Source: Natronomonas sp.
Lineage (GTDB): Archaea > Halobacteriota > Halobacteria > Halobacteriales > Haloarculaceae
Assembly (NCBI RefSeq): GCF_028274965.1
Contig: NZ_JAQCNO010000071.1
Span: forward strand, 1 to 64,000
Length of the DNA: 64,000 nt
Reading direction: 5' to 3'
The notes under the pieces are model-generated. The model searched no databases. It had not been told where the DNA came from and saw only the letters and a program-made list of their open reading frames with translations. The first letter of the stretch is position 1. Each line of letters opens with the position of its first letter. This document shows, one piece after another, positions 1 through 64,000 of this stretch. The translations under genes and the position numbers were made by a program.

Positions 1-519
1 ACCTTTAAAAACCGCGTCATCTTCGTCGCCGACGCCACCGTCAACCAGGCCCCCGACGAGGACGTCCTGACGGAGGTGACGAAACAGACGGCCGAGTTGG
101 CGCGTCGGTTCAACGTCGAACCGCGGGCGGCGCTGTTGTCGTACTCGGACTTCGGCAGCGTCACCAACGACGGCACCCGCAAACCGCGAGAAGCCGCCCG
201 CCGCCTGCGAGAGGATCCAACCGTCACCTTCCCCGTCGACGGCGAAATGCAGGCCGACACCGCCGTCGTCGAGGAAATGCTCCAAGGCACCTACGACTTC
301 TCGGCGCTGGACGAACCGGCCAACGTCTTAGTGTTTCCGAACCTCGAAGCCGGCAACATCGCCTATAAACTCCTCCAACGACTCGGCGGCGCCGACGCCA
401 TCGGCCCCATGCTCGTCGGCATGGACAAACCCGTCCACGTCCTCCAACGCGGCGACGAGGTCAAAGACATCGTCAACCTCGCAAGCGTCGCCGTCGTCGA
501 CGCGCAGTCGGGGGAGTGA
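1..519 (+). CDS. maeB: NADP-dependent malic enzyme, C-terminal part (partial)
   Basis: The reading frame is open from the first base to a TGA at 517-519, so the 5' end lies outside the window. The 172 visible residues match the C-terminal phosphotransacetylase-like domain of large (about 750-residue) malic enzymes: they include a SYSDFGS stretch followed by GEMQADTA, then LVFPNLEAGNIAYKLLQRL, and end GPMLVGMDKPVHVLQRGDEV. In the family the N-terminal half oxidatively decarboxylates malate to pyruvate with NAD(P); the PTA-like tail is regulatory and not catalytic. The catalytic domain is not visible, so cofactor preference cannot be judged. A stand-alone phosphotransacetylase is the alternative, but the tail fits MaeB better. 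Confidence 0.85.
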   Translation, partial: TFKNRVIFVADATVNQAPDEDVLTEVTKQTAELARRFNVEPRAALLSYSDFGSVTNDGTRKPREAARRLREDPTVTFPVDGEMQADTAVVEEMLQGTYDFSALDEPANVLVFPNLEAGNIAYKLLQRLGGADAIGPMLVGMDKPVHVLQRGDEVKDIVNLASVAVVDAQSGE

Positions 520-589
520 ACCGGCGCCGCACATAGTGGCGGAACGGCGGTCGAGTTGACCGAAACGTTTGTAATCGCTTTCGCCGAAG

Positions 590-1029
590 CGCGGAGCGGA
601 TCGATACGTGTCGGAACGCGATACCGAAGGCGTCGTGGTCGTTCCGGGGGAACTGTCCGAACCCGACCGGATAGCGGCCGAACTCGGCGTGGCGGTCCGG
701 ACGGTGTCGGACGTCGGGTCGGTCACTCCGGGGAGCGGGGACGCGGCGCTCGCCGGTGTCGAGGTACCGGCCGACGGCGGCGTGGTGCTCGCTGCGGAAC
801 CGCTCCGGCATGATCGTCGTGAGCGACTCGCCGATCAGCTCCTCGGGCCCGTAGCCGAGCACCCGCTCGACTGACTCGTTGGGGTAGAGGATCCGGCTGC
901 TCTCGTCGATCGAAACGATCGCGTCGGAGCTGTTTTCGACCAGACTCCGGAAGAGCTCGGTCCCTGGACGATCGCGTCGAGCCCCGGCGTGTCGGCGCTT
1001 TCGTTTTCCGGTCGGTCGGACGACCCCAT
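590..1029 (-). pseudogene. PAS-domain sensor protein remnant (frameshifted)
   Basis: The 590-base gap between maeB and rfcL holds a decayed PAS domain on the minus strand. An ATG at 1029 opens a frame beginning MGSSDRPENESADTPGLDAI. Near position 960 the homology moves to another frame that reads ELFRSLVENSSDAIVSIDES, then LGYGPEELIGESLTTIMPER and GRYLDTGERR, the standard PAS pattern of haloarchaeal sensor kinases. After that the similarity becomes weak (RHAEFGRYPVGFGQF) and no kinase core follows. I read this as a remnant with at least one frameshift and a lost C-terminus; a sequencing error could explain the frameshift but not the missing rest. Confidence 0.65.
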
Positions 1030-1110
1030 CGGTGCCGTATGTCGACCGGTTCTACTAATAACCGTTAGACGGGCGGGTCCGCGGGACCGCCTTGACAGGC
1101 GGACGGGCGT

Positions 1111-2556
1111 TCACATGAACTCGGAGAGTCCGGCCTGGCTGTCGTCGGCGTCCGCGCTCCGGTCGGGGGGGTCCCCCTCACCGCTCTCGTTTTCCCTGTC
1201 GCTCTCGCGTTCGCGCTCGCTCTCGTTTTCGGTTCCGTCTCCAGCCTCGGATCCGGCGTCTTCGGTCGTCCCGTCGGCGGCCGGGGCGAAGGCTCCCCCG
1301 GAGTGTTCGACCGCGTCGGCTTCGAGCCGCTCGTCGGCCTCCTCGACGATCCCCTGGACCTTGTTCGTCGTCTTTCCGGAGCCGGTGATAAACGAGACGT
1401 GCTCGGCTTCCAGGTCGTAGCGGGCGACCATCCGGACGGTCAGCTCCCGGTTCCGGCAGTGGTGGGTCATCACCGAGAGGTACGGCATGATCTCCCGGCG
1501 GGCGGTGGCGGTCGAGACGCCCGCCCGCTCTGCGATCCGCTCTGCGACGTAGTCCCGCGTCGAGTCCCGCGAGGAGCGGTACGGCGCGCCGCCGTACCGC
1601 GTCCAGCCGCCCCGCTCGGTCCGCCTGACGGCGGCGACGCCGGCGGCGACGTTGTCGGTCGCGTACCGCCAGTAGCCGTAGTTCTGCGTCGCCCGCACCC
1701 GCCCGAGCCACACGTCGGCGTTCGAGAGGTGCTCGTACGCGTCGGCCAGCTCCGCGCCGTCGTACACCTTCGGCACCTTGTCCTCGACCCACCGCAGCAG
1801 GTCGTCCGGCGTCTCGTCGGTCGCGTAGGCGGTCGATAGGGCCTCCTCGGCGGACTCGTCTTTGAGCACCGCGTCGAGAAACGAGAAGACATCCTGCGTC
1901 CTGTCGCGCTCGCCCTCGCTGCCCTCGGCGGCGATCGCGCCGTTTCGCTCCCGCGATTGGAGGTCCTTGATCGCGCCGCGGAGGTCGCCGCGGTTCGACT
2001 CGGCGATCCCCGTCAGGACGCTCTCCTCGAACTCGACGCCCTCCTGGCGGCAGATGTCGCGCAGGACGGGGACGATCGACCGCGGGGAGACGTCCCGGAA
2101 CTCGATCTCCCGGCAGGCGTTGCGGAGCCCCCGCGACATCTCGTAGTAGTCGTTCGCGATGAGGACGATCGGCTGCGTCGCGCGCTTGACGAGATCGGTC
2201 ATCGCCGCCGCCCCGCCGCGGTCCCGGTGGCGATGGAGGTTGTCGGCCTCGTCAAGGACGATCAGCTGTCGGCCGCCGGCGAGCGTCGCGTTGGCGGCGG
2301 CCCGCCCGGCGAAGCGCTCGATCTCGTCTTTCGTGCGGCTGTTCGAGGCGTTCATCTCGAGGGTCGGCCACCCCATGTCGTTGGCGAGCGCGTGGGCGGC
2401 CGAGGTCTTGCCGACGCCCGGCGAGCCGTGGAGGACGACCGCCTCGCCGTGTTCGTCCCACGTCTCGGCCCACTCCGCGAAGGCGTCCCGGGCCTTGTCG
2501 TTGCCGCGGACCTCCGACAGCGTCGTCGGGCGGTACCGCTCGGTCCAGTCTACCAT
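1111..2556 (-). CDS. rfcL: Replication factor C large subunit
   Basis: RfcL is the large subunit of the archaeal clamp loader, which opens the PCNA ring and places it on primed DNA using ATP. The 481-residue product starts MVDWTERYRPTTLSEVRGN, the usual RfcL start; the frame is open further upstream but that part is arginine-rich non-homologous translation. Walker A is GSPGVGKT at about residues 44-51, and Walker B is IVLDEADN. The C-terminal 70 residues are low-complexity Glu/Ser/Arg and finish with QAGLSEFM, a PCNA-interacting (PIP-like) motif. It is divergent from larC. The small subunit gene is not in the window. Confidence 0.95.
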   Translation of the reverse strand: MVDWTERYRPTTLSEVRGNDKARDAFAEWAETWDEHGEAVVLHGSPGVGKTSAAHALANDMGWPTLEMNASNSRTKDEIERFAGRAAANATLAGGRQLIVLDEADNLHRHRDRGGAAAMTDLVKRATQPIVLIANDYYEMSRGLRNACREIEFRDVSPRSIVPVLRDICRQEGVEFEESVLTGIAESNRGDLRGAIKDLQSRERNGAIAAEGSEGERDRTQDVFSFLDAVLKDESAEEALSTAYATDETPDDLLRWVEDKVPKVYDGAELADAYEHLSNADVWLGRVRATQNYGYWRYATDNVAAGVAAVRRTERGGWTRYGGAPYRSSRDSTRDYVAERIAERAGVSTATARREIMPYLSVMTHHCRNRELTVRMVARYDLEAEHVSFITGSGKTTNKVQGIVEEADERLEADAVEHSGGAFAPAADGTTEDAGSEAGDGTENESERERESDRENESGEGDPPDRSADADDSQAGLSEFM

Positions 2557-2711
2557 CGTCCCCCCGCGGCGCGGGCGACGGCCGTCGGTCCGGTCGCTGT
2601 GCGGATCATCGTTCCTACCGTCCGTCGGGGTGCCGAGGACAAAAACGGCGGTGGTCGAGGGCGCTCGGGGCGACCGCGCCCTTTTTCGCCGCGGGGTACC
2701 GAGCCACCGGT

Positions 2712-3938
2712 ATGCGAACGCTCGCTTTCGACGGCCGCACCGGCGCGAGCGGTGATATGATTCTCGGTGCGCTGCTCGCGGCCGGCGGCGAACGCGGCGT
2801 ACTCGCGGCGGTCGAGGACGCCCTCGGCGTCGAGTACCGCGTCGGCGAAGCGACAAAAAACGGCCTCAGCGCGACGACGGTCGACATCCGTCGCGCCGAC
2901 GGCGGGGCCGATCGGGCGGAGGGCGGGGCGAGCAGGACGTACGCCGAGTGTCAGGAGATCGTCGACGACATGTCGCTTTCGGCGTCCGTCGAGGGCGACG
3001 CGAAGGCGATCCTCGAGTCGCTCGGGCGGGCGGAGGCCCGCGTCCACGGGACCGCACTCGACGACACGCACTTTCACGAGGTCGGAGCCGACGACGCCAT
3101 CGCCGACATCGTCGGGGCGGCGCTGTTGGTCGAGGACCTCGGCGTCGATCGGGTCGTGACGACGCCCGTGTCCGCGGGCGGCGGCGAGGTGTCGATGAGC
3201 CACGGCGTCTATCCGGTCCCGACGCCGGCGGTCGGCTACCTCGCAAGCGGGGCCTCCTGGGCGCTTTCGGGGGGGCCGATCGACGCCGAGTTGCTGACGC
3301 CGACCGGCGCCGCGGTGCTCGCACACCTCGCGGAGGGCGTCGCCTCGACGCCGCCGCTGTCGGTCGGTTCGGTCGGCTACGGCGCCGGCGACAGATCCTT
3401 CCAGAAGCGGCCGAACGTCCTCAAGGCGACCGTCGGATCCTCCTCGGGTCGCCTCCGCAAGGAGGGGGTCCGGGTCTTGGAGACGAACGTCGACGACGTG
3501 ACCCCGGAGGTGCTCGGCGGGCTCCAAGAGCGCCTCTCGGAGGCCGGCGCGCGCGACGTGACCGTCGTTCCGACGACGATGAAAAAGTCCCGTCCGGGAC
3601 ACCTCATAAAGGTCGTCGTCAGGCCGGCTGACGTAGACGAGGTCGCAACGCGTCTGGCGACCGAGACCGGGACCCTCGGGGTCCGCGAGACGGCGGTCGA
3701 GCACCGCTGGGTCGCGAACAGAACCGTCGAGACGGTCGCCGTTGCCGTCGACGGCGACGCCCACGAGGTCGGCGTGAAGGTTGCGACCGACGACGCCGGG
3801 GACGTGTACGATGTCAGCGCCGAGTACGACGACGCGGCGGCCGTGGCCGAACGGACGGGCGTTCCGATCCGCGAGGTGATGCGCCGCGCGGAGACGGCGT
3901 ACCGGAGCCGCGAGGGGATCGACGACCGCTGCCGCTGA
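2712..3938 (+). CDS. larC: LarC-type nickel insertion protein (DUF111 family)
   Basis: The 408-residue protein begins MRTLAFDGRTGASGDMILGA, the hallmark N-terminus of LarC, and contains HFHEVGADDAIADIVG and SHGVYPVPTPAV, also typical. LarC is the CTP-dependent cyclometallase that inserts nickel into the pyridinium-dithiocarboxylate pincer cofactor of lactate racemase and related enzymes. It is intact in a single frame, unlike bacterial larC genes that need a programmed frameshift. No larA, larB or larE lies nearby, so the client enzyme in this organism cannot be told from the window. It runs divergently from rfcL with about 155 bases between the start codons. Confidence 0.85.
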   Translation: MRTLAFDGRTGASGDMILGALLAAGGERGVLAAVEDALGVEYRVGEATKNGLSATTVDIRRADGGADRAEGGASRTYAECQEIVDDMSLSASVEGDAKAILESLGRAEARVHGTALDDTHFHEVGADDAIADIVGAALLVEDLGVDRVVTTPVSAGGGEVSMSHGVYPVPTPAVGYLASGASWALSGGPIDAELLTPTGAAVLAHLAEGVASTPPLSVGSVGYGAGDRSFQKRPNVLKATVGSSSGRLRKEGVRVLETNVDDVTPEVLGGLQERLSEAGARDVTVVPTTMKKSRPGHLIKVVVRPADVDEVATRLATETGTLGVRETAVEHRWVANRTVETVAVAVDGDAHEVGVKVATDDAGDVYDVSAEYDDAAAVAERTGVPIREVMRRAETAYRSREGIDDRCR

Positions 3939-3983
3939 CGTCGGGGCGGACGGCGCTTGGCGCTCGGGGTCGCGCCGCCGGGA

Positions 3984-5606
3984 TCAGAACGTCGCGACGG
4001 TCCCGTCCTTTCGCGGTTCGGTCGCCCCCGAGAGCGTTCCGTCGTCGTTGCGGACGATCTGCGCCCCGCCGAACGCCCCGGGCGACAGCACCTCGAGGTC
4101 GTGACCGCGACGGAGGAGACCGTGTTTGACCGTCGTATCGAGCCGTGCCTCGACCGCCAGCCGCCCGGACTCCCGGTAGCGCCACCGCGGCGCGTCGAGG
4201 GCGCGCTGAAGCGCCGCGCCGTCGTCGAGCAGGCGGACGAGCGTCTGGAGGTGCCCCTGTGGCTGCATGTACCCGCCCATGACGCCGAATGCGGACCAGT
4301 CCGCCTCGCCGCGTTCGAGCACGCCGGGGATGAGCGTGTGAAACGGCCGCTTTTCTGGTTCGAGCCGGTTCGGATGGGCGCGCTCGAGCGAGAACGAGGC
4401 CCCGCGGTTCTGGAGTGCGATCCCCGTCTCGCCGGCGACGAGCCCGCTTCCGAAGCCCGCAAACCGGGAGTTGATGTAGGAGACGACGTTGCCCGCGTCG
4501 TCGCCGACGCACAGCAGGACGGTGTCGGCGTCCTCGGCGTTCGAGTCGGGGACGCCGAAGGACACCTCGGCGGCCGTCTCACCGACGGTCGCCGCGCGCT
4601 TTTTTGCCCACGCCCGGGAGGAAAGCGGTGGGACCGACTCGAAGGCCGGGTCGGTGATGTAGCGGTGGCCGTCGTGGAAGGCCCGCTTCATCGCCTCGAC
4701 GAGGTAGTGCATCCGGGCGGCCGAGCCGTGGGCGTACGACGAGGCGTCGAGCTCCTCGGCGACGGCGAGCGCCTCGAGCGCGATCAGCCCCTGGTTGTTC
4801 GGCGGGAGTTCGTACACCGTGGCGTCGCCGTACTCGACGGAGATCGGCTCGGGGTACTCGACCTCGAAGCCCGCGAGGTCCTCCGCGGTCAGGAGTCCGC
4901 CCGCCCGCTGGACCTCCTCGACGATCGCGTCGGCGATGTAGCCTTCGTAGACAACATCGGCGCCCTCCTCGGCGACGGCCTCAAGCGACTCGCCGAGCCG
5001 CTGTAGGTGAACCGTCTCGCCGGGGGCCGGGGCGCGGTCGCCCCCGAGGAGGTACGCCGAGCGCGCGTGGTCGGTCTCGAAGAGCGTCTCGGCCTGCGTC
5101 CAGGCGTCGGCGACGACCTCCGTGACCGGGTAGCCCTCGGTCGCGTACTCGATGGCGGGTTCGAGGACGTCGGCCAGCGAGAGCCGCCCGAACTCCTCGA
5201 CGGTCGCCTCCCAGCCCCGCGCCGTCCCGGGGACGGTCACGGTGTGTGGCCCCCGCATCGGCATCGAGACGGACTCGCGGGAGAGCCCCCGGTCGTCGGC
5301 GATCGCCTCCCGGACGCGTTCGCGCGTCGCGGCGCTCGGCGCGCCGCCGCAGGCCCGCATCGCACCGACCTCGCCGTCGGCGCTGTGGTACAGCATGAAC
5401 GCGTCGCCGCCGAGCCCCGTCGACGTGGGTTCGGTGACGTTCAGCGCCGCGGCCGTCGCGACCGCCGCGTCAAACGCGTTGCCGCCGTCCCGGAGCGTCC
5501 GGACGCCGGCCTGCGCCGCGAGGGGCTGGCTGGTTGCGACCGCGCCGTTGGGCGCGTAGACGGTCGAGCGCCGCGACCCGAAGGCGTCGACAGCGTGATT
5601 CTCCAT
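3984..5606 (-). CDS. ggt: Gamma-glutamyltransferase family protein
   Basis: This 540-residue protein belongs to the Ntn-hydrolase gamma-glutamyltranspeptidase family, which cleaves or transfers gamma-glutamyl groups (haloarchaea use gamma-glutamylcysteine instead of glutathione). The N-terminal part contains GGNAFDAAVATAAALNVTEP and GLGGDAFMLY. The predicted self-cleavage site and nucleophile is Thr362 in DADTVLLCVGDD, followed by GNVVSYINSRF. There is no signal peptide, so it is probably cytoplasmic, like YwrD-type enzymes. It is transcribed towards larC and the stop codons are about 45 bases apart. The exact substrate is not determined by the sequence. Confidence 0.88.
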   Translation of the reverse strand: MENHAVDAFGSRRSTVYAPNGAVATSQPLAAQAGVRTLRDGGNAFDAAVATAAALNVTEPTSTGLGGDAFMLYHSADGEVGAMRACGGAPSAATRERVREAIADDRGLSRESVSMPMRGPHTVTVPGTARGWEATVEEFGRLSLADVLEPAIEYATEGYPVTEVVADAWTQAETLFETDHARSAYLLGGDRAPAPGETVHLQRLGESLEAVAEEGADVVYEGYIADAIVEEVQRAGGLLTAEDLAGFEVEYPEPISVEYGDATVYELPPNNQGLIALEALAVAEELDASSYAHGSAARMHYLVEAMKRAFHDGHRYITDPAFESVPPLSSRAWAKKRAATVGETAAEVSFGVPDSNAEDADTVLLCVGDDAGNVVSYINSRFAGFGSGLVAGETGIALQNRGASFSLERAHPNRLEPEKRPFHTLIPGVLERGEADWSAFGVMGGYMQPQGHLQTLVRLLDDGAALQRALDAPRWRYRESGRLAVEARLDTTVKHGLLRRGHDLEVLSPGAFGGAQIVRNDDGTLSGATEPRKDGTVATF

Positions 5607-5649
5607 GCCGGTCGGTGGGGCGGCGGTTACAAAGGGTTACGGAGAATCG

Positions 5650-5690
5650 AGGAGAAAGCCTCGCGCTTCAGCGCGGGGAGGATGTCACGT
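5650..5690. repeat. IS200/IS605 (IS1341-type) right-end-like hairpin
   Basis: Between ggt and the ahcY stop codon lies a GC-rich hairpin: arms CCTCGCGC and GCGCGGGG around a TTCA loop, followed by GAGGATGTCA. Its form resembles the right ends of IS605/TnpB-type elements of haloarchaea, where a hairpin is followed by ATGTCAC. No transposase or tnpB is present here, so it would be a solo end or a sequence these elements share. The TCA at 5685-5687 is also the complement of the ahcY stop codon. It may simply act as a transcription terminator for ahcY. The IS assignment rests on memory of such ends, not on a database search. Confidence 0.4.
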
Positions 5691-6965
5691 CCCGTGTTGC
5701 CAGCTTCCCATGTACTCGATCTGTTCGTCGCTCAACGCGTCGATCTCGACGCCCTCGGCGGCGAGTTTGATCTCGGCGACCTCCTCGTCGAGCGCGTCGG
5801 GGACGTCGTGGACCCCCGGGCCGTACGCGCCGCCGTTCTCGACCATCTCCCGGACGCAGACCGCCTGGATCCCGAAGCTCTGGTCCATCACCTCGACGGG
5901 GTGTCCGAGCGCGACCGGGGCGGCGAGGTTGACGAGACGGCCGTCGGCGAGGACGTTGATCCGGCGCCCGTCGGCCATCTCGAACTCCTCGATGCCGTCC
6001 CGGACCGCCCGCCGCGAGACGGCCATGTCGTCGAGGCCGTCGAGGTCGATCTCGACGTTGAAATGCCCGGCGTTGGCGAGGACGACGCCGTCGTCCATCC
6101 GCTCGAAGTGCTCGCCGACGATGACGTCGCGGTTGCCCGTCGTCGTGATGAAGACGTCGCCCTTCTCGGCGGCCTCGGCCATCGGGCAGACCTCGTAGCC
6201 CTCCATGTGCGCCTCGAGGGCGCTTCGGGGTTCGACCTCGGTGACGATGACGTGTGCGTTCTGGCCCTTGGCCTTCTTCGCGACGCCCTTCCCGCAGTAC
6301 CCGTAGCCGGCGACGACGACGTTCTTGCCGGCAAACGAGAGGTTCGTCGTCATCGCGATGCTCGACAGCGACGCCTCGCCGGTGCCGTGGACGTTGTCGA
6401 AGAGCCGCTTCATCGGCGTGTCGTTGACCGCGAACATCGGATAGCGCAACGCGCCGTCGTCGTCCATCGCGCGCAGGCGGTGGACGCCGGTCGTCGTCTC
6501 CTCGCACCCGCCGCGGATCGAGTCGATGAGCTCGGGGTGCTCGTCGTGGATCGCCATCACGAGGTCGCCGCCGTCGTCGACGGTGACGCTCGGCGCGTGA
6601 TCGAGCGTCGCCTCGATCGCGGCGTAGTACTCCTCGTCGTCGACGCCGCGCTCGGCGTAGGAGGTGATCGCCGGGTCGGCATCAAGAGCGGCGCTCACGT
6701 CGTCGTGCGTCGAGAGGGGGTTACAGCCGGTGATCGCGACCTCGGCGCCCGCCTCCGCGAGGACCTCCGTCAGCACGGCGGTCTTCGCCTCGACGTGCAT
6801 CGCCATGGCGACCGTCTCGCCGGCGAGCGGCCGCTCGTCGCCGAACCGCTCGGCAATGGCGGTCATGATCGGCATGTGCTGGCGCGCCCAGTCGATCTTT
6901 CTGCGCCCGGATTCGCGGGCCTCGGCCGGGTCGTCGAGTCGCTCGGTTATCGTCGGGTGGCTCAT
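5685..6965 (-). CDS. ahcY: Adenosylhomocysteinase-family hydrolase (SAH or S-inosylhomocysteine)
   Basis: The 426-residue protein has the NAD-binding motif VVVAGYGYCGKGVAKKAKG near residues 212-230 and the C-terminus EYMGSWQHGT. The family cleaves S-adenosylhomocysteine to adenosine and homocysteine with bound NAD. The substrate-facing segment reads DNVHGTGEASLSSI, where classical SAHHs have DNLYGCRESL; this GTG variant resembles methanogen enzymes that prefer S-inosylhomocysteine. An MTA/SAH deaminase gene lies 330 bases upstream in the same orientation, which would supply that substrate. The name ahcY is kept for family membership; the substrate is an inference. Confidence 0.9.
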   Translation of the reverse strand: MSHPTITERLDDPAEARESGRRKIDWARQHMPIMTAIAERFGDERPLAGETVAMAMHVEAKTAVLTEVLAEAGAEVAITGCNPLSTHDDVSAALDADPAITSYAERGVDDEEYYAAIEATLDHAPSVTVDDGGDLVMAIHDEHPELIDSIRGGCEETTTGVHRLRAMDDDGALRYPMFAVNDTPMKRLFDNVHGTGEASLSSIAMTTNLSFAGKNVVVAGYGYCGKGVAKKAKGQNAHVIVTEVEPRSALEAHMEGYEVCPMAEAAEKGDVFITTTGNRDVIVGEHFERMDDGVVLANAGHFNVEIDLDGLDDMAVSRRAVRDGIEEFEMADGRRINVLADGRLVNLAAPVALGHPVEVMDQSFGIQAVCVREMVENGGAYGPGVHDVPDALDEEVAEIKLAAEGVEIDALSDEQIEYMGSWQHGT

Positions 6966-7112
6966 ACTGCTCTAGAGGGCCGACGCCGGGAAAACGCTAC
7001 CGACGCGGCCCGAGGCGTTCGGGGCGATCGCCTCCGGGGAGGCTTCGGGCCCTCTGCGTCCGGCGCGCCCGGAGGCGACAGGCGTTTGTCCGTTAGGGTG
7101 GTAGCGACCGGT

Positions 7113-7256
7113 ATGGTCGTCTGTCCCGACTGCGACGAGGAGACCGAAAAGCGCATGGCGATCATCGAGCCCTCCGAGATCGAGGCGCCGCGGGAGTACT
7201 GTCTCACCTGCGAGAAGTTCCTCGACGAGGACGCCCGGGAACCGTCGGGCGAGTGA
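7113..7256 (+). CDS. Small CxxC zinc-ribbon-like protein, 47 aa
   Basis: A short ORF starts at the ATG at 7113 (MVVCPDCDEETEKRMAIIEP) and contains two CxxC pairs, CPDC near residue 4 and CLTC near residue 35. This spacing suggests a single zinc-binding ribbon. Very small zinc-finger proteins are common and often conserved in haloarchaea, with few functions known. It points against ahcY and mtaD, which flank it on the other strand. The frame is open far upstream, but that translation is the shadow of ahcY and ggt. Function is not recognised. Confidence 0.7.
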   Translation: MVVCPDCDEETEKRMAIIEPSEIEAPREYCLTCEKFLDEDAREPSGE

Positions 7257-7292
7257 CGCGCCGACCGGGGCGGGTCGGGGCGGGATGTGGGC

Positions 7293-8591
7293 CTACCCGC
7301 CGGTCTCGGCGCGGTCGATCAGCGCCGACGCGCGCCGCTCGGCCTCGGCCCTGACGGCCGCCTCGTCGAGCGTCCGCACCGTCCGGTCGCGAACGACGAT
7401 CTCGCCGCCGACGACGGTGTCCCGGACGTCGGAGCCGCGGACGGCGTACGCGAGATGGCTGATCGGGTCGTGGGCGGGCGTGAGGTGGGGTTCGGCGAGA
7501 TCGACGACGGCGAGGTCGGCCAGCGCGCCGACCGCGATCCGGCCGGCGTCGAAGCCGAGGACCTCAGCACCGCCGGCCGTCGCCGCCCTGACGGCGTCGG
7601 GCGCCGAGACGGCCGCCGCGTCGCCGGCTTCGAGTTTGCCGACCATCGCCGCGTCCCGGAGCTCGTCAAACGCGTCGAGGTCGTTGTTCGAGGCCGCCCC
7701 GTCGGTGCCGATGCCGACGGTCACGCCCGCATCAAGCATCTCTTGGACCGGCGCGATCCCGCTCGCGAGTTTCATGTTCGACGCCGGGCAGTGTGCGACG
7801 CCAACGTCGCGCTCGGCGAGCAGTTCGATCTCCGCGCGGTCGACGTGGACGCCGTGGGCGATGAAGTCGCCCGGTTCGAGCGCCCCGAGGTCAGCGGCGT
7901 GCTCAAGGGGCCTGACGCCGTGGTCGGCGACGATCGGCTCGACCTCGGCGGGCGTCTCGTTGGCGTGGTAGTGCAGCGGAACGCCCGCCTCGCGGGCGCG
8001 GGGGACGAACTCCCGGAGGAGTTCGTCGTCGACGGTCGTCAGCGAGTGCGGCATCAGCGCCGTCTCGATCCGGCCCTCGGCCGCGCCGTCGAACTCGCGC
8101 GCAACGGCGAGGCCCTCCTCAAAGTCGGCCCTCGCGTCGGGCTCGTCCTTGCCGACGGTGACGACCCCGTGGCCGATCCGGGCGCGGAGCCCGGAGGCCT
8201 CGATGGCGGCCGCGACCGTCGGCACCTCGAAGTACATGTCGGCGAAGGCGGTCACGCCGTTGCGCAGCAGTTCGACGGCTCCGAGGCGGGCGCCGGCGGC
8301 GATGTCGGCCGGTTCGAGGGCCGCCTCGACGGGCCAGATGTCCTCCTCGAGCCACGGCCCGAGGGGCTTGTCGTCGGCGTACCCGCGCAGGAGCGTCATC
8401 GCGACGTGACAGTGGGGGTTGACCAGCCCCGGGACGACCAGACAGCCGGAGGCGTCGAGGACCTCGTCGCCGGCGGCGGTGTCGCCGAGTTCGACGATCC
8501 GGCCCGTCTCGCGGTCGGCCAACACGTCCGCCTCGGCGACGGTCATGTCCGGGCGAAGCACCGCTCCGTCGGTCACCTGTAGCGTGCTCAT
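7293..8591 (-). CDS. mtaD: 5-methylthioadenosine/S-adenosylhomocysteine deaminase
   Basis: This 432-residue amidohydrolase shows the metal-site motifs of the ATZ/TrzN-like deaminase group: NPHCHVAM (His60 and His62), LHYHANET, FIAHGVHVD and GIGTDGAASNN. The group includes MtaD and DadD, which deaminate methylthioadenosine, SAH or 5'-deoxyadenosine. A C-terminal beta-sandwich segment (FDAGRIAVGALADLAVVDL) closes the fold. It lies upstream of ahcY on the same strand, with the small zinc-ribbon gene opposite between them. The pairing suggests SAH is deaminated to S-inosylhomocysteine here. Exact substrate preference within the family cannot be read from sequence. Confidence 0.88.
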   Translation of the reverse strand: MSTLQVTDGAVLRPDMTVAEADVLADRETGRIVELGDTAAGDEVLDASGCLVVPGLVNPHCHVAMTLLRGYADDKPLGPWLEEDIWPVEAALEPADIAAGARLGAVELLRNGVTAFADMYFEVPTVAAAIEASGLRARIGHGVVTVGKDEPDARADFEEGLAVAREFDGAAEGRIETALMPHSLTTVDDELLREFVPRAREAGVPLHYHANETPAEVEPIVADHGVRPLEHAADLGALEPGDFIAHGVHVDRAEIELLAERDVGVAHCPASNMKLASGIAPVQEMLDAGVTVGIGTDGAASNNDLDAFDELRDAAMVGKLEAGDAAAVSAPDAVRAATAGGAEVLGFDAGRIAVGALADLAVVDLAEPHLTPAHDPISHLAYAVRGSDVRDTVVGGEIVVRDRTVRTLDEAAVRAEAERRASALIDRAETGG

Positions 8592-8676
8592 GGGCCGGCG
8601 TTAGACGGGGCGGGGATTGAAACCCCCGATCGCTCGACTGAGGCCCGGAGGCGTCGACGGGGGACGCTCGGAGGAC

Positions 8677-8946
8677 TCAGGCCGTCGCCGGATCGCCCTT
8701 CGCTTTGCGCACGGTCAGGTCCTCGGCGTCGACGCTGTCGGTCCGGAGCCGCATCGGGACGAACTCCCGCCGCTCGAACGCCTCGCGTTCGTCCGCCGTC
8801 CCGATCGTACACCACAGCTGGACCCGGTCGGGACCGTGGAACTCGCCCTGCCGGGAGATGCCGAAACAGACGTACTCCTCGCCGTCGTACTCGATGACCG
8901 CGCCCTTCCTGATGCCGGGGTCCCCGCGGACGATGAGCTTCCGCAT
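8677..8946 (-). CDS. Conserved haloarchaeal protein, HAH_0734-like, 89 aa
   Basis: The product starts MRKLIVRGDPGIRKGAVIEY and contains RQGEFHGPDRVQLWCTIG. I recall this pattern from a small conserved haloarchaeal family (HAH_0734-like) with no known function. It has no membrane segment or clear metal site. The start is supported by a TATA-like element (complement of 8967-8976) centred about 26 bases upstream, giving a leaderless transcript. It is followed downstream by mtaD after about 85 bases. Confidence 0.75.
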   Translation of the reverse strand: MRKLIVRGDPGIRKGAVIEYDGEEYVCFGISRQGEFHGPDRVQLWCTIGTADEREAFERREFVPMRLRTDSVDAEDLTVRKAKGDPATA

Positions 8947-8965
8947 ACGCCGCGTTCGATCGAAC

Positions 8966-8977
8966 CGCGCTTAAGCG
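8966..8977 (-). promoter_or_regulatory. TATA-type promoter of the 89-aa gene
   Basis: On the minus strand the sequence reads GCGCTTAAGCGC, centred 26 bases before the ATG at 8946. The spacing is that of an archaeal TATA box of a leaderless mRNA. The element is also palindromic. Confidence 0.45.
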
Positions 8978-9012
8978 CTTCGGCGCGGGAACGGCGACGC
9001 GGAGACGGCCGA

Positions 9013-10374
9013 TCATTCCGTCGGTTCGGCCGCGACCGCCGCGTCGGGGTCGTGGCTCGGTGCGCCCGTCAGGACCGCCCGGTCGGGAAGTTCGACGTCG
9101 GGCTCGCGGCCGACGGTAAAGAGCCGCTCGGTGAGGGTGAGCTCCTCGGTCGCCGGGCTCGGCTTGTCGACCGCCTCGTACTCGACGGCGACGCCGCCGG
9201 TCTCCGCGTCGGAGGCGATACGGACGGTACAGAGCTGATAGGAGGGGTAAAACACCGGCGGGAGGATCCCGATGATCCCGTCGCGGCGGTGGAGCCGCTT
9301 GAGCCACGTCCCGGTGTTGACCAACAGGCCGCCGTCGACGCGCTGCATCCGCGGTCGGTGGGTGTGTCCGTAACAGAACACCGCCGTCTCCGGGCGCTTC
9401 TCGAAGACGTCCCGCGCCGCTTCGACGTACGGTTCCTCGGTGTCGACGGTGAGGCTGGTCTCGAAGACCCCGAAGCGGTCGACGGTTTTTCTGACGTCCC
9501 GGCGGAGGAAGTACAGCGGGATCCCGACGAGAACGAGGAGGCCGGCGACGGCGACGTTGATTGCGAGGAGGAACCACGCCGCCGTTCCGGCGACGCCGAA
9601 CCGGCCCAGAAAGGCCGTCGTCCGGTCGACCGGCACCGACCAGATCCCGACGATATCGAGGCCGACGAGGACGGCGAGGATCGCACTGACGTTGAACAAC
9701 AACAGGAACGGAACGAGCGCGTAGCGCAACAGCGGGTTCATCTCCCGGTAGAAGTACTTCGAGCCGAGCCAGACGGGCATCCGTTCGGTCGGCGTGACCG
9801 CCTGAACGTCCTTGAGCCAGTTGAACCGCCCGCGATCGGAGAGCTTGCCGGCGCGGCTGGTGACAAGCGTGTTGTAGTAGTACCCCAGCGGCGTCGCGTG
9901 TTTGTTCCCCCAGTCGGCGATCCGGTTGTTCGGGTCCTGTTGGTGGCCGTGCTCGAAGTGTATCGTCCGGTCGCCGACGCGCCGCCGCACCGACTGCGCC
10001 TGGACGAGATCGACGTTGTACTCGGCGAAGCGCTCGACGTACTCGTCGTACGCGGCGAGCTCGTGGTCGTGGTTGCCCGGGATCATCGTGATCGGCACCG
10101 ACTCGCCGGTCGCCCGGAGCTGTGCGAACAGCTCCGGGTACGTCTCTGTGAGCACGTCGAACTTCTCTGTCCCGTCGACCGTCGTGAACTCCCAGAGCCC
10201 GAACGCGTCGCCGTTGATCACGAGTTCGGCGTTCTCGTCGGTCCGTTCTATCCGCTCGAGAAAGCCGAGCAGTTCGTCGAGGAAATCGACGATCTCGAGC
10301 TGTTCGTCGCCCCCGATGTGGAGATCGCTGATGACGTAATAAACGCGGTCGACGTTGCCGTCACCGTCTTCCAT
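9013..10374 (-). CDS. Membrane-linked calcineurin-like metallophosphoesterase
   Basis: The 453-residue protein starts MEDGDGNVDRVYYVISDLHI. It has the full set of metallophosphoesterase motifs: ISDLHIGGD, NGDAFGLW, PGNHDHEL, EHGHQQD and YGHTHRP. Between the fourth and fifth motif, roughly residues 210-310, two long hydrophobic stretches (ALVPFLLLFNVSAILAVLVG and AAWFLLAINVAVAGLLVLVG) form membrane segments. The enzyme domain is therefore split by a membrane hairpin and probably acts at the inner face of the membrane. The substrate is unknown. The first Met is preferred over longer open frames because the upstream translation is arginine/proline-rich and lacks homology. Confidence 0.85.
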   Translation of the reverse strand: MEDGDGNVDRVYYVISDLHIGGDEQLEIVDFLDELLGFLERIERTDENAELVINGDAFGLWEFTTVDGTEKFDVLTETYPELFAQLRATGESVPITMIPGNHDHELAAYDEYVERFAEYNVDLVQAQSVRRRVGDRTIHFEHGHQQDPNNRIADWGNKHATPLGYYYNTLVTSRAGKLSDRGRFNWLKDVQAVTPTERMPVWLGSKYFYREMNPLLRYALVPFLLLFNVSAILAVLVGLDIVGIWSVPVDRTTAFLGRFGVAGTAAWFLLAINVAVAGLLVLVGIPLYFLRRDVRKTVDRFGVFETSLTVDTEEPYVEAARDVFEKRPETAVFCYGHTHRPRMQRVDGGLLVNTGTWLKRLHRRDGIIGILPPVFYPSYQLCTVRIASDAETGGVAVEYEAVDKPSPATEELTLTERLFTVGREPDVELPDRAVLTGAPSHDPDAAVAAEPTE

Positions 10375-10508
10375 TGTCCCGCCTACCGGTGTGGACGGAT
10401 AAAGGTCTGTCCTCCCGACGGGCGGAACGGATCGCGGCGCTCCCGGGGGCGAGGACGGAAGCGGCGACAGAGGCGGGGGGCAAGAGCGGGGACGGGGGAG
10501 AAACCAAA

Positions 10509-10521
10509 CCGGTTTTAACCC
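10509..10521 (+). promoter_or_regulatory. TATA-type promoter of rpl44e operon
   Basis: CCGGTTTTAACCC is centred about 27-30 bases before the ATG at 10546. It is the only AT-rich patch in the intergenic stretch and should drive rpl44e and rps27e. Confidence 0.55.
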
Positions 10522-10545
10522 GCGACGCGCTATCCGACGGTATCT

Positions 10546-10827
10546 ATGGAGATGCCACGCCGGTTCAACACGTACTGCCCGCACTGTCACACGCACCACG
10601 AACACGAGGTCGAGAAGGTCCGGACGGGCCGTTCCTCGGGGACGAAGTGGGACGCCCGGCGGACGCGCCGCGGGAAGGCGGTCATCGGGAACGCCGGCCG
10701 GTTCTCGAAGGTGCCGGGCGGCGACAAGCCGACGAAAAAGACCGATCTGAAGTACCGCTGTAACGAGTGCGGGAAGGCCCACCTCCGCGAGGGGTGGCGG
10801 GCCGGTCGGCTCACCTTCCAGGAGTAA
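10546..10827 (+). CDS. rpl44e: 50S ribosomal protein L44e
   Basis: The 93-residue basic protein begins [20 protein letters not shown] and has two CxxC pairs (CPHC and CNEC) that bind zinc, as in archaeal and eukaryotic L44e/L36a near the ribosomal E site. The second half contains [20 protein letters not shown], strongly conserved. The start at MEMPRR agrees with the haloarchaeal form of the protein. It is directly followed by rps27e with a gap of two bases, the first of a conserved archaeal translation cluster that continues with eif2a and nop10. Confidence 0.96.
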
Positions 10828-10829
10828 CC

Positions 10830-11003
10830 ATGGCGGGAGATTTCATCCGCGTTCGCTGTGAGGACTGTGAGAACGAGCAGGTGCTGTTCGGGAAGGCGGC
10901 CGGCGAGGTCGGCTGTGCGGTCTGTGGCTCGACGCTCGCGACGCCGGCCGGCGGCGAGGCGGAACTCCACGGCGACGTCCTCGAAGTCGTCGAAGCGCGG
11001 TAG
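10830..11003 (+). CDS. rps27e: 30S ribosomal protein S27e
   Basis: This 57-residue protein starts [20 protein letters not shown] at the ATG at 10830 and carries the four-cysteine zinc ribbon of S27e (CEDC and CAVC). It is a small-subunit ribosomal protein. The ATG lies two bases after the rpl44e stop, so the two are cotranscribed. A longer open frame upstream overlaps rpl44e and is not used. Confidence 0.95.
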
Positions 11004-11029
11004 AACGAACCCCGGCGGGCGACAACGGT

Positions 11030-11042
11030 GGTTTTATTCTCG
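11030..11042 (+). promoter_or_regulatory. TATA-type promoter of eif2a
   Basis: GGTTTTATTCTCG is centred about 26 bases before the ATG at 11063, which predicts a leaderless mRNA for eif2a and the genes behind it, in addition to read-through from rps27e. Confidence 0.6.
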
Positions 11043-11062
11043 TCAGACGGCTATCGGTAGGT

Positions 11063-11863
11063 ATGAAATACAGCGGCTGGCCCACGCCGGGCGAACTCGT
11101 CGTCGGTCGCGTCGACGAGATCGAGGACTTCGGGGTCTTCGTCGACCTCGAGGAGTACGAGGACAAACGCGGGCTGGTCCACGTCAGCGAGGTCGCGTCG
11201 GGGTGGATCAAGAACGTCCGCGATCACGTCAACACCGACCAGATGGTCGTCTGTAAGGTCATCGAGGTCGACGAGAGCGCCCAGCAGGTCGACCTCTCGA
11301 TCAAGGACGTCAACGACCACCAGCGATCGGACAAGGTCCAAGAGTGGAAGAACGAGCAGAAGGCCGACAAGTGGATGGAGATCGCCTTCGGCGAGGACGT
11401 CGCCGACGACGACTTCCGCAGGGTCGCGAACGAACTCATCGAGGCCCACGGGTCGCTCTATACCGGCTTCGAGCAGGCGGCGATCCACGGCCCCGAGGCC
11501 CTCGAGGGGACCGACCTCTCCGACGAGGAGACCGACGCGATCGTCGAGACCGCACGCGAGAACGTCTCCGTTCCGTACGTCACGGTGACGGGGTATGTCG
11601 ATCTCGAGGCCGGCGGCGGCGAGGGCGTCGAGGCCGTCCGGGAGGCGCTCGCGGCCGCCGAGGGCAACGGCGAGGTGCCCGAGGAGATCGACCTCGAGGT
11701 CACGTACGTCGGCGCGCCGGAGTACCGCATCCGGGTGCAGGCGCCGAACTACAAGGCCGCCGAGTCCCAACTCGAGGCGAGCGCCGACCGCGCCCGCCAG
11801 GCGATCGAAACCGCCGGCGGCTCCGGGGCGTTCCACCGCGAGCGCCGGACAGACGAGGAGTAA
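11063..11863 (+). CDS. eif2a: Translation initiation factor aIF-2 alpha
   Basis: The 266-residue protein opens with an S1 RNA-binding domain ([20 protein letters not shown], then [14 protein letters not shown]), followed by a helical domain and an alpha/beta C-terminal domain ([18 protein letters not shown]). This is the alpha subunit of the heterotrimeric factor that brings initiator Met-tRNA to the small ribosomal subunit. Length and domain order are typical of archaea. The last codon is followed within five bases by the nop10 start, showing an operon. Confidence 0.96.
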
Positions 11864-11868
11864 CAGGA

Positions 11869-12045
11869 GTGGCGAGATCCGACATCCGCGTCTGCTCGGC
11901 GTGGCGGGCCGAGCACGAACGCCCGGTGTACACGCTGTCGGCGGCGTGTCCCGAGTGCGGCGCGGACGCCGAAAACAGCGCGCCGGCCCCGTTCAGTCCG
12001 GCGGATCCCTACGGGGCGTACCGCCGCCGCGCCAGGCGGCGGTGA
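11869..12045 (+). CDS. nop10: H/ACA RNP protein Nop10
   Basis: The GTG at 11869 opens a 58-residue protein whose body reads SDIRVCSAWRAEHERPVYTL and ends PADPYGAYRRRARRR. It has the short Nop10 signature of a cysteine pair (CPEC) between the YTLS and FSPADPYG segments. Nop10 is a structural part of the H/ACA guide RNP that makes pseudouridine in rRNA. The gene starts five bases after eif2a stops, with GGAG just before the GTG. One of the usual four zinc-ribbon cysteines is not obvious beyond CS and CPEC. Confidence 0.92.
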   Translation: MARSDIRVCSAWRAEHERPVYTLSAACPECGADAENSAPAPFSPADPYGAYRRRARRR

Positions 12046-12068
12046 CCGGCGGGGCCGCGTACCGCCGC

Positions 12069-12080
12069 GCTCTTAAGTCG
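12069..12080 (+). promoter_or_regulatory. TATA-type promoter of the PAC2 gene
   Basis: GCTCTTAAGTCG is centred 26 bases before the ATG at 12101. It predicts a leaderless mRNA for the PAC2 gene and the 76-aa gene that overlaps it. Confidence 0.55.
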
Positions 12081-12100
12081 GTAGCCGCCCACTGCACCGT

Positions 12101-12850
12101 ATGGACGAGTTCGACATCGAGCGGCCGGCCGACCCGGACCTCGACGACCCCGTGTTGATCGAGGGGCTGCCCGGCGTCGGCCACGTGGGGAAACTCGCGG
12201 CAGAGCACCTCTGTAGTGAGTTCGACACGGAGTTGGTGCGGCGCGTCTACTCCGAGCACTTCCCGCCGCAGGTGACCGTCGAGGACGGCCGCACACAACT
12301 CGCCTGCATCGAGGTGTACGCCGTCCGCGAGGCGGAGCGGGACCTCCTCGTGTTGACCGGCGACCACCAGGCCGGCGACGGGCCGGGGCACTACCGCGTG
12401 ACCGACGCGATACTCGACATCGCCGCCGGCTTCGACGTCGATCGGATCTACGCCCTCGGCGGCGTCCCGACCGGCGAACTCGTCGAGGACCCGGCGGTCA
12501 TCGGCGCGGCGACGACGGACGCGCTCGTCGAGAGCCTCGAGGCCGACGGCGTCGCGTTCCGGGAGAACGAGCCGGCCGGCGGCATCGTCGGCGTCTCCGG
12601 GCTCTTGCTCGGTCTCGGCGAGCGGCGGGGGTACGAGGCCGCCTGTCTGATGGGCGAAACGAGCGGGTACCTCGTGGACCCGAAGAGCGCGCGCGCCGTC
12701 CTGGAGGTCATCGAGGCGGCGACATCGGTCGAGGTCGGGTACGAGTCGCTGTCGGAGCGCGCCGAGGAGATGGAGGAGGTCATAAAGCGCATCAGACGGA
12801 TGGAACAGGGGACGACGCCGAGCGAGGAGGACCTCAGATACATCGGATGA
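12101..12850 (+). CDS. PAC2-family proteasome assembly chaperone
   Basis: The 249-residue protein contains PVLIEGLPGVGHVGKLAAEH near residue 17 and GGIVGVSGLLLGLGERRGYE further on, the two landmarks of the PAC2 family. Archaeal members (PbaB/PbaA type) help assemble the 20S proteasome or bind related substrates. A C-terminal helix (LSERAEEMEEVIKRIRRME) is likely coiled. The position behind eif2a and nop10 is conserved in many archaea. It overlaps the next gene by four bases (ATGA), which implies translational coupling. Confidence 0.9.
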   Translation: MDEFDIERPADPDLDDPVLIEGLPGVGHVGKLAAEHLCSEFDTELVRRVYSEHFPPQVTVEDGRTQLACIEVYAVREAERDLLVLTGDHQAGDGPGHYRVTDAILDIAAGFDVDRIYALGGVPTGELVEDPAVIGAATTDALVESLEADGVAFRENEPAGGIVGVSGLLLGLGERRGYEAACLMGETSGYLVDPKSARAVLEVIEAATSVEVGYESLSERAEEMEEVIKRIRRMEQGTTPSEEDLRYIG

Positions 12851-13077
12851 CCCGGACACCGATCACCGACGACGTCGTCGAACAGCTGTGTGACGTCCTT
12901 GAGGCCGGGCTCTTGGACGACGAGCACAACTACATCGGCGCGGGGTTCGCGGCCCGGGACCTCGGGCACGACGAACTCGCCGAGTTCGTCCGGGAGGCCG
13001 ACGCGGCGACGTACCACGAGGCACTCGAGCGGGCCAGGGCCCGAAAGAGCGAGGGCGACTCGCGCCCCTCCGAGTGA
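12847..13077 (+). CDS. Hypothetical acidic protein, 76 aa
   Basis: The ATG overlaps the stop of the PAC2 gene by four bases. The product starts MTRTPITDDVVEQLCDVLEA and includes DDEHNYIGAGFAARDLGHDE; it is acidic and mainly helical, with no cysteine cluster or membrane segment. I do not recognise a family with a known role. Close coupling to the PAC2 gene supports that it is real and suggests a shared function. Confidence 0.7.
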   Translation: MTRTPITDDVVEQLCDVLEAGLLDDEHNYIGAGFAARDLGHDELAEFVREADAATYHEALERARARKSEGDSRPSE

Positions 13078-13152
13078 GGGCGGCCGGCGGCGGCTCGGCT
13101 CTCCGGGGGCGTTTCAACAGAGCCAAGTCCCTCGTTTCCGTCCGTCGAACAC

Positions 13153-13989
13153 ATGAGCGTGCTCCGCGACGACATCGAGAGGCTGCAGCGCCGCTACGAC
13201 GACGGACTGACCGCCGACGCGGCCGGCGAGGCCGAGCGCGCGGTTCTCGAGGACTTCCTCGAAGCCCTCGAAGCCGGGGAGATCCGCGCGGCCGAAAAGC
13301 GCAACGGCGAGTGGGTGGCCAACGGCTGGGTGAAACAGGGGATCCTCCTGAACTTCGGGCTCCGGAACATCCGGACGCACACCCACGGCGGCGTCGACTA
13401 CCACGACGTGTTGCCGCTCAGACCGACCGGCGACCTCCCGGATCGGGGGACGAGAAACACGCCGGACGGGACTGTCATCCGGCGGGGCGCCTACGTCGGC
13501 GGCGACGCGATTCTGATGAGTCCGGCGTTCGTCAACATCGGCGCACACGTCGGCGACGGCACGCTCGTCGACTCCTGCGATACGGTCGGGTCGGCGGCGC
13601 AGATCGGCGAGAACGTCAAACTGGGCGCGAACACGCTCGTCGGCGGCGTGCTCGAACCCGTCGAGGCCGCCCCGGTCGTGATCGAGGACGACGTCTCGCT
13701 CGGGGCCGGCTGTCGGGTGACGAGCGGGTTCGTCGTCGGCGAGGGCAGCGTCGTCGGCGAGAACACGCTGTTGACGCCCCGGATCCCCGTCTACGATCTG
13801 GTCGACGAGGAGGTCCTCTACGGCGAACTCCCGCCCGAACGGCGGGCGTTCAGCCGGTTCGTTGAATCGAGCGTCGGCGATCACGACCTCTTCGACGGCG
13901 GGGCCTACAAGCCGGCCGTCGTCGCGACGGACGTCGAGGAGAAGACCTTGGAAGCGACCGAACGGGAGGACGCCCTCCGGGACAACTGA
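13153..13989 (+). CDS. dapD: Tetrahydrodipicolinate N-succinyltransferase
   Basis: The 278-residue protein has the N-terminal helical part (YDDGLTADAAGEAERAVLED) and a left-handed beta-helix made of hexapeptide repeats, e.g. ILMSPAFVNIGAHVGDGTLV and AAQIGENVKLGANTLVGGVL. DapD succinylates tetrahydrodipicolinate in the succinylase branch of lysine biosynthesis, using succinyl-CoA. The segment NGEWVANGWVKQGILLNFGL is typical of DapD and separates it from other hexapeptide transferases. No other dap gene is in the window. It converges on the histidine-rich gene behind it, four bases away. Confidence 0.9.
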   Translation: MSVLRDDIERLQRRYDDGLTADAAGEAERAVLEDFLEALEAGEIRAAEKRNGEWVANGWVKQGILLNFGLRNIRTHTHGGVDYHDVLPLRPTGDLPDRGTRNTPDGTVIRRGAYVGGDAILMSPAFVNIGAHVGDGTLVDSCDTVGSAAQIGENVKLGANTLVGGVLEPVEAAPVVIEDDVSLGAGCRVTSGFVVGEGSVVGENTLLTPRIPVYDLVDEEVLYGELPPERRAFSRFVESSVGDHDLFDGGAYKPAVVATDVEEKTLEATEREDALRDN

Positions 13990-13993
13990 ACCG

Positions 13994-14368
13994 TCAGTTC
14001 TCCTCTTCGTGGTCGTCGCTGGCGTCGGCACCGGTATCGCTATCGACGCCGCCATCTTCCCCGTCGTCGGCGTCGTCTCCGTCGGCGTCGTCCTCGTGGG
14101 TCGTTTCGATCTCCACGGGGTCGTCGGCCGCGTCCTCCGCGTCGCGTTTCGCGTCGGCCGAGGCGTAGCCGGCGAGGTATCCGGCGGTCCCCCAGACGAG
14201 ACCGTTGACGCCGGCGCCGATCGGGCCGGCGGCGGCACCCAACACCGAGCCGACGAACCCGGTCGCCGTCGCCGTCCGCCTGGCGGCTTCCTCTGGGTCG
14301 TCAGCACAGAGCGAACACGCATCGGCTCCGAACTCGTGGTCGTGATCGTGGTCGTGGTCGTGATCCAT
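13994..14368 (-). CDS. Histidine-rich N-terminus, glycine-rich hydrophobic protein, 124 aa
   Basis: The product begins MDHDHDHDHDHEFGADACSL, with an alternating His-Asp run and a CxxC pair (CSLC), an obvious divalent-metal ligand set. A glycine-rich hydrophobic stretch follows (TGFVGSVLGAAAGPIGAGVN, then GLVWGTAGYLAGYAS), reminiscent of glycine-zipper membrane segments. The last 50 residues are almost entirely acidic. No family with a known role is recognised. Metal binding at the membrane is a guess from composition. It ends four bases from dapD on the opposite strand. Confidence 0.7.
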   Translation of the reverse strand: MDHDHDHDHDHEFGADACSLCADDPEEAARRTATATGFVGSVLGAAAGPIGAGVNGLVWGTAGYLAGYASADAKRDAEDAADDPVEIETTHEDDADGDDADDGEDGGVDSDTGADASDDHEEEN

Positions 14369-14497
14369 ACCGTTCTGTTATGTCCGAAGCAACGAAATTC
14401 TTGTCCCCGCCGGGCGCCGGCTTCGACGCGTCCGGTCGTTCGCCGCCCGACGATGCGAGAGGAGGGCGCCGCTTGTGGTCTCGGTGACGACAGAAGT

Positions 14498-14703
14498 AGT
14501 CCCGGGCGGATTCGAACCGCGAAGGCTCGAATCCGCTCGTCCTCTGGGCTCGAATCCACTGGACGTGTTCGCCGCTCGCGGAATTGCTCGCGGCAGAGGT
14601 AGTCCCGGGCGGATTCGAACCGCGAAGGCTCGAATCCTCTCGCCTTCTGGGCCCGAATCCGCTGGACGTATTTGTCGCTCGCGGTATTGCTCGCGGCAGA
14701 GGT
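14498..14703. repeat. Two 103-bp tandem repeats carrying the tRNA-Gln 3' end
   Basis: Directly behind the 3' end of tRNA-Gln lie two head-to-tail units, 14498-14600 and 14601-14703. Each starts with the same 23 bases that form the T-arm and acceptor 3' strand of the tRNA (also present at 14704-14726 inside the tRNA gene), followed by 80 bases that are about 90% identical between units. The period is exactly 103. Inside each unit GGATTCGA and TCGAATCC form an inverted repeat. The 3' end of a tRNA gene is a usual integrase attachment site, so the array may be a stack of att-like duplications. Confidence 0.85.
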
Positions 14704-14775
14704 AGTCCCGGGCGGATTCGAACCGCCGTCAACGGCTCCAAAGGCCGTTATGATTGGCCACTACACCACGGGACT
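14703..14775 (-). tRNA. tRNA-Gln (TTG)
   Basis: The minus strand folds as a tRNA: acceptor stem AGTCCCG with CGGGACT, anticodon stem ACGGC/GCCGT around loop CTTTGGA (anticodon TTG, complement of 14739-14741), and a T-arm with GGTTCGAATCC. The discriminator base is A at 14703. There is no intron and no encoded CCA. An AT-rich patch about 30 bases upstream (complement of 14804-14813) may be its promoter. Confidence 0.93.
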
Positions 14776-14834
14776 GCACTCGCCAGTACACCCTTCCGGC
14801 ACAATAGGTTTTCCGTCCGTCTCGGCTCGGGCGC

Positions 14835-15272
14835 TCAGTCGGCCGGTTCGGAGTGCGCCTCGAGTTCGAGCAGCTCGCAGGCGTCGGTTTCGGCGTCGAA
14901 GCAGTCCGGACAGCACTCCTTGCGGTCGATGATCGTGTCGAGCCGCTCGGCGACCGTCTCGTCGATGACGCTCTCGAGTTGCCGTGCTTCGGTCTGGAAC
15001 TCCTCGACCTCGAGGACCTCGAAGAGAAACCGCTCGATGATGCAGTACGTCTGGAGGGCGTCGCGGGCCCGGGAGATGCCCTCGTCCGTCAGGGAGACGC
15101 CCTTGTACTTCTCGTGGTCGGCGAGCCCGCGCGCCTCGAGTTTGCCGATCATCTCGTTGGCGCTGGCGGGGCTGACGCCGAGGTTGTCGGCGATGTCACC
15201 GGTCGATGCCGGGGCGTCGGTCTCGTCCTGAACGAGGTAGATCGTCTTGAGGTATTGTGCCTGTGTATTCAT
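14835..15272 (-). CDS. DtxR/SirR-family metal-dependent repressor
   Basis: The 145-residue protein starts MNTQAQYLKTIYLVQDETDA. It has the winged helix-turn-helix (TGDIADNLGVSPASANEMIG, then GLADHEKYKGVSLTDEG) and the helical metal-binding/dimerisation domain of DtxR regulators. Near the C-terminus is a cysteine group, ECCPDCF and DACEL, which could bind iron or manganese. DtxR-type regulators control iron or manganese uptake and storage genes in haloarchaea. Its start codon overlaps the stop of the upstream ferritin-like gene by four bases, so both are one operon and probably autoregulated. Confidence 0.9.
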   Translation of the reverse strand: MNTQAQYLKTIYLVQDETDAPASTGDIADNLGVSPASANEMIGKLEARGLADHEKYKGVSLTDEGISRARDALQTYCIIERFLFEVLEVEEFQTEARQLESVIDETVAERLDTIIDRKECCPDCFDAETDACELLELEAHSEPAD

Positions 15273-15754
15273 CGTCGTCGCTCCATGAGTTCGGTCACGT
15301 CCTCGACGCCGTCGCGCTCGTCGGTGCGGATCTCACGCAGCACGTCGAGCAGTCGCTCGCGGTCGATGCTGAACCGGACGTCGGAGCCATCGATGGCGGT
15401 GATCAGGTCGTCGTAGAACTTGTACGCGGTCTCCTCGTTGCACAACTGGTCGTACAGGACGCCGTCGAAGTCCGTGTCGGATTCATACCGGGCGGCGACG
15501 AGCGTCTCGATCTCCTCGTACGCGACCGGATCGGCGTCGAGCCCGCCGACGAGCGCCTCGAGTCGGCGACGGTGTTCGCCGGACTCCTCGGCGGCGTCCT
15601 CGAGGAGCACGGCGATGTCGGGGTCGAGCTCGTCGTCGCCGAGCGCCTCGTAGTGTTTGTGAGAGCGGGCCTCGACGACCTCCTCCAGCACCATCCCGAT
15701 CTGGAGCAGCCGCGCGAGTTGGTGGTCCGACGTCACCGACTGGGTGAGACTCAC
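15269..15754 (-). CDS. Ferritin-like (rubrerythrin-type) helical protein
   Basis: This 161-residue protein is almost entirely helical and has paired acidic/His motifs suited to a di-iron site in a four-helix bundle: VVEARSHKHYEALGD, LEDAAEESGEHRRRLEALV and CNEETAYKFYDDLI. It resembles haloarchaeal ferritin-like domain proteins encoded next to DtxR-family repressors. A role in iron binding or oxidative stress is inferred. It is the first gene of the operon; a candidate TATA element lies at the complement of 15811-15820. Confidence 0.75.
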   Translation of the reverse strand: MSLTQSVTSDHQLARLLQIGMVLEEVVEARSHKHYEALGDDELDPDIAVLLEDAAEESGEHRRRLEALVGGLDADPVAYEEIETLVAARYESDTDFDGVLYDQLCNEETAYKFYDDLITAIDGSDVRFSIDRERLLDVLREIRTDERDGVEDVTELMERRR

Positions 15755-15841
15755 CGCCTCACCCCGCCGTCCGCGGGACGTCTATCGGGCATACTCATCG
15801 TTCGGCACCGCGGCATATTAAGGGGTTCCCCTCGGCACGCC

Positions 15842-15852
15842 GTTTTTTGTCC
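15842..15852 (+). promoter_or_regulatory. T-rich promoter element of the 330-aa membrane protein gene
   Basis: GTTTTTTGTCC is centred about 26 bases before the ATG at 15874, supporting that start and a leaderless mRNA. Confidence 0.4.
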
Positions 15853-15873
15853 GCTCCCGACGAGTCGGGACCC

Positions 15874-16866
15874 ATGTCAGACGACGAGCCGGCAAACCGG
15901 ATGCGCGAGCGCTCGACACAGAGTACCGTCGCGCTGTATCTCCTCTTGGACGCCGACCGTCGGTACGTCACGGCCGGTATCGTCGCGTTGGTCTTTTTCG
16001 CCCTCGTCGGCGTCTCGCTCGCGGTTCCCGGTGCCGGCGTTGCGCTTCGGTCGTCCGACTCGGTCGATACCGCGTTCCAGGCGCTCATCGGTGGCACGAT
16101 CACCGGCGTCACGCTCGTGCTCACGCTGAACCAGTTGGTGCTATCGCAGGAACTCGGTGCCGTCGGCGACCAGCGCGAACGGATGGACGGCGCGATCGCG
16201 TTCCAGGAGGCCGTCCGGGACCTCGTGGGTGAGACACCACCGGCGGAGCCCTCGGGATTTCTACAGGCGATGATCGACGAAACAGCCGACCGCGCGAGGG
16301 CGGTCAGCGAGTCGGGGCCCCTCGAGGAGGCCCTCGAGGCGATGGTCGAGGGGACCGTCGAGAACGCCGAAGTCGTCCACGAGCGGCTGGACGGTGCCGA
16401 CTTCGGCGAGTTCGAGGTCGTCCGCGCGGCGCTCGATTTCAACTACTCGTGGAAGCTCCACGTCACACGGCGGTCCCTCGACGATGGTGACTGCTCGGCG
16501 GCGACCCGCGAGTCGCTGGCGGCGCTCGCGGAGTCTCTGCGGCTGTTCGGCCCGGCCCGCGAGCACTTCAAGACGCTCTACTTCCAGTCGGAGCTCATCG
16601 GCCTCTCGCGGACCGTTCTGTACGCCGCCGTGCCCTCCCTCGCCGCGGCCATCAGCGTGGTTTTCTTTTTCGACGCCGAGCGGTACACCGGCACGATTCT
16701 GGCCGTCGATACCGGCGTCTGGCTCGTCAGCGCCGCGGTCGCCGTCGCCGTCTTGCCGTTCGCCGTCCTCCTCGCGTACGTGCTCCGCATCGCGACGGTG
16801 ACGAAACGAACCCTCTCTATCGGCCCGTTCATCCTCCGTGAGACCGATCGGGACACCGGCCGCTGA
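15874..16866 (+). CDS. Haloarchaeal membrane protein, about 330 aa
   Basis: The protein starts MSDDEPANRMRERSTQSTVA. It has two N-terminal membrane segments (YVTAGIVALVFFALVGVSLA and a weaker one around FQALIGGTITGVTLVLTLNQ), a soluble helical middle of about 160 residues, then two more membrane segments (VLYAAVPSLAAAISVVFFF and VWLVSAAVAVAVLPFAVLLA). No catalytic motif is visible. Similar four-pass proteins occur in other haloarchaea, without known function. An upstream in-frame TTG is possible, but the promoter spacing favours the ATG. Confidence 0.75.
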   Translation: MSDDEPANRMRERSTQSTVALYLLLDADRRYVTAGIVALVFFALVGVSLAVPGAGVALRSSDSVDTAFQALIGGTITGVTLVLTLNQLVLSQELGAVGDQRERMDGAIAFQEAVRDLVGETPPAEPSGFLQAMIDETADRARAVSESGPLEEALEAMVEGTVENAEVVHERLDGADFGEFEVVRAALDFNYSWKLHVTRRSLDDGDCSAATRESLAALAESLRLFGPAREHFKTLYFQSELIGLSRTVLYAAVPSLAAAISVVFFFDAERYTGTILAVDTGVWLVSAAVAVAVLPFAVLLAYVLRIATVTKRTLSIGPFILRETDRDTGR

Positions 16867-16900
16867 GGGGTGCGATCGGACGAAAAGGGGAACCGGCGCG

Positions 16901-18118
16901 CTATTCGCGGGCCTGTAGCCGGTCTTGGATCCGGCTCCGCAGGTCCTCGCGGAGTTCCTCGACCTCGATCTCCTCGAAGACGGGAACGTAGAAGCCCTCG
17001 ACGAGCATGTTCCGGGCCAACCGGTCGCTGAGACACCGGGAGGTCATGTAAAACATGTCCGTCTCCGAGACCTGCCCGACGGTCGCGCTGTGGGAGGCCT
17101 CGGTGTCGTGGTTGTTGATGATGAGCTTCGGCGAGGCGTCGGCCTCGCTCTCGTCGGACAGCATAAGCGTGTTCTCGCGCTGGTAGGAACTCGTGTTCCA
17201 GGCGTCGGCGCCGACGTGCTGGACGCCCTCGTACACCGACCGCGCGACGTCGTCGATGACCCCGCGCGTAACGAGGTCCGCGGTCGTGTGCTCGGCGTTG
17301 TGCCACACGCGGGCGTCGACGTCGAAGTGCTGGTCGTCGTGCCCGTAGAACGCGCCGACGATCTTCGACTCCGAGGAGTCGCCGTTGAGGTGACTCTCGA
17401 CGGAGGCCTTGCTCAACTGTGACCCGAGGTTGCACTCGATCCAGTTCGCGGAGGCGTAGGTGCCGACGTCGGCCTCGCGCAGCGAGTAGACGTACGTCGA
17501 CTCGTCGAGGTCCTGGAGGTTCCCGAACTGCACGTAGCTGTTCTCGCCGGCGGCGACCTCGGTGATGCCGCTGTAGTACCGGTTGCCGTCGATCTCCTCG
17601 CCGGTCTCCTGCCGTTCGAGGATCGTCACCGACGAGGACTTCTCGGCGACGACGAGGGTGTAGTTGAACAGCGACCGGGAGTTCATCGTCGTCCGGATCG
17701 TCACGTCCTCGGCGTCGACGCCCTCGGGGACGTAGACGACCGTCCCGGTGGTGAAAAGCGCCGTCGACAGCGCCGTCAGGTAGTTCGTTTCGGGGTCGAC
17801 GACGCTCCCGAAGTGCTCCTCGAGGAGTTCGCCGTGTTCGGCCACCGCCTCGGCGAACGGGAGGACGTCGATGCCCTCGGAGCCGATCTGGTCTTTCGTC
17901 TCGGCGGCCGCGAGCGGGTCGACGAGCCCCTCGTAGTCGAGTTCCTCGAGGTTCGTCCACGTCCGACCGGGCGTGCGGATCACGTCCGGGAACTCGAGTC
18001 CATCGAGCGCGTCGAGCGCCTCGAGACGGGTCTCCAACAGCCACTCGGGCTCGTCGAGCTCCTCGGAGATCTGTCGGACCGTCGCCTCGTCGATGGACGC
18101 GTGTACCTGCGTGGACAT
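16901..18118 (-). CDS. sufD: Fe-S cluster assembly protein SufD
   Basis: The 405-residue protein is a SufB/SufD-family beta-helix protein: LYNYTL-like segment SLFNYTLVVAEKSSSVTILE, and near the C-terminus LIINNHDTEASHSATVGQVS followed by DMFYMTSRCLSDRLARNMLV. SufD forms the SufBCD scaffold with SufB and the ATPase SufC. It is shorter than SufB and lies last in the operon, one base after the sufB stop. It lacks the Cys-rich segment of SufB. Haloarchaea rely on this SUF system for iron-sulfur cluster assembly. Confidence 0.92.
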   Translation of the reverse strand: MSTQVHASIDEATVRQISEELDEPEWLLETRLEALDALDGLEFPDVIRTPGRTWTNLEELDYEGLVDPLAAAETKDQIGSEGIDVLPFAEAVAEHGELLEEHFGSVVDPETNYLTALSTALFTTGTVVYVPEGVDAEDVTIRTTMNSRSLFNYTLVVAEKSSSVTILERQETGEEIDGNRYYSGITEVAAGENSYVQFGNLQDLDESTYVYSLREADVGTYASANWIECNLGSQLSKASVESHLNGDSSESKIVGAFYGHDDQHFDVDARVWHNAEHTTADLVTRGVIDDVARSVYEGVQHVGADAWNTSSYQRENTLMLSDESEADASPKLIINNHDTEASHSATVGQVSETDMFYMTSRCLSDRLARNMLVEGFYVPVFEEIEVEELREDLRSRIQDRLQARE

Positions 18119-18119
18119 G

Positions 18120-19544
18120 TTACCCGAGCGAGCCCTCCATCTCGAGTTCGATGAGCCGGTTGAGTTCGACCGCGTACTCGATCGGCAGCTCCTCGGTGAT
18201 CGGCTCGATGAACCCGGCGACGATCATCTGTTTCGCGTCGTCGTCGTCCAGCCCCCGCGACTGGAGGTAGAAGATGTCCTCGTCGCCGATCTTGCCGACC
18301 GTCGCCTCGTGGGCCACGTCGACCTTCGACTCCTCGATCTCCATGTACGGCATCGTATCGGAGGTCGAGTCGTTGTCGAACATCAGCGCGTCACACTCGA
18401 CGGCGGTCGAGGAGTCCTCGGCCCCGTCGGCGATGTGGATGAGCCCGCGGTAGTTCGTCCGGCCGCCGTCCTTCGAGATGGACTTCGACTCGACGGTGGA
18501 CTTCGTGTTCGGCGCGTTGTGATAGACCTTCGCGCCGGTGTCGATGTCTTGGCCCTCGCCGGCGAAGGCGATGGTGATGTGGTTGTCCGTCGCGCCGGGG
18601 CCCTTCAGGATCGTCGAGGGGTACAGCATCGTCGCCTTCGAGCCCATCGATCCCGAGACCCACTCCATGGTGGCGTCCTTCTCGGCGATCGCGCGCTTCG
18701 TGTTGAGGTTGTAGGTGTTCTTCGACCAGTTCTGGACGGTGGAGTACTGGACGTGAGCCCCCTCCTTGACGAACACCTCGACGCCGCCGGAGTGGAGGTT
18801 GAACGCGGAGTACTTCGGGGCCGAACAGCCCTCGATATAGTGGACCTCGGAGTTCTCCTCGGCGATGATGAGCGTGTGTTCGAACTGGCCCATCCCCTCG
18901 GAGTTCATCCGGAAGTACGCCTGAACGGGCATGTCGACCGTCGTGTCCTCGGGAACGTACACGAACGACCCGCCGGACCAGATCGCGCCGTGGAGCGCGG
19001 CGAACTTGTTGTCGGACGGGGGGACGGCCTTCGTCATGAAGTACTCCTTGAGGATCTCCTCGTGCTCCTGGACGGCCTTGTCCATGTCACAGAAGATGAC
19101 GCCTTTGTCCTCCCAGCGCTCCTGCATGTTCTGGTAGACGATCTCGGACTCGTACTGCGCGCCGACGCCCGAGAGGGCGTTCTTCTCGGCCTCCGGAATG
19201 CCGAGTTTGTCGAAGGTGTCCTGGATCTCCTCGGGGAGGTCCTCCCAGTTTTCGGCCCCGCCGCGGGTCTCGATGTCGGGGCGAATGTAGGGAACGATCT
19301 CGTTCAGGTCGACCTCGGAGAGGTCGGGCTGGCCGGGCCAGTCCGGCATCGGCATCTGCTGGAACTGCTCGAGCGCGCGGAGGCGCCGTTCGAGCATCCA
19401 CTCGGGTTCGTCCTTGTCCTCGGAGATGACTCGGATCGTCTCCTCCGTGAGGCCCTTTTCAGTCTGGAACGCGGAGGCCTCCTCCTTTTTGAATTCGAAT
19501 CTGGCTTCGGTGTCGGTCTCTTGGATGTGTTCTTCGGAACTCAT
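18120..19544 (-). CDS. sufB: Fe-S cluster assembly protein SufB
   Basis: The 474-residue product contains the conserved SufB sequence from RVISEDKDEPEWMLERRLRA through FVYVPEDTTVDMPVQAYFRM to IEESKVDVAHEATVGKIGDE and DIFYLQSRGLDDDDAKQMIV. SufB is the scaffold on which clusters are built. A cysteine at VECDALMF lies just before the final conserved block. The gene follows sufC by 51 bases and precedes sufD by one base, giving operon order sufC-sufB-sufD. Cysteine-desulfurase sufS and sufU are not in the window. Confidence 0.95.
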   Translation of the reverse strand: MSSEEHIQETDTEARFEFKKEEASAFQTEKGLTEETIRVISEDKDEPEWMLERRLRALEQFQQMPMPDWPGQPDLSEVDLNEIVPYIRPDIETRGGAENWEDLPEEIQDTFDKLGIPEAEKNALSGVGAQYESEIVYQNMQERWEDKGVIFCDMDKAVQEHEEILKEYFMTKAVPPSDNKFAALHGAIWSGGSFVYVPEDTTVDMPVQAYFRMNSEGMGQFEHTLIIAEENSEVHYIEGCSAPKYSAFNLHSGGVEVFVKEGAHVQYSTVQNWSKNTYNLNTKRAIAEKDATMEWVSGSMGSKATMLYPSTILKGPGATDNHITIAFAGEGQDIDTGAKVYHNAPNTKSTVESKSISKDGGRTNYRGLIHIADGAEDSSTAVECDALMFDNDSTSDTMPYMEIEESKVDVAHEATVGKIGDEDIFYLQSRGLDDDDAKQMIVAGFIEPITEELPIEYAVELNRLIELEMEGSLG

Positions 19545-19595
19545 TGTGTGTAGTTACGTTTGGATACGTATAGCGTTTCGTGTAATCGTCAGCGG

Positions 19596-20504
19596 TTACG
19601 CCGCCTCGTAGACTTCCTCGCGGACCCAGTCGTAGCCTTTGTCCTCAAGCTCCTCGGCGAGTTCCGCGCCGCCGCTTTTTGCGATCTTCCCGTCGAGCAT
19701 CACGTGGACGTGGTCGGGCTCGACGTAATCGAGGACCCGCTGGTAGTGGGTGATCTGGAGGATCCCGGTGCCCTGCTCGTCGCGGAGGGCGTTGATCCCG
19801 TTGGAGACGTCCTGGAGCCGGTCGATGTCGAGCCCGGAGTCGATCTCGTCGAGCACCGCGACCGACGGCTCGAGGATGGCGGCCTGCAGGACCTCGTTTT
19901 GCTTCTTTTCGCCGCCCGAGAACCCGGCGTTGAGATACCGCTGTGCGAAGGACTCGTCCATGTCGAGCAGCTCCATCTTCTCTTGGAGGACCTGCTGGAA
20001 CTCGGCGACGCCGACCTCACCCTCGTCGACGTTGCCCTCCATCGGCGAGGTGTCGTAGCCGGCGTCCTCCTCCTCTTCGTCTTCGGCGTCTTCGCCCTCG
20101 AAGAGCTCCTCGCGTTCCTCGAGCTTGGCGTTCAGCGCCGTCCGGAGGAAGTTGACCATCGTGACGCCCTCGATCTCGGCGGGGTACTGGAACCCGAGGA
20201 AGATGCCGAGCGCGGCGCGTTCGTTCGGCTCGAGTTCCTGGAGGTCCCACGTGAGCTGGTCGTCGTCGACGTCGACGCCCTCGAACTCGTCTTCGTCGAT
20301 GTGGAGAAGCACCTCGCCGCCCGTTACCTCGTACTCCGGGTGGCCGGCGATTACCTTTGCCGTCGTCGACTTCCCCGAGCCGTTCGGCCCCATCAGGGCG
20401 TGGATCTCCCCGGACTCGACCTCGAGGTTGACGCCGTGGAGGATCTCCTCGCCGCCCTCCGTTGCGACCGACGCGTGTAAGTCATTGATCTCTAACGTAG
20501 CCAT
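19596..20504 (-). CDS. sufC: Fe-S cluster assembly ATPase SufC
   Basis: This ABC-type ATPase of 302 residues has Walker A GPNGSGKST (about 39-47), the signature FSGGEKKQNE, Walker B VAVLDEIDSGLD and the switch His in ITHY. SufC powers the SufBCD scaffold. Between the Q-loop helix region and the signature there is an acidic insertion of roughly 35 residues (EGEDAEDEEEEDAGYDTSPM and neighbours) that makes it longer than bacterial SufC (about 250). It is the first gene of the operon. A weak TATA-like CCATTATG (complement of 20539-20546) may serve as its promoter. Confidence 0.95.
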   Translation of the reverse strand: MATLEINDLHASVATEGGEEILHGVNLEVESGEIHALMGPNGSGKSTTAKVIAGHPEYEVTGGEVLLHIDEDEFEGVDVDDDQLTWDLQELEPNERAALGIFLGFQYPAEIEGVTMVNFLRTALNAKLEEREELFEGEDAEDEEEEDAGYDTSPMEGNVDEGEVGVAEFQQVLQEKMELLDMDESFAQRYLNAGFSGGEKKQNEVLQAAILEPSVAVLDEIDSGLDIDRLQDVSNGINALRDEQGTGILQITHYQRVLDYVEPDHVHVMLDGKIAKSGGAELAEELEDKGYDWVREEVYEAA

Positions 20505-20579
20505 TATATCGTCTACAGCAGTATACCACCGTGACGAACATAATGGTTTCGGGTTCAGCGTTACTTAGCTTCGTAAAGT

Positions 20580-20595
20580 GAAAAAATATTTTTTC
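20580..20595. promoter_or_regulatory. AT palindrome between polB and sufC
   Basis: GAAAAAATATTTTTTC is a perfect 16-bp palindrome in an otherwise GC-rich region, 75 bases upstream of sufC and 32 bases past the polB stop. On the minus strand its T-run fits an archaeal oligo-T terminator for polB. It could also be an operator or an upstream promoter element for the SUF operon. Confidence 0.45.
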
Positions 20596-20627
20596 GTGGG
20601 TGAAGACACCACGCCCCACGGACGGCC

Positions 20628-23600
20628 TCAGACGAAGTTTCCGAGCCCCGTCTGTTCCTGCCCGCTTTCGACCTCCTGCCAGGAGATGTCGAGCGCCTCG
20701 AGGATGCGGGCGATCGGCCCCTTCAGCGTCTTGTCGAGCATCTTCTCGTAGTCGACCTCGAAGGCGTCGGGGACCTGGTCGTCGAACTCGAAGCAGACGA
20801 CGTCCGGATCGCGCTTGAACTCGCCGTACAGCGGGTCCCGGGAGGGATCGAGGTCCCGTTCGGCCTCGAGTTCCCTGAAGAAGGCGGGGTGGACCTTCTT
20901 CAGGTAGAGCCGCTTCGGCTTCGATCCGCTGGAGAAGTTCGTCCCCAACAGCAGGTTCGCGTACTTCGCCCCCCGGACCTGGGCGGTGTCGGTGTCGTAG
21001 TTGTCGAGTTTCTTCCCGATGCCGCCGGGGATGCCGATCTCGTCGTAGCTCACGTCGCCGCGTTTGACCCGCTGGATCACGCCGTGTACGTACTCCTTGA
21101 TCTCCTCGGGGTCGGTTCCGGTGACGATCATCTCCAGTACCTCCTTTTGTACCTCCTTGGTGATCGGCGCGATGTCCGAGCGCTTGTACTCAAAGCCCGT
21201 GATGTCGATGTCGTCGACGTCCTTGCCCTCCTTCCAGATGATGTTGCCGGCGTAGCGCTTCTTCTTGCCGGCCTGGAAGAACCGCCGGTAGAGCTTCTCG
21301 AACTCGATCTGAAACCGGTGCGTCTCGGCGTTCAGCCGCTCGGCGAAGGCGTCGTAGGCGTCGTTGATGTGGTCCTCGATCTCGAAGGACTGCGCGATGG
21401 CCTCCTCTTTGTCGACCCCCCGTCCAAGCTCCAGCATGACCGAGTCGGTGTCCCCGTACGTGACCTCCTTGTCGAGTTCGCCCGCGGCCGACTCGGTGAA
21501 CTCGATGACCTCCCGGCCGGTCGCGGTCACGGCCGACCCCATCTCCTTGTCGTAGAGGCGGAACCGGTCCCATCCCAAAACGCCGTATAAGGACTGACCG
21601 ACGAACTGAAACTTCCCGTTTCGGCCGGCCAACAGCGTATGGTTGTCGGCCACAGTGACACAGTAGACGCCGTCGTCCGCGTTCGTCCGTTCGGCGCTCC
21701 GGTGCATTCGAAGGGTGTTCTTCGCGTTTGTCGTGACGTAGATTCGGTACGTATCCGCGTTTTCACCGTAGCTCGCTGTCAGTCCGAGGTGCGCACAGAG
21801 CCGTAACACGTCGTCTCGAAGCCGTTCGCTCGTGGTACTGTAGCGCCACGAGTTCGGCTGTCGATCCCCGTCTCCGTCGATGAGCGTCTCCAAGAACGCC
21901 TCTCTCTGTGATCGAGAGGCCTCGAAGACCAACTCCGGGATCCGTTTGTTTTCGCTACCGTCGCCGCCGAAATCTTCGAGGAGGTCGCCGAGAAGCGCGG
22001 AGGTGAACTGGTGGCACCGGTCGTCGGTGTAGTGGTCGAAGCCCATCCGATCGAGGAGCGCTCCGATCGAGCCGTGCGTGTCGCCGCCGTCGGCCGCGAG
22101 GACTTTCTGTGCTATTTTGACGGTTGTGGAAGAGCCGCTCAGTTTCCCGTCGAACTCCGTTTCGGCCGACGTGTACACGCTCCCCTCGGTGATGTACCAG
22201 GCCAACAGTTCGAGGAAATCGTCCCCGTCGTACGTCCGGGGGATCCACTTCCGGCCGGACTCGCTGTGGACGTAGCTCCGCTCGCAGACCGACTCGATGT
22301 ACTCGCGGTGCCTCTCGAACTCCTCGGCGGTGAACACGTAGCCCGTCTGACCGAGGTCGTTCTTGCGGACTCGCCGCGGCGTCCAGCCGAGTTCGGTCGT
22401 GAACGTCCGGCCGTGTACCTCCGGGCGAACCCATACCTCGTAGTCACCGTCGACGAGTTCCGTTAGATCGATCTGTTCGAGTTCGGTACCGGTCGGTCCG
22501 TCCCAGTCGTGCGGCAGTTCGTAGTTCGTCGCCCGGTCGAGTTCGCCGGCCTCGACGAACCGGTACTCGTCTTCCGTTGTTCCGTTCGTCTCGTTTTTCC
22601 GGACGATCATCCGGTGGTTCGGGGTCACGCTGAAGTCGATCTTGCTCGTCTCGATGTCGACTAGCTCGCCGCGGTAGTCCGGGTACTCGTGCGTCTCGAC
22701 GACGGGTTTGGTCTCCATCTCCATCGTCTCCGGGTCTAACGAATAGACTTCGTCGCCGATACCGAGATCGCGGATGTTTCGGATCCCGGACGGCGTGAGG
22801 ACGTCCGTGTCCGGGGTGAAACAGTTCATGATCACCTTAACCGCCGACTGCTGTCGGTCGAACGTCTCGTAGACGTCCGTCCCGGGGTCGTGGTCGTTCC
22901 GGAGCGATTTCTTTCGTTCGCGCTCCTCGAGCAGCTCGTCGACCATCTTCCGGATCATGCCGTCGGGCTCCTTCCGGAAGTGCGTCCCGTTCGGCGCGAC
23001 GTACGTCTCGCCGTCGTAGGCGTCGGGATCGACCTTCGTCTCCGGCGACGCGTTGATCGTTACCATGCACATCGGGTAGAGAGATTGGCCGACCCACTGA
23101 AGATTCCCGTTCCGCCCTGCGAGCACGACGTGATTGTCTTTCGCGGTGAGACAATGAACCTGCCCGTCGTGGGTTTTTACCGTCGCGTTTGCCTTCTTCA
23201 TCGAACCCTGTTTACCGATGGAGACGTACCACGTCCCGTCCGGTTGTTTCGAAACAGTCGGTTTCTCCCCACACTGTACTGCGAGGCGAACGATGTCCCG
23301 TTTTAGTTGGTCGCTCTTGGTCCAGAATTTCCGGAGGCCGCTATCAGTACGGCTCCCGTCGCCGTCGATCAGCGTCTCTAACAGCACTCGTAGATGACTC
23401 GCATCGAGTTCGAACACCCACTCGGGGAGGTGTTTCTCGTCGTATCCGTCTCCGCAGTTATCGAGGAACCAATCATAGAGGGGACGGTTCGAAACGTTGA
23501 ACCGGTCATCGCCGACGTTATACCTCAATCCCATCCGTTCTAAGAGCGCGCGGATCGCAGCTTGCCCGTTTTCGTCCTGCTGGTGGAGCACGATCCCCGG

Positions 23601-25865
23601 TGACTCACGAATGAAGCTCCCCTCCGTGACGAACCAGCCCATCAGTTCGAGCCAATCGTCCATACCGAACGCCAGCGGCATCTCGGTGTGGCCCCGATCG
23701 TATTTCAGAAAGACCTGATCGGCATGCTGTTCGATACTGTCGCGGTGCTTCCGGTAGACGTCGACCGGGATCAGATACTTACCGGTCTTCGCTTCGGTCG
23801 CAGCCAGTCGTGAGGTACCGTTTGCCCGGTCTAACTCAGATTCGACACTAGTGGGCATCGCGGCCCGGAAGCCGGTGAGTCCCTCGTGTGCGTAGACGAC
23901 AACGCGGCAGTCGTCGATCCTCTCGACGAGTTGGAACTGCTCGCGGGTTGCGCCCGACATCGGTTCGTGATTCGGGAACGCGAACCGCTCTGCGTCAGGG
24001 ATGTCTCGGTATTCATCGAACCCGTAATCGGATGGCTCGAGCCCATCCCATCCTCGTGTCTTCGAGAGCAGGAATCGGTGGTTTTCTGTCACCTTGAAAT
24101 CATGTGTGTTCCCTTCGATATGATGTAGTTCCCCGTACTGATTCTCGTACGATTGGGTGTCGACAACCGGTTTTATCTCGCATTCGAAGGTCTCCGGATC
24201 GAGCGTGTACACCGGGTCGCCGGTCTCGATCTCCTCGATGTTCCGCACCCCATCCGGCGTCGCCACGTCGGTATCGCCGCTGAAACACTTCAGATCGAGC
24301 ACTGAGACCATCTCCTTGACGCCGGAGATCGGCTCGAAGACGGCCCCGCCCTCGTACTCCTCGCTTTCCTGTTGGCCCTTCGAGGGGAGCGCGAACTCGC
24401 CGTGGATCTCGTGGAGGACGTACATGTCGACCGCATCGCCGGGCGTCGTCGCGTCCTCCAGTTTGCACCCGACGAAGGAGGCGACCTCCTCCCAGAAGGG
24501 GATGATCTCCTGTTTGCGATCCAGCTCCACGCACAACTCGACGTCGCGGAGGTTGTACTCGATGAGCCGCTCGGGGTCGTCCTCCCAGAGGTCGCCGATG
24601 TCGCCGGGGTAGCGCTCCTTTCCGACCCCCAACTCGGTCTCGCCGACGGCATCGAGCCGGTAGGAATCGAGCTCCGAGAACTGCGTCCGCTGGTACGCAT
24701 AGAGGAGATCGAAGACGACCCGTCCCTTGATGTTCGGGCCGCCCCACCCGGAGTCCCAGACCTCGTTCACCCGGGAGAGCCGATCGGAGTCGAGGCCGTC
24801 GTCGCGCCCCGAGAGGCGGCCGATCCGGTCGATGAGGTAGGGCGCGTCGAAGTCGTCGAAGTTCCAGCCGGTCAGCACGTCCGGGTCGGTCGTTTCGACG
24901 TACTCGACGTAGTCGACGAGCATCGCGGCCTCGTCCCCGAAGGTCCGGATGTCGGCCTCAAGGGGGCCCTCGCCGATCGGATCGTACCCCTCGACGACGT
25001 CGGGGCCAGGGACGCCCTCGGGGGATTCGTACAGCCAGACGACGTACTCGTCGCGGTAGGAGTCGTGGCTCGTCAGACAGACGATCGTCTCCTCGCCGTC
25101 CTCGGGGAAGCCGTGGCGGTCGTCGACCTCGATGTCGAGGGTGTGGACGCGGCTCTCGGCCTCCACGTCGACGGGTTCGATCTCGGCGTGGTGGACCTTC
25201 AGGCTCCCGTCCTCGCGGCGCCGTTCGGGGACCCGGATCCCGCTCGTGACGTCCTTGTCGATGAGCAGCCGGTTCGGAAAGAGGATGTCGGCCTCGTAGT
25301 GCTCGAAGCGATCGCGGAGGTTGCCGACGTCGCGGGGCGTCTGCCCGAACACCTTGAGGAGTCGTTCGCCGCGGATCGACTCGTAGACGACGAGTTCGTC
25401 GGCCGCGCGATCGTCGGCCCCGTCTCCGGCGTCACTCGCCCGGTCCCCGTGCGTCTCGAGTCCGGTCAGGCGGTCGTGTTCCAGGCGCGAATCCACCACG
25501 TCGGCCGCGGTGAGCGGATCGGCGGCGTCGGCGGCGAGATCGACGTCGTCGACGGGCGTATAGAAGTACGGCCGGAAGGCGTGGACGCGGACGTGGACGC
25601 GCTCGTCGTCGCCGTCGGCGTTCGGCGTCCGCCCGAAGACGTGAACGACGGGGTGCTCGTCGTCGCCGCTGCCCTCGACGGTGTAGTCGACCTGCGTGAC
25701 CGCGCACTCGACGTGTCCCTCGGCGTCGGGGTAGCGCCGATCGGAAACGTCAACGACCGTCGCGTCGTCGTCATCGGCGCCGGCGACCGCGGCGGCCTCG
25801 GCCGCCGGCCGCTCGTCGCCGGTTCCGTCCGCGGCACCGAACTCCCCGAGCGTTCCCTGCTCCAT
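20628..25865 (-). CDS. polB: Family B DNA polymerase I with two inteins
   Basis: The 1745-residue precursor is the family B replicative polymerase. The start MEQGTLGEFG is chosen over a Met 11 codons upstream because haloarchaeal PolB proteins begin this way. Exonuclease motifs are HTLDIEVDD, GWNFDDFDAPYL and YNLRDVEL. Polymerase motif A (DLK/SLYP) and motif B (KVIMN/SLYG) are each interrupted by an intein; motif C is YGDTDS, uninterrupted. The AGKKKRYAG motif and a C-terminal QTGLGNF (PIP-like, for PCNA binding) follow. Without the inteins the mature enzyme would be about 934 residues, normal for the family. Splicing of both inteins is required for a working polymerase. Confidence 0.96.
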   Translation of the reverse strand: MEQGTLGEFGAADGTGDERPAAEAAAVAGADDDDATVVDVSDRRYPDAEGHVECAVTQVDYTVEGSGDDEHPVVHVFGRTPNADGDDERVHVRVHAFRPYFYTPVDDVDLAADAADPLTAADVVDSRLEHDRLTGLETHGDRASDAGDGADDRAADELVVYESIRGERLLKVFGQTPRDVGNLRDRFEHYEADILFPNRLLIDKDVTSGIRVPERRREDGSLKVHHAEIEPVDVEAESRVHTLDIEVDDRHGFPEDGEETIVCLTSHDSYRDEYVVWLYESPEGVPGPDVVEGYDPIGEGPLEADIRTFGDEAAMLVDYVEYVETTDPDVLTGWNFDDFDAPYLIDRIGRLSGRDDGLDSDRLSRVNEVWDSGWGGPNIKGRVVFDLLYAYQRTQFSELDSYRLDAVGETELGVGKERYPGDIGDLWEDDPERLIEYNLRDVELCVELDRKQEIIPFWEEVASFVGCKLEDATTPGDAVDMYVLHEIHGEFALPSKGQQESEEYEGGAVFEPISGVKEMVSVLDLKCFSGDTDVATPDGVRNIEEIETGDPVYTLDPETFECEIKPVVDTQSYENQYGELHHIEGNTHDFKVTENHRFLLSKTRGWDGLEPSDYGFDEYRDIPDAERFAFPNHEPMSGATREQFQLVERIDDCRVVVYAHEGLTGFRAAMPTSVESELDRANGTSRLAATEAKTGKYLIPVDVYRKHRDSIEQHADQVFLKYDRGHTEMPLAFGMDDWLELMGWFVTEGSFIRESPGIVLHQQDENGQAAIRALLERMGLRYNVGDDRFNVSNRPLYDWFLDNCGDGYDEKHLPEWVFELDASHLRVLLETLIDGDGSRTDSGLRKFWTKSDQLKRDIVRLAVQCGEKPTVSKQPDGTWYVSIGKQGSMKKANATVKTHDGQVHCLTAKDNHVVLAGRNGNLQWVGQSLYPMCMVTINASPETKVDPDAYDGETYVAPNGTHFRKEPDGMIRKMVDELLEERERKKSLRNDHDPGTDVYETFDRQQSAVKVIMNCFTPDTDVLTPSGIRNIRDLGIGDEVYSLDPETMEMETKPVVETHEYPDYRGELVDIETSKIDFSVTPNHRMIVRKNETNGTTEDEYRFVEAGELDRATNYELPHDWDGPTGTELEQIDLTELVDGDYEVWVRPEVHGRTFTTELGWTPRRVRKNDLGQTGYVFTAEEFERHREYIESVCERSYVHSESGRKWIPRTYDGDDFLELLAWYITEGSVYTSAETEFDGKLSGSSTTVKIAQKVLAADGGDTHGSIGALLDRMGFDHYTDDRCHQFTSALLGDLLEDFGGDGSENKRIPELVFEASRSQREAFLETLIDGDGDRQPNSWRYSTTSERLRDDVLRLCAHLGLTASYGENADTYRIYVTTNAKNTLRMHRSAERTNADDGVYCVTVADNHTLLAGRNGKFQFVGQSLYGVLGWDRFRLYDKEMGSAVTATGREVIEFTESAAGELDKEVTYGDTDSVMLELGRGVDKEEAIAQSFEIEDHINDAYDAFAERLNAETHRFQIEFEKLYRRFFQAGKKKRYAGNIIWKEGKDVDDIDITGFEYKRSDIAPITKEVQKEVLEMIVTGTDPEEIKEYVHGVIQRVKRGDVSYDEIGIPGGIGKKLDNYDTDTAQVRGAKYANLLLGTNFSSGSKPKRLYLKKVHPAFFRELEAERDLDPSRDPLYGEFKRDPDVVCFEFDDQVPDAFEVDYEKMLDKTLKGPIARILEALDISWQEVESGQEQTGLGNFV
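21594..22823 (-). mobile_element. Intein 2 of PolB (motif B site), 410 aa
   Basis: The extein AVKVIMN is joined to SLYGVLGW across 410 residues. The insert starts CFTPDTDVLTPSGIRNIRDL, has block B SKIDFSVTPNHRMIV and the endonuclease motifs LELLAWYITEGSVY and FLETLIDGDGD. It ends GRNGKFQFVGQ before Ser, again with Gly-Gln. Start, block B and end are clearly similar to intein 1, so the two are homologous. Only 87 extein residues separate them. The insertion point is the classical pol-b site. Confidence 0.95.
23085..24287 (-). mobile_element. Intein 1 of PolB (motif A site), 401 aa
   Basis: The extein VSVLDLK continues as SLYPMCMV after a 401-residue insertion. The insert begins CFSGDTDVATPDGVRNIEEI (splicing block A with Cys1), has block B NTHDFKVTENHRFLL, and two LAGLIDADG-type endonuclease motifs, LELMGWFVTEGSF and LLETLIDGDGS. 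It ends GRNGNLQWVGQ before the +1 Ser, so the last residue is Gln and the penultimate is Gly. The central DNA is visibly richer in A and T than the flanking extein. The endonuclease looks intact, so homing may still be possible. Confidence 0.95.
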
Positions 25866-25949
25866 GGCGCGACGGTTGGCGCTCGCGGGTAAAAACACCG
25901 GCGTTCGGCGCCGGAGGCCGGCGGCGTATCGCCGCTCGATACCGTGGGG

Positions 25950-25966
25950 AGCGTTTTAAATAAGCC
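25950..25966 (+). promoter_or_regulatory. Promoter of the 63-aa gene
   Basis: GCGTTTTAAATAAGCCC contains a strong archaeal TATA element, TTTTAAATA, about 35 bases before the ATG at 25993. It is the only AT-rich patch between polB and this gene. Confidence 0.55.
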
Positions 25967-25992
25967 CACCGTACCCAAGGACAACGAGTACC

Positions 25993-26184
25993 ATGTCGGG
26001 GTCGAACGCGACGGAGGACGCAGACGCGAACGGGACGGGACGGATAGCCGAACCGACGGTCGCGGAGGCGGTCCGGTCGACGGAGTCCTACGAGACCTCG
26101 GGGGGAACCGTGTTCTACGACGCCGAGAACCCGCTCGCGTGGGTGCAGTCCGACGACGTCGTCGACCTCGAAGAGTCCGCGTGA
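25993..26184 (+). CDS. Small acidic haloarchaeal protein, 63 aa
   Basis: The product starts MSGSNATEDADANGTGRIAE and contains GGTVFYDAENPLAWVQSDDV near its end. This small acidic family is widespread in haloarchaea and has no known role. An AT-rich TTTTAAATAAG at about 25954-25964 precedes it at promoter distance (about 30-35 bases before the ATG). The polB gene starts divergently 128 bases away. Confidence 0.75.
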   Translation: MSGSNATEDADANGTGRIAEPTVAEAVRSTESYETSGGTVFYDAENPLAWVQSDDVVDLEESA

Positions 26185-26205
26185 TTTTTGCTCCCGCGTC
26201 CCGTC

Positions 26206-26586
26206 GTGTCGCCCGTGATCCCCTTCGAGGACGACGAGGACGCGTGGCCGGACGAGCCCTCGGAGTTCGATCCCGATAGCCTCGGTCCGGACCCGCCGGA
26301 GCCGCCGGACCCGACGCCGGAGCACTCGGAGGTCGTCGAGGCCGCCGAGGAGGCACCCGACGGGCTGTTTCGGGCATTCTGGGCGTCGGTTCTGTCGCTC
26401 AACGTCGCGCTCGCGGCGCTTGCGGTCGGCGGGATGATGGCCTACTTCCAGGGCGACTACGAGACGGGAGGGCTGGTGGTTCTGATCGGGTGCGTCGCGG
26501 CCGTCGGGACGCTCCGGTACTACTGGGGCGTCAAGACCGGACGGTACGGGGCGGAAAAGAGAGCCGACGAGCGGGGCGAGCCGTGA
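26206..26586 (+). CDS. Two-TM haloarchaeal membrane protein, 126 aa
   Basis: The N-terminal third is acidic and proline-rich (DAWPDEPSEFDPDSLGPDPP); two membrane helices follow (ASVLSLNVALAALAVGGMM and GLVVLIGCVAAVGTLRYYWG). I place the start at the GTG at 26206; a GTG at 26215 or a TTG at 26188 are also in frame. The stop overlaps the GTG of the next gene by four bases, so the two are coupled. Homologues appear in other haloarchaea; no function is known. Confidence 0.7.
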   Translation: MSPVIPFEDDEDAWPDEPSEFDPDSLGPDPPEPPDPTPEHSEVVEAAEEAPDGLFRAFWASVLSLNVALAALAVGGMMAYFQGDYETGGLVVLIGCVAAVGTLRYYWGVKTGRYGAEKRADERGEP

Positions 26587-26996
26587 GGACCGTCGAACAC
26601 GGCGACGACCGCTATCTGTTGGTGAAGTCGTCGGGCGATTCGAGCCTCGTCCGGGACCCGGCGACGGGCGCGGAGCGGTACCTGCCGAACGAGGAGCTGA
26701 CGCCGGTCGGCGAGTCGCCGCTCGTCGCCGCCGCCGCCGCGGTGCCCGAGGCCCGACGCCGCCTGATCCTCGGCGTCCACTCGGAGTCGGACCTCGGGCT
26801 GTTGGTGGAACTCGACGCTCGGGGGCCGCTCTCCGTCCGGGAGCTTCTGGGGGCGTACGACCTCTGTGAGTCGGATCTCCACGGCCGGCTCGCGGAGTTG
26901 CGCGCCGGCGGGCTCCTCGAAGAGACCGAGGTCGGCGGCGAACGGGGCTACGGCGCGACCGAACTCGCGAGCGAGGCCCTCGAGGCCCTACAGTAA
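26583..26996 (+). CDS. Winged-helix-like haloarchaeal protein, 137 aa
   Basis: A GTG start at 26583 overlaps the stop of the preceding membrane protein gene (GTGA). The N-terminal half (VRTVEHGDDRYLLVKSSGDS) looks like a small beta domain; the C-terminal half (RGPLSVRELLGAYDLCESDL, then AELRAGGLLEETEVGGERGY) is a probable winged helix-turn-helix. The 3' end overlaps the rad50 3' end by nine bases on the opposite strand. A DNA-binding role is inferred; the target is unknown. Confidence 0.75.
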   Translation: MRTVEHGDDRYLLVKSSGDSSLVRDPATGAERYLPNEELTPVGESPLVAAAAAVPEARRRLILGVHSESDLGLLVELDARGPLSVRELLGAYDLCESDLHGRLAELRAGGLLEETEVGGERGYGATELASEALEALQ

Positions 26997-29654
26997 CGCG
27001 CCCGTCGTCGCCGATCGCTCGACCGACGAGCGGTTCGTCGTCGGGTCCTTCCGAACGGCGATCAGGTCGTCGGCCGCGCCGACGAGTTCCTCGTCGTGGC
27101 TGACGACGAGTATCTGTGCGACGCCGTGTTCGGTCATCGACTCGATCAGCTCGACGAGCTTCGAGACGTGTCCGGCGTCGAGAAAGACGGTCGGTTCGTC
27201 GAGGATGAGCGGCGGCGTCGGCGCGCTGCCGTCGATCCCCTCCGAGAGGAGCCGGTAGATCGCACACCGCAACGAGAGGTTGAACAGCGCGCGCTCGCCC
27301 CCGGAGAGCTGGTCGGGGTCCAGTTCCGTGCCGTCCTTCTGGTAGACGGTGAGTTCGTACTCGCCGTCGAGTTCGATCCGGGCGTACGAGTCGTTCTGGT
27401 AGACGAGCTCGAACGTCTCGTTGAGCATCGCCTCCAGTCTGTCGACGTTGCGGCGGCGCAGTTCCGCCCGGAGGTCGGCGTAGGTCGATTCGAGCGTCGC
27501 GGCCTCGTCGTACAGCGACTGGAGCCACTCGACGGTCGCCTCGAGTTCGTCCCGCCGGGCTTCGAGCGCCTCGAGTTCGTCGAGTTCGTTCCGGACGGCG
27601 CCGATCTCGTTTTGGATCTCGTCGCGTTTCTCGCGTTGCTCGGCCAGGTACGGTTCGACCTCGGAGAGGTAGTCCTCGGCGCGTCGCTCGTCGGCCTCGG
27701 CCTCCTTGAGTGCGGCCTCGTCGAATGCGTCCTCGAGCTCTGCCTTGCGGTCGCGCTTCTCCGCGAGGCGCTCGCGCCGCTGGTCGTTCAGTTCGGCCTT
27801 GTTCGCGCGCCGCTCGCGCAGCCGTTCGATGTCGGCCCCGGTCTCATCGATCCGATCGAGCAGGTCCCGGACGCGCTCGATCCGGTCGCGCTCGTCGTCG
27901 AGTCGGTGCTTTTCGGCGTTGAGTTTGCCGATGGCCTCGCGGGCGGACTCGGCGGCCGCCTCGGCGGTAGCGGCCCGCTCGGCCGCCGCCTCCGCCTCGG
28001 TCTCGTGGTCGTCGGCCTCGGCGCGGAGCGTTTCGATCCGCGATCGCTTCTCCGCGATCGCCGTCTCGCGCTGTTCGATCAGGGAGGCGACGTGCTCGCG
28101 GTTCTCGGTCGATTGCGAGAGCTCCGTCTCGGCGTCGACGAGTTCGACGGCCCGCTCGTGTTCCGCTTCGAGTTGTTCGATCTCAGCCCGCTGGGTCTCG
28201 ATCTCGGACTCGATGTCGGCGACGCGCTCGCGGTCCTCGGCGATCGACTCGACGTGCGGCGAGCCCTCGAGCGACTGCCCGCACTCGGGGCACTTCCCGG
28301 CGTCGAGCAGCCGTTCGGCATCGGCGACGGACTCTTTGGCGTTCTTCAGATCGGCGCGCAGCTCCGCGAGGCGCTCGTTGGCGTCGGCGAGCTCCGAGCG
28401 GACCGACTCGCGGTGGCTCTCGAGGCGGTCGGGATCGACCGGCGCGTCATCGAGAGTCTCCCGGAGCGCCCCGATGCGGTCGTCGATCTCCTCGAGCCGC
28501 TCGCGTTTCGCCGAGAGCGCCTCCGCGGCCGATTCGGTCTCGGCGGCGAGTTCCTCGGCGTCCGATCTCGCCTGGCGCGCTCGCTCGCGGTGGGTTTCGG
28601 CGTGCTCGCGCTCGGTTTCCGCGTCGGTGGCGTGCTCGTTGGCCTCGATGCGGGCCGACTCGATCCGCTCTCTGACGTCCTCGAGTTCCCCCTCGATGTC
28701 GGCCAGGCGGTCTGTGACCGCTTCGGCGTCGGCGTCGGTGCCGAGGTCCGTCCGCTCGACGGCGGCGTCGAGGTCGTCCTCGAGGTCGGTCCGCTCGGCT
28801 CGCAGCGATCCGATCCGCTCGTCGAGTTCGTCGCGTTCGCGCTCGGTCTCGGCGATCGATTCGGTCAGCTCGTCGATCTCGCCGCCGAGCGTCTCGATCT
28901 CCTCGCGGCGGCTTTCGGCCTCCTCGAGGACGCTCCGTGCGGCTTCGAGCGTCTCGCGGGCGGCGTCGCGCTCGCGCTCTTTGGCCTCGATCTCGTCGGT
29001 GATCGTCCCGAGCTCCGATTCGAGTTCGTTCAGCCGGGCGTGGAGCCCCTTCTGGCGCTTTCGCTCGATCGCGTCCTCGCGGTCGGCGAGGAGTTCGCGC
29101 TTCCGATCGCGGACGCGTTTGACCCCGACGCGGGCGTCGCTGGCCCGCTCGCGGTATGTCTCGAGTTTGCCGAGTTGCAGGAGGTCGTCGATCATGTCCT
29201 GTCGGTCGCTCGGCGAGGCGTTGATGAGTTTGTTCACCTCGCCCTGCCGGACGTACGCGCAGTTGACGAACGCGTCGGCGTCCATCCGAAGCAGGCTCTC
29301 GACGTGGGCCTCGACGTCGGTGACGCCCTCGAGTTGTCCCTCCGGAGCCTCCAACAGACAGGTCGTCGTCTGTGCGGTGTCCCCCCGCGTTTTCACCTCC
29401 CGTTCGATCCGGTACTGCCCGCCGTCGTGGGTGAACTCGAGCGTGACAGCCATCCGGTCGGTGTCGTTTGCGATGGCGTCGTCGAGGGTGCCGTCGATGG
29501 CCGCGGACCCATAGAGCGCGAAGAAACACCCCTCCAGCAGCGAGGACTTCCCGCTGCCGTTGATGCCGTGGACGACGGTGACGCCGGGGCGAAGCGTGAG
29601 GTCGCTGTCGTCGTAGCACTTGAAGTTCCGGAGCCGGACGCGCTCGAATCTCAC
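26988..29654 (-). CDS. rad50: DNA double-strand break repair ATPase Rad50
   Basis: Rad50 is an SMC-like ATPase that tethers and processes broken DNA ends with Mre11. The 888-residue protein has Walker A GINGSGKSS (about 30-38), long coiled coils on both sides of a zinc hook CPEC (about residue 455), the signature LSGGERALFNLSLRCAIYRL (about 785) and Walker B PLILDEPTVFLD. Length and order are typical. Its start overlaps the mre11 stop by four bases (ATGA), showing coupled translation. The coding strand is unusually rich in Glu/Arg heptads, which gives long false ORFs on the other strand. Confidence 0.96.
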   Translation of the reverse strand: MRFERVRLRNFKCYDDSDLTLRPGVTVVHGINGSGKSSLLEGCFFALYGSAAIDGTLDDAIANDTDRMAVTLEFTHDGGQYRIEREVKTRGDTAQTTTCLLEAPEGQLEGVTDVEAHVESLLRMDADAFVNCAYVRQGEVNKLINASPSDRQDMIDDLLQLGKLETYRERASDARVGVKRVRDRKRELLADREDAIERKRQKGLHARLNELESELGTITDEIEAKERERDAARETLEAARSVLEEAESRREEIETLGGEIDELTESIAETERERDELDERIGSLRAERTDLEDDLDAAVERTDLGTDADAEAVTDRLADIEGELEDVRERIESARIEANEHATDAETEREHAETHRERARQARSDAEELAAETESAAEALSAKRERLEEIDDRIGALRETLDDAPVDPDRLESHRESVRSELADANERLAELRADLKNAKESVADAERLLDAGKCPECGQSLEGSPHVESIAEDRERVADIESEIETQRAEIEQLEAEHERAVELVDAETELSQSTENREHVASLIEQRETAIAEKRSRIETLRAEADDHETEAEAAAERAATAEAAAESAREAIGKLNAEKHRLDDERDRIERVRDLLDRIDETGADIERLRERRANKAELNDQRRERLAEKRDRKAELEDAFDEAALKEAEADERRAEDYLSEVEPYLAEQREKRDEIQNEIGAVRNELDELEALEARRDELEATVEWLQSLYDEAATLESTYADLRAELRRRNVDRLEAMLNETFELVYQNDSYARIELDGEYELTVYQKDGTELDPDQLSGGERALFNLSLRCAIYRLLSEGIDGSAPTPPLILDEPTVFLDAGHVSKLVELIESMTEHGVAQILVVSHDEELVGAADDLIAVRKDPTTNRSSVERSATTGALL

Positions 29655-30937
29655 AGGTACTCACCCATCGACGCCTGCCCGTCGTCGGACGCCGAACGCT
29701 CGGGTTCGGTCGGATCGCCGCTCGCGCCCTCGCCGTCCGCGGCGTCGGCGGCCGGCCGGGCGTCACCATCGCCGTCGCCGTCGGGGTCGGAAGCCGGGGC
29801 AGAGGCGGAGGCGGGATCGGAGGCGGGATCGGCGTCTTCGAGGAGCTCCTCGACGTACCGTTCGGTCTCGTCGGCCACGTTCGAGTCGGCGACGGTTCCC
29901 GAGCGGATCGTCTCGTCGAGGTCCCGGGCGCCGGCGCTCAGCCCCAACTCCCGGAGCCGCTCCCGGACGGCGTCGTCGGGGTCGGCGAACGATGCCTCGG
30001 GCAGAGACTCCCCGGTAGAGACGTCGCGGCGGTCGGTCACGCGGGCGACGAGCGCCCCCGCCTCGGTGGCGTGGCTCTCGATGCGGGCCGGGGGGATCGA
30101 CTCGCCGTCGCCGGTGAGCGTGACCTGGACGACCGCCCCCTCAAGATCGTGCTCGCTCAGGCGCTCGCGGACGCGCGCAGGCCCCTCGGATTCGGCGAGT
30201 TCGAGGTCGACGAAGACGAACGGTCGCGTGTCGATGCCGCGCCGCCCGATTCGGACGTCACCGCCCTCGAACGAGACGAGGTTGTACCCCCGCTCGTCGC
30301 GCTCGCTCGCGCTCGTCCGCTCCGTCGAACCACAGTAGGTGACCCAGGTCCCGTCGAGTTCCGCCGTGGTCGCGGCGTGTTCGTCGCCGAGCAGCATCGC
30401 GTCGAACCCGACGGTCGCATCGTTCAGGACGGCTTCGGCGTCCCACTCGACGTTCCCGTAGTCCGGAACGAGCGGCTCGAAGAGCCCGTGGGAGACGAGC
30501 ACCGCGTGGTCGGCGTCGTGGGGCGCGAACTCGTAGGAGAGCTGTTCGCGCTGCCCGCGGGGGACGAAATCGAGCCCGTAAAACGCCGTCTCGCCGACGG
30601 TGACGGGGTCGTCGCCGAGCCTGGTCGCGACGCTCAGCCGCTCGAAGAGATCAAGCCACTGGGCGTCCCGTTTGGCCTCGTGGTTGCCGACGACGGCCAA
30701 AAACGGGATGTCGGCGTCGGCGAGCGGTTCGAGTGCGTCCAGCGCCCCCAGGATGTCGATCAGCCCCGGCCGGCGGTCGTGGAAGAGATCGCCCGCGTGG
30801 ACGACGGCGTCGACGTCGTCCTCGATCGCGTCCTCGATCACCGCCCGGAACGCGTCGAGGAAGTCGCGGCGCCGTTCCGGGGAGTGGTACTGGCGGTAGC
30901 CGAGGTGGGTGTCGGCGGTGTGGAGCACCCGTGTCAT
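29651..30937 (-). CDS. mre11: DNA double-strand break repair nuclease Mre11
   Basis: The 428-residue protein contains the phosphoesterase motifs of Mre11: HTADTHLGYRQYH, HAGDLFHDRRPG, VVGNHEAKRD, SHGLFE and LLGDEHAA. It is a manganese-dependent 3'-5' exonuclease and endonuclease acting with Rad50. In the last motif the usual GHxH appears as GDEH. The C-terminal 60 residues are acidic low complexity (ASDPASASAPASDPDGDGDG) ending ASMGEYL. The gene overlaps rad50 downstream and a 115-residue gene upstream, each by four bases. Confidence 0.95.
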   Translation of the reverse strand: MTRVLHTADTHLGYRQYHSPERRRDFLDAFRAVIEDAIEDDVDAVVHAGDLFHDRRPGLIDILGALDALEPLADADIPFLAVVGNHEAKRDAQWLDLFERLSVATRLGDDPVTVGETAFYGLDFVPRGQREQLSYEFAPHDADHAVLVSHGLFEPLVPDYGNVEWDAEAVLNDATVGFDAMLLGDEHAATTAELDGTWVTYCGSTERTSASERDERGYNLVSFEGGDVRIGRRGIDTRPFVFVDLELAESEGPARVRERLSEHDLEGAVVQVTLTGDGESIPPARIESHATEAGALVARVTDRRDVSTGESLPEASFADPDDAVRERLRELGLSAGARDLDETIRSGTVADSNVADETERYVEELLEDADPASDPASASAPASDPDGDGDGDARPAADAADGEGASGDPTEPERSASDDGQASMGEYL

Positions 30938-31281
30938 TTCGTCGGTCGTTCGTGGTCGGGTGTTAAATCGGTTCCGTGGCCACGGTGAAAGTGGTCCGGG
31001 GGCTCCTGGCCCGGGGGCTCCGCGCCGGCCGCCGCCGACCGGAACCGCCGAAAGCAGGCGAGCGCCCGTCGGCCCCGGCGTTCGGTCTCGGGGTCGTCGG
31101 TCGCTTCGATGGCCGCCCCGAGCGCCTCGGTCCCGACGGTCCCGGCGAACTCGGCGGCGGCCTCGAGGTCCCCCGTGGCTTCGACCGCCCGTTCGACGAC
31201 GACCTCGGGGGCCGGTCCGGCGAGTCGCCGGAGCGACGCCCGGACCCGCTCGGTGTCCGCCGTGGGTTCGTCTGCTGACAC
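30934..31281 (-). CDS. Hypothetical protein upstream of mre11, 115 aa
   Basis: The product begins MSADEPTADTERVRASLRRL and includes VVVERAVEATGDLEAAAEFA and FRRFRSAAAG; it is helical and has no recognised domain. The stop overlaps the mre11 start by four bases, so it is the first gene of a three-gene operon with mre11 and rad50. The association suggests a link to double-strand break repair, but there is no motif to support a specific role. Confidence 0.75.
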   Translation of the reverse strand: MSADEPTADTERVRASLRRLAGPAPEVVVERAVEATGDLEAAAEFAGTVGTEALGAAIEATDDPETERRGRRALACFRRFRSAAAGAEPPGQEPPDHFHRGHGTDLTPDHERPTK

Positions 31282-31312
31282 GGGGGGTCTGCTCGCCCGA
31301 CGGCAGATGAAC

Positions 31313-31576
31313 CTACGGGTCGATCGCGAGCGAGTAGACCCGTTTCCTGGCGTCGACCAGGGAGAACCGCGATTCGAGGACGCCGGCGTCCTCGAGTCGG
31401 GCGGTCGCGTACCGGACGGTCCGGGGCGGGAGCATCGTCTCCTCGGCCAGTCCGGACTGCGTGAGGCTGTCGTTGTGCTCGAGGACCTTCGCGACGAGTT
31501 TCGCGCTCGGCGGGAGGTCCGAAACGGGCTCCCAACCGGCCGCGTCGGGGGTCGTCCCGGGATCGGTGGTCGGCAT
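31313..31576 (-). CDS. Small winged-helix transcription regulator, 87 aa
   Basis: From the ATG at 31576 the product reads MPTTDPGTTPDAAGWEPVSD, then a winged helix: SAKLVAKVLEHNDSLTQSGL, EETMLPPRTVRYATARLEDA, GVLESRFSLVDARKRVYSL. Small MarR/TrmB-like single-domain regulators of this form are common in haloarchaea. A TATA element at the complement of 31601-31610 places the transcription start next to the ATG, and an inverted repeat sits on its upstream edge, so autoregulation is likely. The gene is divergent from pan. Confidence 0.85.
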   Translation of the reverse strand: MPTTDPGTTPDAAGWEPVSDLPPSAKLVAKVLEHNDSLTQSGLAEETMLPPRTVRYATARLEDAGVLESRFSLVDARKRVYSLAIDP

Positions 31577-31599
31577 TACGCCCTCATTTCCGATGGACA

Positions 31600-31625
31600 G
31601 AAATAATACTTTTGGTATTTTTAAT
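31600..31625. promoter_or_regulatory. Promoter and inverted repeat of the winged-helix gene
   Basis: On the minus strand AGTATTATTT is a TATA element centred about 29 bases before the ATG at 31576. AATAC-TTTTG-GTATT at 31605-31619 is an inverted repeat with five-base arms that overlaps it. It is a candidate operator for the regulator itself. Confidence 0.5.
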
Positions 31626-31711
31626 GCCCGCAAGTAATCGGGCTTGGACGGCCGGAGGCGGTCCCGTTTCCCGTGTATCCGGGGACGTAACCCGGTGTAG
31701 CGACCCGAAGC

Positions 31712-31725
31712 CTCTTATGAATACG
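31712..31725 (+). promoter_or_regulatory. TATA-type promoter of pan
   Basis: CTCTTATGAATACG is centred about 25 bases before the ATG at 31743, which predicts a leaderless pan transcript. Confidence 0.5.
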
Positions 31726-31742
31726 GAGGCTACTGAGTCGTA

Positions 31743-32957
31743 ATGAGCGACACTGCTGACGACGTCGAACTCCCGTACGAGACCGACGCGTCACAGCAAG
31801 AGAAGGTTGAGACGCTGGAGGAACGTCTCGAGATCCTCGAGGAGCAAAACGAGGAGATGCGGGACAAGCTCCTCGACGCGAACGCCGAGAACAACAAGTA
31901 CCAACAGAAACTCGAGCGCCTGACACACGAGAACAAGAAGCTCAAGCAGTCCCCGCTTTTCGTCGCCACGGTCCAGGAGATCACCGACGAGGGCGTCATC
32001 ATCAAACAGCACGGGAACAACCAGGAGGCGCTCACCGAGGTCACCGACGGGATGCGCGAGGAGCTCACGCCCGACGCCCGCGTGGCCGTGAACAACTCGC
32101 TGTCGATCGTCAAGCAACTCGACAGCGAGACCGACGTCCGCGCTCGGGTGATGCAGGTCGACCAGTCGCCGGACGTCTCCTACGAGGACATCGGCGGCAT
32201 CGACGAGCAGATGGAGGAGGTCAGAGAGACCGTCGAGATGCCGATCGAGAGCCCGGAGATGTTCGGTCAGGTCGGCATCGATCCGCCGTCGGGCGTGCTG
32301 TTGCACGGTCCGCCGGGGACGGGCAAGACGATGCTGGCGAAGGCCGTCGCCAACCAGACCGACGCGACGTTCATCAAGATGGCCGGCTCGGAGCTGGTTC
32401 ACAAGTTCATCGGCGAGGGCGCAAAGCTCGTCAGAGACCTCTTCGAGCTCGCCCGACAGCAGGAGCCGGCGGTCGTCTTCATCGACGAGATCGACGCGAT
32501 CGCCGCCAAGCGCACCGAATCGAAGACCTCCGGCGATGCCGAGGTCCAACGCACCATGATGCAGCTCCTCTCGGAGATGGACGGCTTCGAGGACCGGGGG
32601 CAGATCTCGATCATCGCGGCGACGAACCGCTTCGACATGCTCGATCGGGCCATCCTCCGCCCCGGCCGCTTCGATCGCCTCATCGAGGTGCCGAAACCCG
32701 ACGCCGAGGGCCGCGAGATCATCTTCCGGATCCACACCCGGGAGATGAACCTCGACAGCGAGGTCGACTTCGCCGAACTCGCCGAGTTGGCTGACGACGC
32801 CTCCGGGGCGGATATCAAGGCGATCTGTACGGAGGCGGGGATGTACGCCATCCGGAACGACCGCGTCGAGATCAGGACCGAGGACTTCCAGCAGGCGTGG
32901 GAGAAGATCAGGCGGACGGACAACGGCGACGCGGACGTCTCGAAGACGTTCGCGTGA
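31743..32957 (+). CDS. pan: Proteasome-activating nucleotidase (PAN)
   Basis: PAN is the hexameric AAA+ ATPase that unfolds proteins and feeds them into the archaeal 20S proteasome. The 404-residue protein has an N-terminal coiled coil (EKVETLEERLEILEEQNEEM), an OB domain (about residues 75-135), Walker A GPPGTGKT (189-196), Walker B VVFIDEID (243-250) and the arginine-finger region AILRPGRFDRLIEVP. The end reads DADVSKTFA, where the usual C-terminal HbYX gate-opening motif would have Tyr at the second-last place and here has Phe. Proteasome genes are not in the window. Confidence 0.96.
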   Translation: MSDTADDVELPYETDASQQEKVETLEERLEILEEQNEEMRDKLLDANAENNKYQQKLERLTHENKKLKQSPLFVATVQEITDEGVIIKQHGNNQEALTEVTDGMREELTPDARVAVNNSLSIVKQLDSETDVRARVMQVDQSPDVSYEDIGGIDEQMEEVRETVEMPIESPEMFGQVGIDPPSGVLLHGPPGTGKTMLAKAVANQTDATFIKMAGSELVHKFIGEGAKLVRDLFELARQQEPAVVFIDEIDAIAAKRTESKTSGDAEVQRTMMQLLSEMDGFEDRGQISIIAATNRFDMLDRAILRPGRFDRLIEVPKPDAEGREIIFRIHTREMNLDSEVDFAELAELADDASGADIKAICTEAGMYAIRNDRVEIRTEDFQQAWEKIRRTDNGDADVSKTFA

Positions 32958-33005
32958 GCGTCTACGCGACGGTGTCAAGGCGGTCCGTCCGGGAGGCGTG
33001 GGGCG

Positions 33006-33647
33006 TCAGCGATCCTCTGCCGGCGGCCGCTCGCTTGTCGTTGCGATCGACTCCTCGCTGACGTCGATCCGGATGCCGCGATCCTTGTTTTCGCCGAACC
33101 CGGCGCTGAGGATCCGCGTCAGCGAGTCCTCGACGGACTCATCGATCTCGGTGTAGCGGTCCGGATCGACCTCAACGACGAAGCCCGTCGTGATGTTCGG
33201 CGCGGTGGGTAAAAAGAGCACGTCGCGGCCGTCGTCGGTCGATTTTCCCGTCTTGAACGCGGTCATTCGCATCCCGTTCCACGTCTCGAGTTTGACCGGC
33301 GTCTGGAGTTCGTCGGGGCCGCTGACGGCCGTTTCAACCGCCATCTTCGAGGCGTTGTACACGACCCGAAGCCCGGGGAGACGGTTCATTATGCCGTCGA
33401 GAGTCTCCTCGAGGATGTCGCCCACCGTCGTCCGCATCAGGTACCCGACGGCGAGGACGAGCAGACCGAACAGCACGAGCGTAATGAGGACCCGCACCGA
33501 GACAGGAAGCCCGGCGAGCGTCGTTTCGAGAAACGGGAGGTTGGCGATGGCCTGATAGATGAACGCGACGACGTATGCGGTCACGAGCAGCGGCACGAGA
33601 ACGATGAGTCCGCTCGCGATGTCCCGTTTCCACGACGACGACAACAT
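33006..33647 (-). CDS. DUF502-family membrane protein
   Basis: The 213-residue protein has two N-terminal membrane helices (ASGLIVLVPLLVTAYVVAFI and VRVLITLVLFGLLVLAVGYL) and a soluble C-terminal domain containing ETLDGIMNRLPGLRVVYNAS and VLFLPTAPNITTGFVVEVDP. This is the DUF502 pattern, found across bacteria and archaea; plant relatives are COV proteins. The biochemical role is unknown. It converges with pan 48 bases away. Confidence 0.9.
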   Translation of the reverse strand: MLSSSWKRDIASGLIVLVPLLVTAYVVAFIYQAIANLPFLETTLAGLPVSVRVLITLVLFGLLVLAVGYLMRTTVGDILEETLDGIMNRLPGLRVVYNASKMAVETAVSGPDELQTPVKLETWNGMRMTAFKTGKSTDDGRDVLFLPTAPNITTGFVVEVDPDRYTEIDESVEDSLTRILSAGFGENKDRGIRIDVSEESIATTSERPPAEDR

Positions 33648-33764
33648 TCGTTCCGTACCTCACGCCGGCGGGTAATCAGCGCTTCGACCGAGAGCGCGGC
33701 CTCGCGGCGGGGTCGGCGTCCGGACGGTCCGACCGGAAGAGACTATCGGCCTCGACGACAACTG

Positions 33765-34631
33765 ATGCGCGGGACCCGAATGGAACGGACACGACCGAAC
33801 GGGGCGAAAACGCTCCGGACGGCCATCGCGTTTCTCGTCCACAGCAACCTGTTCATTTCGACCGCCTCGACGGGCGTCGCGCTCTCGACGACGCTTCTCG
33901 CCGGGTTCGCGCCGGAGCCGCTGCCGCTCGGGATCGTCTTCGTGGCGACGCTTTTCGTCTACAGCCTGAACCGCCTCACCGACATCGAGGAGGACAGCCG
34001 GAACGTCCCGGAACGGGCCGCGTTCACCGAGCGGTACGGAAGGCCGCTTCTCGCCGTCGGCGCGGCGCTGTATCTCGCCGCGATCCTCGCTGCGATCGAG
34101 GCGGGCGTGCGCGGCGCGCCGTTTCTCCTCTCGCCGGTCGCGGTCGCGTTCCTGTACTCGCTCGTGGGGGTCAAGCGGATACTCCTGATGAAGAACCTCC
34201 TCGTCGGGCTCTCGTGGGGGGCGATCCCGCTCGGGGTCGGCGTCTATTACGGCGCGGTGAGCGCCCCGGAGATCGTCGTGTCGTTCGGGTTCTTCACTGT
34301 CATGCTGACCGTGGCAGCGGCGGTGTTCGACATCAAGGACATCCGCGGCGATCGGGCCGAGGGGATACGGACGGCTCCGGTCGTGTTCGGGCCGCGGGCG
34401 ACCCGCATCGGGGCCCTCGCCGTGACGGTCGCCGTCGGCGGGGGCCTCCTCGGGGTCGTCGGGGTCGGGATCGTGCCGCGTCGGTTTCTGTTGCTGTTCG
34501 GCTTTCTGGCGTACGTCGCCGCGTACGTTCCCTTCGCGACGACGGACCGAGGACCGCTGTTTTACGGGTTCGTGATCGACGGCGAGCACGTGTTTTTGAC
34601 CGCGCTCGTGGTGGCGTTCGAGCTCCTCTGA
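33765..34631 (+). CDS. UbiA-family prenyltransferase
   Basis: The protein (288 residues from the ATG at 33765; an ATG at 33780 is also possible) has about seven to eight membrane helices and the two Asp-rich motifs of UbiA enzymes: SLNRLTDIEEDSRN near residue 70 and FDIKDIRGDRAEG near residue 190. UbiA proteins attach isoprenoid chains to acceptors such as quinone precursors, chlorins or glycerol phosphates. The particular substrate cannot be assigned; neighbours give no biosynthetic cluster. Confidence 0.88.
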   Translation: MRGTRMERTRPNGAKTLRTAIAFLVHSNLFISTASTGVALSTTLLAGFAPEPLPLGIVFVATLFVYSLNRLTDIEEDSRNVPERAAFTERYGRPLLAVGAALYLAAILAAIEAGVRGAPFLLSPVAVAFLYSLVGVKRILLMKNLLVGLSWGAIPLGVGVYYGAVSAPEIVVSFGFFTVMLTVAAAVFDIKDIRGDRAEGIRTAPVVFGPRATRIGALAVTVAVGGGLLGVVGVGIVPRRFLLLFGFLAYVAAYVPFATTDRGPLFYGFVIDGEHVFLTALVVAFELL

Positions 34632-34658
34632 GCCTCCTCCGGGCGGCTCGGGCAACAC

Positions 34659-34671
34659 CACAGTTATACCG
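34659..34671 (+). promoter_or_regulatory. TATA-type promoter of the MDR gene
   Basis: CACAGTTATACCG is centred about 28 bases before the ATG at 34694 and fits a leaderless mRNA. Confidence 0.5.
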
Positions 34672-34693
34672 CTGTCGGTCCCACTCGGTGACG

Positions 34694-35707
34694 ATGCGAA
34701 CCGCAGTGTTCAGCGATCTGATCGGCCCCGAGGGCGTGCGTATCGTCGACAGACCGACACCGGACCCGGACGCCGGCGAGGCGGTCGTCGACGTCGAAGC
34801 GTGCTCGATCAACCACCACGACCTCTGGATCCTCGAGGGGGACTCGGCGATGGTCGACGGCGACGACCTGCCGTTCGTGAGCGGCCTCGACGTGGCCGGC
34901 GTCGTCCGGTCGGTGGGCGACGGCGTCGAGTCGGTCCGGGAGGGCGACCGCGTCGTGCTCTGCCCGAACGAGACCTGCGGGCGGTGTCGGTTCTGTCGGG
35001 AGGGTCCGGAGAACCGCTGTGAACGGTTCTCGCTGTTCCACGGGGGGCTCGCGGAGTCAGCCCGGGTCGACGCCGACCGGCTCATTTCGCTGCCGGATTC
35101 GGTCGACGCGGTGACGGCCGCCGCGCTCCCGACGGCGTACCTGACCGCCCGACACATGCTCCGGCAGGCCGCGGTCAGCGCGGGCGATCTCGTCTTCGTT
35201 CCCGGGGCGACCGGCGGCGTCGGCGTTGCGAGCGTGCAGTTGGCCGACACCCTCGGCGCGCGGACGATCGGGACGTCCTCGTCGGCGGCGAAGCTCGATC
35301 GGCTGTCGGCGCTCGGATTGGACCACGCCGTCGAGGGGACCGACCCGGAGACGCTCCGGGAGGCCGTCGGAGCGATCGGAACCCCGGACGCGGTTTTGAA
35401 CCACCTCGGCGGCGCGTACACGGACGTCGGGCTCGATCTCCTCCGTCGGGGCGGACGGATGGTGGTCTGTGGGCGGACCGCCGGGAACACGAGCGAGATC
35501 GACGTTCCGGACCTGTTTCTCGGACACAAGCGGGTGATCGGCAGCACGATGGGAACCCAGCCCGAACTCCAGGGGCTCGTCGAGTCGGTCGAGCGCGGCG
35601 ACCTCAGCCCGGAGATCGAGGCGACGTACCCCTTAGAGGAGACAGCCGGCGCATTCGCCGCGATGGCCGACCGCGAGGCGGTCGGCAAGATCGTCGTCAC
35701 CCCCTGA
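34694..35707 (+). CDS. Zinc-binding MDR-family oxidoreductase
   Basis: The 337-residue protein is a medium-chain dehydrogenase/reductase with a GroES-like N-terminal domain and an NADP-binding domain (VFVPGATGGVGVASVQLADT). It keeps the structural-zinc cysteines (CPNETCGRCRFCREGPENRC), but the catalytic-zinc positions are altered: the first ligand segment is SINHHDLW instead of a Cys, and PFVSGLDVAGVV has no His-Glu. It is therefore probably a quinone oxidoreductase or enoyl reductase type enzyme, not a classical alcohol dehydrogenase. Substrate unknown. Confidence 0.88.
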   Translation: MRTAVFSDLIGPEGVRIVDRPTPDPDAGEAVVDVEACSINHHDLWILEGDSAMVDGDDLPFVSGLDVAGVVRSVGDGVESVREGDRVVLCPNETCGRCRFCREGPENRCERFSLFHGGLAESARVDADRLISLPDSVDAVTAAALPTAYLTARHMLRQAAVSAGDLVFVPGATGGVGVASVQLADTLGARTIGTSSSAAKLDRLSALGLDHAVEGTDPETLREAVGAIGTPDAVLNHLGGAYTDVGLDLLRRGGRMVVCGRTAGNTSEIDVPDLFLGHKRVIGSTMGTQPELQGLVESVERGDLSPEIEATYPLEETAGAFAAMADREAVGKIVVTP

Positions 35708-35791
35708 GACCCCGAGCGTCGGCGTCGTCGGGCCGCCGGTCGGGGGCGGTCGGCCGTAACGCACATTGCGTTCAGCCCGCAACGCGGGCCA

Positions 35792-36832
35792 ATGCGCCGG
35801 ATCGTACTCGCCGTCGTGCTCGCCGGGGCGGTGATCGTCGCCGGGTGCGCCGGCGGGGGGATCGAGGTGCCGGAATCGGGCGAAGCCGGGGAAACCGACG
35901 AGGCAGCCCCCGGCGTCGACGCCGAGGTCGCGGGCGAACTCGAGATCCACCACATCGACGTCGGACAGGCCGACTCGACGCTGATACGCGCGCCCAACGG
36001 CGAGACGGTCCTCATCGACAGCGGGGGCTGGCAGAGCGACGGCGCGGAGGTGATCGAGTACCTCGACGCCCGCGGGATCGATCGGATCGACCACCTGATC
36101 GCGACGCACGGCCACGCCGACCACGTCGGCGGCCACGCGGCGATCATCGAGGCGTTCGAGGCGGATCGCGACGGGATCGGGGCGATCTACGACTCCGGCG
36201 TGACGCACACGAGTCAGACCTACGAGAACTACCTCGACGCCGTTGAGGCGTCCGGGAACGAACTGCTCGTCGTCGAGTCGGGCGACGAGTTGCCGATCGG
36301 CGGCGACAACGTGTCGGCACTCGTCGTGAACCCGCCGGCGGGCGGCGGCGAGGATCTTCACGGAGCCAGCGTTGCGGTCGTCTTCGGGTTCGGTGACGTC
36401 CGGTATCTGACGACGGGCGACGCCGAGGCCGAGGCGGAGTCGCGGATGGTCGAAACGTGGGGTGAGGACCTCGACGTCGACGTGTACCAGGCCGGACACC
36501 ACGGCTCCTCGACGTCGTCGTCGGGGGCGCTTCTCGACGCCGCCTCGCCCGACGTCGCGGTCGTATCGAGCGCGCTGGACTCGCAGTACGGCCACCCCCA
36601 CGACGAGACGCTCGAGGCGTTCACCGAACGCGGGGTCGACACGTACTGGACCGGCGTTCACGGCGACGTCGTGATCACGACGGACGGGTCGGAGGTCGGC
36701 GTCCGGACGGCGGACCCGTTCTCGGAGGACCCAACAGAGCTGCTCGAGGCCGCACAAGCGGCCGAGGACCCCCCGGCCGCGACGGCGAGCGCGGGCCGTC
36801 CGGATCAGCGCGGGAACGGGGGTGGAGGGTAG
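35792..36832 (+). CDS. Secreted metallo-beta-lactamase-fold lipoprotein (ComEC C-terminal type)
   Basis: The 346-residue protein has a lipoprotein signal, MRRIVLAVVLAGAVIVAGCA, with the lipobox Cys at residue 19. The MBL domain starts at LEIHHIDVGQADSTLIRAPN and has the metal motif THGHADHVGGHA, then TTGDAEAEAE and YQAGHHGSSTSSS. This is the ComEC/Rec2 C-terminal hydrolase type, here without the channel domain and anchored outside the cell. In ComEC the domain degrades one strand of incoming DNA; nuclease activity here is inferred. The DUF3006 gene follows four bases after the stop. Confidence 0.9.
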   Translation: MRRIVLAVVLAGAVIVAGCAGGGIEVPESGEAGETDEAAPGVDAEVAGELEIHHIDVGQADSTLIRAPNGETVLIDSGGWQSDGAEVIEYLDARGIDRIDHLIATHGHADHVGGHAAIIEAFEADRDGIGAIYDSGVTHTSQTYENYLDAVEASGNELLVVESGDELPIGGDNVSALVVNPPAGGGEDLHGASVAVVFGFGDVRYLTTGDAEAEAESRMVETWGEDLDVDVYQAGHHGSSTSSSGALLDAASPDVAVVSSALDSQYGHPHDETLEAFTERGVDTYWTGVHGDVVITTDGSEVGVRTADPFSEDPTELLEAAQAAEDPPAATASAGRPDQRGNGGGG

Positions 36833-36836
36833 CCCG

Positions 36837-37115
36837 ATGGAGGGCGTCTACACGGCGACGATCGATCGGGTCGTGGACGGCGACACGGCGGTGTTGCTGT
36901 TGGAAGCCGACGGCGAGGTGATCGGACAGCGCGACGTCGCAGTCGATCGGATGCCCGAGGCGTGTTCGGCCGGCGACGTCGTCTCGGTGACTGTGGCCGG
37001 GGGCGAAATCGCGGACATCGAGCCCCGACCAGAGGAGACGGCCGCGCGGCGCGAGCGGATCGACGAGACGTTCGATCGGGTCTCGAGGCGGTTCGGCGAC
37101 TCCACGGAGGAGTGA
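36837..37115 (+). CDS. DUF3006 protein
   Basis: The 92-residue product, MEGVYTATIDRVVDGDTAVL, followed by EADGEVIGQRDVAVDRMPEA, matches the short DUF3006 family. Members are small beta-barrel-like proteins often encoded with metallo-beta-lactamase-fold hydrolases, as here (gap of four bases). The N-terminal RVVDGDT is also seen at the start of thermonuclease-like folds. The role is unknown; partnership with the upstream hydrolase is inferred. The preceding in-frame GTG at 36822 overlaps the upstream gene and is not preferred. Confidence 0.85.
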   Translation: MEGVYTATIDRVVDGDTAVLLLEADGEVIGQRDVAVDRMPEACSAGDVVSVTVAGGEIADIEPRPEETAARRERIDETFDRVSRRFGDSTEE

Positions 37116-37127
37116 TGGGACGCCGCG

Positions 37128-37637
37128 TCAGTACCGGAGGACGGCATCGAGGATGCCGGCGGTCTGGCCGATCCCGACAGAGACGAGACCCGCGGTCACC
37201 GCCGCCGTCGGGCCGACGACCGTTCCGATCGCGTAGAGGGCGGCACCGAGAACGCAGAGGCCGGCCCCGCCGACGTACACGCCGACGCCGGCGCGGACCT
37301 GCCGGGCCGTAGCGAGGAACCCCGCCGCGGGCACCAGGATCCAGCCCGCCAGCGCGGCGACGAAGAGCGCCCTCGATCCGACCGGAACGAGAAAGCCGGC
37401 CAGCCCCGCAAAGGCGAAGGGCGTTCCGGCGACGATGACCGCCCGCCACGTCCGCAGCACGCCGGCGTCCATTTCCCGCCAGGAGGCGGCCGCGAAGGCG
37501 ATGAGCGAGACGCACATAACGCCGTGCATCACGAACACCGGACGCGTCGAAACGGCCCCGACGTGGGCGGCGGTCACGACGCCCCACGCGGCCGGGATCA
37601 GAAACGCCGGCGCGGTTTCCCGGAGGCGACAGAACAC
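37128..37637 (-). CDS. Six-TM haloarchaeal membrane protein, about 169 aa
   Basis: I take the GTG at 37637 as start because the first membrane helix (AFLIPAAWGVVTAAHVGAV) begins soon after it and GGGGGGT-rich sequence precedes it; Met at 37554 region is an alternative that would cut off this helix. Further helices include VMHGVMCVSLIAFAAASW, VIVAGTPFAFAGLAGFLVPV and VGGAGLCVLGAALYAIGTVV. No catalytic or transport motif is seen. The long open frame upstream is the shadow of the patatin gene. Function unknown. Confidence 0.65.
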   Translation of the reverse strand: MFCRLRETAPAFLIPAAWGVVTAAHVGAVSTRPVFVMHGVMCVSLIAFAAASWREMDAGVLRTWRAVIVAGTPFAFAGLAGFLVPVGSRALFVAALAGWILVPAAGFLATARQVRAGVGVYVGGAGLCVLGAALYAIGTVVGPTAAVTAGLVSVGIGQTAGILDAVLRY

Positions 37638-37804
37638 GTCACCCTGTTCGGACCCCCCGCTAATCAGCGTTCCTCTCGCGAACGGCGCAAGATCGCTCCC
37701 GAGGCGCGCGGACACGCCGGGCGGCGATCGACCGGTTCCGGGGACGACGGCGGGGGCGGAGAGAAAGGCGAGGGAGAGGGCGAAGGCGGGACCGGGGGGG
37801 CGGA

Positions 37805-38764
37805 TCAGCCGTCGTAGAACGCCGCCGCGCGCTCCCGTCCGAACTCCATTAGCTCCTCGATGAACCCCGGGCTTCGGTCGAGCTTCGACGAGCTGCGGTA
37901 GGTGCGGTCCATCTCGATGCGCCGGATCGTCGTCTCGGTGAAATCGCTCTCCGGTAAGTACCCCTCCTCGATCCAGTCGTTGACGCGCTCGACGACGCGG
38001 AGCTCCTGGTTGAGCGAGATGTTGCCGGCCAGTTCGTTCCGGCGGTCGGCGATCTCCTCGATCGCCTTGGGTTCGCCCTCGCGCCGCTGGGGGTTGATCT
38101 GGATCACCCACAGTTCCTCGGGCTTGCGGTCGGCGCCGACGGTCAGGAGGTCGTCGATCGGGGGGTTCTGCGAAAAGAGGCCATCCCAGTGGTAGTGACC
38201 GTTGATCTCGACGGCCGGGAACAGGTTCGGGACCGCCGCCGACGCCAACACCGCGTCGGTCGTGACGTCCTCGTTGGTGAACGTCTCGAACCGTCCCGCG
38301 TTGATGTTGACCGTTCCGACGACGAGTTCCGGCGCCTCCACGCCGCAGAGATCGGGGACGGCGTCGAAATCGACGTGTCGCTCGAGGAGGTCGGCGAGCC
38401 GCTCTTGGCCGAGTCGCGCCCCCGGTAGCTGGTACGGGCTGACCTGCGGGACCGGGATCCCGGCGTTGTCGATCCGCGAGAGTCCGACGGACAGGTCGTT
38501 TGCGAACCTGTCGGCGGGGCTGTCGGCCTTGAGGTCGTCCCAGAGATCGCCGAGCAGACCGACCGTTTCGTCCTCGTCGGCGGTGACGAGGCCGTACCAG
38601 CTCACGAGCGCGTTGAACGCGCCCCCGGAGGTGCCGCTGATCCCGACCAGTTCGTAGCCGTCGTCCCACTCGCCGAGCAGTCCCTGCAGGACGCCCGCGG
38701 TGAAGGCCGTGTGGCTGCCGCCGCCCTGACAGGCGATCGCGACGGGTGTCTCGTCGTCACTCAT
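37805..38764 (-). CDS. Patatin-like phospholipase
   Basis: The 319-residue protein has the patatin elements: an oxyanion loop CQGGGSHTAFTAGVLQGLL, the nucleophile serine in GISGTSGGAFNAL, and the catalytic aspartate in HYHWDGLFSQNP. Patatins are serine-aspartate lipid acyl hydrolases. There is no signal peptide. Archaeal lipids are ether-linked, so the natural substrate is uncertain; free acyl esters or storage polymers are possible. It shares a direction with the membrane gene downstream but is 167 bases away. Confidence 0.9.
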   Translation of the reverse strand: MSDDETPVAIACQGGGSHTAFTAGVLQGLLGEWDDGYELVGISGTSGGAFNALVSWYGLVTADEDETVGLLGDLWDDLKADSPADRFANDLSVGLSRIDNAGIPVPQVSPYQLPGARLGQERLADLLERHVDFDAVPDLCGVEAPELVVGTVNINAGRFETFTNEDVTTDAVLASAAVPNLFPAVEINGHYHWDGLFSQNPPIDDLLTVGADRKPEELWVIQINPQRREGEPKAIEEIADRRNELAGNISLNQELRVVERVNDWIEEGYLPESDFTETTIRRIEMDRTYRSSSKLDRSPGFIEELMEFGRERAAAFYDG

Positions 38765-39054
38765 CGGCTCCGAGGGCGACGGGCGACGCGGGCGCCGTCG
38801 GGTTGGGGTCTCTGCGAGGGCGAAAGCGCGGAACCGTCGTTTCGGGCGTCCCGCGTCGGCGCGGCGCGGCGCGGCGGTCGGGTTCGGTCTGTCATCGGTT
38901 CACGTGCGTGTATGGGAGGGAATCAAAAAAGGCCCCGCGTTTCGCGCCGTTCGCGGCCGCCGGACGCGTCGGCTACCGTCCCGAAGGCCGGGCGGCACAC
39001 GCGTCGACGGGAGATACAACACGCTTAACACCTGTCAGCGTCCAAATCTGTTCA
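38765..39054. other. Intergenic region without recognisable gene
   Basis: About 290 bases between the divergent patatin and DHH genes. I see short GC-rich repeats (GCGGCGCGGCGCGGCG around 38860) but no ORF with credible composition, no tRNA and no strong hairpin. The promoter of the DHH gene lies at its right end. Confidence 0.6.
39020..39032 (+). promoter_or_regulatory. TATA-type promoter of the DHH gene
   Basis: CACGCTTAACACC is centred about 28 bases before the ATG at 39055 and supports that start. Confidence 0.5.
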
Positions 39055-40962
39055 ATGAACGCGTCCACTGACGACGGAGCCGGCGGCGACCCCACGGAGG
39101 GGGTCGTCTACGATCTCGACCCGGGGTGTACCATCGACGACGTCGAGGAGGGGTCGTTGTACAGATCGACGGTCAACGGGGTCGTCGAGTACGGCGTCTT
39201 CGTCGATCTCTCGGAGCACGTTTCGGGGCTGGTCCACGAGTCGAAACTCGACGGCGAGTACGACGTCGGCAGCGAGGTCGTCGTCCGTCTCCTCGAGGTC
39301 CGCGAGAACGGCGACATCGGGTTCGAGGACGTCGATGTCGACCCTGCCGCCGCGGAGTTCGTCCCCGTCGCGCAGGGCGACAGCGCGGACGTCTCCGAGT
39401 TGTCCGAGCGGATCGGCGATTCGGTCCACCTCAAGGGCGACATCGTCCAGATCAAACAGACCGCCGGGCCCACGGTGTTTTCGGTCCGGGACGGGACCGG
39501 GGTCGTTCCCTGTGCGGCCTTCGAGGCCGCGGGCGTCCGCGCCCACCCGGAACTCGAACTCGGCGACGTCGTCCGCGTTTCGGGGTCGATCGAGGCCCAC
39601 GACGGGGCGCCGCAGGTGGAAGTAGAGCGGCTCGAGGCGCTCTCCGGCGACGCCGAAGGGCGCGTGCGGGATCGGATCGGGGCCGCCGTCGAGGCGCGCG
39701 CCGAGCCGGCCGACCCCGAACCGCTCATCGAGTGGCCGGCCTTCGAGAAGCTCCGCGACGACCTCGCCGATCTCGCTCGGCGCCTCCGGACCGCCGTCCT
39801 CGAAGGCCGTCCGATCAGGGTCCGACACCACGCCGACGGCGACGGGATGTGCGCCGCGCTGCCCGTTCAACTCGCCCTCGAGACGTTCATCGCCGACGTG
39901 CACGCCGACCCCGAAGCACCGCGGCACCTGTTCAGGCGCTCGCCCTCCAAGGCCCCGTTCTACGAGATGGAGGACGTGACGCGCGATCTCAATTTCGCCC
40001 TCGAGGACGAGGAGCGCCACGGCCAGCGGCTTCCGCTGTTGTTCATGGTGGACAACGGCTCGACGGCCGAGGACACGCCGGCGTACCGCGCGCTGGCGCA
40101 GTACGACGTGCCGGTTCTCGTCGCCGATCACCACCACCCGGACCCCGAGGCGGTGGCGCCGCTCGTCGAGGCGCACGTCAACCCGTACCTCCACGGCGAG
40201 GACTACCGGATCACGACCGGAATGATGTGCGTCGAGTTGGCGCGGATGATCGATCCCTCGATCACCGAGCGCCTCGAACACGTGCCGGCGGTCGCCGGGC
40301 TATCGGATCGCTCGAAGGCCGACGCGATGGACGACTACCTCGGTCTCGCCGCGGCGGCCGGCTACGACGAGGAGGAGCTTACGGACATCGTCGAGGCGCT
40401 CGATTACGCCGCCCACTGGCTGCGGTATCAGCCCGGATCGAACCTGATCAACGACGCGTTGAATCTGGACTGCGACGACGAGACGCGGCACCGCGAACTC
40501 GTCTCGTTTCTCTCGTCTCGCGCCCGCCGCGACGTCGACGCGCAACTGGACGGTGTCGAGTCACACGTCGAACACGAGCGACTCGACAACGGGGCCCACC
40601 TCTACCGTCTCGACGTCGAGAACCACGCCAGGCGCTTCACGTACCCGGCCCCGGGGAAGACGACCGGCGAACTCCACGATCGGAAGGTGACGGAGACGGG
40701 CGACCCCGTCATCACGATCGGGTACGGCCCTGACTTCGCCGTGCTCCGCTCTGATGGCGTCCGCCTCGACATCCCGAACATGGTGACGGAGCTACAGGAC
40801 GAACTCGGCGGCGCGGGCGTCTCGGGCGGCGGCCACCTGGTCGTCGGATCGATCAAGTTCGTCGCCGGCGCGCGCGAGTCGGTCCTCGAGGCGCTCGTCG
40901 AGAAGATGGAAGCGGCCGAACTCGACGAGGAACTGCGGAGCACGCTCCTCCGCGAGGAGTGA
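39055..40962 (+). CDS. S1/OB/DHH-domain phosphoesterase (archaeal RecJ-like)
   Basis: The 635-residue protein has an N-terminal S1 domain (YRSTVNGVVEYGVFVDLSEH), an OB-fold nucleic-acid-binding segment (VHLKGDIVQIKQTAGPTVFS), then a DHH phosphoesterase core: RVRHHADGDGMCAAL, FMVDNGST and VLVADHHHPDPE. The DHHA1-type C-terminus has GVSGGGHLVVGS. Such proteins are RecJ-like 5' exonucleases, acting in replication, repair or RNA decay. The start is fixed by promoter spacing; longer frames upstream are non-homologous. Its last 171 bases overlap the 3' part of the phospholipase D-like gene on the other strand. Confidence 0.9.
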   Translation: MNASTDDGAGGDPTEGVVYDLDPGCTIDDVEEGSLYRSTVNGVVEYGVFVDLSEHVSGLVHESKLDGEYDVGSEVVVRLLEVRENGDIGFEDVDVDPAAAEFVPVAQGDSADVSELSERIGDSVHLKGDIVQIKQTAGPTVFSVRDGTGVVPCAAFEAAGVRAHPELELGDVVRVSGSIEAHDGAPQVEVERLEALSGDAEGRVRDRIGAAVEARAEPADPEPLIEWPAFEKLRDDLADLARRLRTAVLEGRPIRVRHHADGDGMCAALPVQLALETFIADVHADPEAPRHLFRRSPSKAPFYEMEDVTRDLNFALEDEERHGQRLPLLFMVDNGSTAEDTPAYRALAQYDVPVLVADHHHPDPEAVAPLVEAHVNPYLHGEDYRITTGMMCVELARMIDPSITERLEHVPAVAGLSDRSKADAMDDYLGLAAAAGYDEEELTDIVEALDYAAHWLRYQPGSNLINDALNLDCDDETRHRELVSFLSSRARRDVDAQLDGVESHVEHERLDNGAHLYRLDVENHARRFTYPAPGKTTGELHDRKVTETGDPVITIGYGPDFAVLRSDGVRLDIPNMVTELQDELGGAGVSGGGHLVVGSIKFVAGARESVLEALVEKMEAAELDEELRSTLLREE

Positions 40963-42648
40963 GCGCCACCGCCAGTCGGTGAGGACCCCGTTTCGCCCGA
41001 CGAACCCGATACGACGGACCAACAGCAACGCTGCGGCCGTGGCGGCCGCGGCGGCGGCGAGGATCCCGGCCGGAAGCGGTCTGTCGTTGCCGTCGCCGCT
41101 GTCCCAATCGCCCTCGAAGACCGTGGCGTAGTAGGCCGCCGCCTCGGGCCCCTCGAGGGCGACGAGTACCTCGCGGTTGTTCGACTGCGCCGATGCGTCC
41201 CAGTTGAGGCTGCCGACCACGGCCGTGTCGTCGACGATGACGCCCTTCGTGTGGATCTTCTCGTAGTTGTCGGCCTCGTCGACCCGCGCCTCGAGGTCCC
41301 ACCCCGCCTCCGAGGCGCGGCCGTTGAGCCACGCCGCGAGCGCGTCGTTGTCCTCTCTGACGTACCAGCTTCCGCCGAGGTGGATCCGGACGCGGACGCC
41401 GCGGGAGGCCGCCTCGAGCACCGCCCGAAGGAGCCGGTTGTCCCGGCTACCGATCCGGACCTGTTGGACGAGAATCCGGTCGTCGGCCGCGTCGATCCGC
41501 CCGACGAGCGCGGCCGCGGCGTTGTCGGGCGCGACGAGCAGCGAGGCGGCGTCGATAGCGACGCGGTCGGGTTCGTACTCGGTGTCGTACTCCCCGAGTG
41601 CGGGGTCGGCCTCGGCGAACGTCCGGCCTTGCCGGTACTCCTCCCACGGTGTCGCGGCCCGCCACGTCCGATCGTCCCGGTGGAGCGCGCCGAGCGCGTC
41701 GGCGATGCGGTCGTTCTCCAGGGTGACGCCCCATCCCCGACTCGACATCCCGCCGGTCCCCGCCGGTTTGAAGTTCTCGGTCGAGACGATCGCGCGGTCG
41801 TCTGCGACGACGTACTTCGGGTGGTGGTGGCGGTACCGGGTGTGGGGGCCGCTCAGCAGTCGAACGTCGACGCCGCCGTCGGCCAACCGCCCCAGCGTCC
41901 GGGCCTGTCGGTCGCTCACCCCGCCGACCGGGGCGCCGTCCAAGAGCACCCGGACGTCGACGCCGTCGGCGGCCGCCTCCAACAGCGCCGCCTCGATCCG
42001 TTCGGAACTGAACGTGTACCCGCCGAGGAGGACCCGCTCGTCGGCCGCCCGTATCCCCTTGAGCACCGCGTTCGGCGCGTCCGGGAGGACGAACACGCGG
42101 GCGTCGTCGGCGTCGGCCCGGACCGGTTCGTACCCCGTCGATCCGATCGGACTCCAGGTCCCGGCGACGAAATCGCGGCGTTCGGACTCCGGGGCGTTGC
42201 GGTACCGCGCGCTCGAAACCGTCCGATCGCCCGCCCGGAGTTCGAGCCGGTCGCCGCCGTCGGCCAACCGGAGCCGACCGGAGAGCGGAACGACGGGGTG
42301 TGGGGTGTGTGCCCGCGCGTCCGCCGGCCGGATCGAGACGGCGACCGTTCCCTCAAGGGTCCGGTCGGGGAACTCGGCGGTCGTTTCGCCGTCGGTGAGC
42401 GTCCACCCGGAGACGTTCGTCGGGGTCTCGAAACGGATGGCGACGAACTCGCCGGGGTCGCCGTCGGCGACGGGGTTTGGGTACGCGGCGACGAGCGTCG
42501 CGGTCGATGCGTTCGGCGCGTTCGCCGGTGTCGCTGCGGGCGTCGCGTCGGCTGGTGCGGGCGTCGCAGCGACCGTGACGCCGGAGGCGACCCCGATGGC
42601 GACCGGGAGCACGACGAGAGCGATGACGGCGGGGCGGAGCGTCGACAC
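40792..42648 (-). CDS. Secreted phospholipase D-like protein
   Basis: The 618-residue product has a Sec-type signal peptide (PAVIALVVLPVAIGVASGVT), a lamin-tail-like beta domain (about residues 50-145) and two PLD catalytic HKD motifs, HPKYVVAD (276-283) and HTKGVIVD (466-473). A C-terminal membrane helix (GILAAAAAATAAALLLV, about residues 520-536) anchors it, so the enzyme faces outside. It may be a phospholipase or nuclease. The GTG at 42648 lies 26 bases from a TATA element. After LTDWRW the frame runs 57 codons into the antisense of the DHH gene; that tail is probably not ancestral. Confidence 0.88.
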   Translation of the reverse strand: MSTLRPAVIALVVLPVAIGVASGVTVAATPAPADATPAATPANAPNASTATLVAAYPNPVADGDPGEFVAIRFETPTNVSGWTLTDGETTAEFPDRTLEGTVAVSIRPADARAHTPHPVVPLSGRLRLADGGDRLELRAGDRTVSSARYRNAPESERRDFVAGTWSPIGSTGYEPVRADADDARVFVLPDAPNAVLKGIRAADERVLLGGYTFSSERIEAALLEAAADGVDVRVLLDGAPVGGVSDRQARTLGRLADGGVDVRLLSGPHTRYRHHHPKYVVADDRAIVSTENFKPAGTGGMSSRGWGVTLENDRIADALGALHRDDRTWRAATPWEEYRQGRTFAEADPALGEYDTEYEPDRVAIDAASLLVAPDNAAAALVGRIDAADDRILVQQVRIGSRDNRLLRAVLEAASRGVRVRIHLGGSWYVREDNDALAAWLNGRASEAGWDLEARVDEADNYEKIHTKGVIVDDTAVVGSLNWDASAQSNNREVLVALEGPEAAAYYATVFEGDWDSGDGNDRPLPAGILAAAAAATAAALLLVRRIGFVGRNGVLTDWRWRSLLAEERAPQFLVEFGRFHLLDERLEDRLARAGDELDRSDDQVAAARDARAAEFVL

Positions 42649-42667
42649 ACGGTCGCTGGTTCCGGTA

Positions 42668-42681
42668 TGGTATAAAAAGGC
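42668..42681 (-). promoter_or_regulatory. TATA-type promoter of the PLD-like gene
   Basis: The minus strand reads GCCTTTTTATACCA, centred 26-27 bases before the GTG at 42648, a textbook leaderless promoter. It fixes the GTG start. The upstream HEAT-repeat gene ends only about seven bases beyond it. Confidence 0.65.
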
Positions 42682-42687
42682 GGGGGG

Positions 42688-44079
42688 TTAGGCCGCCGCG
42701 TCGCGGGCGATCTCCGCTTCCCGTTGGACGGTGTAGGCGCGGTCGTCGTCGTACTCGGCGGCGGCCGAAAGCGCGCGTTCGGTCCCGATCCGGACGAGCG
42801 CCCACGCGGCCGAACCGCGCACCTCGTCGGCTTCCGTCCCGTCGGCCAACAGCTCGGAGAGCGGTTCGATCGCCCGCGTGTCGCCGATGAGGCCGAGCGC
42901 CCGCGCGGCGATCGAGCGGATCTCGGCGCTGTCGTCCCGCAGCGCGTTCGCGACCGCCTGGCTCGCGTCGGTGCTTCCGATCTCCCCGAGGGCCCGGATC
43001 GTGACCTTCTGGAGGGGCGGGTTGCCGCTGTCGACGAACTCGGTGAGCGTGTCGACGGCCCGCTCGTCGCCGATCTTCCCGAGCACCTCGATCGCGCCGC
43101 GGTCGCGTCTGTTCGCGAGTTCTAACATTGGTTCGAGGGCGGCCTCCGGCCCCAGTCGGCGGAGCGCGTCGATGCAGTTTTCCTCCATGAACTCCGAGCC
43201 CAGCGCCTCAAGCGCCATGAGTATCCGCTCGGGGTCGTTTTCGGCCTCGGCGACGCGGACGACGCCCAACTCCGGCGGGAAGTCCTTCCGGTTTTCGGGG
43301 GAGAGGCGGTCGTAGAACCCCTCGCGCTGGAGCTGTTCTTCGGTCTCGAGGTCGTCCCACTCCTCGGCCGCCTCGAGCGCCGACCCGAGCGTTTCGACGG
43401 CGTCGAGGAGAGCGGCGATCGCATCGGCGTCCGCGTCGGGATCGAGACGGCCGTCGGCGGCCGTTCGACCGACCGCATCGATCGCGTCGGCCACCGCGTC
43501 GGTGTCCTCGTCCTCCGGAAGCGCGAACGTCTCCCCGAGTTCGGCGCTCGCCCCCGATAGGAACGTCTCGGTCGCGTCCCTGACGGCGGGTTTGCCGTCG
43601 CGCGTCCACCGCGTCTCGCGGACCAGACCGGCCGCATCGCTCGCCTCGGCCTGAACGTCCGTTCCGTAGGGGCCGCGTTCGGTTTCGATCCCGTCTCTGA
43701 GGTCCTCGAGGCGCGATTCGAGTGGCTCTTTGGGGTCTGTCGGCTCCGCCTCGTCCTCGTCTCCGTCTCCGTCCGCTTCGCCGTCCTCGTCGCTCTCCGG
43801 TTCGGGGACGGGAAACGTCGCCGCGTCGAGGTCGGCGGCAAAGGCGTCGGCTTCGGCCTCGAGGTCGTCCAGATCGGCCTCGGTGTCGGCGGCCTCGAGG
43901 GCCGCTTCGAGGTCCTCAAGGCGGGCCTCGAACGCCTCGACGTCGGCGTCGGGAGCGGGCGCGCTTCCGCTTTCATCTCCGTTCCCGTCCCCGCTCTCGT
44001 CCCCGTCGGCGGGGGCCTCGGTATCGGTGTCGGGTGCGGAGTCGGCGTCGGCCGTCGCTTCGTCGTCCCCGTTGGTCAT
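42688..44079 (-). CDS. HEAT-repeat (PBS-lyase type) protein
   Basis: The protein (463 residues from MTNGDDEATADADSAPDTDT) has a very acidic low-complexity N-terminal region of about 120 residues, a helical middle, and four to five HEAT/PBS-lyase-like repeats in the last 170 residues, e.g. IEVLGKIGDERAVDTLTEFV, ITRALGEIGSTDASQA-like and ARALGLIGDTRAIEPLSELL. These repeats are protein-binding scaffolds. No enzyme motif is seen. An alternative ATG at 44118 would add 13 residues. The gene is followed by the PLD-like gene on the same strand. Confidence 0.8.
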   Translation of the reverse strand: MTNGDDEATADADSAPDTDTEAPADGDESGDGNGDESGSAPAPDADVEAFEARLEDLEAALEAADTEADLDDLEAEADAFAADLDAATFPVPEPESDEDGEADGDGDEDEAEPTDPKEPLESRLEDLRDGIETERGPYGTDVQAEASDAAGLVRETRWTRDGKPAVRDATETFLSGASAELGETFALPEDEDTDAVADAIDAVGRTAADGRLDPDADADAIAALLDAVETLGSALEAAEEWDDLETEEQLQREGFYDRLSPENRKDFPPELGVVRVAEAENDPERILMALEALGSEFMEENCIDALRRLGPEAALEPMLELANRRDRGAIEVLGKIGDERAVDTLTEFVDSGNPPLQKVTIRALGEIGSTDASQAVANALRDDSAEIRSIAARALGLIGDTRAIEPLSELLADGTEADEVRGSAAWALVRIGTERALSAAAEYDDDRAYTVQREAEIARDAAA

Positions 44080-44203
44080 GCCGTACGGTCGGACGGAGCG
44101 ATCAAAGAGGGTTTCCATTCGAGTCGGGGGCCGGGCGGTCGGGGCGCGGGCCGCACGCCGAGCCGACGAAAACAACGGAGGACAGGGGATAAAAAGGGGC
44201 GTC

Positions 44204-44887
44204 TCACGGGTCGCGCCAGTACGCCACGGGCGCAAAGAGGAGGTACGCGAGCGCGAACGCCAGGAGCGAACGCGGGAGCACGCGGCTCCAGACGGTCGGA
44301 AACAGGACCGCCAGAGACTGGAGCCCGCCGAGTATCAGCGCGTCGCGGGCGTAGAGATCGGGGTAGGTGACCGAGGCGATCATCAGATAACAGAACACCG
44401 CTGTCAGCCCGACGAGCGCGGTCGGGTCGGTGAGCCCCGAGAGGTACGCCGCGGCGATGATCGTCGCCGCCAGCGTCGTCTGAACGCCCTCGGTGTTGGG
44501 GTCGCCGCTGTCGTGAAGCGTGTAGAACCCCAAGCGTACGACCGCCATCGCGACGTACACCGCGGGGACCCCGACTGCGGCCGCCGCCCAGAGCGACCCG
44601 AGCTCGGCGTACCCCCCGCCGGTCGCGACCGCGTACACGAGGACAGCGGGCGCGACGCCGAAGGAGGCGACGTCGGCGAGCGAATCAAGATGCGGGCCCA
44701 CGACCGTCCCGCCCCGGACCCGGGCGAGGACGCCGTCGATCCCGTCGGCGATCGCGGCGACGAGCACCAGCCGCGCGGCCAGTCCGGGGTCTACGACGGC
44801 GACGGCGGCCGCGACGAACCCGAGCCCGGCGTTCGCCACCGTCACGACGTCAGCAAGCCCCAACTGCCCGAGTAACCGCGGCTGCAT
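44204..44887 (-). CDS. pssA: CDP-alcohol phosphatidyltransferase (archaetidylserine synthase)
   Basis: The 227-residue membrane protein carries the CDP-alcohol phosphotransferase motif from IADGIDGVLARVRGG to GPHLDSLADVASFG (Dx2DGx2ARx8Gx3Dx3D type). It has about seven membrane helices. Length and pattern match archaeal PssA, which makes archaetidylserine from CDP-archaeol and serine; in haloarchaea it also serves archaeosortase-linked protein processing. Other substrates within the family (inositol or glycerol phosphate) cannot be excluded. It is divergent from the halocyanin gene, 88 bases apart. Confidence 0.85.
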   Translation of the reverse strand: MQPRLLGQLGLADVVTVANAGLGFVAAAVAVVDPGLAARLVLVAAIADGIDGVLARVRGGTVVGPHLDSLADVASFGVAPAVLVYAVATGGGYAELGSLWAAAAVGVPAVYVAMAVVRLGFYTLHDSGDPNTEGVQTTLAATIIAAAYLSGLTDPTALVGLTAVFCYLMIASVTYPDLYARDALILGGLQSLAVLFPTVWSRVLPRSLLAFALAYLLFAPVAYWRDP

Positions 44888-44975
44888 GGCTTGGGCGATC
44901 GGCGAGTGCCGTCTTAGTACGTTCGCTTCCGTCCGGAACCGCGGGGCATATGCCGGCTCGGCGCCAACCGTTCGT

Positions 44976-45404
44976 ATGGACCGACGGGCGTTTCTGAGGG
45001 TCGGAGGCGCCGCCGCGGTGGCCTCGCTGTCGGGGTGTCTCGGTGGCCTCAGTATCGGCGGGCTCAGCGAGGACGACTTCGACGTCGGGATGTCGGCGAA
45101 CGCCTTCCTGCCGGAGGTGTACGAGATCGAGCGCGGCGAGACCGTCGTCTGGGGGAACAACGGCTCCCGGGGGCATACGGTCTCCGCGTACGAGAGCGCG
45201 ATCCCGGAGGCGGCGGCGTACTTCGCCTCGGGTGGACACGAGAACCTCGAAGCGGCCCGCGAGGCGTGGAGCGCCCGGGGGAGCGGCAACATCCCGCCGG
45301 GAGGCACCTACGAGCACACGTTCTCGGTGCCGGGGCGCTACGACTACCTCTGTATCCCCCACGAGTCGAAGGGGATGGTCGGCGCGATCGTCGTCGAGGA
45401 GTGA
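44976..45404 (+). CDS. Halocyanin (blue-copper lipoprotein)
   Basis: The 142-residue protein starts MDRRAFLRVGGAAAVASLSG with a twin-arginine signal and a lipobox Cys at residue 21, so it is exported folded and lipid-anchored. The plastocyanin-like domain supplies the type 1 copper ligands His67 (RGHTVS), Cys126, His129 and Met134 (CIPHESKGM). Halocyanins are small membrane-anchored electron carriers in the respiratory chain. Only the ATG at 44976 gives the signal peptide; the longer open frame is not used. Confidence 0.93.
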   Translation: MDRRAFLRVGGAAAVASLSGCLGGLSIGGLSEDDFDVGMSANAFLPEVYEIERGETVVWGNNGSRGHTVSAYESAIPEAAAYFASGGHENLEAAREAWSARGSGNIPPGGTYEHTFSVPGRYDYLCIPHESKGMVGAIVVEE

Positions 45405-45529
45405 GCCGTTCGCGGGCCAGGGTCGGGGCCGAGGCCAGGACGGAAGCGAGGACAGAACGGAGCGGAGCCGGCGGGAGGGCGGACCCGACGCTGACGCCCG
45501 GCGCCGCGGCGTCCGCGATACGCGAACGA

Positions 45530-45542
45530 CAACCCTTATTCG
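45530..45542 (+). promoter_or_regulatory. TATA-type promoter of secF-secD
   Basis: CAACCCTTATTCG is centred about 28 bases before the ATG at 45565 and is the only AT-rich patch in the spacer behind the halocyanin gene. Confidence 0.5.
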
Positions 45543-45564
45543 GGGGGCATTCACATCGGCACCC

Positions 45565-46434
45565 ATGGACGCGTCGGTACCGGAGGTCGACTACACGAAG
45601 TACACCAACAGGCAGTTGGTCGCGGTCCCGCTCGTCCTGTTGGCGGTCGCACTCGCCGTGCTCGCCGCCGGGACCGTCGCGACCGGAACGCCGGTCGCAC
45701 CCGGTATCGAGTTCACCGGCGGCGCGGAGATCCAGATCGAGACGACCGACTCCCAGGCGGAGATCGAATCGCAGTTCGCCGAGCCGGTCGAGTCGATAAC
45801 GCCGGTCGGGTCCCCGACGAGCAACACGTACATCGTCGAGTTCCAGGCGGGGAACTACGAGAGCCTCGACGACCTCGTCGCCCAGGCCGAGGCGGCCGGC
45901 TACGAGATCCAACAGGAGGGCGAGCGGTCGGCGAGTTTCGCCGACGACTCACAGCGGCAGGCGCTTTTCGGCCTGGCGGTCGCCTTCGGCGGGATGGCGG
46001 CGCTCGTCGCGCTGTTGTTCCGGACGTTCGTCCCGTCGATCGCCGTCATCGCGTCGGCGTTTTCCGACATCGCGATCCCGCTCGCGCTGATGCAGTTGTT
46101 CGGGATCGAGTTGACCCTCGGGACCGTCGCGGCGCTGTTGATGCTCATCGGGTACTCCGTCGACTCTGATCTCCTGTTGAACAACCACGTCCTCAGGCGG
46201 CACGGTGATTTCTACACCTCGACGGCCCGCGCGATGCGGACGGGGGTGACGATGACCGTCACGTCGATCTCGGCGATGATCGTCATGACGGCGGTCTCCT
46301 CGCTGCTCGGCATCCCGCTGTTGCCCGACGTCGGCCTCGTGTTGGTCTTCGGGCTGCTCGCCGACCTGATGAACACGTACCTCCTCAACGTGAGCCTGCT
46401 TCGGTACTACAAGTACGAGGGGATCGGGAAATGA
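45565..46434 (+). CDS. secF: Protein-export membrane protein SecF
   Basis: The 289-residue protein has six membrane helices and the SecF landmarks GIEFTGGAEIQI near residue 52 and LLMLIGYSVDSDLLLNNHVL near residue 205. SecD/SecF assist late steps of Sec-dependent export, using the membrane potential. The order secF then secD is the haloarchaeal arrangement (reverse of bacteria). The stop overlaps the secD start by four bases. Confidence 0.95.
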   Translation: MDASVPEVDYTKYTNRQLVAVPLVLLAVALAVLAAGTVATGTPVAPGIEFTGGAEIQIETTDSQAEIESQFAEPVESITPVGSPTSNTYIVEFQAGNYESLDDLVAQAEAAGYEIQQEGERSASFADDSQRQALFGLAVAFGGMAALVALLFRTFVPSIAVIASAFSDIAIPLALMQLFGIELTLGTVAALLMLIGYSVDSDLLLNNHVLRRHGDFYTSTARAMRTGVTMTVTSISAMIVMTAVSSLLGIPLLPDVGLVLVFGLLADLMNTYLLNVSLLRYYKYEGIGK

Positions 46435-48032
46435 AACTCCGGATCAGAGAACACTGGCGCATCTGGCTGCTCGTCGGGTTCGTGCTCGTCAGCACGGTCG
46501 TTCTCTTTGCCCCCTACGGCGAGAACCGCGGCGTTCTCGGACCCGCCGAGGACGGCGAGGGGAACGCGGCCGAATCGCGGTACACGAACCTCGAGTTCGG
46601 GCTCGAACTCTCCGGGGGGACGCAGGTCCGTGCCCCCTTCGTCGGGATGACGGTCGACGGCCTCGAGTTCGGGCCGGACGCCGAACGCGACATCGAGACG
46701 ACGCTACGGGAGGAACTCGGCCTCGGGCCGGGGGACGTACGCGCCGACGCCGAGAGCGGGACCGTCGAGGTGTTCGACGACAGCGAGGTCGGCAACACGA
46801 CGCGCGCCGAGTTCGCCGGCGGACTCACCGAAGCGGGCTACGAGACGACCGAGGAGGACGTCCGGCTGGGCGTGACCCAAGACACCCGCAACGGGGTCGA
46901 GGACGTCCTCAACCAGCGGCTCAGGGAGCGCGGTCTCGGCGGGGGGACGGCCTCGCAGGTCTCGGCCCCCGGCCGGCAGTTCATGGTCGTCGAGGTCCCC
47001 GGTGCCACCCGGACCGAGGTCATCGACCTCATCGGGGATCGCGGACAGGTCGAGGTCCAGGCGCTGTACCCCACCGAAGACGGGGGCTACGAGGTGCAGT
47101 CGCTCCTCGATCAAAGCGAGTTGTCCGGCATCGGCCAGGCCACCCAACGGCAGGGCGAGACGTTCGTTCCGATCACGCTCAACGAGGAGGCCGGCGCGCG
47201 GTTCGGCGACGCGATGCGGGCAAACGGGTTCGCCAGGGACGGCGGCACCCGGTGTGGGTACGACCTCGAGCGGTCCCTCGAGGAGAACACCGACGATGAT
47301 CCGGGCCGGTGTCTGTTGACCGTGCTCGACGGCGAGGTCGTCTTCGCCGCCGGCGTCGCCCCCGGCCTGGCGTCGTCCTTCGAGAGCGGCGCCTTCGACG
47401 AGGACCCCTCCTACCGGACGACGACGACGACCTTCGAGGACGCCCGGGACCTCGAGATCAACATGCGGACCGGCGCGCTCCGGACCGAACTCGACATTGA
47501 GAACCGCGGGACGTCGTTCTTCTTGCTGCCGAGTCTCGCCGAGCAGTTCAAGCCGCTGTCGCTTCTGACCGGCGTGACCGCGGTGTTGGCGGTCGCGCTC
47601 GTGGTGTTCTTCCGGTACCGCAAGTTCGAGGTCGCCGCGCCGATGCTTCTGACCGCCGCCGCCGAGGTGTACATCCTCCTGGGCTTCGCGGTGGCGGTGA
47701 GCCTGCCGTTGGATCTGTCGCACATCGCGGGGTTCATCGCCGTCATCGGCACCGGGGTCGACGACCTCGTGATAATCGCCGACGAGGTCATGCAACAGGG
47801 CGACGTCAGCACCTCCCGGGTGTTCGACTCGCGGTTCCGCAAGGCGTTTTGGGTCATCGGGGCCGCGGCCGCGACGACGATCATCGCGATGTCGCCGCTC
47901 GCGGTCCTCTCGCTCGGCGACCTCCAGGGGTTCGCCATCGTCACCATCGTCGGCGTGCTCATCGGCGTGCTCATCACGCGGCCGGCCTACGGGGACATCC
48001 TCAAGAGCCTGGTGTTGAGCGGGGACGGGTGA
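46431..48032 (+). CDS. secD: Protein-export membrane protein SecD
   Basis: The 533-residue protein starts MKLRIREHWRIWLLVGFVLV, has a large external domain after the first helix (LEFGLELSGGTQVRAPFVGM onwards) and five helices in the C-terminal third, including LSHIAGFIAVIGTGVDDLVI, which corresponds to the conserved ion-path region. It forms a complex with SecF. The ATGA overlap with secF implies coupled translation in equal amounts. Confidence 0.95.
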   Translation: MKLRIREHWRIWLLVGFVLVSTVVLFAPYGENRGVLGPAEDGEGNAAESRYTNLEFGLELSGGTQVRAPFVGMTVDGLEFGPDAERDIETTLREELGLGPGDVRADAESGTVEVFDDSEVGNTTRAEFAGGLTEAGYETTEEDVRLGVTQDTRNGVEDVLNQRLRERGLGGGTASQVSAPGRQFMVVEVPGATRTEVIDLIGDRGQVEVQALYPTEDGGYEVQSLLDQSELSGIGQATQRQGETFVPITLNEEAGARFGDAMRANGFARDGGTRCGYDLERSLEENTDDDPGRCLLTVLDGEVVFAAGVAPGLASSFESGAFDEDPSYRTTTTTFEDARDLEINMRTGALRTELDIENRGTSFFLLPSLAEQFKPLSLLTGVTAVLAVALVVFFRYRKFEVAAPMLLTAAAEVYILLGFAVAVSLPLDLSHIAGFIAVIGTGVDDLVIIADEVMQQGDVSTSRVFDSRFRKAFWVIGAAAATTIIAMSPLAVLSLGDLQGFAIVTIVGVLIGVLITRPAYGDILKSLVLSGDG

Positions 48033-48083
48033 CGCCGCGGCGCGGGTCGAAGCCCTTTCGTCGCTGCCATCGAAACACACGGT

Positions 48084-49706
48084 ATGACTTTCCGCGACGG
48101 AACGCTCGTCGATTGGCACGCGTGGAACGAGGCGGCCTTCGAGGCCGCCGCGCGGGCCGGCAAACCCGTGTTGTGTTCGCTGACCGCGCCGTGGTGTGAG
48201 TGGTGTGCGCGGATGGACGAACGCACCTACTCCGAGCCGAAGCTCGCGGCGAACGTCGGCGAGAGTTTCGTCCCCGTCCGCGTCGACGTCGACAGACACC
48301 CCCGGATCCGCGAGCGGTACAACATGGGCGGGTTCCCGACGACGGTGTTTCTGACGCCCGAGGGGAACGTCCTCTCGGGGGCCACGTACCTCGGTCCGGA
48401 CGGGTTCCGGCAGATACTCGACAGCGTCCGGGCCACGTGGGACGCAAAAGGCGAGGCCGCCGGGCGGATCCCCCGGTCGGTCGCCGAGGACGACGCCCCC
48501 TCCGGCGAGGTGACCGCCGACGTCGAGGCGCACATGGTCGAACAGATCGCGGCGGCGTTCGACGGCGAGTACGGCGGGTGGGGATCGGACGCGAAGTTCC
48601 CGCTGCCGGAGACCGTCGAGTTCGCGCTCAAACGCGACCGACCGCGGGGGACGCGGACGCTCGAGGCGATCCGGACGCACCTCCTCGACACGTACGACGG
48701 CGGGTTCTACCGGTTCGCCGAGACCAGACGCTGGGGGGAACCGCACCGCGAGAAGCTGACCGACGAGAACGCCGCGCTCGTTCGGGCGTTCACCGCGGGG
48801 TATCTCTACACCGGCGAGGAGTCCTACCGCGACACCGCCGAGCGGACCGTCGAGTACCTGACGACGACCGCCTGGACGGGCGAGGCGTTCGCGGCGAGTC
48901 AGGCCGCAAGCGAGTACTACACCCTCGAGCCCTCGGACAGAGAGGACGCAGACCCCCCGCACGTGGACGGGACCGTGCTCGCCGACAGAAACGGGATGGC
49001 CGCCGAGGCGCTGTTCCGGTTCGCCGCGGTCACGGACCACGGGTCGGCGTCGCGGTACGCCGAGCGCGCGCTCGAACGCGTCCTCGGGACGCTCGTCGAG
49101 GACGGCCGGATCGCGCGCTTCGACGGCGAGGGAAGCGAGACCGGGCTGCTCGCGGACCACGCGCGACTGTTGTCGGGGCTGAGCGCCGCCGCGCAGGTGA
49201 CCGGACCCGACGGGTGGCTCGGACCGGCGCGGGCGATCGCCGACGACGCGATCGATCGGCTCGTCGCGGCCGACGGAGCCTTCCGGGACGGAACCCCGGG
49301 CGGCGCCGGACTGCTCGATCGACCGCTCTACCCCCTCGGGACGAACGCCGAGATGGCCGACGCGCTGTTGGATCTCGCGGCGCTGACCGGGGAGGAACGC
49401 TATGAGAGCGCCGCGAACGACGCCCTCGGCGCGTTCGCCGGCGCGTACGACCGGATGGGCGTCGAGGCGGCGGGGTATGCGGCCGCGTGCGCCCGCGCCG
49501 TGTACGACCCGCTCGTGGTCCGGACGCCGCCGGCCGGGAGCGATCTCCACCGGGCGGCGCTGCGGATCGCCGACCACGAGAAGGTCGTCGTTCCGGAGGA
49601 CAGAGACGACGCGGTCGCCGTCCGGAGCGGCGAGCGGAGCGATCCGGCGGGAACGCCCAAGGAGCTGCTCGAACGCGCCGCGGACGGTCCGGCGCCTGAA
49701 ACGTAG
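48084..49706 (+). CDS. DUF255 thioredoxin-like/six-hairpin protein (YyaL type)
   Basis: The 540-residue protein starts with a thioredoxin-fold domain: KPVLCSLTAPWCEWCARMDE carries the CxxC motif, and NMGGFPTTVFLTPEGNVLSG the cis-proline region. The rest is an alpha/alpha barrel like N-acylglucosamine epimerases (GEYGGWGSDAKFPLPETVEF, YTLEPS and so on). Proteins of this design (YyaL, human spermatogenesis-associated SPATA20) have no firm function; a redox or sugar-related role is usual guesswork. It is shorter than bacterial forms (about 680). It stands alone between secD and a kinase remnant. Confidence 0.88.
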   Translation: MTFRDGTLVDWHAWNEAAFEAAARAGKPVLCSLTAPWCEWCARMDERTYSEPKLAANVGESFVPVRVDVDRHPRIRERYNMGGFPTTVFLTPEGNVLSGATYLGPDGFRQILDSVRATWDAKGEAAGRIPRSVAEDDAPSGEVTADVEAHMVEQIAAAFDGEYGGWGSDAKFPLPETVEFALKRDRPRGTRTLEAIRTHLLDTYDGGFYRFAETRRWGEPHREKLTDENAALVRAFTAGYLYTGEESYRDTAERTVEYLTTTAWTGEAFAASQAASEYYTLEPSDREDADPPHVDGTVLADRNGMAAEALFRFAAVTDHGSASRYAERALERVLGTLVEDGRIARFDGEGSETGLLADHARLLSGLSAAAQVTGPDGWLGPARAIADDAIDRLVAADGAFRDGTPGGAGLLDRPLYPLGTNAEMADALLDLAALTGEERYESAANDALGAFAGAYDRMGVEAAGYAAACARAVYDPLVVRTPPAGSDLHRAALRIADHEKVVVPEDRDDAVAVRSGERSDPAGTPKELLERAADGPAPET

Positions 49707-49830
49707 GCGGGATCGGTCCGGCTCGGCTCGGTTCGGTTCGGTTCGATCCGCGAACCGGGGCGTCGAGGCGCTCCGGACGCGGCCGTTTCGAGTGCCGGCG
49801 GCGGCGCCGTTTCGAGAACCGAGCCGGTCG

Positions 49831-50114
49831 GAGGACGTGTACCACCGTCCGGCGTACCCGGCCTCGATAGCGATCGGCGTCGAATCGGATCGGACCGCGG
49901 CGTCGATCCGGATCCGGGACAACGGGCCGCCGATCCCCGGCAACGAGACGGAGCCGCTCTTTGCGGACAGCGGTCCGAGCGCCGTCTGCCACGGGGCTGG
50001 ACTGGGGCTGTCGCTCGTGTACTGGGCCGTCGATATCTGCGGGGGACGCTCTCGTTTCGCCGCGACGACGCGGACAGTCGTAACGTCGTCGCCATCGGAC
50101 TCCCGAGGGCGTGA
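49831..50114 (+). pseudogene. Histidine kinase ATPase-domain remnant (frameshifted)
   Basis: The gap between the DUF255 gene and mptA (about 410 bases) contains the C-terminal half of a HATPase domain. The first part reads SIRIRDNGPPIPGNETEPLF (the G1 region) and HGAGLGLSLVYWAVDICGG (the G2 region), both typical of haloarchaeal kinases. At a GGGGGA run near 50041-50046 the frame shifts by one; the new frame gives LSFRRDDADSRNVVAIGLPR and a natural TGA at 50112-50114. No sensor, PAS or HisKA part precedes it. It is therefore the frameshifted tail of a lost kinase gene. Confidence 0.75.
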
Positions 50115-50118
50115 CCGG

Positions 50119-51051
50119 CTACTCGCCGTTGACCTCGGTTTCGAGCTGTCCGAACTCGGCGACGCGCTCGGCGTGGGCGTTGTGTTGGTGGATCGATTCG
50201 TCGTTGGACTGCTCCATCCGGACGACGGCGTCCTCGGAGAGCCCCGGGTAGGCCTCGACAATCCCCTCGGCCATCGACCGGACGCAGTCCTCGACGAACT
50301 TCGCGTCGCTGTGGCTGTCGAAGGTCATGTGATCCTCGTCGGGCCGCTTTGCGAGGTTGTAGATGCGCGCGCTCATCGAGTCGCGGGCGATGTCGATGAG
50401 CCGGTTGAGGTCCACGATCGGATCGCCGTCCGTCTCGACTGTCAGGGTCGCGTGGCCCCGCTGTGAGTGTCCCGGCTGCGGGACCGCGGCGAGGAACTCG
50501 TCTACCGTCTCCCGTTCGACGTCGAGGTCTCGGAGGACGTCCCTGGCCCGGGACTCGCTCATCCCCTGCGAGCAGGGACAGACGGTCATGCCCACGACGT
50601 GACAGCCGATCTCCTCGCGCGTGGTGCCGTCCTCGTGGGCAGTCGCCGACGCGATGATGTCGGCCGTCGCCTGCGTCGGGCGCCCCGTGGCCGGGGTCTC
50701 CTCGCGGATCACGTACTCCGCCTCCATCCGGACCTTCGCCCGCGTCGTGTAGTCGTGTTTCTCGATGAGCCGTTCGGCGACGTCGCCACAGACGTCCTCG
50801 ACGCGGAGTGCGGGTTCGGAGACGGCGTCCTCGAGCATCTCGTCGACGACCTCCATGTTCCGGCTCATGTCCGCGCCCTTCCGCCAACTGGGCAGGTCGA
50901 CGAACACCTCGAAGTCGGCCATCAGGACGATCGGGCGATCCCCGTCGCGGTGGAGCTTGACGAGCTTTTCCACCCCCGTCACCCCGACGCGATCGAGACC
51001 GACGCTGACATCCGGGCTGGCGGCTTGTACGTCCGGCAACTGCTGACTCAT
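50119..51051 (-). CDS. mptA: GTP cyclohydrolase MptA (FolE2 family)
   Basis: The 310-residue protein starts [20 protein letters not shown]. It has [20 protein letters not shown], the Cys/His region of the type IB enzymes, and [14 protein letters not shown] near the end. Archaeal MptA opens GTP to 7,8-dihydroneopterin 2',3'-cyclic phosphate, the first step of tetrahydrofolate/methanopterin-type pterin synthesis, and depends on iron or another metal. In haloarchaea it may also serve queuosine/archaeosine. An inverted repeat covers its start codon. Confidence 0.93.
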
Positions 51052-51068
51052 TAATTACTTAAATGAGT
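51046..51068. promoter_or_regulatory. Inverted repeat across the mptA start
   Basis: ACTCATT and AATGAGT are seven-base arms around a nine-base AT-rich spacer, placed exactly over the mptA start codon. It could be an operator or affect initiation; no regulator is known. Confidence 0.35.
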
Positions 51069-51119
51069 GCGGCGGGGATTAGGGCTTTCGGAAGTGGCAG
51101 GCCCCCGGCGGCGTCGGTC

Positions 51120-51968
51120 TTATTCGAGCTTTCCGAGCGCCGCAAAGAAATCCAGGCGGGGGCCGGCGACCCGGACGGGGTCGGCCGCCAACGCGAGACG
51201 CACCGTCGTCGGAGGGGTAACCCGCTCGCGGGAGCGGCCGTCGGCGACGACGAACGCGTGGTCGGGGCCCTCGATCCGGACGCGGAGCGTCGAGTCGGTC
51301 GGGACGGCGATCGAGGGCATCGACCCTTCCGCGCACATCTCGGTCGCAACGAGCGCCGACACGTCGGGGTGGACGAGCGGGCCGCCTTCGCCGAGGTTGT
51401 ACGCGCTGGATCCCGCGGGCGTCGAGACGAGCACCCCGTCGGCGTGCCCCTCGGAGTACGACTCCCCGTCGATGCGGACCTCGAGGTCGAGGCCGTTGTT
51501 CCGGCCGCGCTGGGGGCCGAGAACGACGACCTCGTTGACCGCCGGCGGGAGCGTCCAGACGCCCTCCCCGCGTTCCTCGTCCGTTCGGGCCCCGTCCTCG
51601 CCGGAGGCCCGGATCTGCGGGAGCTCCTGGAGTTCGGCCTCGCCGGCCCGGGGCCGTTCTGTTGCCGCGCGGACGGCCTCGACGCAGTCGTCCGGCGAGA
51701 CGGCGTTCAGAAAGCCGACCTCACCCAGGTTGACGCCCATGATCGGCGTCGGCGAGACCTCCCGCGCGGTGAACAGGAACGTCCCGTCGCCGCCGATCGA
51801 GACGACGAGATCGCACGCCGACAGCGCGCCGACCGAGCGGCCGTCGACGCCAAGCCGGGTCCCCGTCAGCTCGTCGACTGAGACGGTCGCGTCGACGCTG
51901 CGGCGGATCCGGTCGGCGAGGCCGACGGCCCGTTCCGTGTCCCGCTTGGCGACGATGCCGAGATGCAT
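51120..51968 (-). CDS. nadK: NAD kinase
   Basis: The 282-residue protein starts MHLGIVAKRDTERAVGLADR and has the NAD kinase motif VVSIGGDGTFLFTAR, then GVNLGEVGFLNAV, and the second conserved region GVLVSTPAGSSAYNLGEGGP. It phosphorylates NAD to NADP with ATP or polyphosphate. The open frame extends far upstream, but that part is the antisense of the RecA-like gene. It is divergent from that gene. Confidence 0.93.
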   Translation of the reverse strand: MHLGIVAKRDTERAVGLADRIRRSVDATVSVDELTGTRLGVDGRSVGALSACDLVVSIGGDGTFLFTAREVSPTPIMGVNLGEVGFLNAVSPDDCVEAVRAATERPRAGEAELQELPQIRASGEDGARTDEERGEGVWTLPPAVNEVVVLGPQRGRNNGLDLEVRIDGESYSEGHADGVLVSTPAGSSAYNLGEGGPLVHPDVSALVATEMCAEGSMPSIAVPTDSTLRVRIEGPDHAFVVADGRSRERVTPPTTVRLALAADPVRVAGPRLDFFAALGKLE

Positions 51969-52059
51969 CGCCGGGGCGTTCGACAGCCCGCGAGAAAAGC
52001 CCCCGGAGCGGCCGCGATCGGACGCCTCGGCGGCCGCCGTCCGATCCGACCTCCGGCGC

Positions 52060-52071
52060 AGGGTTAAGACC
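52060..52071 (+). promoter_or_regulatory. TATA-type promoter of the RecA-like gene
   Basis: AGGGTTAAGACC is centred about 27 bases before the ATG at 52093 and about 53 before the GTG at 52119. It predicts a transcript that begins at a nine-codon leader ORF. Confidence 0.45.
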
Positions 52072-52092
52072 CCGGGGGACCAACGCGGGGAC

Positions 52093-52122
52093 ATGCGCCG
52101 GTCGATCGGGGTGAGAGCGTGA
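52093..52122 (+). CDS. Nine-codon leader ORF (possible)
   Basis: An ATG at 52093 opens the ORF MRRSIGVRA, whose TGA at 52120-52122 overlaps the GTG start of the RecA-like gene. It begins within two bases of the predicted transcription start, so ribosomes would meet it first and could be passed to the GTG. It may instead be chance. No similarity is expected for such a length. Confidence 0.35.
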   Translation: MRRSIGVRA

Positions 52123-53153
52123 GCGACGACGACTGGTTCGAGAGCGGATCGGATTCCCCGAACAGAGAGGCGCGCGACGACGACTGGTTCGAGGGCGACG
52201 AGCCCTCCGAGGAGCCCGCGGACGAAGAGGCGACGCCGGGACCCGAGGAGTCGCCGTTCGGCGGGGGTGGCGGAGGCGGCGAGCCGTCGATGGACGACTT
52301 CGAGGCCGCTTTCGACGCCGGCACAAGCGCGGGCGGCGGGGGGGGCGAGCCGTCGGTGGACGACTTCGAAGCCGCCTTCGACACCGGCACGAGCGCTGGC
52401 GGCGGGGGGGGCGATCCGGCCGGAGACGACGAGGGGTTCGACGAGGAGTTCGAGTCGGACATCCCCCGGTTGGACCTCGGGATCACGGGCCTCGACGAGA
52501 TGATCCAAGGCGGCGTTCCGAAGCGCTCTCTCATGGTCGCCATGGGGTCGGCCGGAACCGGAAAGACCACGTTCGGGCTGCAGTTCCTCCAGTACGGGAT
52601 CGCCAACGGCGAGCGGGGGATCTACATCACCCTCGAGGAGACCGAGTCGGCGATCCGGCAGGCGGCGGTCGAGAAGGGGTGGCCCTTCGACGAGTACATC
52701 GAGGACGACCGCCTCGCGATCGTCGATCTCGACCCCGTCGAGATGGCAAACAGCCTCAGGTCGATCGGGAACGACCTCCCGCGGCTCATCGAACGTTTCG
52801 ATGCCGACAGGCTCGTCCTCGATTCGGTGTCGCTCCTCGAGATGATGTACGACTCCCCGTCGCGCCGCCGGACGGAGGTGTTCGAGTTCGCCCGCTCGCT
52901 CAAGCAGGTCGGGGTCACGGCGATGGTGACGAGCGAGGCGAGCGACGAGGACGACTACACCTCGAAGTACGGCATCATCGAGTACCTCACGGACGCGGTC
53001 TTCGTGCTGCAGTACGTGCGCTCGGAGTTCCAGGAGACGCGGCTCGCAGTCGAGATACAGAAGATACGGAACGCGAACCACTCCAGAGAGACCAAGCCCT
53101 ACGAGATCACCGGCGAGGGGATCTCGGTCTACCGGCAGGCGAGCATCTTCTGA
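52119..53153 (+). CDS. KaiC/RecA-superfamily ATPase with N-terminal repeats
   Basis: The 344-residue protein has an acidic, glycine-rich N-terminal region with a 22-residue unit (EPSMDDFEAAFDAGTSAGG type) repeated in tandem, with a partial third copy. The KaiC-like ATPase domain begins at RLDLGITGLDEMIQGGVPKR. Walker A is GSAGTGKTT, and Walker B is in DADRLVLDSVSLLEM. Related single-domain ATPases are common in haloarchaea, often beside signal transduction genes, with unclear roles. The start is GTG at 52119 (MSDDDWFESG). It is divergent from nadK. Confidence 0.85.
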   Translation: MSDDDWFESGSDSPNREARDDDWFEGDEPSEEPADEEATPGPEESPFGGGGGGGEPSMDDFEAAFDAGTSAGGGGGEPSVDDFEAAFDTGTSAGGGGGDPAGDDEGFDEEFESDIPRLDLGITGLDEMIQGGVPKRSLMVAMGSAGTGKTTFGLQFLQYGIANGERGIYITLEETESAIRQAAVEKGWPFDEYIEDDRLAIVDLDPVEMANSLRSIGNDLPRLIERFDADRLVLDSVSLLEMMYDSPSRRRTEVFEFARSLKQVGVTAMVTSEASDEDDYTSKYGIIEYLTDAVFVLQYVRSEFQETRLAVEIQKIRNANHSRETKPYEITGEGISVYRQASIF

Positions 53154-53227
53154 TCGGACCGCGAGGCGGCCGGGGCGGCCGCGCGGAACCCGACCGACTT
53201 TTCAACGCATCGGCGGCTACGTGTGGT

Positions 53228-53953
53228 ATGGCGAAACAGCCGCACCTCCTCGTCGAACCGGGCGACGTGGCCGATGTCGCGTTGGTGCCCGGCGATCCCG
53301 GGCGCGTCGATCGGATCGCCGAGCACTGCGAGGACGCCGAGACGATCGCACAGAACCGCGAGTACAAACTCGTCAACGCGACCTACGAGGGGTCCGCGGT
53401 GACGGTCTGTTCGACGGGGATCGGGTCACCCTCGGCGGCCATCGCCGCCGAGGAACTCGCCGCGGTCGGCGCCGAGACGTTCATCCGGGTGGGGACGACG
53501 GGAGCCTTACAGCCGGGGATCGAGATCGGCGACACGGTCGTCGCGACCGGCGCGGCCAAAGACGAGGGGACGACGAAACGCTACGAGGACGCGACGGTGC
53601 CGGCCGTTGCGGAGTACGGAACCCTCTCGGCGCTCGTCGCGGCGGCGGAGACGCGCAACGCGCCGGTCCACGTCGGGCCGATCGCGACCGACGACGCCTA
53701 CTACGCCGAGACGGACGAGTACGTCGAGGCGTGGTCCGACGCCGGGTTGCTCTGCGTGGAGATGGAGGCCGCGGCGCTGTTTACCCTCGCGCGCCGGAAG
53801 GGACTCGCCGCCGGCGCGATCTGTACGGTCGACGGGAACCTGATCGAGGGCACACAGAAGGGCGAGACGGACGACGACGAACTCCCCGAGAAGGCGAAAA
53901 ACAACGTCGATCGCGCGATCCGGATCGCCCTTGAGGCCGCGGCGACGCTGTGA
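53228..53953 (+). CDS. udp: Nucleoside (uridine/purine) phosphorylase
   Basis: The 241-residue protein shows the NP-I family motifs: LVPGDPGRVDRIAEHC (phosphate site), GIGSPSAAIAAEELAAVGAE, RVGTTGALQPGIEIGD and LCVEMEAAALFTLARRKGLA. It phosphorolyses nucleosides to base and ribose-1-phosphate; haloarchaeal members act on uridine or guanosine and feed ribose-bisphosphate pathways. The exact base cannot be read from sequence. It follows the KaiC-like gene with its own T-rich element (CTTTTCAAC, around 53199-53207). Confidence 0.9.
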   Translation: MAKQPHLLVEPGDVADVALVPGDPGRVDRIAEHCEDAETIAQNREYKLVNATYEGSAVTVCSTGIGSPSAAIAAEELAAVGAETFIRVGTTGALQPGIEIGDTVVATGAAKDEGTTKRYEDATVPAVAEYGTLSALVAAAETRNAPVHVGPIATDDAYYAETDEYVEAWSDAGLLCVEMEAAALFTLARRKGLAAGAICTVDGNLIEGTQKGETDDDELPEKAKNNVDRAIRIALEAAATL

Positions 53954-54007
53954 GACCGGCCCGCCTCGCGTCGTTGGCCGGCGTCGCCCGCCGTCTGAGG
54001 CGTCCTG

Positions 54008-55201
54008 TCAGTTCGGTCGCCCCTCGGAGCCGGTATCGAGGATCCGGTCGATCACGCGCTCGGGGTTGTCGTTGCCGAACGCCGATTCGACGAGCAGGCG
54101 ACCGCCGAGAACGGCCGGGCTCATCACGACGTCCGCGCCCGCCCGGCGGAGCTTGCGGACGTTCTCGCGTTCGGTCGCCGCGGCGACGATGCGCAGCCCG
54201 GGGTTGAGTTCCCTCGCCGTCAGCACCGCCATCGCGTCCTGGGCGTCGTCGTTGGTCGCGACGATGAGCGCCCTTGCGCGTTCGATGCGGACGAGTTCGA
54301 GCGGGGCCTCGTCGCTGGGGTTGGCCGTCACGACCTCGTGGCCGCGGTCGCGGAGCCGTTTCGCGTCCGCCTCCTCGCGGACGATGACGACGACGTCGGT
54401 TCCGTCGAGGCTCTCGAGGATCGGTTCCGTGAGATCGCCGTATCCGGTGACGATGTAGTGTTCGTCGAGTAGGTCGAGCTGTTTGTCGTTCATGTTTCCG
54501 AGTGCGGTCGCGAGGCGGGCTTCGATGAGCGGGCCGAGGAGCGTTCCGAGGGCGACGCCGAAGCTGGCGACGCCGGTAAAGAGGACGGACATCGAAAAGA
54601 GCCGGCCGATCTGCGTCGTCGCGGTGAGGTCGCCGTACCCGACCGTCGAGGCCGTCACGAGGGTGAAGTAGAACGCGTCGAGGACCGTGTCGACATGGTT
54701 GAACTCCTCGCGCAGGGCGTACGTCCCGACGGTGCCGTACGCCTGCACCCCGACGACGGCGGCGAGAGACGCCAGTTGGGTCGTCGTGAGGTCTACGGTC
54801 CGATCGAAGAACCGACGGTTGATCCCGACGGCCGGCAGGGCGAGCGCCGACACGGCGACGAGCGGAAACGACAGGAGACTGGACTGGACGAGCCCCTGTA
54901 GCCCGGTGATCGGCAGCAGCACGATCGCCGAGTACCACGCCGACCGGTAGCCGCGCCGGAGGCCGTACACGCTCAACAGCATCAGAAAGCCGGTCATCGC
55001 CCCGGTGAACCCCGCCGTCCGGGCCGCGATCTCGGGGACGTACACCGCGAGCGGGCCGGAGACGGACGTCGAGCCGATGTTGACGATCCCGGTGACGATC
55101 GAGAGCACCGCGACGAGGGCGGTCAGAAAGACCGCCGCGCGCGTTCGAACGGGGGCGAAGCGGTCGGCGTCGTGTCGCTCTCTCGGTTCGGGGCCCGCCA
55201 T
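54008..55201 (-). CDS. Potassium channel with RCK (TrkA-N) domain
   Basis: The 397-residue protein has several N-terminal helices, then a two-helix pore module with the K+ selectivity filter in TASTVGYGDLTATTQIG. A cytoplasmic RCK domain follows (HYIVTGYGDLTEPILESLDG, then RARALIVATNDDAQDAMAVL). The usual GxGxxG nucleotide loop is changed to GYGDLTE, so NAD binding may be lost. Start at the ATG at 55201; a TTG nine codons upstream is less likely. It is divergent from two genes with TrkA-C domains, which suggests a common ion-handling role. Confidence 0.92.
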   Translation of the reverse strand: MAGPEPRERHDADRFAPVRTRAAVFLTALVAVLSIVTGIVNIGSTSVSGPLAVYVPEIAARTAGFTGAMTGFLMLLSVYGLRRGYRSAWYSAIVLLPITGLQGLVQSSLLSFPLVAVSALALPAVGINRRFFDRTVDLTTTQLASLAAVVGVQAYGTVGTYALREEFNHVDTVLDAFYFTLVTASTVGYGDLTATTQIGRLFSMSVLFTGVASFGVALGTLLGPLIEARLATALGNMNDKQLDLLDEHYIVTGYGDLTEPILESLDGTDVVVIVREEADAKRLRDRGHEVVTANPSDEAPLELVRIERARALIVATNDDAQDAMAVLTARELNPGLRIVAAATERENVRKLRRAGADVVMSPAVLGGRLLVESAFGNDNPERVIDRILDTGSEGRPN

Positions 55202-55367
55202 CGGCCGCAGTTCCCGGCCGAGCGACAATAACGCATCGTTGTCGGGGCGCTACCGTCCCCGGGTCGGGTCGTATCGGGCGAGGCGGGGCAGGGCGGGGCA
55301 AGGCGACACCGACCGGACCGCCGGAGCCGAACCGCACGGAAGCGGCGAAACCGGTCGCCGGCGGGCG

Positions 55368-55382
55368 ACAGTAGTTTATTCC
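55368..55382 (+). promoter_or_regulatory. TATA-type promoter of the TrkA-C gene pair
   Basis: ACAGTAGTTTATTCC is centred about 27 bases before the ATG at 55403, which predicts a leaderless mRNA for both TrkA-C genes. Confidence 0.6.
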
Positions 55383-55402
55383 GGGGCGGTGTCGGTACCG
55401 CC

Positions 55403-56629
55403 ATGACGCAGCCGCTTCCGGTCGAGATCGTCTTCGGGATCTATCTCGGCGTGCTCACGGGGATGCTTCCCGCGCTCGTGTCGTGGGGGCTCGGCTTTCT
55501 GTTCAAGTACGTCACCGGCGTCTCGATCCCCGCCTTCGGCGTCGTCGTCCTCGCGTTGGCGCTTGCGGGGATCAACGGCGGGCTGTTGGCGCTGAACGAC
55601 CCGGCGGTGCTCGAGTCGGGGCTTCGGGTCGTCATCGCGCTCATCGTCGTCCTGATGCTCTCGCTGTACGCGCACTCGAAGGGGGACGCGATGGGCGCGA
55701 CGATGCCCAAGCGGATCTCGTTCGGAACGATCCGCGATCGGACCCTCTCGAGCGACGTCGTCGAGCTGATCGGCTCCCGCGGGGAGGTCCGGATCGAGGT
55801 CGTCGGCAGCGTCGCCAACATGGAGGGGTATCCCCCGCTGTCGGAGGCGACGAGGGCGGAGATCGAAACGGGCGAGTGGCGGCTGCCGGCGGACCTGCCG
55901 ATCTCCGAGCTCGAGACGCGCTTTGCCGACCGCCTGCGGACCGAACTCGACTTAGCGGACGTCTCGGTCGGCATCGACGATCACGGCCGAGCGACGGTCG
56001 TCGCCGCGCCGCCGCTGTCGGGCGTCTCCAAGCGCGTTCCGACCGGGAAGCGCGCCGTGTCGGTCGACGGACTGGTCCCGACCGGGGTCGCCCGCGGCGA
56101 TCGGGTGCTCGTCGTCGCGGACGACGCGGAGATCGCGGGGACGGTGATCGCCGCAAGATCGTCCCCGGAGCGCGAGGGGGCGGCGAAACCGGAGGCGAAG
56201 GCGGACGGCGGAGCGCCGAGCGACGCGGGAGCCGCCGCACAGACCCCGGCACCGGCGGCGACGGGCGGGAACGGGCGGGTGACCGTCGCGGTCGACCGGG
56301 CGAACGCCGACGAGTTGCTCGGCGTCGACCGGGCGAAGGTGGTCGTGTTGGCCCGCGGGACGAGACGCGAGTTCGAGCTCGTTTCGATGCTCCGGCGGGC
56401 CGGCAAGCGGTTCCGGACGGTGACGCTGGGACCGACGGGCGCGTTGGTCGGCTCGACGATCGGACGCGCCGACGTCCGCGAGGCGCACGGCGTTGCGGTG
56501 TTGGCGATAAAGCGATCGGACGGCTGGGTCGTCGCCCCCCGCGGGAGCGCCGAGTTGCGGGCCGGCGACGAGCTCTTCGTCGTCGGGAAACGCGACGCGC
56601 TCGACGCCTTCGAGGGGGTGGCCGCGTGA
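55403..56629 (+). CDS. Membrane protein with TrkA-C (RCK-C) domains, 408 aa
   Basis: The protein has three N-terminal membrane helices (e.g. IVFGIYLGVLTGMLPALVSW and VVVLALALAGINGGLLAL) and a long cytoplasmic part. Its C-terminal 80 residues are an RCK-C/TrkA-C fold (TLGPTGALVGSTIGRADVRE, LRAGDELFVVGKRDALDA). An Ala/Pro linker divides the soluble part. Such proteins are found next to K+ channels and transporters in haloarchaea and may gate or sense ligands. The stop overlaps the next start by four bases (GTGA). Confidence 0.8.
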   Translation: MTQPLPVEIVFGIYLGVLTGMLPALVSWGLGFLFKYVTGVSIPAFGVVVLALALAGINGGLLALNDPAVLESGLRVVIALIVVLMLSLYAHSKGDAMGATMPKRISFGTIRDRTLSSDVVELIGSRGEVRIEVVGSVANMEGYPPLSEATRAEIETGEWRLPADLPISELETRFADRLRTELDLADVSVGIDDHGRATVVAAPPLSGVSKRVPTGKRAVSVDGLVPTGVARGDRVLVVADDAEIAGTVIAARSSPEREGAAKPEAKADGGAPSDAGAAAQTPAPAATGGNGRVTVAVDRANADELLGVDRAKVVVLARGTRREFELVSMLRRAGKRFRTVTLGPTGALVGSTIGRADVREAHGVAVLAIKRSDGWVVAPRGSAELRAGDELFVVGKRDALDAFEGVAA

Positions 56630-57807
56630 GCGTTCTCCTCGGGGGATCGACCGTCTTCGGGGCGTTCCTGCTCGACGTCACCAGGGCGATCGTGTTCGTC
56701 GCCGTCGCCGCCGTCGCCGGGGGGCTCGTCGGTGTCCTGTACCGGTGGTACGCCGGCGAGCGCGTCGCCGACGGGCTGGCGGTGCTCGTCGGACTCGGCG
56801 TCGTGGCGCTGTATCTGAACACGGCGGGCGCGCTCGGGGAGGTCATCGGCGGCGACATCGAACTGTTGGCCGTCCAGACGGCCGTATTCAACACGGTCAC
56901 GTTCGTCTTCGCGGGCGGAGCGGCCGTGGGTGGGAGCCGCCTCGGCGACCGGATCGGGGCGGGGCTTTTCGCCGTCTCCGGCGGGGACCGCCTCGATCGC
57001 GACGTGAGCCGCATCGTGCGAACGGTCGGGCGCGTGACGACGGTCGAGGTTCCCGAGGAGATCGGCGACATGGAGGGATACGACCCCGTCGACGGCGCGA
57101 CGAAGGGGAAACTCGCCGGCCAGACGCTCGTGTTCCCGCGGCGGTTGACCGTCGAGGAGCTCCGGAGCCGGCTCAAAGAGCGCCTCCGAACCGACTACGG
57201 CGTCGGTCACGTCGACGTCGACGTCGACGAGGAGGGCACCGTCGGGTATCTCGTCTTGGGCGCCCGCGAGTCCGGGATCGGGGTGACGCTCCCGCCGGGG
57301 AGCGCGGCGGTCGCGATCGAGGCCGACCCGCCGAACAACGCGAGCCCGGGCGATTCGATCGAGGTGTGGACGGACGGCGATCCCGGCGCGGGGACGGAGC
57401 CCAAGCGCGTGACGACGGCGGAGCTCCGCGGTGCCGTCGGGGACGTCGTCACCGTGGTGACCGACGAGGCCGACGCGAAGCGCCTGGACACGGGGCGGCG
57501 ATACCGGCTTGTCACACTCCCGCTGGAGGCCAAGGTCGACCGGGAGTTCGCCGCGAAACTCCGGGCGGCCGAGGAGACGATGGGCGCAACGACGGTCGCC
57601 GAGGGGAGCGCACTCGTCGGCAGCCCCGTCGGGGCGCTCGACGTTGCGGTCGTGGCCGTGCGGGCTCTCGACGGCGACGTCGTTGCGATCCCGACGCGGG
57701 GGCGGCCGATCGCCGCCGGCGAGACGATCTACGCGGTCGGTCGCCCGGATCGGTTCCGGAAACTCGAGGCCGCCGCGGGGTCGCCCGCCGTCGCTGGCGG
57801 CGACTGA
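56626..57807 (+). CDS. Membrane protein with TrkA-C domain, 393 aa
   Basis: GTG start at 56626, overlapping the previous stop. Three membrane helices come first (LDVTRAIVFVAVAAVAGGLV, ADGLAVLVGLGVVALYLNTA and AVFNTVTFVFAGGAAVGGS). The soluble part repeats the plan of the upstream protein: IGDMEGYDPVDGATKGKLAG matches VANMEGYPPLSEATRAEIET there, and the C-terminus is again TrkA-C-like (VAEGSALVGSPVGALDVAVV, IAAGETIYAVGR). The two genes are paralogues arranged in tandem. Confidence 0.8.
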   Translation: MSVLLGGSTVFGAFLLDVTRAIVFVAVAAVAGGLVGVLYRWYAGERVADGLAVLVGLGVVALYLNTAGALGEVIGGDIELLAVQTAVFNTVTFVFAGGAAVGGSRLGDRIGAGLFAVSGGDRLDRDVSRIVRTVGRVTTVEVPEEIGDMEGYDPVDGATKGKLAGQTLVFPRRLTVEELRSRLKERLRTDYGVGHVDVDVDEEGTVGYLVLGARESGIGVTLPPGSAAVAIEADPPNNASPGDSIEVWTDGDPGAGTEPKRVTTAELRGAVGDVVTVVTDEADAKRLDTGRRYRLVTLPLEAKVDREFAAKLRAAEETMGATTVAEGSALVGSPVGALDVAVVAVRALDGDVVAIPTRGRPIAAGETIYAVGRPDRFRKLEAAAGSPAVAGGD

Positions 57808-57914
57808 TCGCGTCCGGTGACGGAGACACCGGCGCCGACACCGGGGACGGAAACGAGGACGGGGAGCCGGCGCGTATCCGTTACACACAAGCCCGGTGAC
57901 GGCCGAGTACGGAC

Positions 57915-58250
57915 ATGCCCGACAACCCTATCGATCCGAGCGAGATCGGCGAGGGGGACGCCCCGCCGGTCGCGGAGGCCCCCTACAAGATCATCTTCGA
58001 GGCGAACAAGTGCATCGCGGCCGGCAAGTGCGCCGAGGTCTCCGCGAACTGGGAGATGGACATCACGACCGGGATCGCCAAGCCGACCGTGTACTTCTTC
58101 GACGAGTCGGATCTGGCGCACAACGTCGATGCGGCCGAGGCGTGTCCGGCGAAGAAGGACCGCGGCGTTATCCACGTCGTCGACCGGCGGACGAACGAGG
58201 AGATCGCGCCCGATCCCGACGGTAGCGGGGCGCTCTCCGTCGACTGGTAG
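57915..58250 (+). CDS. Ferredoxin-like iron-sulfur protein, 111 aa
   Basis: The product starts MPDNPIDPSEIGEGDAPPVA and has three cysteines, Cys33 and Cys39 in NKCIAAGKCAEV (Cx5C) and Cys77 in EACPAKKDRG. The Cx5C...CP pattern is that of single-cluster [3Fe-4S] (or modified [4Fe-4S]) ferredoxins such as those serving cytochromes P450. Haloarchaea have this acidic form in addition to the plant-type [2Fe-2S] ferredoxin. It is a soluble electron carrier; its partner is not nearby. Confidence 0.85.
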   Translation: MPDNPIDPSEIGEGDAPPVAEAPYKIIFEANKCIAAGKCAEVSANWEMDITTGIAKPTVYFFDESDLAHNVDAAEACPAKKDRGVIHVVDRRTNEEIAPDPDGSGALSVDW

Positions 58251-58316
58251 GGCCGGACCGCGTCGCACAGAACGGACCGAAACGCCCATGTCCCGGGGCG
58301 ACCGAGTGCCGTGCGC

Positions 58317-58401
58317 GCGAGGGTGGCCGAGTCTGGACAATGGCGGCGGACTTAAGATCCGCTCCCGTAGGGGTCCGTGGGTTCGAATCCCTCCCCTCGC
58401 A
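58317..58401 (+). tRNA. tRNA-Leu (TAA)
   Basis: An 85-nt class II tRNA: acceptor GCGAGGG with CCCTCGC, discriminator A at 58401, anticodon stem GCGGA/TCCGC around CTTAAGA (anticodon TAA at 58353-58355), a long variable arm (TCCCGTAGGGGT region) and T-arm GGGTTCGAATCCC. No intron, no encoded CCA. Confidence 0.95.
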
Positions 58402-58694
58402 CTCGTCGGGTCAAGCGCGCGAGTCTGTGAGCGCACCGGCGGGGACGGTTCTGTTGAGGTGTCCCCGGCGTCGGCCCCCTATTGGAGCGCTCACCGCGGG
58501 TCCGCGAACGCAACAAAAACCCGCATCGAGCGTCGGGACCCACCGGTTTTGTGCTTCGTCGCCGGGAGCGACGCCTCCGGCGGATGGGAGGCCTCAACGG
58601 GACGAGAAGGCGAAAAAACGAGACGACGGGATCGATCGTCGGTCGTCGGTCGTCGGTCGGTGCGGATCGGTGCGGGAAGCGAGCGCGGCCGGCG
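58402..58694. other. Intergenic region without recognisable gene
   Basis: About 290 bases between tRNA-Leu and the 3' end of the thermosome gene. It holds a short tandem of TCGGTCG units near 58640-58660, but no credible ORF or RNA fold. Part of it is the 3' flank of the thermosome mRNA. Confidence 0.6.
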
Positions 58695-60395
58695 TTACAT
58701 CATGCCGCCCATGCCGCCGCCCATACCGCCGCCCATGCCGCCCATGCCGCCGCCCATACCGCCGGCACCGCCGGGGCCGCCCGCGGGGGCGTCATCGTCG
58801 TCGTCATCGGAACTGCCGCCCTTGAGGTCGCCCGCTGCGATGACGTCGTCGATGCGGAGGATCATCACGGCGGCCTCGGTCGCGGACTCGATGGCCTGCG
58901 TCTTCACTTCGAGGGGTTCGACGACGCCCTCGCCCTCCATGTCGATGACCTCGCCGGTGTAGGCGTCGAGGCCGGCGGTGTCGTCGCCGTCGGCGTGTTT
59001 GCTGCGGAGATCGACGAGCGAGTCAATCGGGTCGAGCCCGGCGTTCTCCGCGAGGGTTCGCGGTATGACGTCGACGGCGTCGGCGAAGGCCTCGACGGCG
59101 AGCTGCTCGCGGCCGCCGACGGAGTCGGCGAAGTCGCGGAGCCCGAGCGCGAGGGCGATCTCCGGGGCGCCGCCGCCGGGGAGCACCTGGCCGTTCTGGA
59201 GCGTGGTGCGAACGACGCCGAGGGAGTCCTCGATCGCGCGTTCGATCTCGTCGACGACGTGTTCGGTGCCGCCGCGGAGGATGAGCGTGACCGCGCGGGC
59301 CTCCTCGACGTCCTCGACGAAGATCTTCTCGTCGCCCGCGATCGGCTTTTGGGTGACCGAGCCGGCGAAGCCGAGGTCCTCGGTGGTGATGTCGTCGACG
59401 TTGGAGACGACGCGGCCGCCGGTCGAGCGGGCCAGCGCCTTCATGTCGGATTTCTTCGCGCGGCGGACCGCGAGGATGCCCTCCTGGGCGAGGTAGTGCT
59501 GGGCCATGTCGTCGATGCCTTTCTGGCAGAAGACGACGTCCGCGCCGACCTCGGCGAGCTTGTCGACCATCTCTCGGAGCTGCTGTTCCTCCTGGTCGAG
59601 GAACTGCTGGAGCTGGTCGGGATCGGTGACGTTGACCTCGGCGTCGATCTCGGTCTCCTTGACCTCGATGGGCGTGTCGAGCAGCGCGATGTCGGCGTCC
59701 TCGACGAGGGCGGGCATGTTGTCGTGGACACGCTCCTTGCCGACGAGGACGCCCTCGACGAGTTCGGACTCGTCGACGGCGCCGCCGACGACCTTCTCGA
59801 TCTTGATGTTGTCCGTGTCGATGTCGTCGCCGTCGGCAACCGCGCGGACGGCGTCGACGACGAGACCGGCGAGGAGGCCCTTCGAGGCCTCCGCGCCCTT
59901 GCCGGTCATCGCCGTCGAGGCGATGGACTCGAGGATCTCGGTGTCGTCGGCCTCGACGTCGATCGAGATGTCCTCGAGGATGTCCTTCGCCTCGGCGGCG
60001 GCCTGGCGGTACCCCTGGGCCAGAACCGTCGCGTGGATGTCCTGCTCGAGGAGGTCCTCGGCCTGCGAGAGGAGTTCACCGGCGATGACGACGGAACTCG
60101 TCGTCCCGTCGCCGACCTCCTCCTCCTGTGTCTCGGCGACCTCGACGATCATGTTCGCCGCCGGGTGTTCGATGTCCATCTCGCCGAGGATGGTGACGCC
60201 GTCGTTCGTGACGACGACGTTGCCCGTCGAGTCGACGAGCATCTTGTCCATCCCTTTCGGCCCGAGCGTCGTCCGTACGGACTCGCTCACGGCCTTGCCG
60301 GCCGTGATGTTCATCGACTGCGCGTCGCGGCCGGAGGTTCGCTGGCTCTCCTCGGAGAGGACTATCATCGGCTGGTTGCCCATCTGCTGTGACAT
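58695..60395 (-). CDS. thsA: Thermosome subunit (group II chaperonin)
   Basis: The 566-residue protein starts [20 protein letters not shown] and has the chaperonin motifs [57 protein letters not shown] and [14 protein letters not shown]. The C-terminal end is a Gly-Gly-Met repeat tail as in other haloarchaeal CCT subunits. The complex folds proteins inside an ATP-driven double ring. Haloarchaea have up to three paralogues; which one this is cannot be fixed, so the symbol is only by family. The start is set by the promoter. Confidence 0.95.
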
Positions 60396-60417
60396 AATCG
60401 TCTGAATGATTGTCTGT

Positions 60418-60434
60418 GGTTCTATATAAACTTT
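60418..60434 (-). promoter_or_regulatory. TATA-type promoter of the thermosome gene
   Basis: The minus strand reads AGTTTATATAGA, preceded by TTTCAGAAA (complement of 60433-60441, a short palindrome where heat-shock promoters of cct genes have conserved bases). The TATA centre is about 30 bases before the ATG at 60395. Heat-shock control is inferred. Confidence 0.65.
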
Positions 60435-60499
60435 TCTGAAACCGGGAGGCCGAAACCACCCGACGTGCCGCCGATACCCATGAGAGACGCACACACGAA

Positions 60500-60512
60500 A
60501 CGTATATATACG
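60500..60512. promoter_or_regulatory. Palindromic TATA element, CGTATATATACG
   Basis: CGTATATATACG at about 60501-60512 is a perfect palindrome with ACGAAA on its left, like a BRE. It could have driven the now broken GMC gene (ATG 69 bases on) or act upstream of the thermosome promoter. Confidence 0.4.
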
Positions 60513-60580
60513 ATGACATTGCGCGCCGGGCGTTCGGGCGCCGTCGGACGGTTTATCCTGTCCCATCTCTACGCGGGACG

Positions 60581-61264
60581 ATGACAACCAAGACCGCGGC
60601 GTACGACTACGTGATCGTCGGTACCGGATCGGCGGGCTGCGTGCTCGCCGCCAGACTCAGCGAGGACCGCGACGTCTCCGTCCTCGTGCTCGAGGCCGGG
60701 GCGCCGGACGAGAAACGCGAGATCGACGTGCTGGTCGCCTTTTCTGAGCTCTTCGGGTCCGGGGCCGATTGGGCCTACGACACCGTCACCCAACCGGAGA
60801 TGAACGGCCGGGAGCCGTACTGGCCGCGGGGGAAGTCGCCCGGCGGGTCGAGTTCGATCAACGCGATACTGTACGTCGGGGGCCACCCGAGCGACTACGA
60901 CCGCTGGGCGTCGCTCGGCAACGACGGGTGGGGGTACGAGGACGTCCTGGCGTAGTTCAATCGAAGCGAGCGCTTCGACGGCGTCCGAGGCCCCGAACGC
61001 TGGCCCGGCGGGGACGTCGAAACCGACGCCGAGACCGAGGCCCACGTCCGGAAGGGCGCACACACCATCTACCACCCGGTCGGGACCTGCACAATGGGTG
61101 ACGGCGAGGGCGCCGCCGTCGACGACCGACTGTGTGTTCGCGGCGTCGAGGGGCTCCGCGTCGTCGACGCGTCGGTGATGCCGCGGCTCGTCGGCGGGGA
61201 CACGAACGCGCCGACGATGATGATCGCCGAGAGGGCCGCGGCGGTGATCCGCGGCGAGGCATGA
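60581..61264 (+). pseudogene. GMC oxidoreductase (choline dehydrogenase-like), decayed
   Basis: The start is normal: [20 protein letters not shown] (FAD-binding) and RGKSPGGSSSINAILYVGGH, ending GYEDVLA. There a TAG at 60953-60955 replaces the expected Tyr codon; the same frame continues FNRSERFDGVRGPERWPGGD and then jumps to the family's C-terminal part, TIYHPVGTCTMGDGEGAAVD and DTNAPTMMIAERAAAVIRGE, to a TGA at 61262-61264. Only about 227 of some 530 residues remain. An internal deletion of about 300 residues removed the substrate domain. The gene cannot make a working enzyme. Confidence 0.88.
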
Positions 61265-61357
61265 CCGATCGCGTCCGCGCCCACGCGAACCGTTATGCTC
61301 CACTGCGGCCGCCGGGCGCGTTCTCACGCTTCGGTCTCGGGTAGCCGCACCAGGCGG

Positions 61358-61372
61358 AATGTTTTATTGCGT
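61358..61372 (+). promoter_or_regulatory. TATA-type promoter of the 7TM kinase gene
   Basis: AATGTTTTATTGCGT is centred about 26 bases before the GTG at 61392. Because the ATG at 61359 lies inside this element, the GTG is the better start. Confidence 0.6.
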
Positions 61373-61391
61373 GCTGTTCGTAGCTCAGCGC

Positions 61392-63146
61392 GTGAATCCG
61401 CTGCAGGCGGGGTACGTTGCGCTTTTCGTCCTCGCGGCAGCCGGCTGTTTTTTCGGCGCCGTGCGGACGCGCACGCTCGGCGAACCGGAGATCGGCCGTC
61501 CCCTGCGGGTGTTTCTCGCGGCGACGGGGATCTGGGGCGTCTCGGGGGCGGCGCTGTTCGTCGCGCCGTCGCTGCGGGTCATGAGCGCGGTCTACACCGT
61601 CGGGCTCGTGTTCGGGTTCGGCACCGTCTTCGCGTGGCTGTGGTTCTGTTCGGCGTACGCCGGCCGGGGCTACCACCGCGACCGGCGGATACAGGCGGCC
61701 GCTGCGGGCGTGTTTCTCCTCGTCAGTTCGATCAAGCTCACCAACCCGATACACCACGCCTACTTCGTCCCGGCGCTCGCAGACGACCCGTTCGTGCACT
61801 TCGCCCCGGAGGCCGGGGCGTTCTACTGGGTCGTCACCGCGGTCGCCTACACCGGGTCGGCGGTCGGGCTGTACGTGCTCTTCGAGCTGTACTTCGCCTC
61901 CCGGTTCAACTCGCTGAAGATCGGGCTGTTGACGGTCGCGATCGCGCTTCCGGTCGTGCCGAAGCTACTGGCGGTCGTCAGCGATAGGTCGCTCCTGCTG
62001 TTGTTCTACGAGCCGATCGGCGCGGCGGTTTTCGCCGTCGGCGTCGTCTCGGTCGCAACGGAGAGTTTCCTCTCGGTCCGCGCGCCGGGGCGCAGACAGC
62101 TCGTCGAACGGCTCGCCGACCCCGTGTTGATCGTCGACAGCTCCGAGCGCCTCGTCGAGTACAACGAACGCGCCCGCGAGCTGTTTCCGGAGGTGGCCGG
62201 GAGCCTCGGGGACCCCCTCGCCGGCGTCGCCCCGTCGGTCACAGAGGCCGAACACGGGGATCGCATCGGGATCGTGCGGGACGGCAAAACGCGGTACTAC
62301 CTCCTCAACCGGTCGGTGATAACCCTGGGGTCGGCGCCGATCGGTCGCGCGATCGTGCTCTCGGACGTGACCGACCTCGAGAGACAGCGGGACCACCTCG
62401 AACAGCAGACCGCACACCTCGAAAACCTCACCGAAGCGATGGCGCACGAACTCCGCAACCCGCTGGCGATCGTTCGCGGGAACTTGGAGCTACTCGGCGA
62501 GGAGGCCGGCAGGCCGGATCCGGACCTCCCCGGCGCCGTCGAACGCGGAGAGCCGGGCGGCGTCTCCGCCGCGGCCGACACGGGGGGGCGCGCCGCGCCG
62601 CCCGGCGCGGGCGAGAACGACTCGATCGGGACCGCCCTCGCGGCCGTCGAACGGATGGAGGGCGTGGTCGACGACCTCATTTCGATCATGGAGTACGGGA
62701 CGCCGATCACCGACACGGAACCGCACCCGATCGGGTCGATCATCGACGACGCGAAGGGCTCTTTCGGCGGGACCGTCGAGGTGATCGGCGGGCGCGAGCG
62801 TCCGATCGTCGCCGACAGGACGCGCTGTGGCGAACTGTTCAGACACCTCTTTCGGCTCCACGACGGGCGCGGCGCATCGACGGTCTCCGTCGAGGTGCTT
62901 GAGGAGGGGTTCGCGGTCGGAAGCGACGGCGAGCGGTTTCTCACGTCCGAGCGCGGGAAGCTCTTCGAGTACGGTGTAGAAACCGGGGAGAACGCGCGCA
63001 TAATCCTGGCGAACGCGTGGACGCTCGCGAACCTCCACGGGTGGTCCATCGAGGCGGACCCGGAGGCCGACGGCCCGCGGATCGTCGTGTCGGGCGTTTC
63101 CTACGCGGACGAGGGGTCCGGAGGGCCGGGGGAGACGGAGGGGTAG
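61392..63146 (+). CDS. 7TM-PAS histidine kinase with atypical ATPase domain
   Basis: From the GTG the protein reads MNPLQAGYVALFVLAAAGCF. Seven N-terminal helices form a 7TM sensor domain (about residues 1-220). A PAS-like segment follows (VDSSERLVEYNERARELFPE), then a coiled linker (LERQRDHLEQQTAHLENLTE) and the HisKA phosphorylation helix with the His in EAMAHELRNPLAIVRGNLEL. The C-terminal part is odd: where the N box and glycine boxes of the HATPase should be, there is RCGELFRHLFRLHDG and ENARIILANAWTLANLHGWS, without GxGxG. It may be inactive or use another kinase. No response regulator is adjacent. Confidence 0.85.
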   Translation: MNPLQAGYVALFVLAAAGCFFGAVRTRTLGEPEIGRPLRVFLAATGIWGVSGAALFVAPSLRVMSAVYTVGLVFGFGTVFAWLWFCSAYAGRGYHRDRRIQAAAAGVFLLVSSIKLTNPIHHAYFVPALADDPFVHFAPEAGAFYWVVTAVAYTGSAVGLYVLFELYFASRFNSLKIGLLTVAIALPVVPKLLAVVSDRSLLLLFYEPIGAAVFAVGVVSVATESFLSVRAPGRRQLVERLADPVLIVDSSERLVEYNERARELFPEVAGSLGDPLAGVAPSVTEAEHGDRIGIVRDGKTRYYLLNRSVITLGSAPIGRAIVLSDVTDLERQRDHLEQQTAHLENLTEAMAHELRNPLAIVRGNLELLGEEAGRPDPDLPGAVERGEPGGVSAAADTGGRAAPPGAGENDSIGTALAAVERMEGVVDDLISIMEYGTPITDTEPHPIGSIIDDAKGSFGGTVEVIGGRERPIVADRTRCGELFRHLFRLHDGRGASTVSVEVLEEGFAVGSDGERFLTSERGKLFEYGVETGENARIILANAWTLANLHGWSIEADPEADGPRIVVSGVSYADEGSGGPGETEG

Positions 63147-63179
63147 TCGGATGCGGACCCGCGGCGCGTCGGCGCGCGC

Positions 63180-63743
63180 TCAGGCCGACGGCGATCCGTC
63201 CGGGAACCGGTGGTACTCGATGTCGTTCGAGCGCATCTCGTTGTGGCGGCGCTCGAGAAAGGAGTACACCGCGCCGTGGGGCGCGCCGTCGAGGATCATC
63301 TCGGCGGCGCTGCGGACGGCGTCGGTCTGTTCGGGCGACCCGATGATCCCGAGCGTCGTCCCGTAGATGACGACGTCCGCGCCGCTGAGTTCGGCCATCA
63401 GTTCCCGCGTCCGGCCGTTCTCACCGATGAGTCGCCCCTTCTTGCGCTTGAGATCCTTCTTGTTCCGGGTCGCGGCCTCGATGTCGACGAGTTCGAACCG
63501 CTGCATGTCGTCGTCCAACAGCCGGAAGGCGGCCTCCGGGGAGAACCCCCGGCCGATCGCCTTGACGATGTCGGGGCCCTTCAGCCCGAGTATCGGGTCG
63601 CCGACCGATTCGACGCGGACCGAACCGGTCTCGGAGTCGATGTCGAGTCGGACCTCGGCGCGGGACTCGATCTCGCGCATCGTCTCACCCCCCTCGCCGA
63701 TGAGCACTCCGATCCGGTCGTTCGGGACAGTGACGTGTTTCAT
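63180..63743 (-). CDS. KH-domain protein, archaeal Pno1/Dim2-like
   Basis: The 187-residue protein has two KH motifs: VPNDRIGVLIGEGGETMREI near the N-terminus and KGRLIGENGRTRELMAELSG near residue 110. Archaeal homologues of Pno1/Dim2 bind the 3' end of 16S rRNA during small-subunit maturation and are often encoded with the kinase Rio1 and aIF1A. Those partners are not in the window; the GNAT gene lies upstream on the same strand. Confidence 0.9.
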   Translation of the reverse strand: MKHVTVPNDRIGVLIGEGGETMREIESRAEVRLDIDSETGSVRVESVGDPILGLKGPDIVKAIGRGFSPEAAFRLLDDDMQRFELVDIEAATRNKKDLKRKKGRLIGENGRTRELMAELSGADVVIYGTTLGIIGSPEQTDAVRSAAEMILDGAPHGAVYSFLERRHNEMRSNDIEYHRFPDGSPSA

Positions 63744-63804
63744 ACCGTCGGGTTCGTGATCCGTACTGTTAAGCGTTCGTTGACGGACCGGCGCGGACCC
63801 GCGG

Positions 63805-64000
63805 TTACACGCGCCGTTCGAACCCCAACTCCGGGTGGCGCTCGCCCGCGATCTCCGCGTCGGTCGTTCGACCCCGCTCGAACCCGCGGGACTCGAAGAA
63901 CCCGACGCCGACCGCGTTGTCGGCGAGGACGCCGCAGGCGACCCGATCGACCCCCTGTGCCACGGCCCGCTCGGTCGCCCGCTCTAACAGCGCCGAGCCG
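63805..64000 (-). CDS. GNAT acetyltransferase, C-terminal part (partial)
   Basis: The frame is open from the window edge to a TAA at 63805-63807. The 64 visible residues include GSALLERATERAVAQGVDRV and LADNAVGVGFFESRGFERGR, the end of a GNAT domain (the Q/RxxGxG/A helix, then the N-x-x-A-x-x-F-Y/F-x-x-x-G-F pattern). The N-terminus and the substrate are outside the window. It is upstream of the KH gene on the same strand, with about 60 bases between. Confidence 0.8.
   Translation of the reverse strand, partial: GSALLERATERAVAQGVDRVACGVLADNAVGVGFFESRGFERGRTTDAEIAGERHPELGFERRV

Follow-up and report, generated by a model that had tools for sequence, protein, structure and literature searches.

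Two related inteins in one haloarchaeal PolB gene: two same-site lineages and a probable ancient change of site

Introduction

When a single gene carries two inteins that resemble each other, one would like to know whether one of them gave rise to the other and, if so, whether this happened recently in that gene or long before the two came to share it. This question is raised by a family B DNA polymerase gene (polB) of Natronomonas sp., found in a stretch of 64,000 nucleotides that we call the window. The original prediction, made from this DNA alone, was that the similarity of the two inteins reflects the movement of one of them to a new site within the gene. Multi-intein PolB is already known in haloarchaea (PMC3024317, PMC10643990): the published polB inteins fall into alleles polB-a to -d (Soucy et al. 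2014, PMC4071816; Naor et al. 2011, PMC3024317), and Haloquadratum walsbyi PolB has inteins at three sites.

Results

Layout of the gene and its inteins

The features of the locus, in the order in which the protein is read, are these (slashes mark splice junctions):

20628-25898, minus strand: polB precursor open reading frame, 1756 aa when read from the GTG at 25898
24288-25898, minus strand: N-extein, 537 aa, with the exonuclease domain and the start of the polymerase domain
23085-24287, minus strand: intein A, 401 aa, at site a in motif A (DLK/C...GQ/SLYP)
22824-23084, minus strand: extein segment between inteins A and B, 87 residues
21594-22823, minus strand: intein B, 410 aa, at site b in motif B (IMN/C...GQ/SLYG)
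20631-21593, minus strand: C-extein, 321 aa, with motif C (YGDTDS) uninterrupted

Because the gene lies on the minus strand, intein B ends at 21594 and intein A begins at 24287, and the lengths and sites originally predicted for the two inserts, as well as their spacing, all agree with the translation. Translation more likely begins at an ATG near 25865 than at the GTG, and the spliced extein has about 934-945 aa (945 from the GTG, about 934 from the ATG). Since motif C is uninterrupted, site c is empty in this protein. Pfam and NCBIfam place a Hint/intein_Nterm domain and a LAGLIDADG_3 domain in each intein, with PolB exonuclease and polymerase domains around them. Third-position G+C is 0.70 in intein A and 0.82 in intein B, below that of the extein (about 0.91).

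Both sites are uninterrupted in the PolBs of five Natronomonas congeners that have no inteins, where they read SVLDL(K/R)/SLYP and VKVIMN/SLYG, again 87 residues apart, and to which the window extein is 81-83% identical over nearly full length. A and B are therefore in-frame insertions in a conserved host protein whose intein-free alleles are continuous. Each begins with Cys1 as the N-terminal nucleophile, has a block B of the TxxH type (TENH in A, TPNH in B) and ends in Gln followed by Ser+1. A penultimate His is found neither in A and B, which have Gly at that position, nor in any of the 30 site-a inteins collected below; because splicing without this His and with a terminal Gln is uncommon but known (PMC4031507), we do not count its absence against membership among the large inteins. 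LAGLIDADG motifs are retained in both, as had been predicted, namely LMGWFVTEGS and LIDGDG in A and LLAWYITEGS and LIDGDG in B, and in each case the acidic ends of the two motifs (TEG, GDG) are kept. An AlphaFold model of intein A (pLDDT 91) matched intein-endonuclease structures in Foldseek, best of all 2CW7 (PI-PkoII) and also TliVMA and PI-SceI, so that a Hint fold and an endonuclease fold are predicted for A from its model and for B through homology only.

Compared with their nearest relatives, the two inteins show dN of about 0.12 and dS of about 1.2-1.3 over the whole intein, a dN/dS of about 0.1, and A and B are under purifying selection. In the endonuclease half of each, dS is similar or higher and dN/dS is also about 0.1; with dN this low relative to dS even there, neither endonuclease looks to be decaying. 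A and B are genuine large (endonuclease-bearing) inteins of class-1 type, and the PolB sites that they occupy are of known kinds.

How alike are the two inteins?

The homology of A and B proposed at the outset is far beyond chance: blastp gives 205 bits and E=2e-66 for an end-to-end alignment of 428 columns with 32% identity. Identity is 47% in the N-terminal splicing region, 38% in the endonuclease and 55% in the C-terminal region. Of the shared motifs named in the original prediction, block B (VT-E/P-NHR) and the end (LAGRNG-x-x-Q-x-VGQ) are as described, and the start is shared too, although it had been quoted one residue short and should read CF-x-x-DTDV.

Similarity is 0.345 in A-B pairs taken from one genome and 0.342 in mixed ones; when 27 B inteins are ranked by their similarity to window A, that of the window itself comes no higher than 16th. 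Gene conversion or concerted evolution between A and B was therefore rejected, same-genome pairs being no closer than mixed ones; one of five regional tests gave p=0.02, uncorrected. The two target sites themselves are somewhat alike, and over 9 nt on either side their similarity ranks among the top 1-2% of all positions in this gene. As a driver of movement this was also set aside: little is common beyond the SLY codons and the similarity fades with wider flanks, so that it would have been permissive at best.

Kinship of the inteins at sites a and b

A profile of A and B was searched in 392 Halobacteria genomes, of which 143 matched, and from 60-odd PolB loci we cut a set of 30 site-a, 61 site-b and 23 site-c inteins. 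The A profile scores 156-335 bits on B inteins and the B profile 268-317 bits on A inteins, as against 2-60 bits for the 23 site-c inteins with the two profiles. Site-a and site-b inteins form a superclade with support of 100/99 in a tree with seven outgroup inteins of other genes, and of 93/91 when site-c inteins and the ribonucleotide reductase, DP2 and RpoA inteins of the window genome are added. These outgroups are those within reach of the profile search, without the PolB inteins of Thermococcus, Salinibacter and Methanoculleus, and the superclade might not hold if some other gene had a relative that evolves faster. Among the inteins found, those at a have their nearest relatives at b and those at b at a, with site c apart, which indicates that the family once, long ago, changed its site between motifs A and B.

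One may also consider that the a and b inteins have no special relation, and that their resemblance is what any two inteins with Hint and LAGLIDADG domains would show. The long outgroup branches would allow this, as would the published tree of 118 genomes, in which support between allele clusters is below 70% (Soucy et al. 2014, PMC4071816). We nevertheless consider it improbable, given the gap between the cross scores and those of site c and the support for the superclade. An unusual Gly-Gln end also links the two groups, being present in 30/30 site-a inteins and 50 of the 61 site-b inteins (the other 11 end in Gly-Asn or Ser-Asn) but in 0/23 site-c inteins, which start with Ser and end in His-Asn; the DP2 intein of the window genome, however, has the Gly-Gln end too.

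Inteins are known to be modular, and it might be that only one domain is common to the two groups, the endonuclease or the splicing part having been swapped between unrelated inteins. A lineage of site-b inteins typified by Halorutilus is indeed placed differently in the two domain trees. Yet both of these trees keep the A clade and unite a and b-type inteins to the exclusion of the outgroups (support 99 for splicing, 89 for endonuclease), and the identity between A and B is spread over their whole length, which makes a swap even less probable than the absence of any special relation.

Each intein groups with others at its own site

In a tree of 114 rows the 30 site-a inteins all fall into one clade (support 100), and a second clade (97) takes in 58 of the 61 site-b inteins. 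Window A groups with a site-a intein of a congener (L005, 81% identity) and window B with a site-b intein of a congener (L036, 82% identity). A second, more careful maximum-likelihood tree places the window inteins by site in the same way, and trees of the splicing domain and of the endonuclease domain both keep A and B separate, each with its own site. Constraining A and B to a sister relation lowers the log-likelihood by 536 units (p-AU 4e-13).

The check proposed with the original prediction, a tree of both inteins with the haloarchaeal PolB inteins, thus gave the outcome that had been named beforehand as refuting it, each intein grouping strongly with same-site inteins and not with the other. 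It speaks against a recent event, and of the suggested movement only an ancient change of site remains probable. That one intein recently cut the other site in the window gene or its lineage and copied itself there can practically be dismissed, for although A and B are homologous and their target sites have SLY codons in common, the sister relation is rejected, each intein groups with same-site inteins of other genera and families, and the longest DNA word that the two have in common is only 11 nt. The double occupancy of the window PolB is a meeting of two separate same-site lineages in one gene.

Very probably, then, these two lineages go back to one ancestor and one ancient change of site, apart from the site-c and other-gene inteins that were compared. 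We infer from the sequences a course in which Cys1 would undergo an acyl shift, the N-extein would be transferred to Ser+1, and the terminal Gln would cyclise as the exteins are ligated. The two-motif LAGLIDADG endonuclease of each intein would cut intein-free copies of its own site, and repair of the cut would copy the intein into the empty site. Each intein has very probably spread among haloarchaea within its own site, both vertically and horizontally, and a single switch between motifs A and B, by descendants of an ancestor common to both, would have taken place long ago.

Direction of the probable ancient change

A refinement compatible with two same-site lineages of common ancestry is that a Halorutilus-like intein moved from site b into site a. 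The Halorutilus-type inteins, from Halorutilus salinus and two related genomes (L029, L030, L032), are sister to the a clade in the careful tree (86/87), in the tree with site-c and window-genome inteins added (67/49) and in the endonuclease-domain tree (78). Site-b inteins are also the more diverse, occurring in cellular PolBs, in a second PolB and in six PolBs of viral contigs. In contrast, another alignment, that of the seven-outgroup tree, joins the Halorutilus-type inteins to the other b inteins (78/58), and the likelihoods of the two placements are about equal (p-AU 0.57). We regard the case for this direction as evenly balanced.

Distribution in Halobacteria

Intein presence is patchy, as the five intein-free congener PolBs illustrate, and the identity of an intein to those of other families at times exceeds that of the extein (for example with L009, 75% for B versus 70% for the extein). 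Among 28 genomes that have a site-a intein, 25 also have one at site b (Fisher odds 22.6, p=6e-11); because this co-occurrence was tallied by hand and kinship was ignored, no dependence of a on b is claimed. Most of the Asn-ending site-b inteins are shorter forms of about 353-364 aa, and the shorter forms in turn mostly have this ending, whereas Gly-Gln closes the site-a and the full-length site-b inteins; it seems from the sequences that loss of endonuclease length goes with a terminal Asn. When sequenced phages and plasmids were searched for close relatives of the inteins, none was found at high identity.

Relatives on viral contigs, in a second PolB and outside any host protein

A scan of viral contigs with a single sequence gave no matches, whereas a later alignment scan found site-b inteins of the same superfamily in the PolBs of six IMG/VR contigs (L195, L196, L197, L198, L199 and L207; in L207 the insertion point appears to lie one codon downstream, NS/CYG). 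Genome G241, whose main PolB has a site-b intein, encodes on a 136-kb contig a further, divergent PolB, and a related intein (L054:4084-5253, minus strand) occupies the equivalent site b of this second PolB as well.

The L054 intein is sister to a clade of free-standing genes, that is, open reading frames homologous to the PolB site-b intein over its full length. There are 16 of them, 15 in the tree and L083, from 16 Halobacteria genomes, with frames of about 413-463 codons (one of 700):

L047:3960-5222, minus strand: free-standing relative; others in L048, L049, L050, L051, L052, L053 and L076-L084

In the 15 that were aligned Cys1 is absent, and most have Gly-Gly immediately ahead of the intein-like start; they also lack the terminal Gln, with a stop within about six residues, while acidic residues are kept at both LAGLIDADG motifs. 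A model of one such protein (pLDDT 89) matches whole intein-endonuclease structures, and two pairs of these genes have a dN/dS of about 0.1. Most of the 16 loci lie within a few kilobases of genes for VirB4-like (4), VirD4-like (7) or NrS-1-type primase-like (5) proteins, some adjoining two of these. The free-standing relatives can be described as putative splicing-dead derivatives of inteins, many of them near conjugation-type genes. We met no account of this group in the literature that we searched, although that does not by itself establish it as novel.

Discussion

Like the haloarchaeal polB inteins already published, those studied here belong to the same gene and class, occupy several conserved sites and cluster by site as alleles. 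Compared with Soucy et al. (2014), our set draws on many more genomes, and joins a with b while leaving site c apart. By length (437 aa) our site c fits polB-c; our letters a and b may differ from the published ones. That study accepted no more than a single ectopic event, with Haloferax larsenii and H. elongans as the two possible cases (PMC4071816). Haloferax larsenii JCM 13917 (L132) has its only PolB intein of a- or b-type at site b, with no insert in motif C; this mismatch with the published listing may come from a site label or a difference between strains.

MCM-a and MCM-d (Turgeman-Grott et al. 2023, PMC10643990) are likewise two endonuclease inteins close together in one replication gene. 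They show low co-homing efficiency into empty alleles (PMC10643990), whereas here, judging by genome counts alone, an intein at site a is nearly always accompanied by one at site b.

The best solved relative of our inteins, both by profile (7e-16; 2e-21) and by fold, is PI-PkoII (PDB 2CW7), although the sequence similarity is almost confined to the endonuclease domain and it is longer (537 aa versus 401). PI-PkoII is a PolB intein of Thermococcus kodakarensis.

The free-standing relatives recall the HO/WHO proteins of yeast (PMC7282813), which are also intein-like and standalone, have no exteins, and have lost the C-terminal splicing residues while keeping the nuclease domain. Unlike HO/WHO they have no C-terminal zinc-finger extension, are archaeal, often sit beside conjugation-type genes, and are known from sequence and a model. 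One might see in all this a single superfamily of haloarchaeal inteins that has moved to new places time and again, between sites a and b of PolB, into the PolBs of viral contigs and a second, divergent PolB, and once out of splicing altogether, where an old family of free-standing proteins would form a prokaryotic parallel to HO/WHO; we would as readily doubt this broader picture as accept it.

New here are the related site-b inteins in PolBs of viral contigs and the 16 free-standing, apparently splicing-dead derivatives. The ancient kinship of a and b and the free-standing branch seem to us worth following. The former offers a supported case of an intein family that once changed its position inside one gene, which is considered a rare event, and the Halorutilus-type and viral-contig site-b inteins are lineages in which site change may be studied. 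The latter offers a way to study the making of an independent nuclease gene from an intein in prokaryotes.

The window genome has four more inteins, in ribonucleotide reductase, the PolD large subunit (DP2), RNA polymerase A'' and replication factor C (contigs C35, C22, C43 and C23; L258-L261), these gene names coming from a reading of the exteins.
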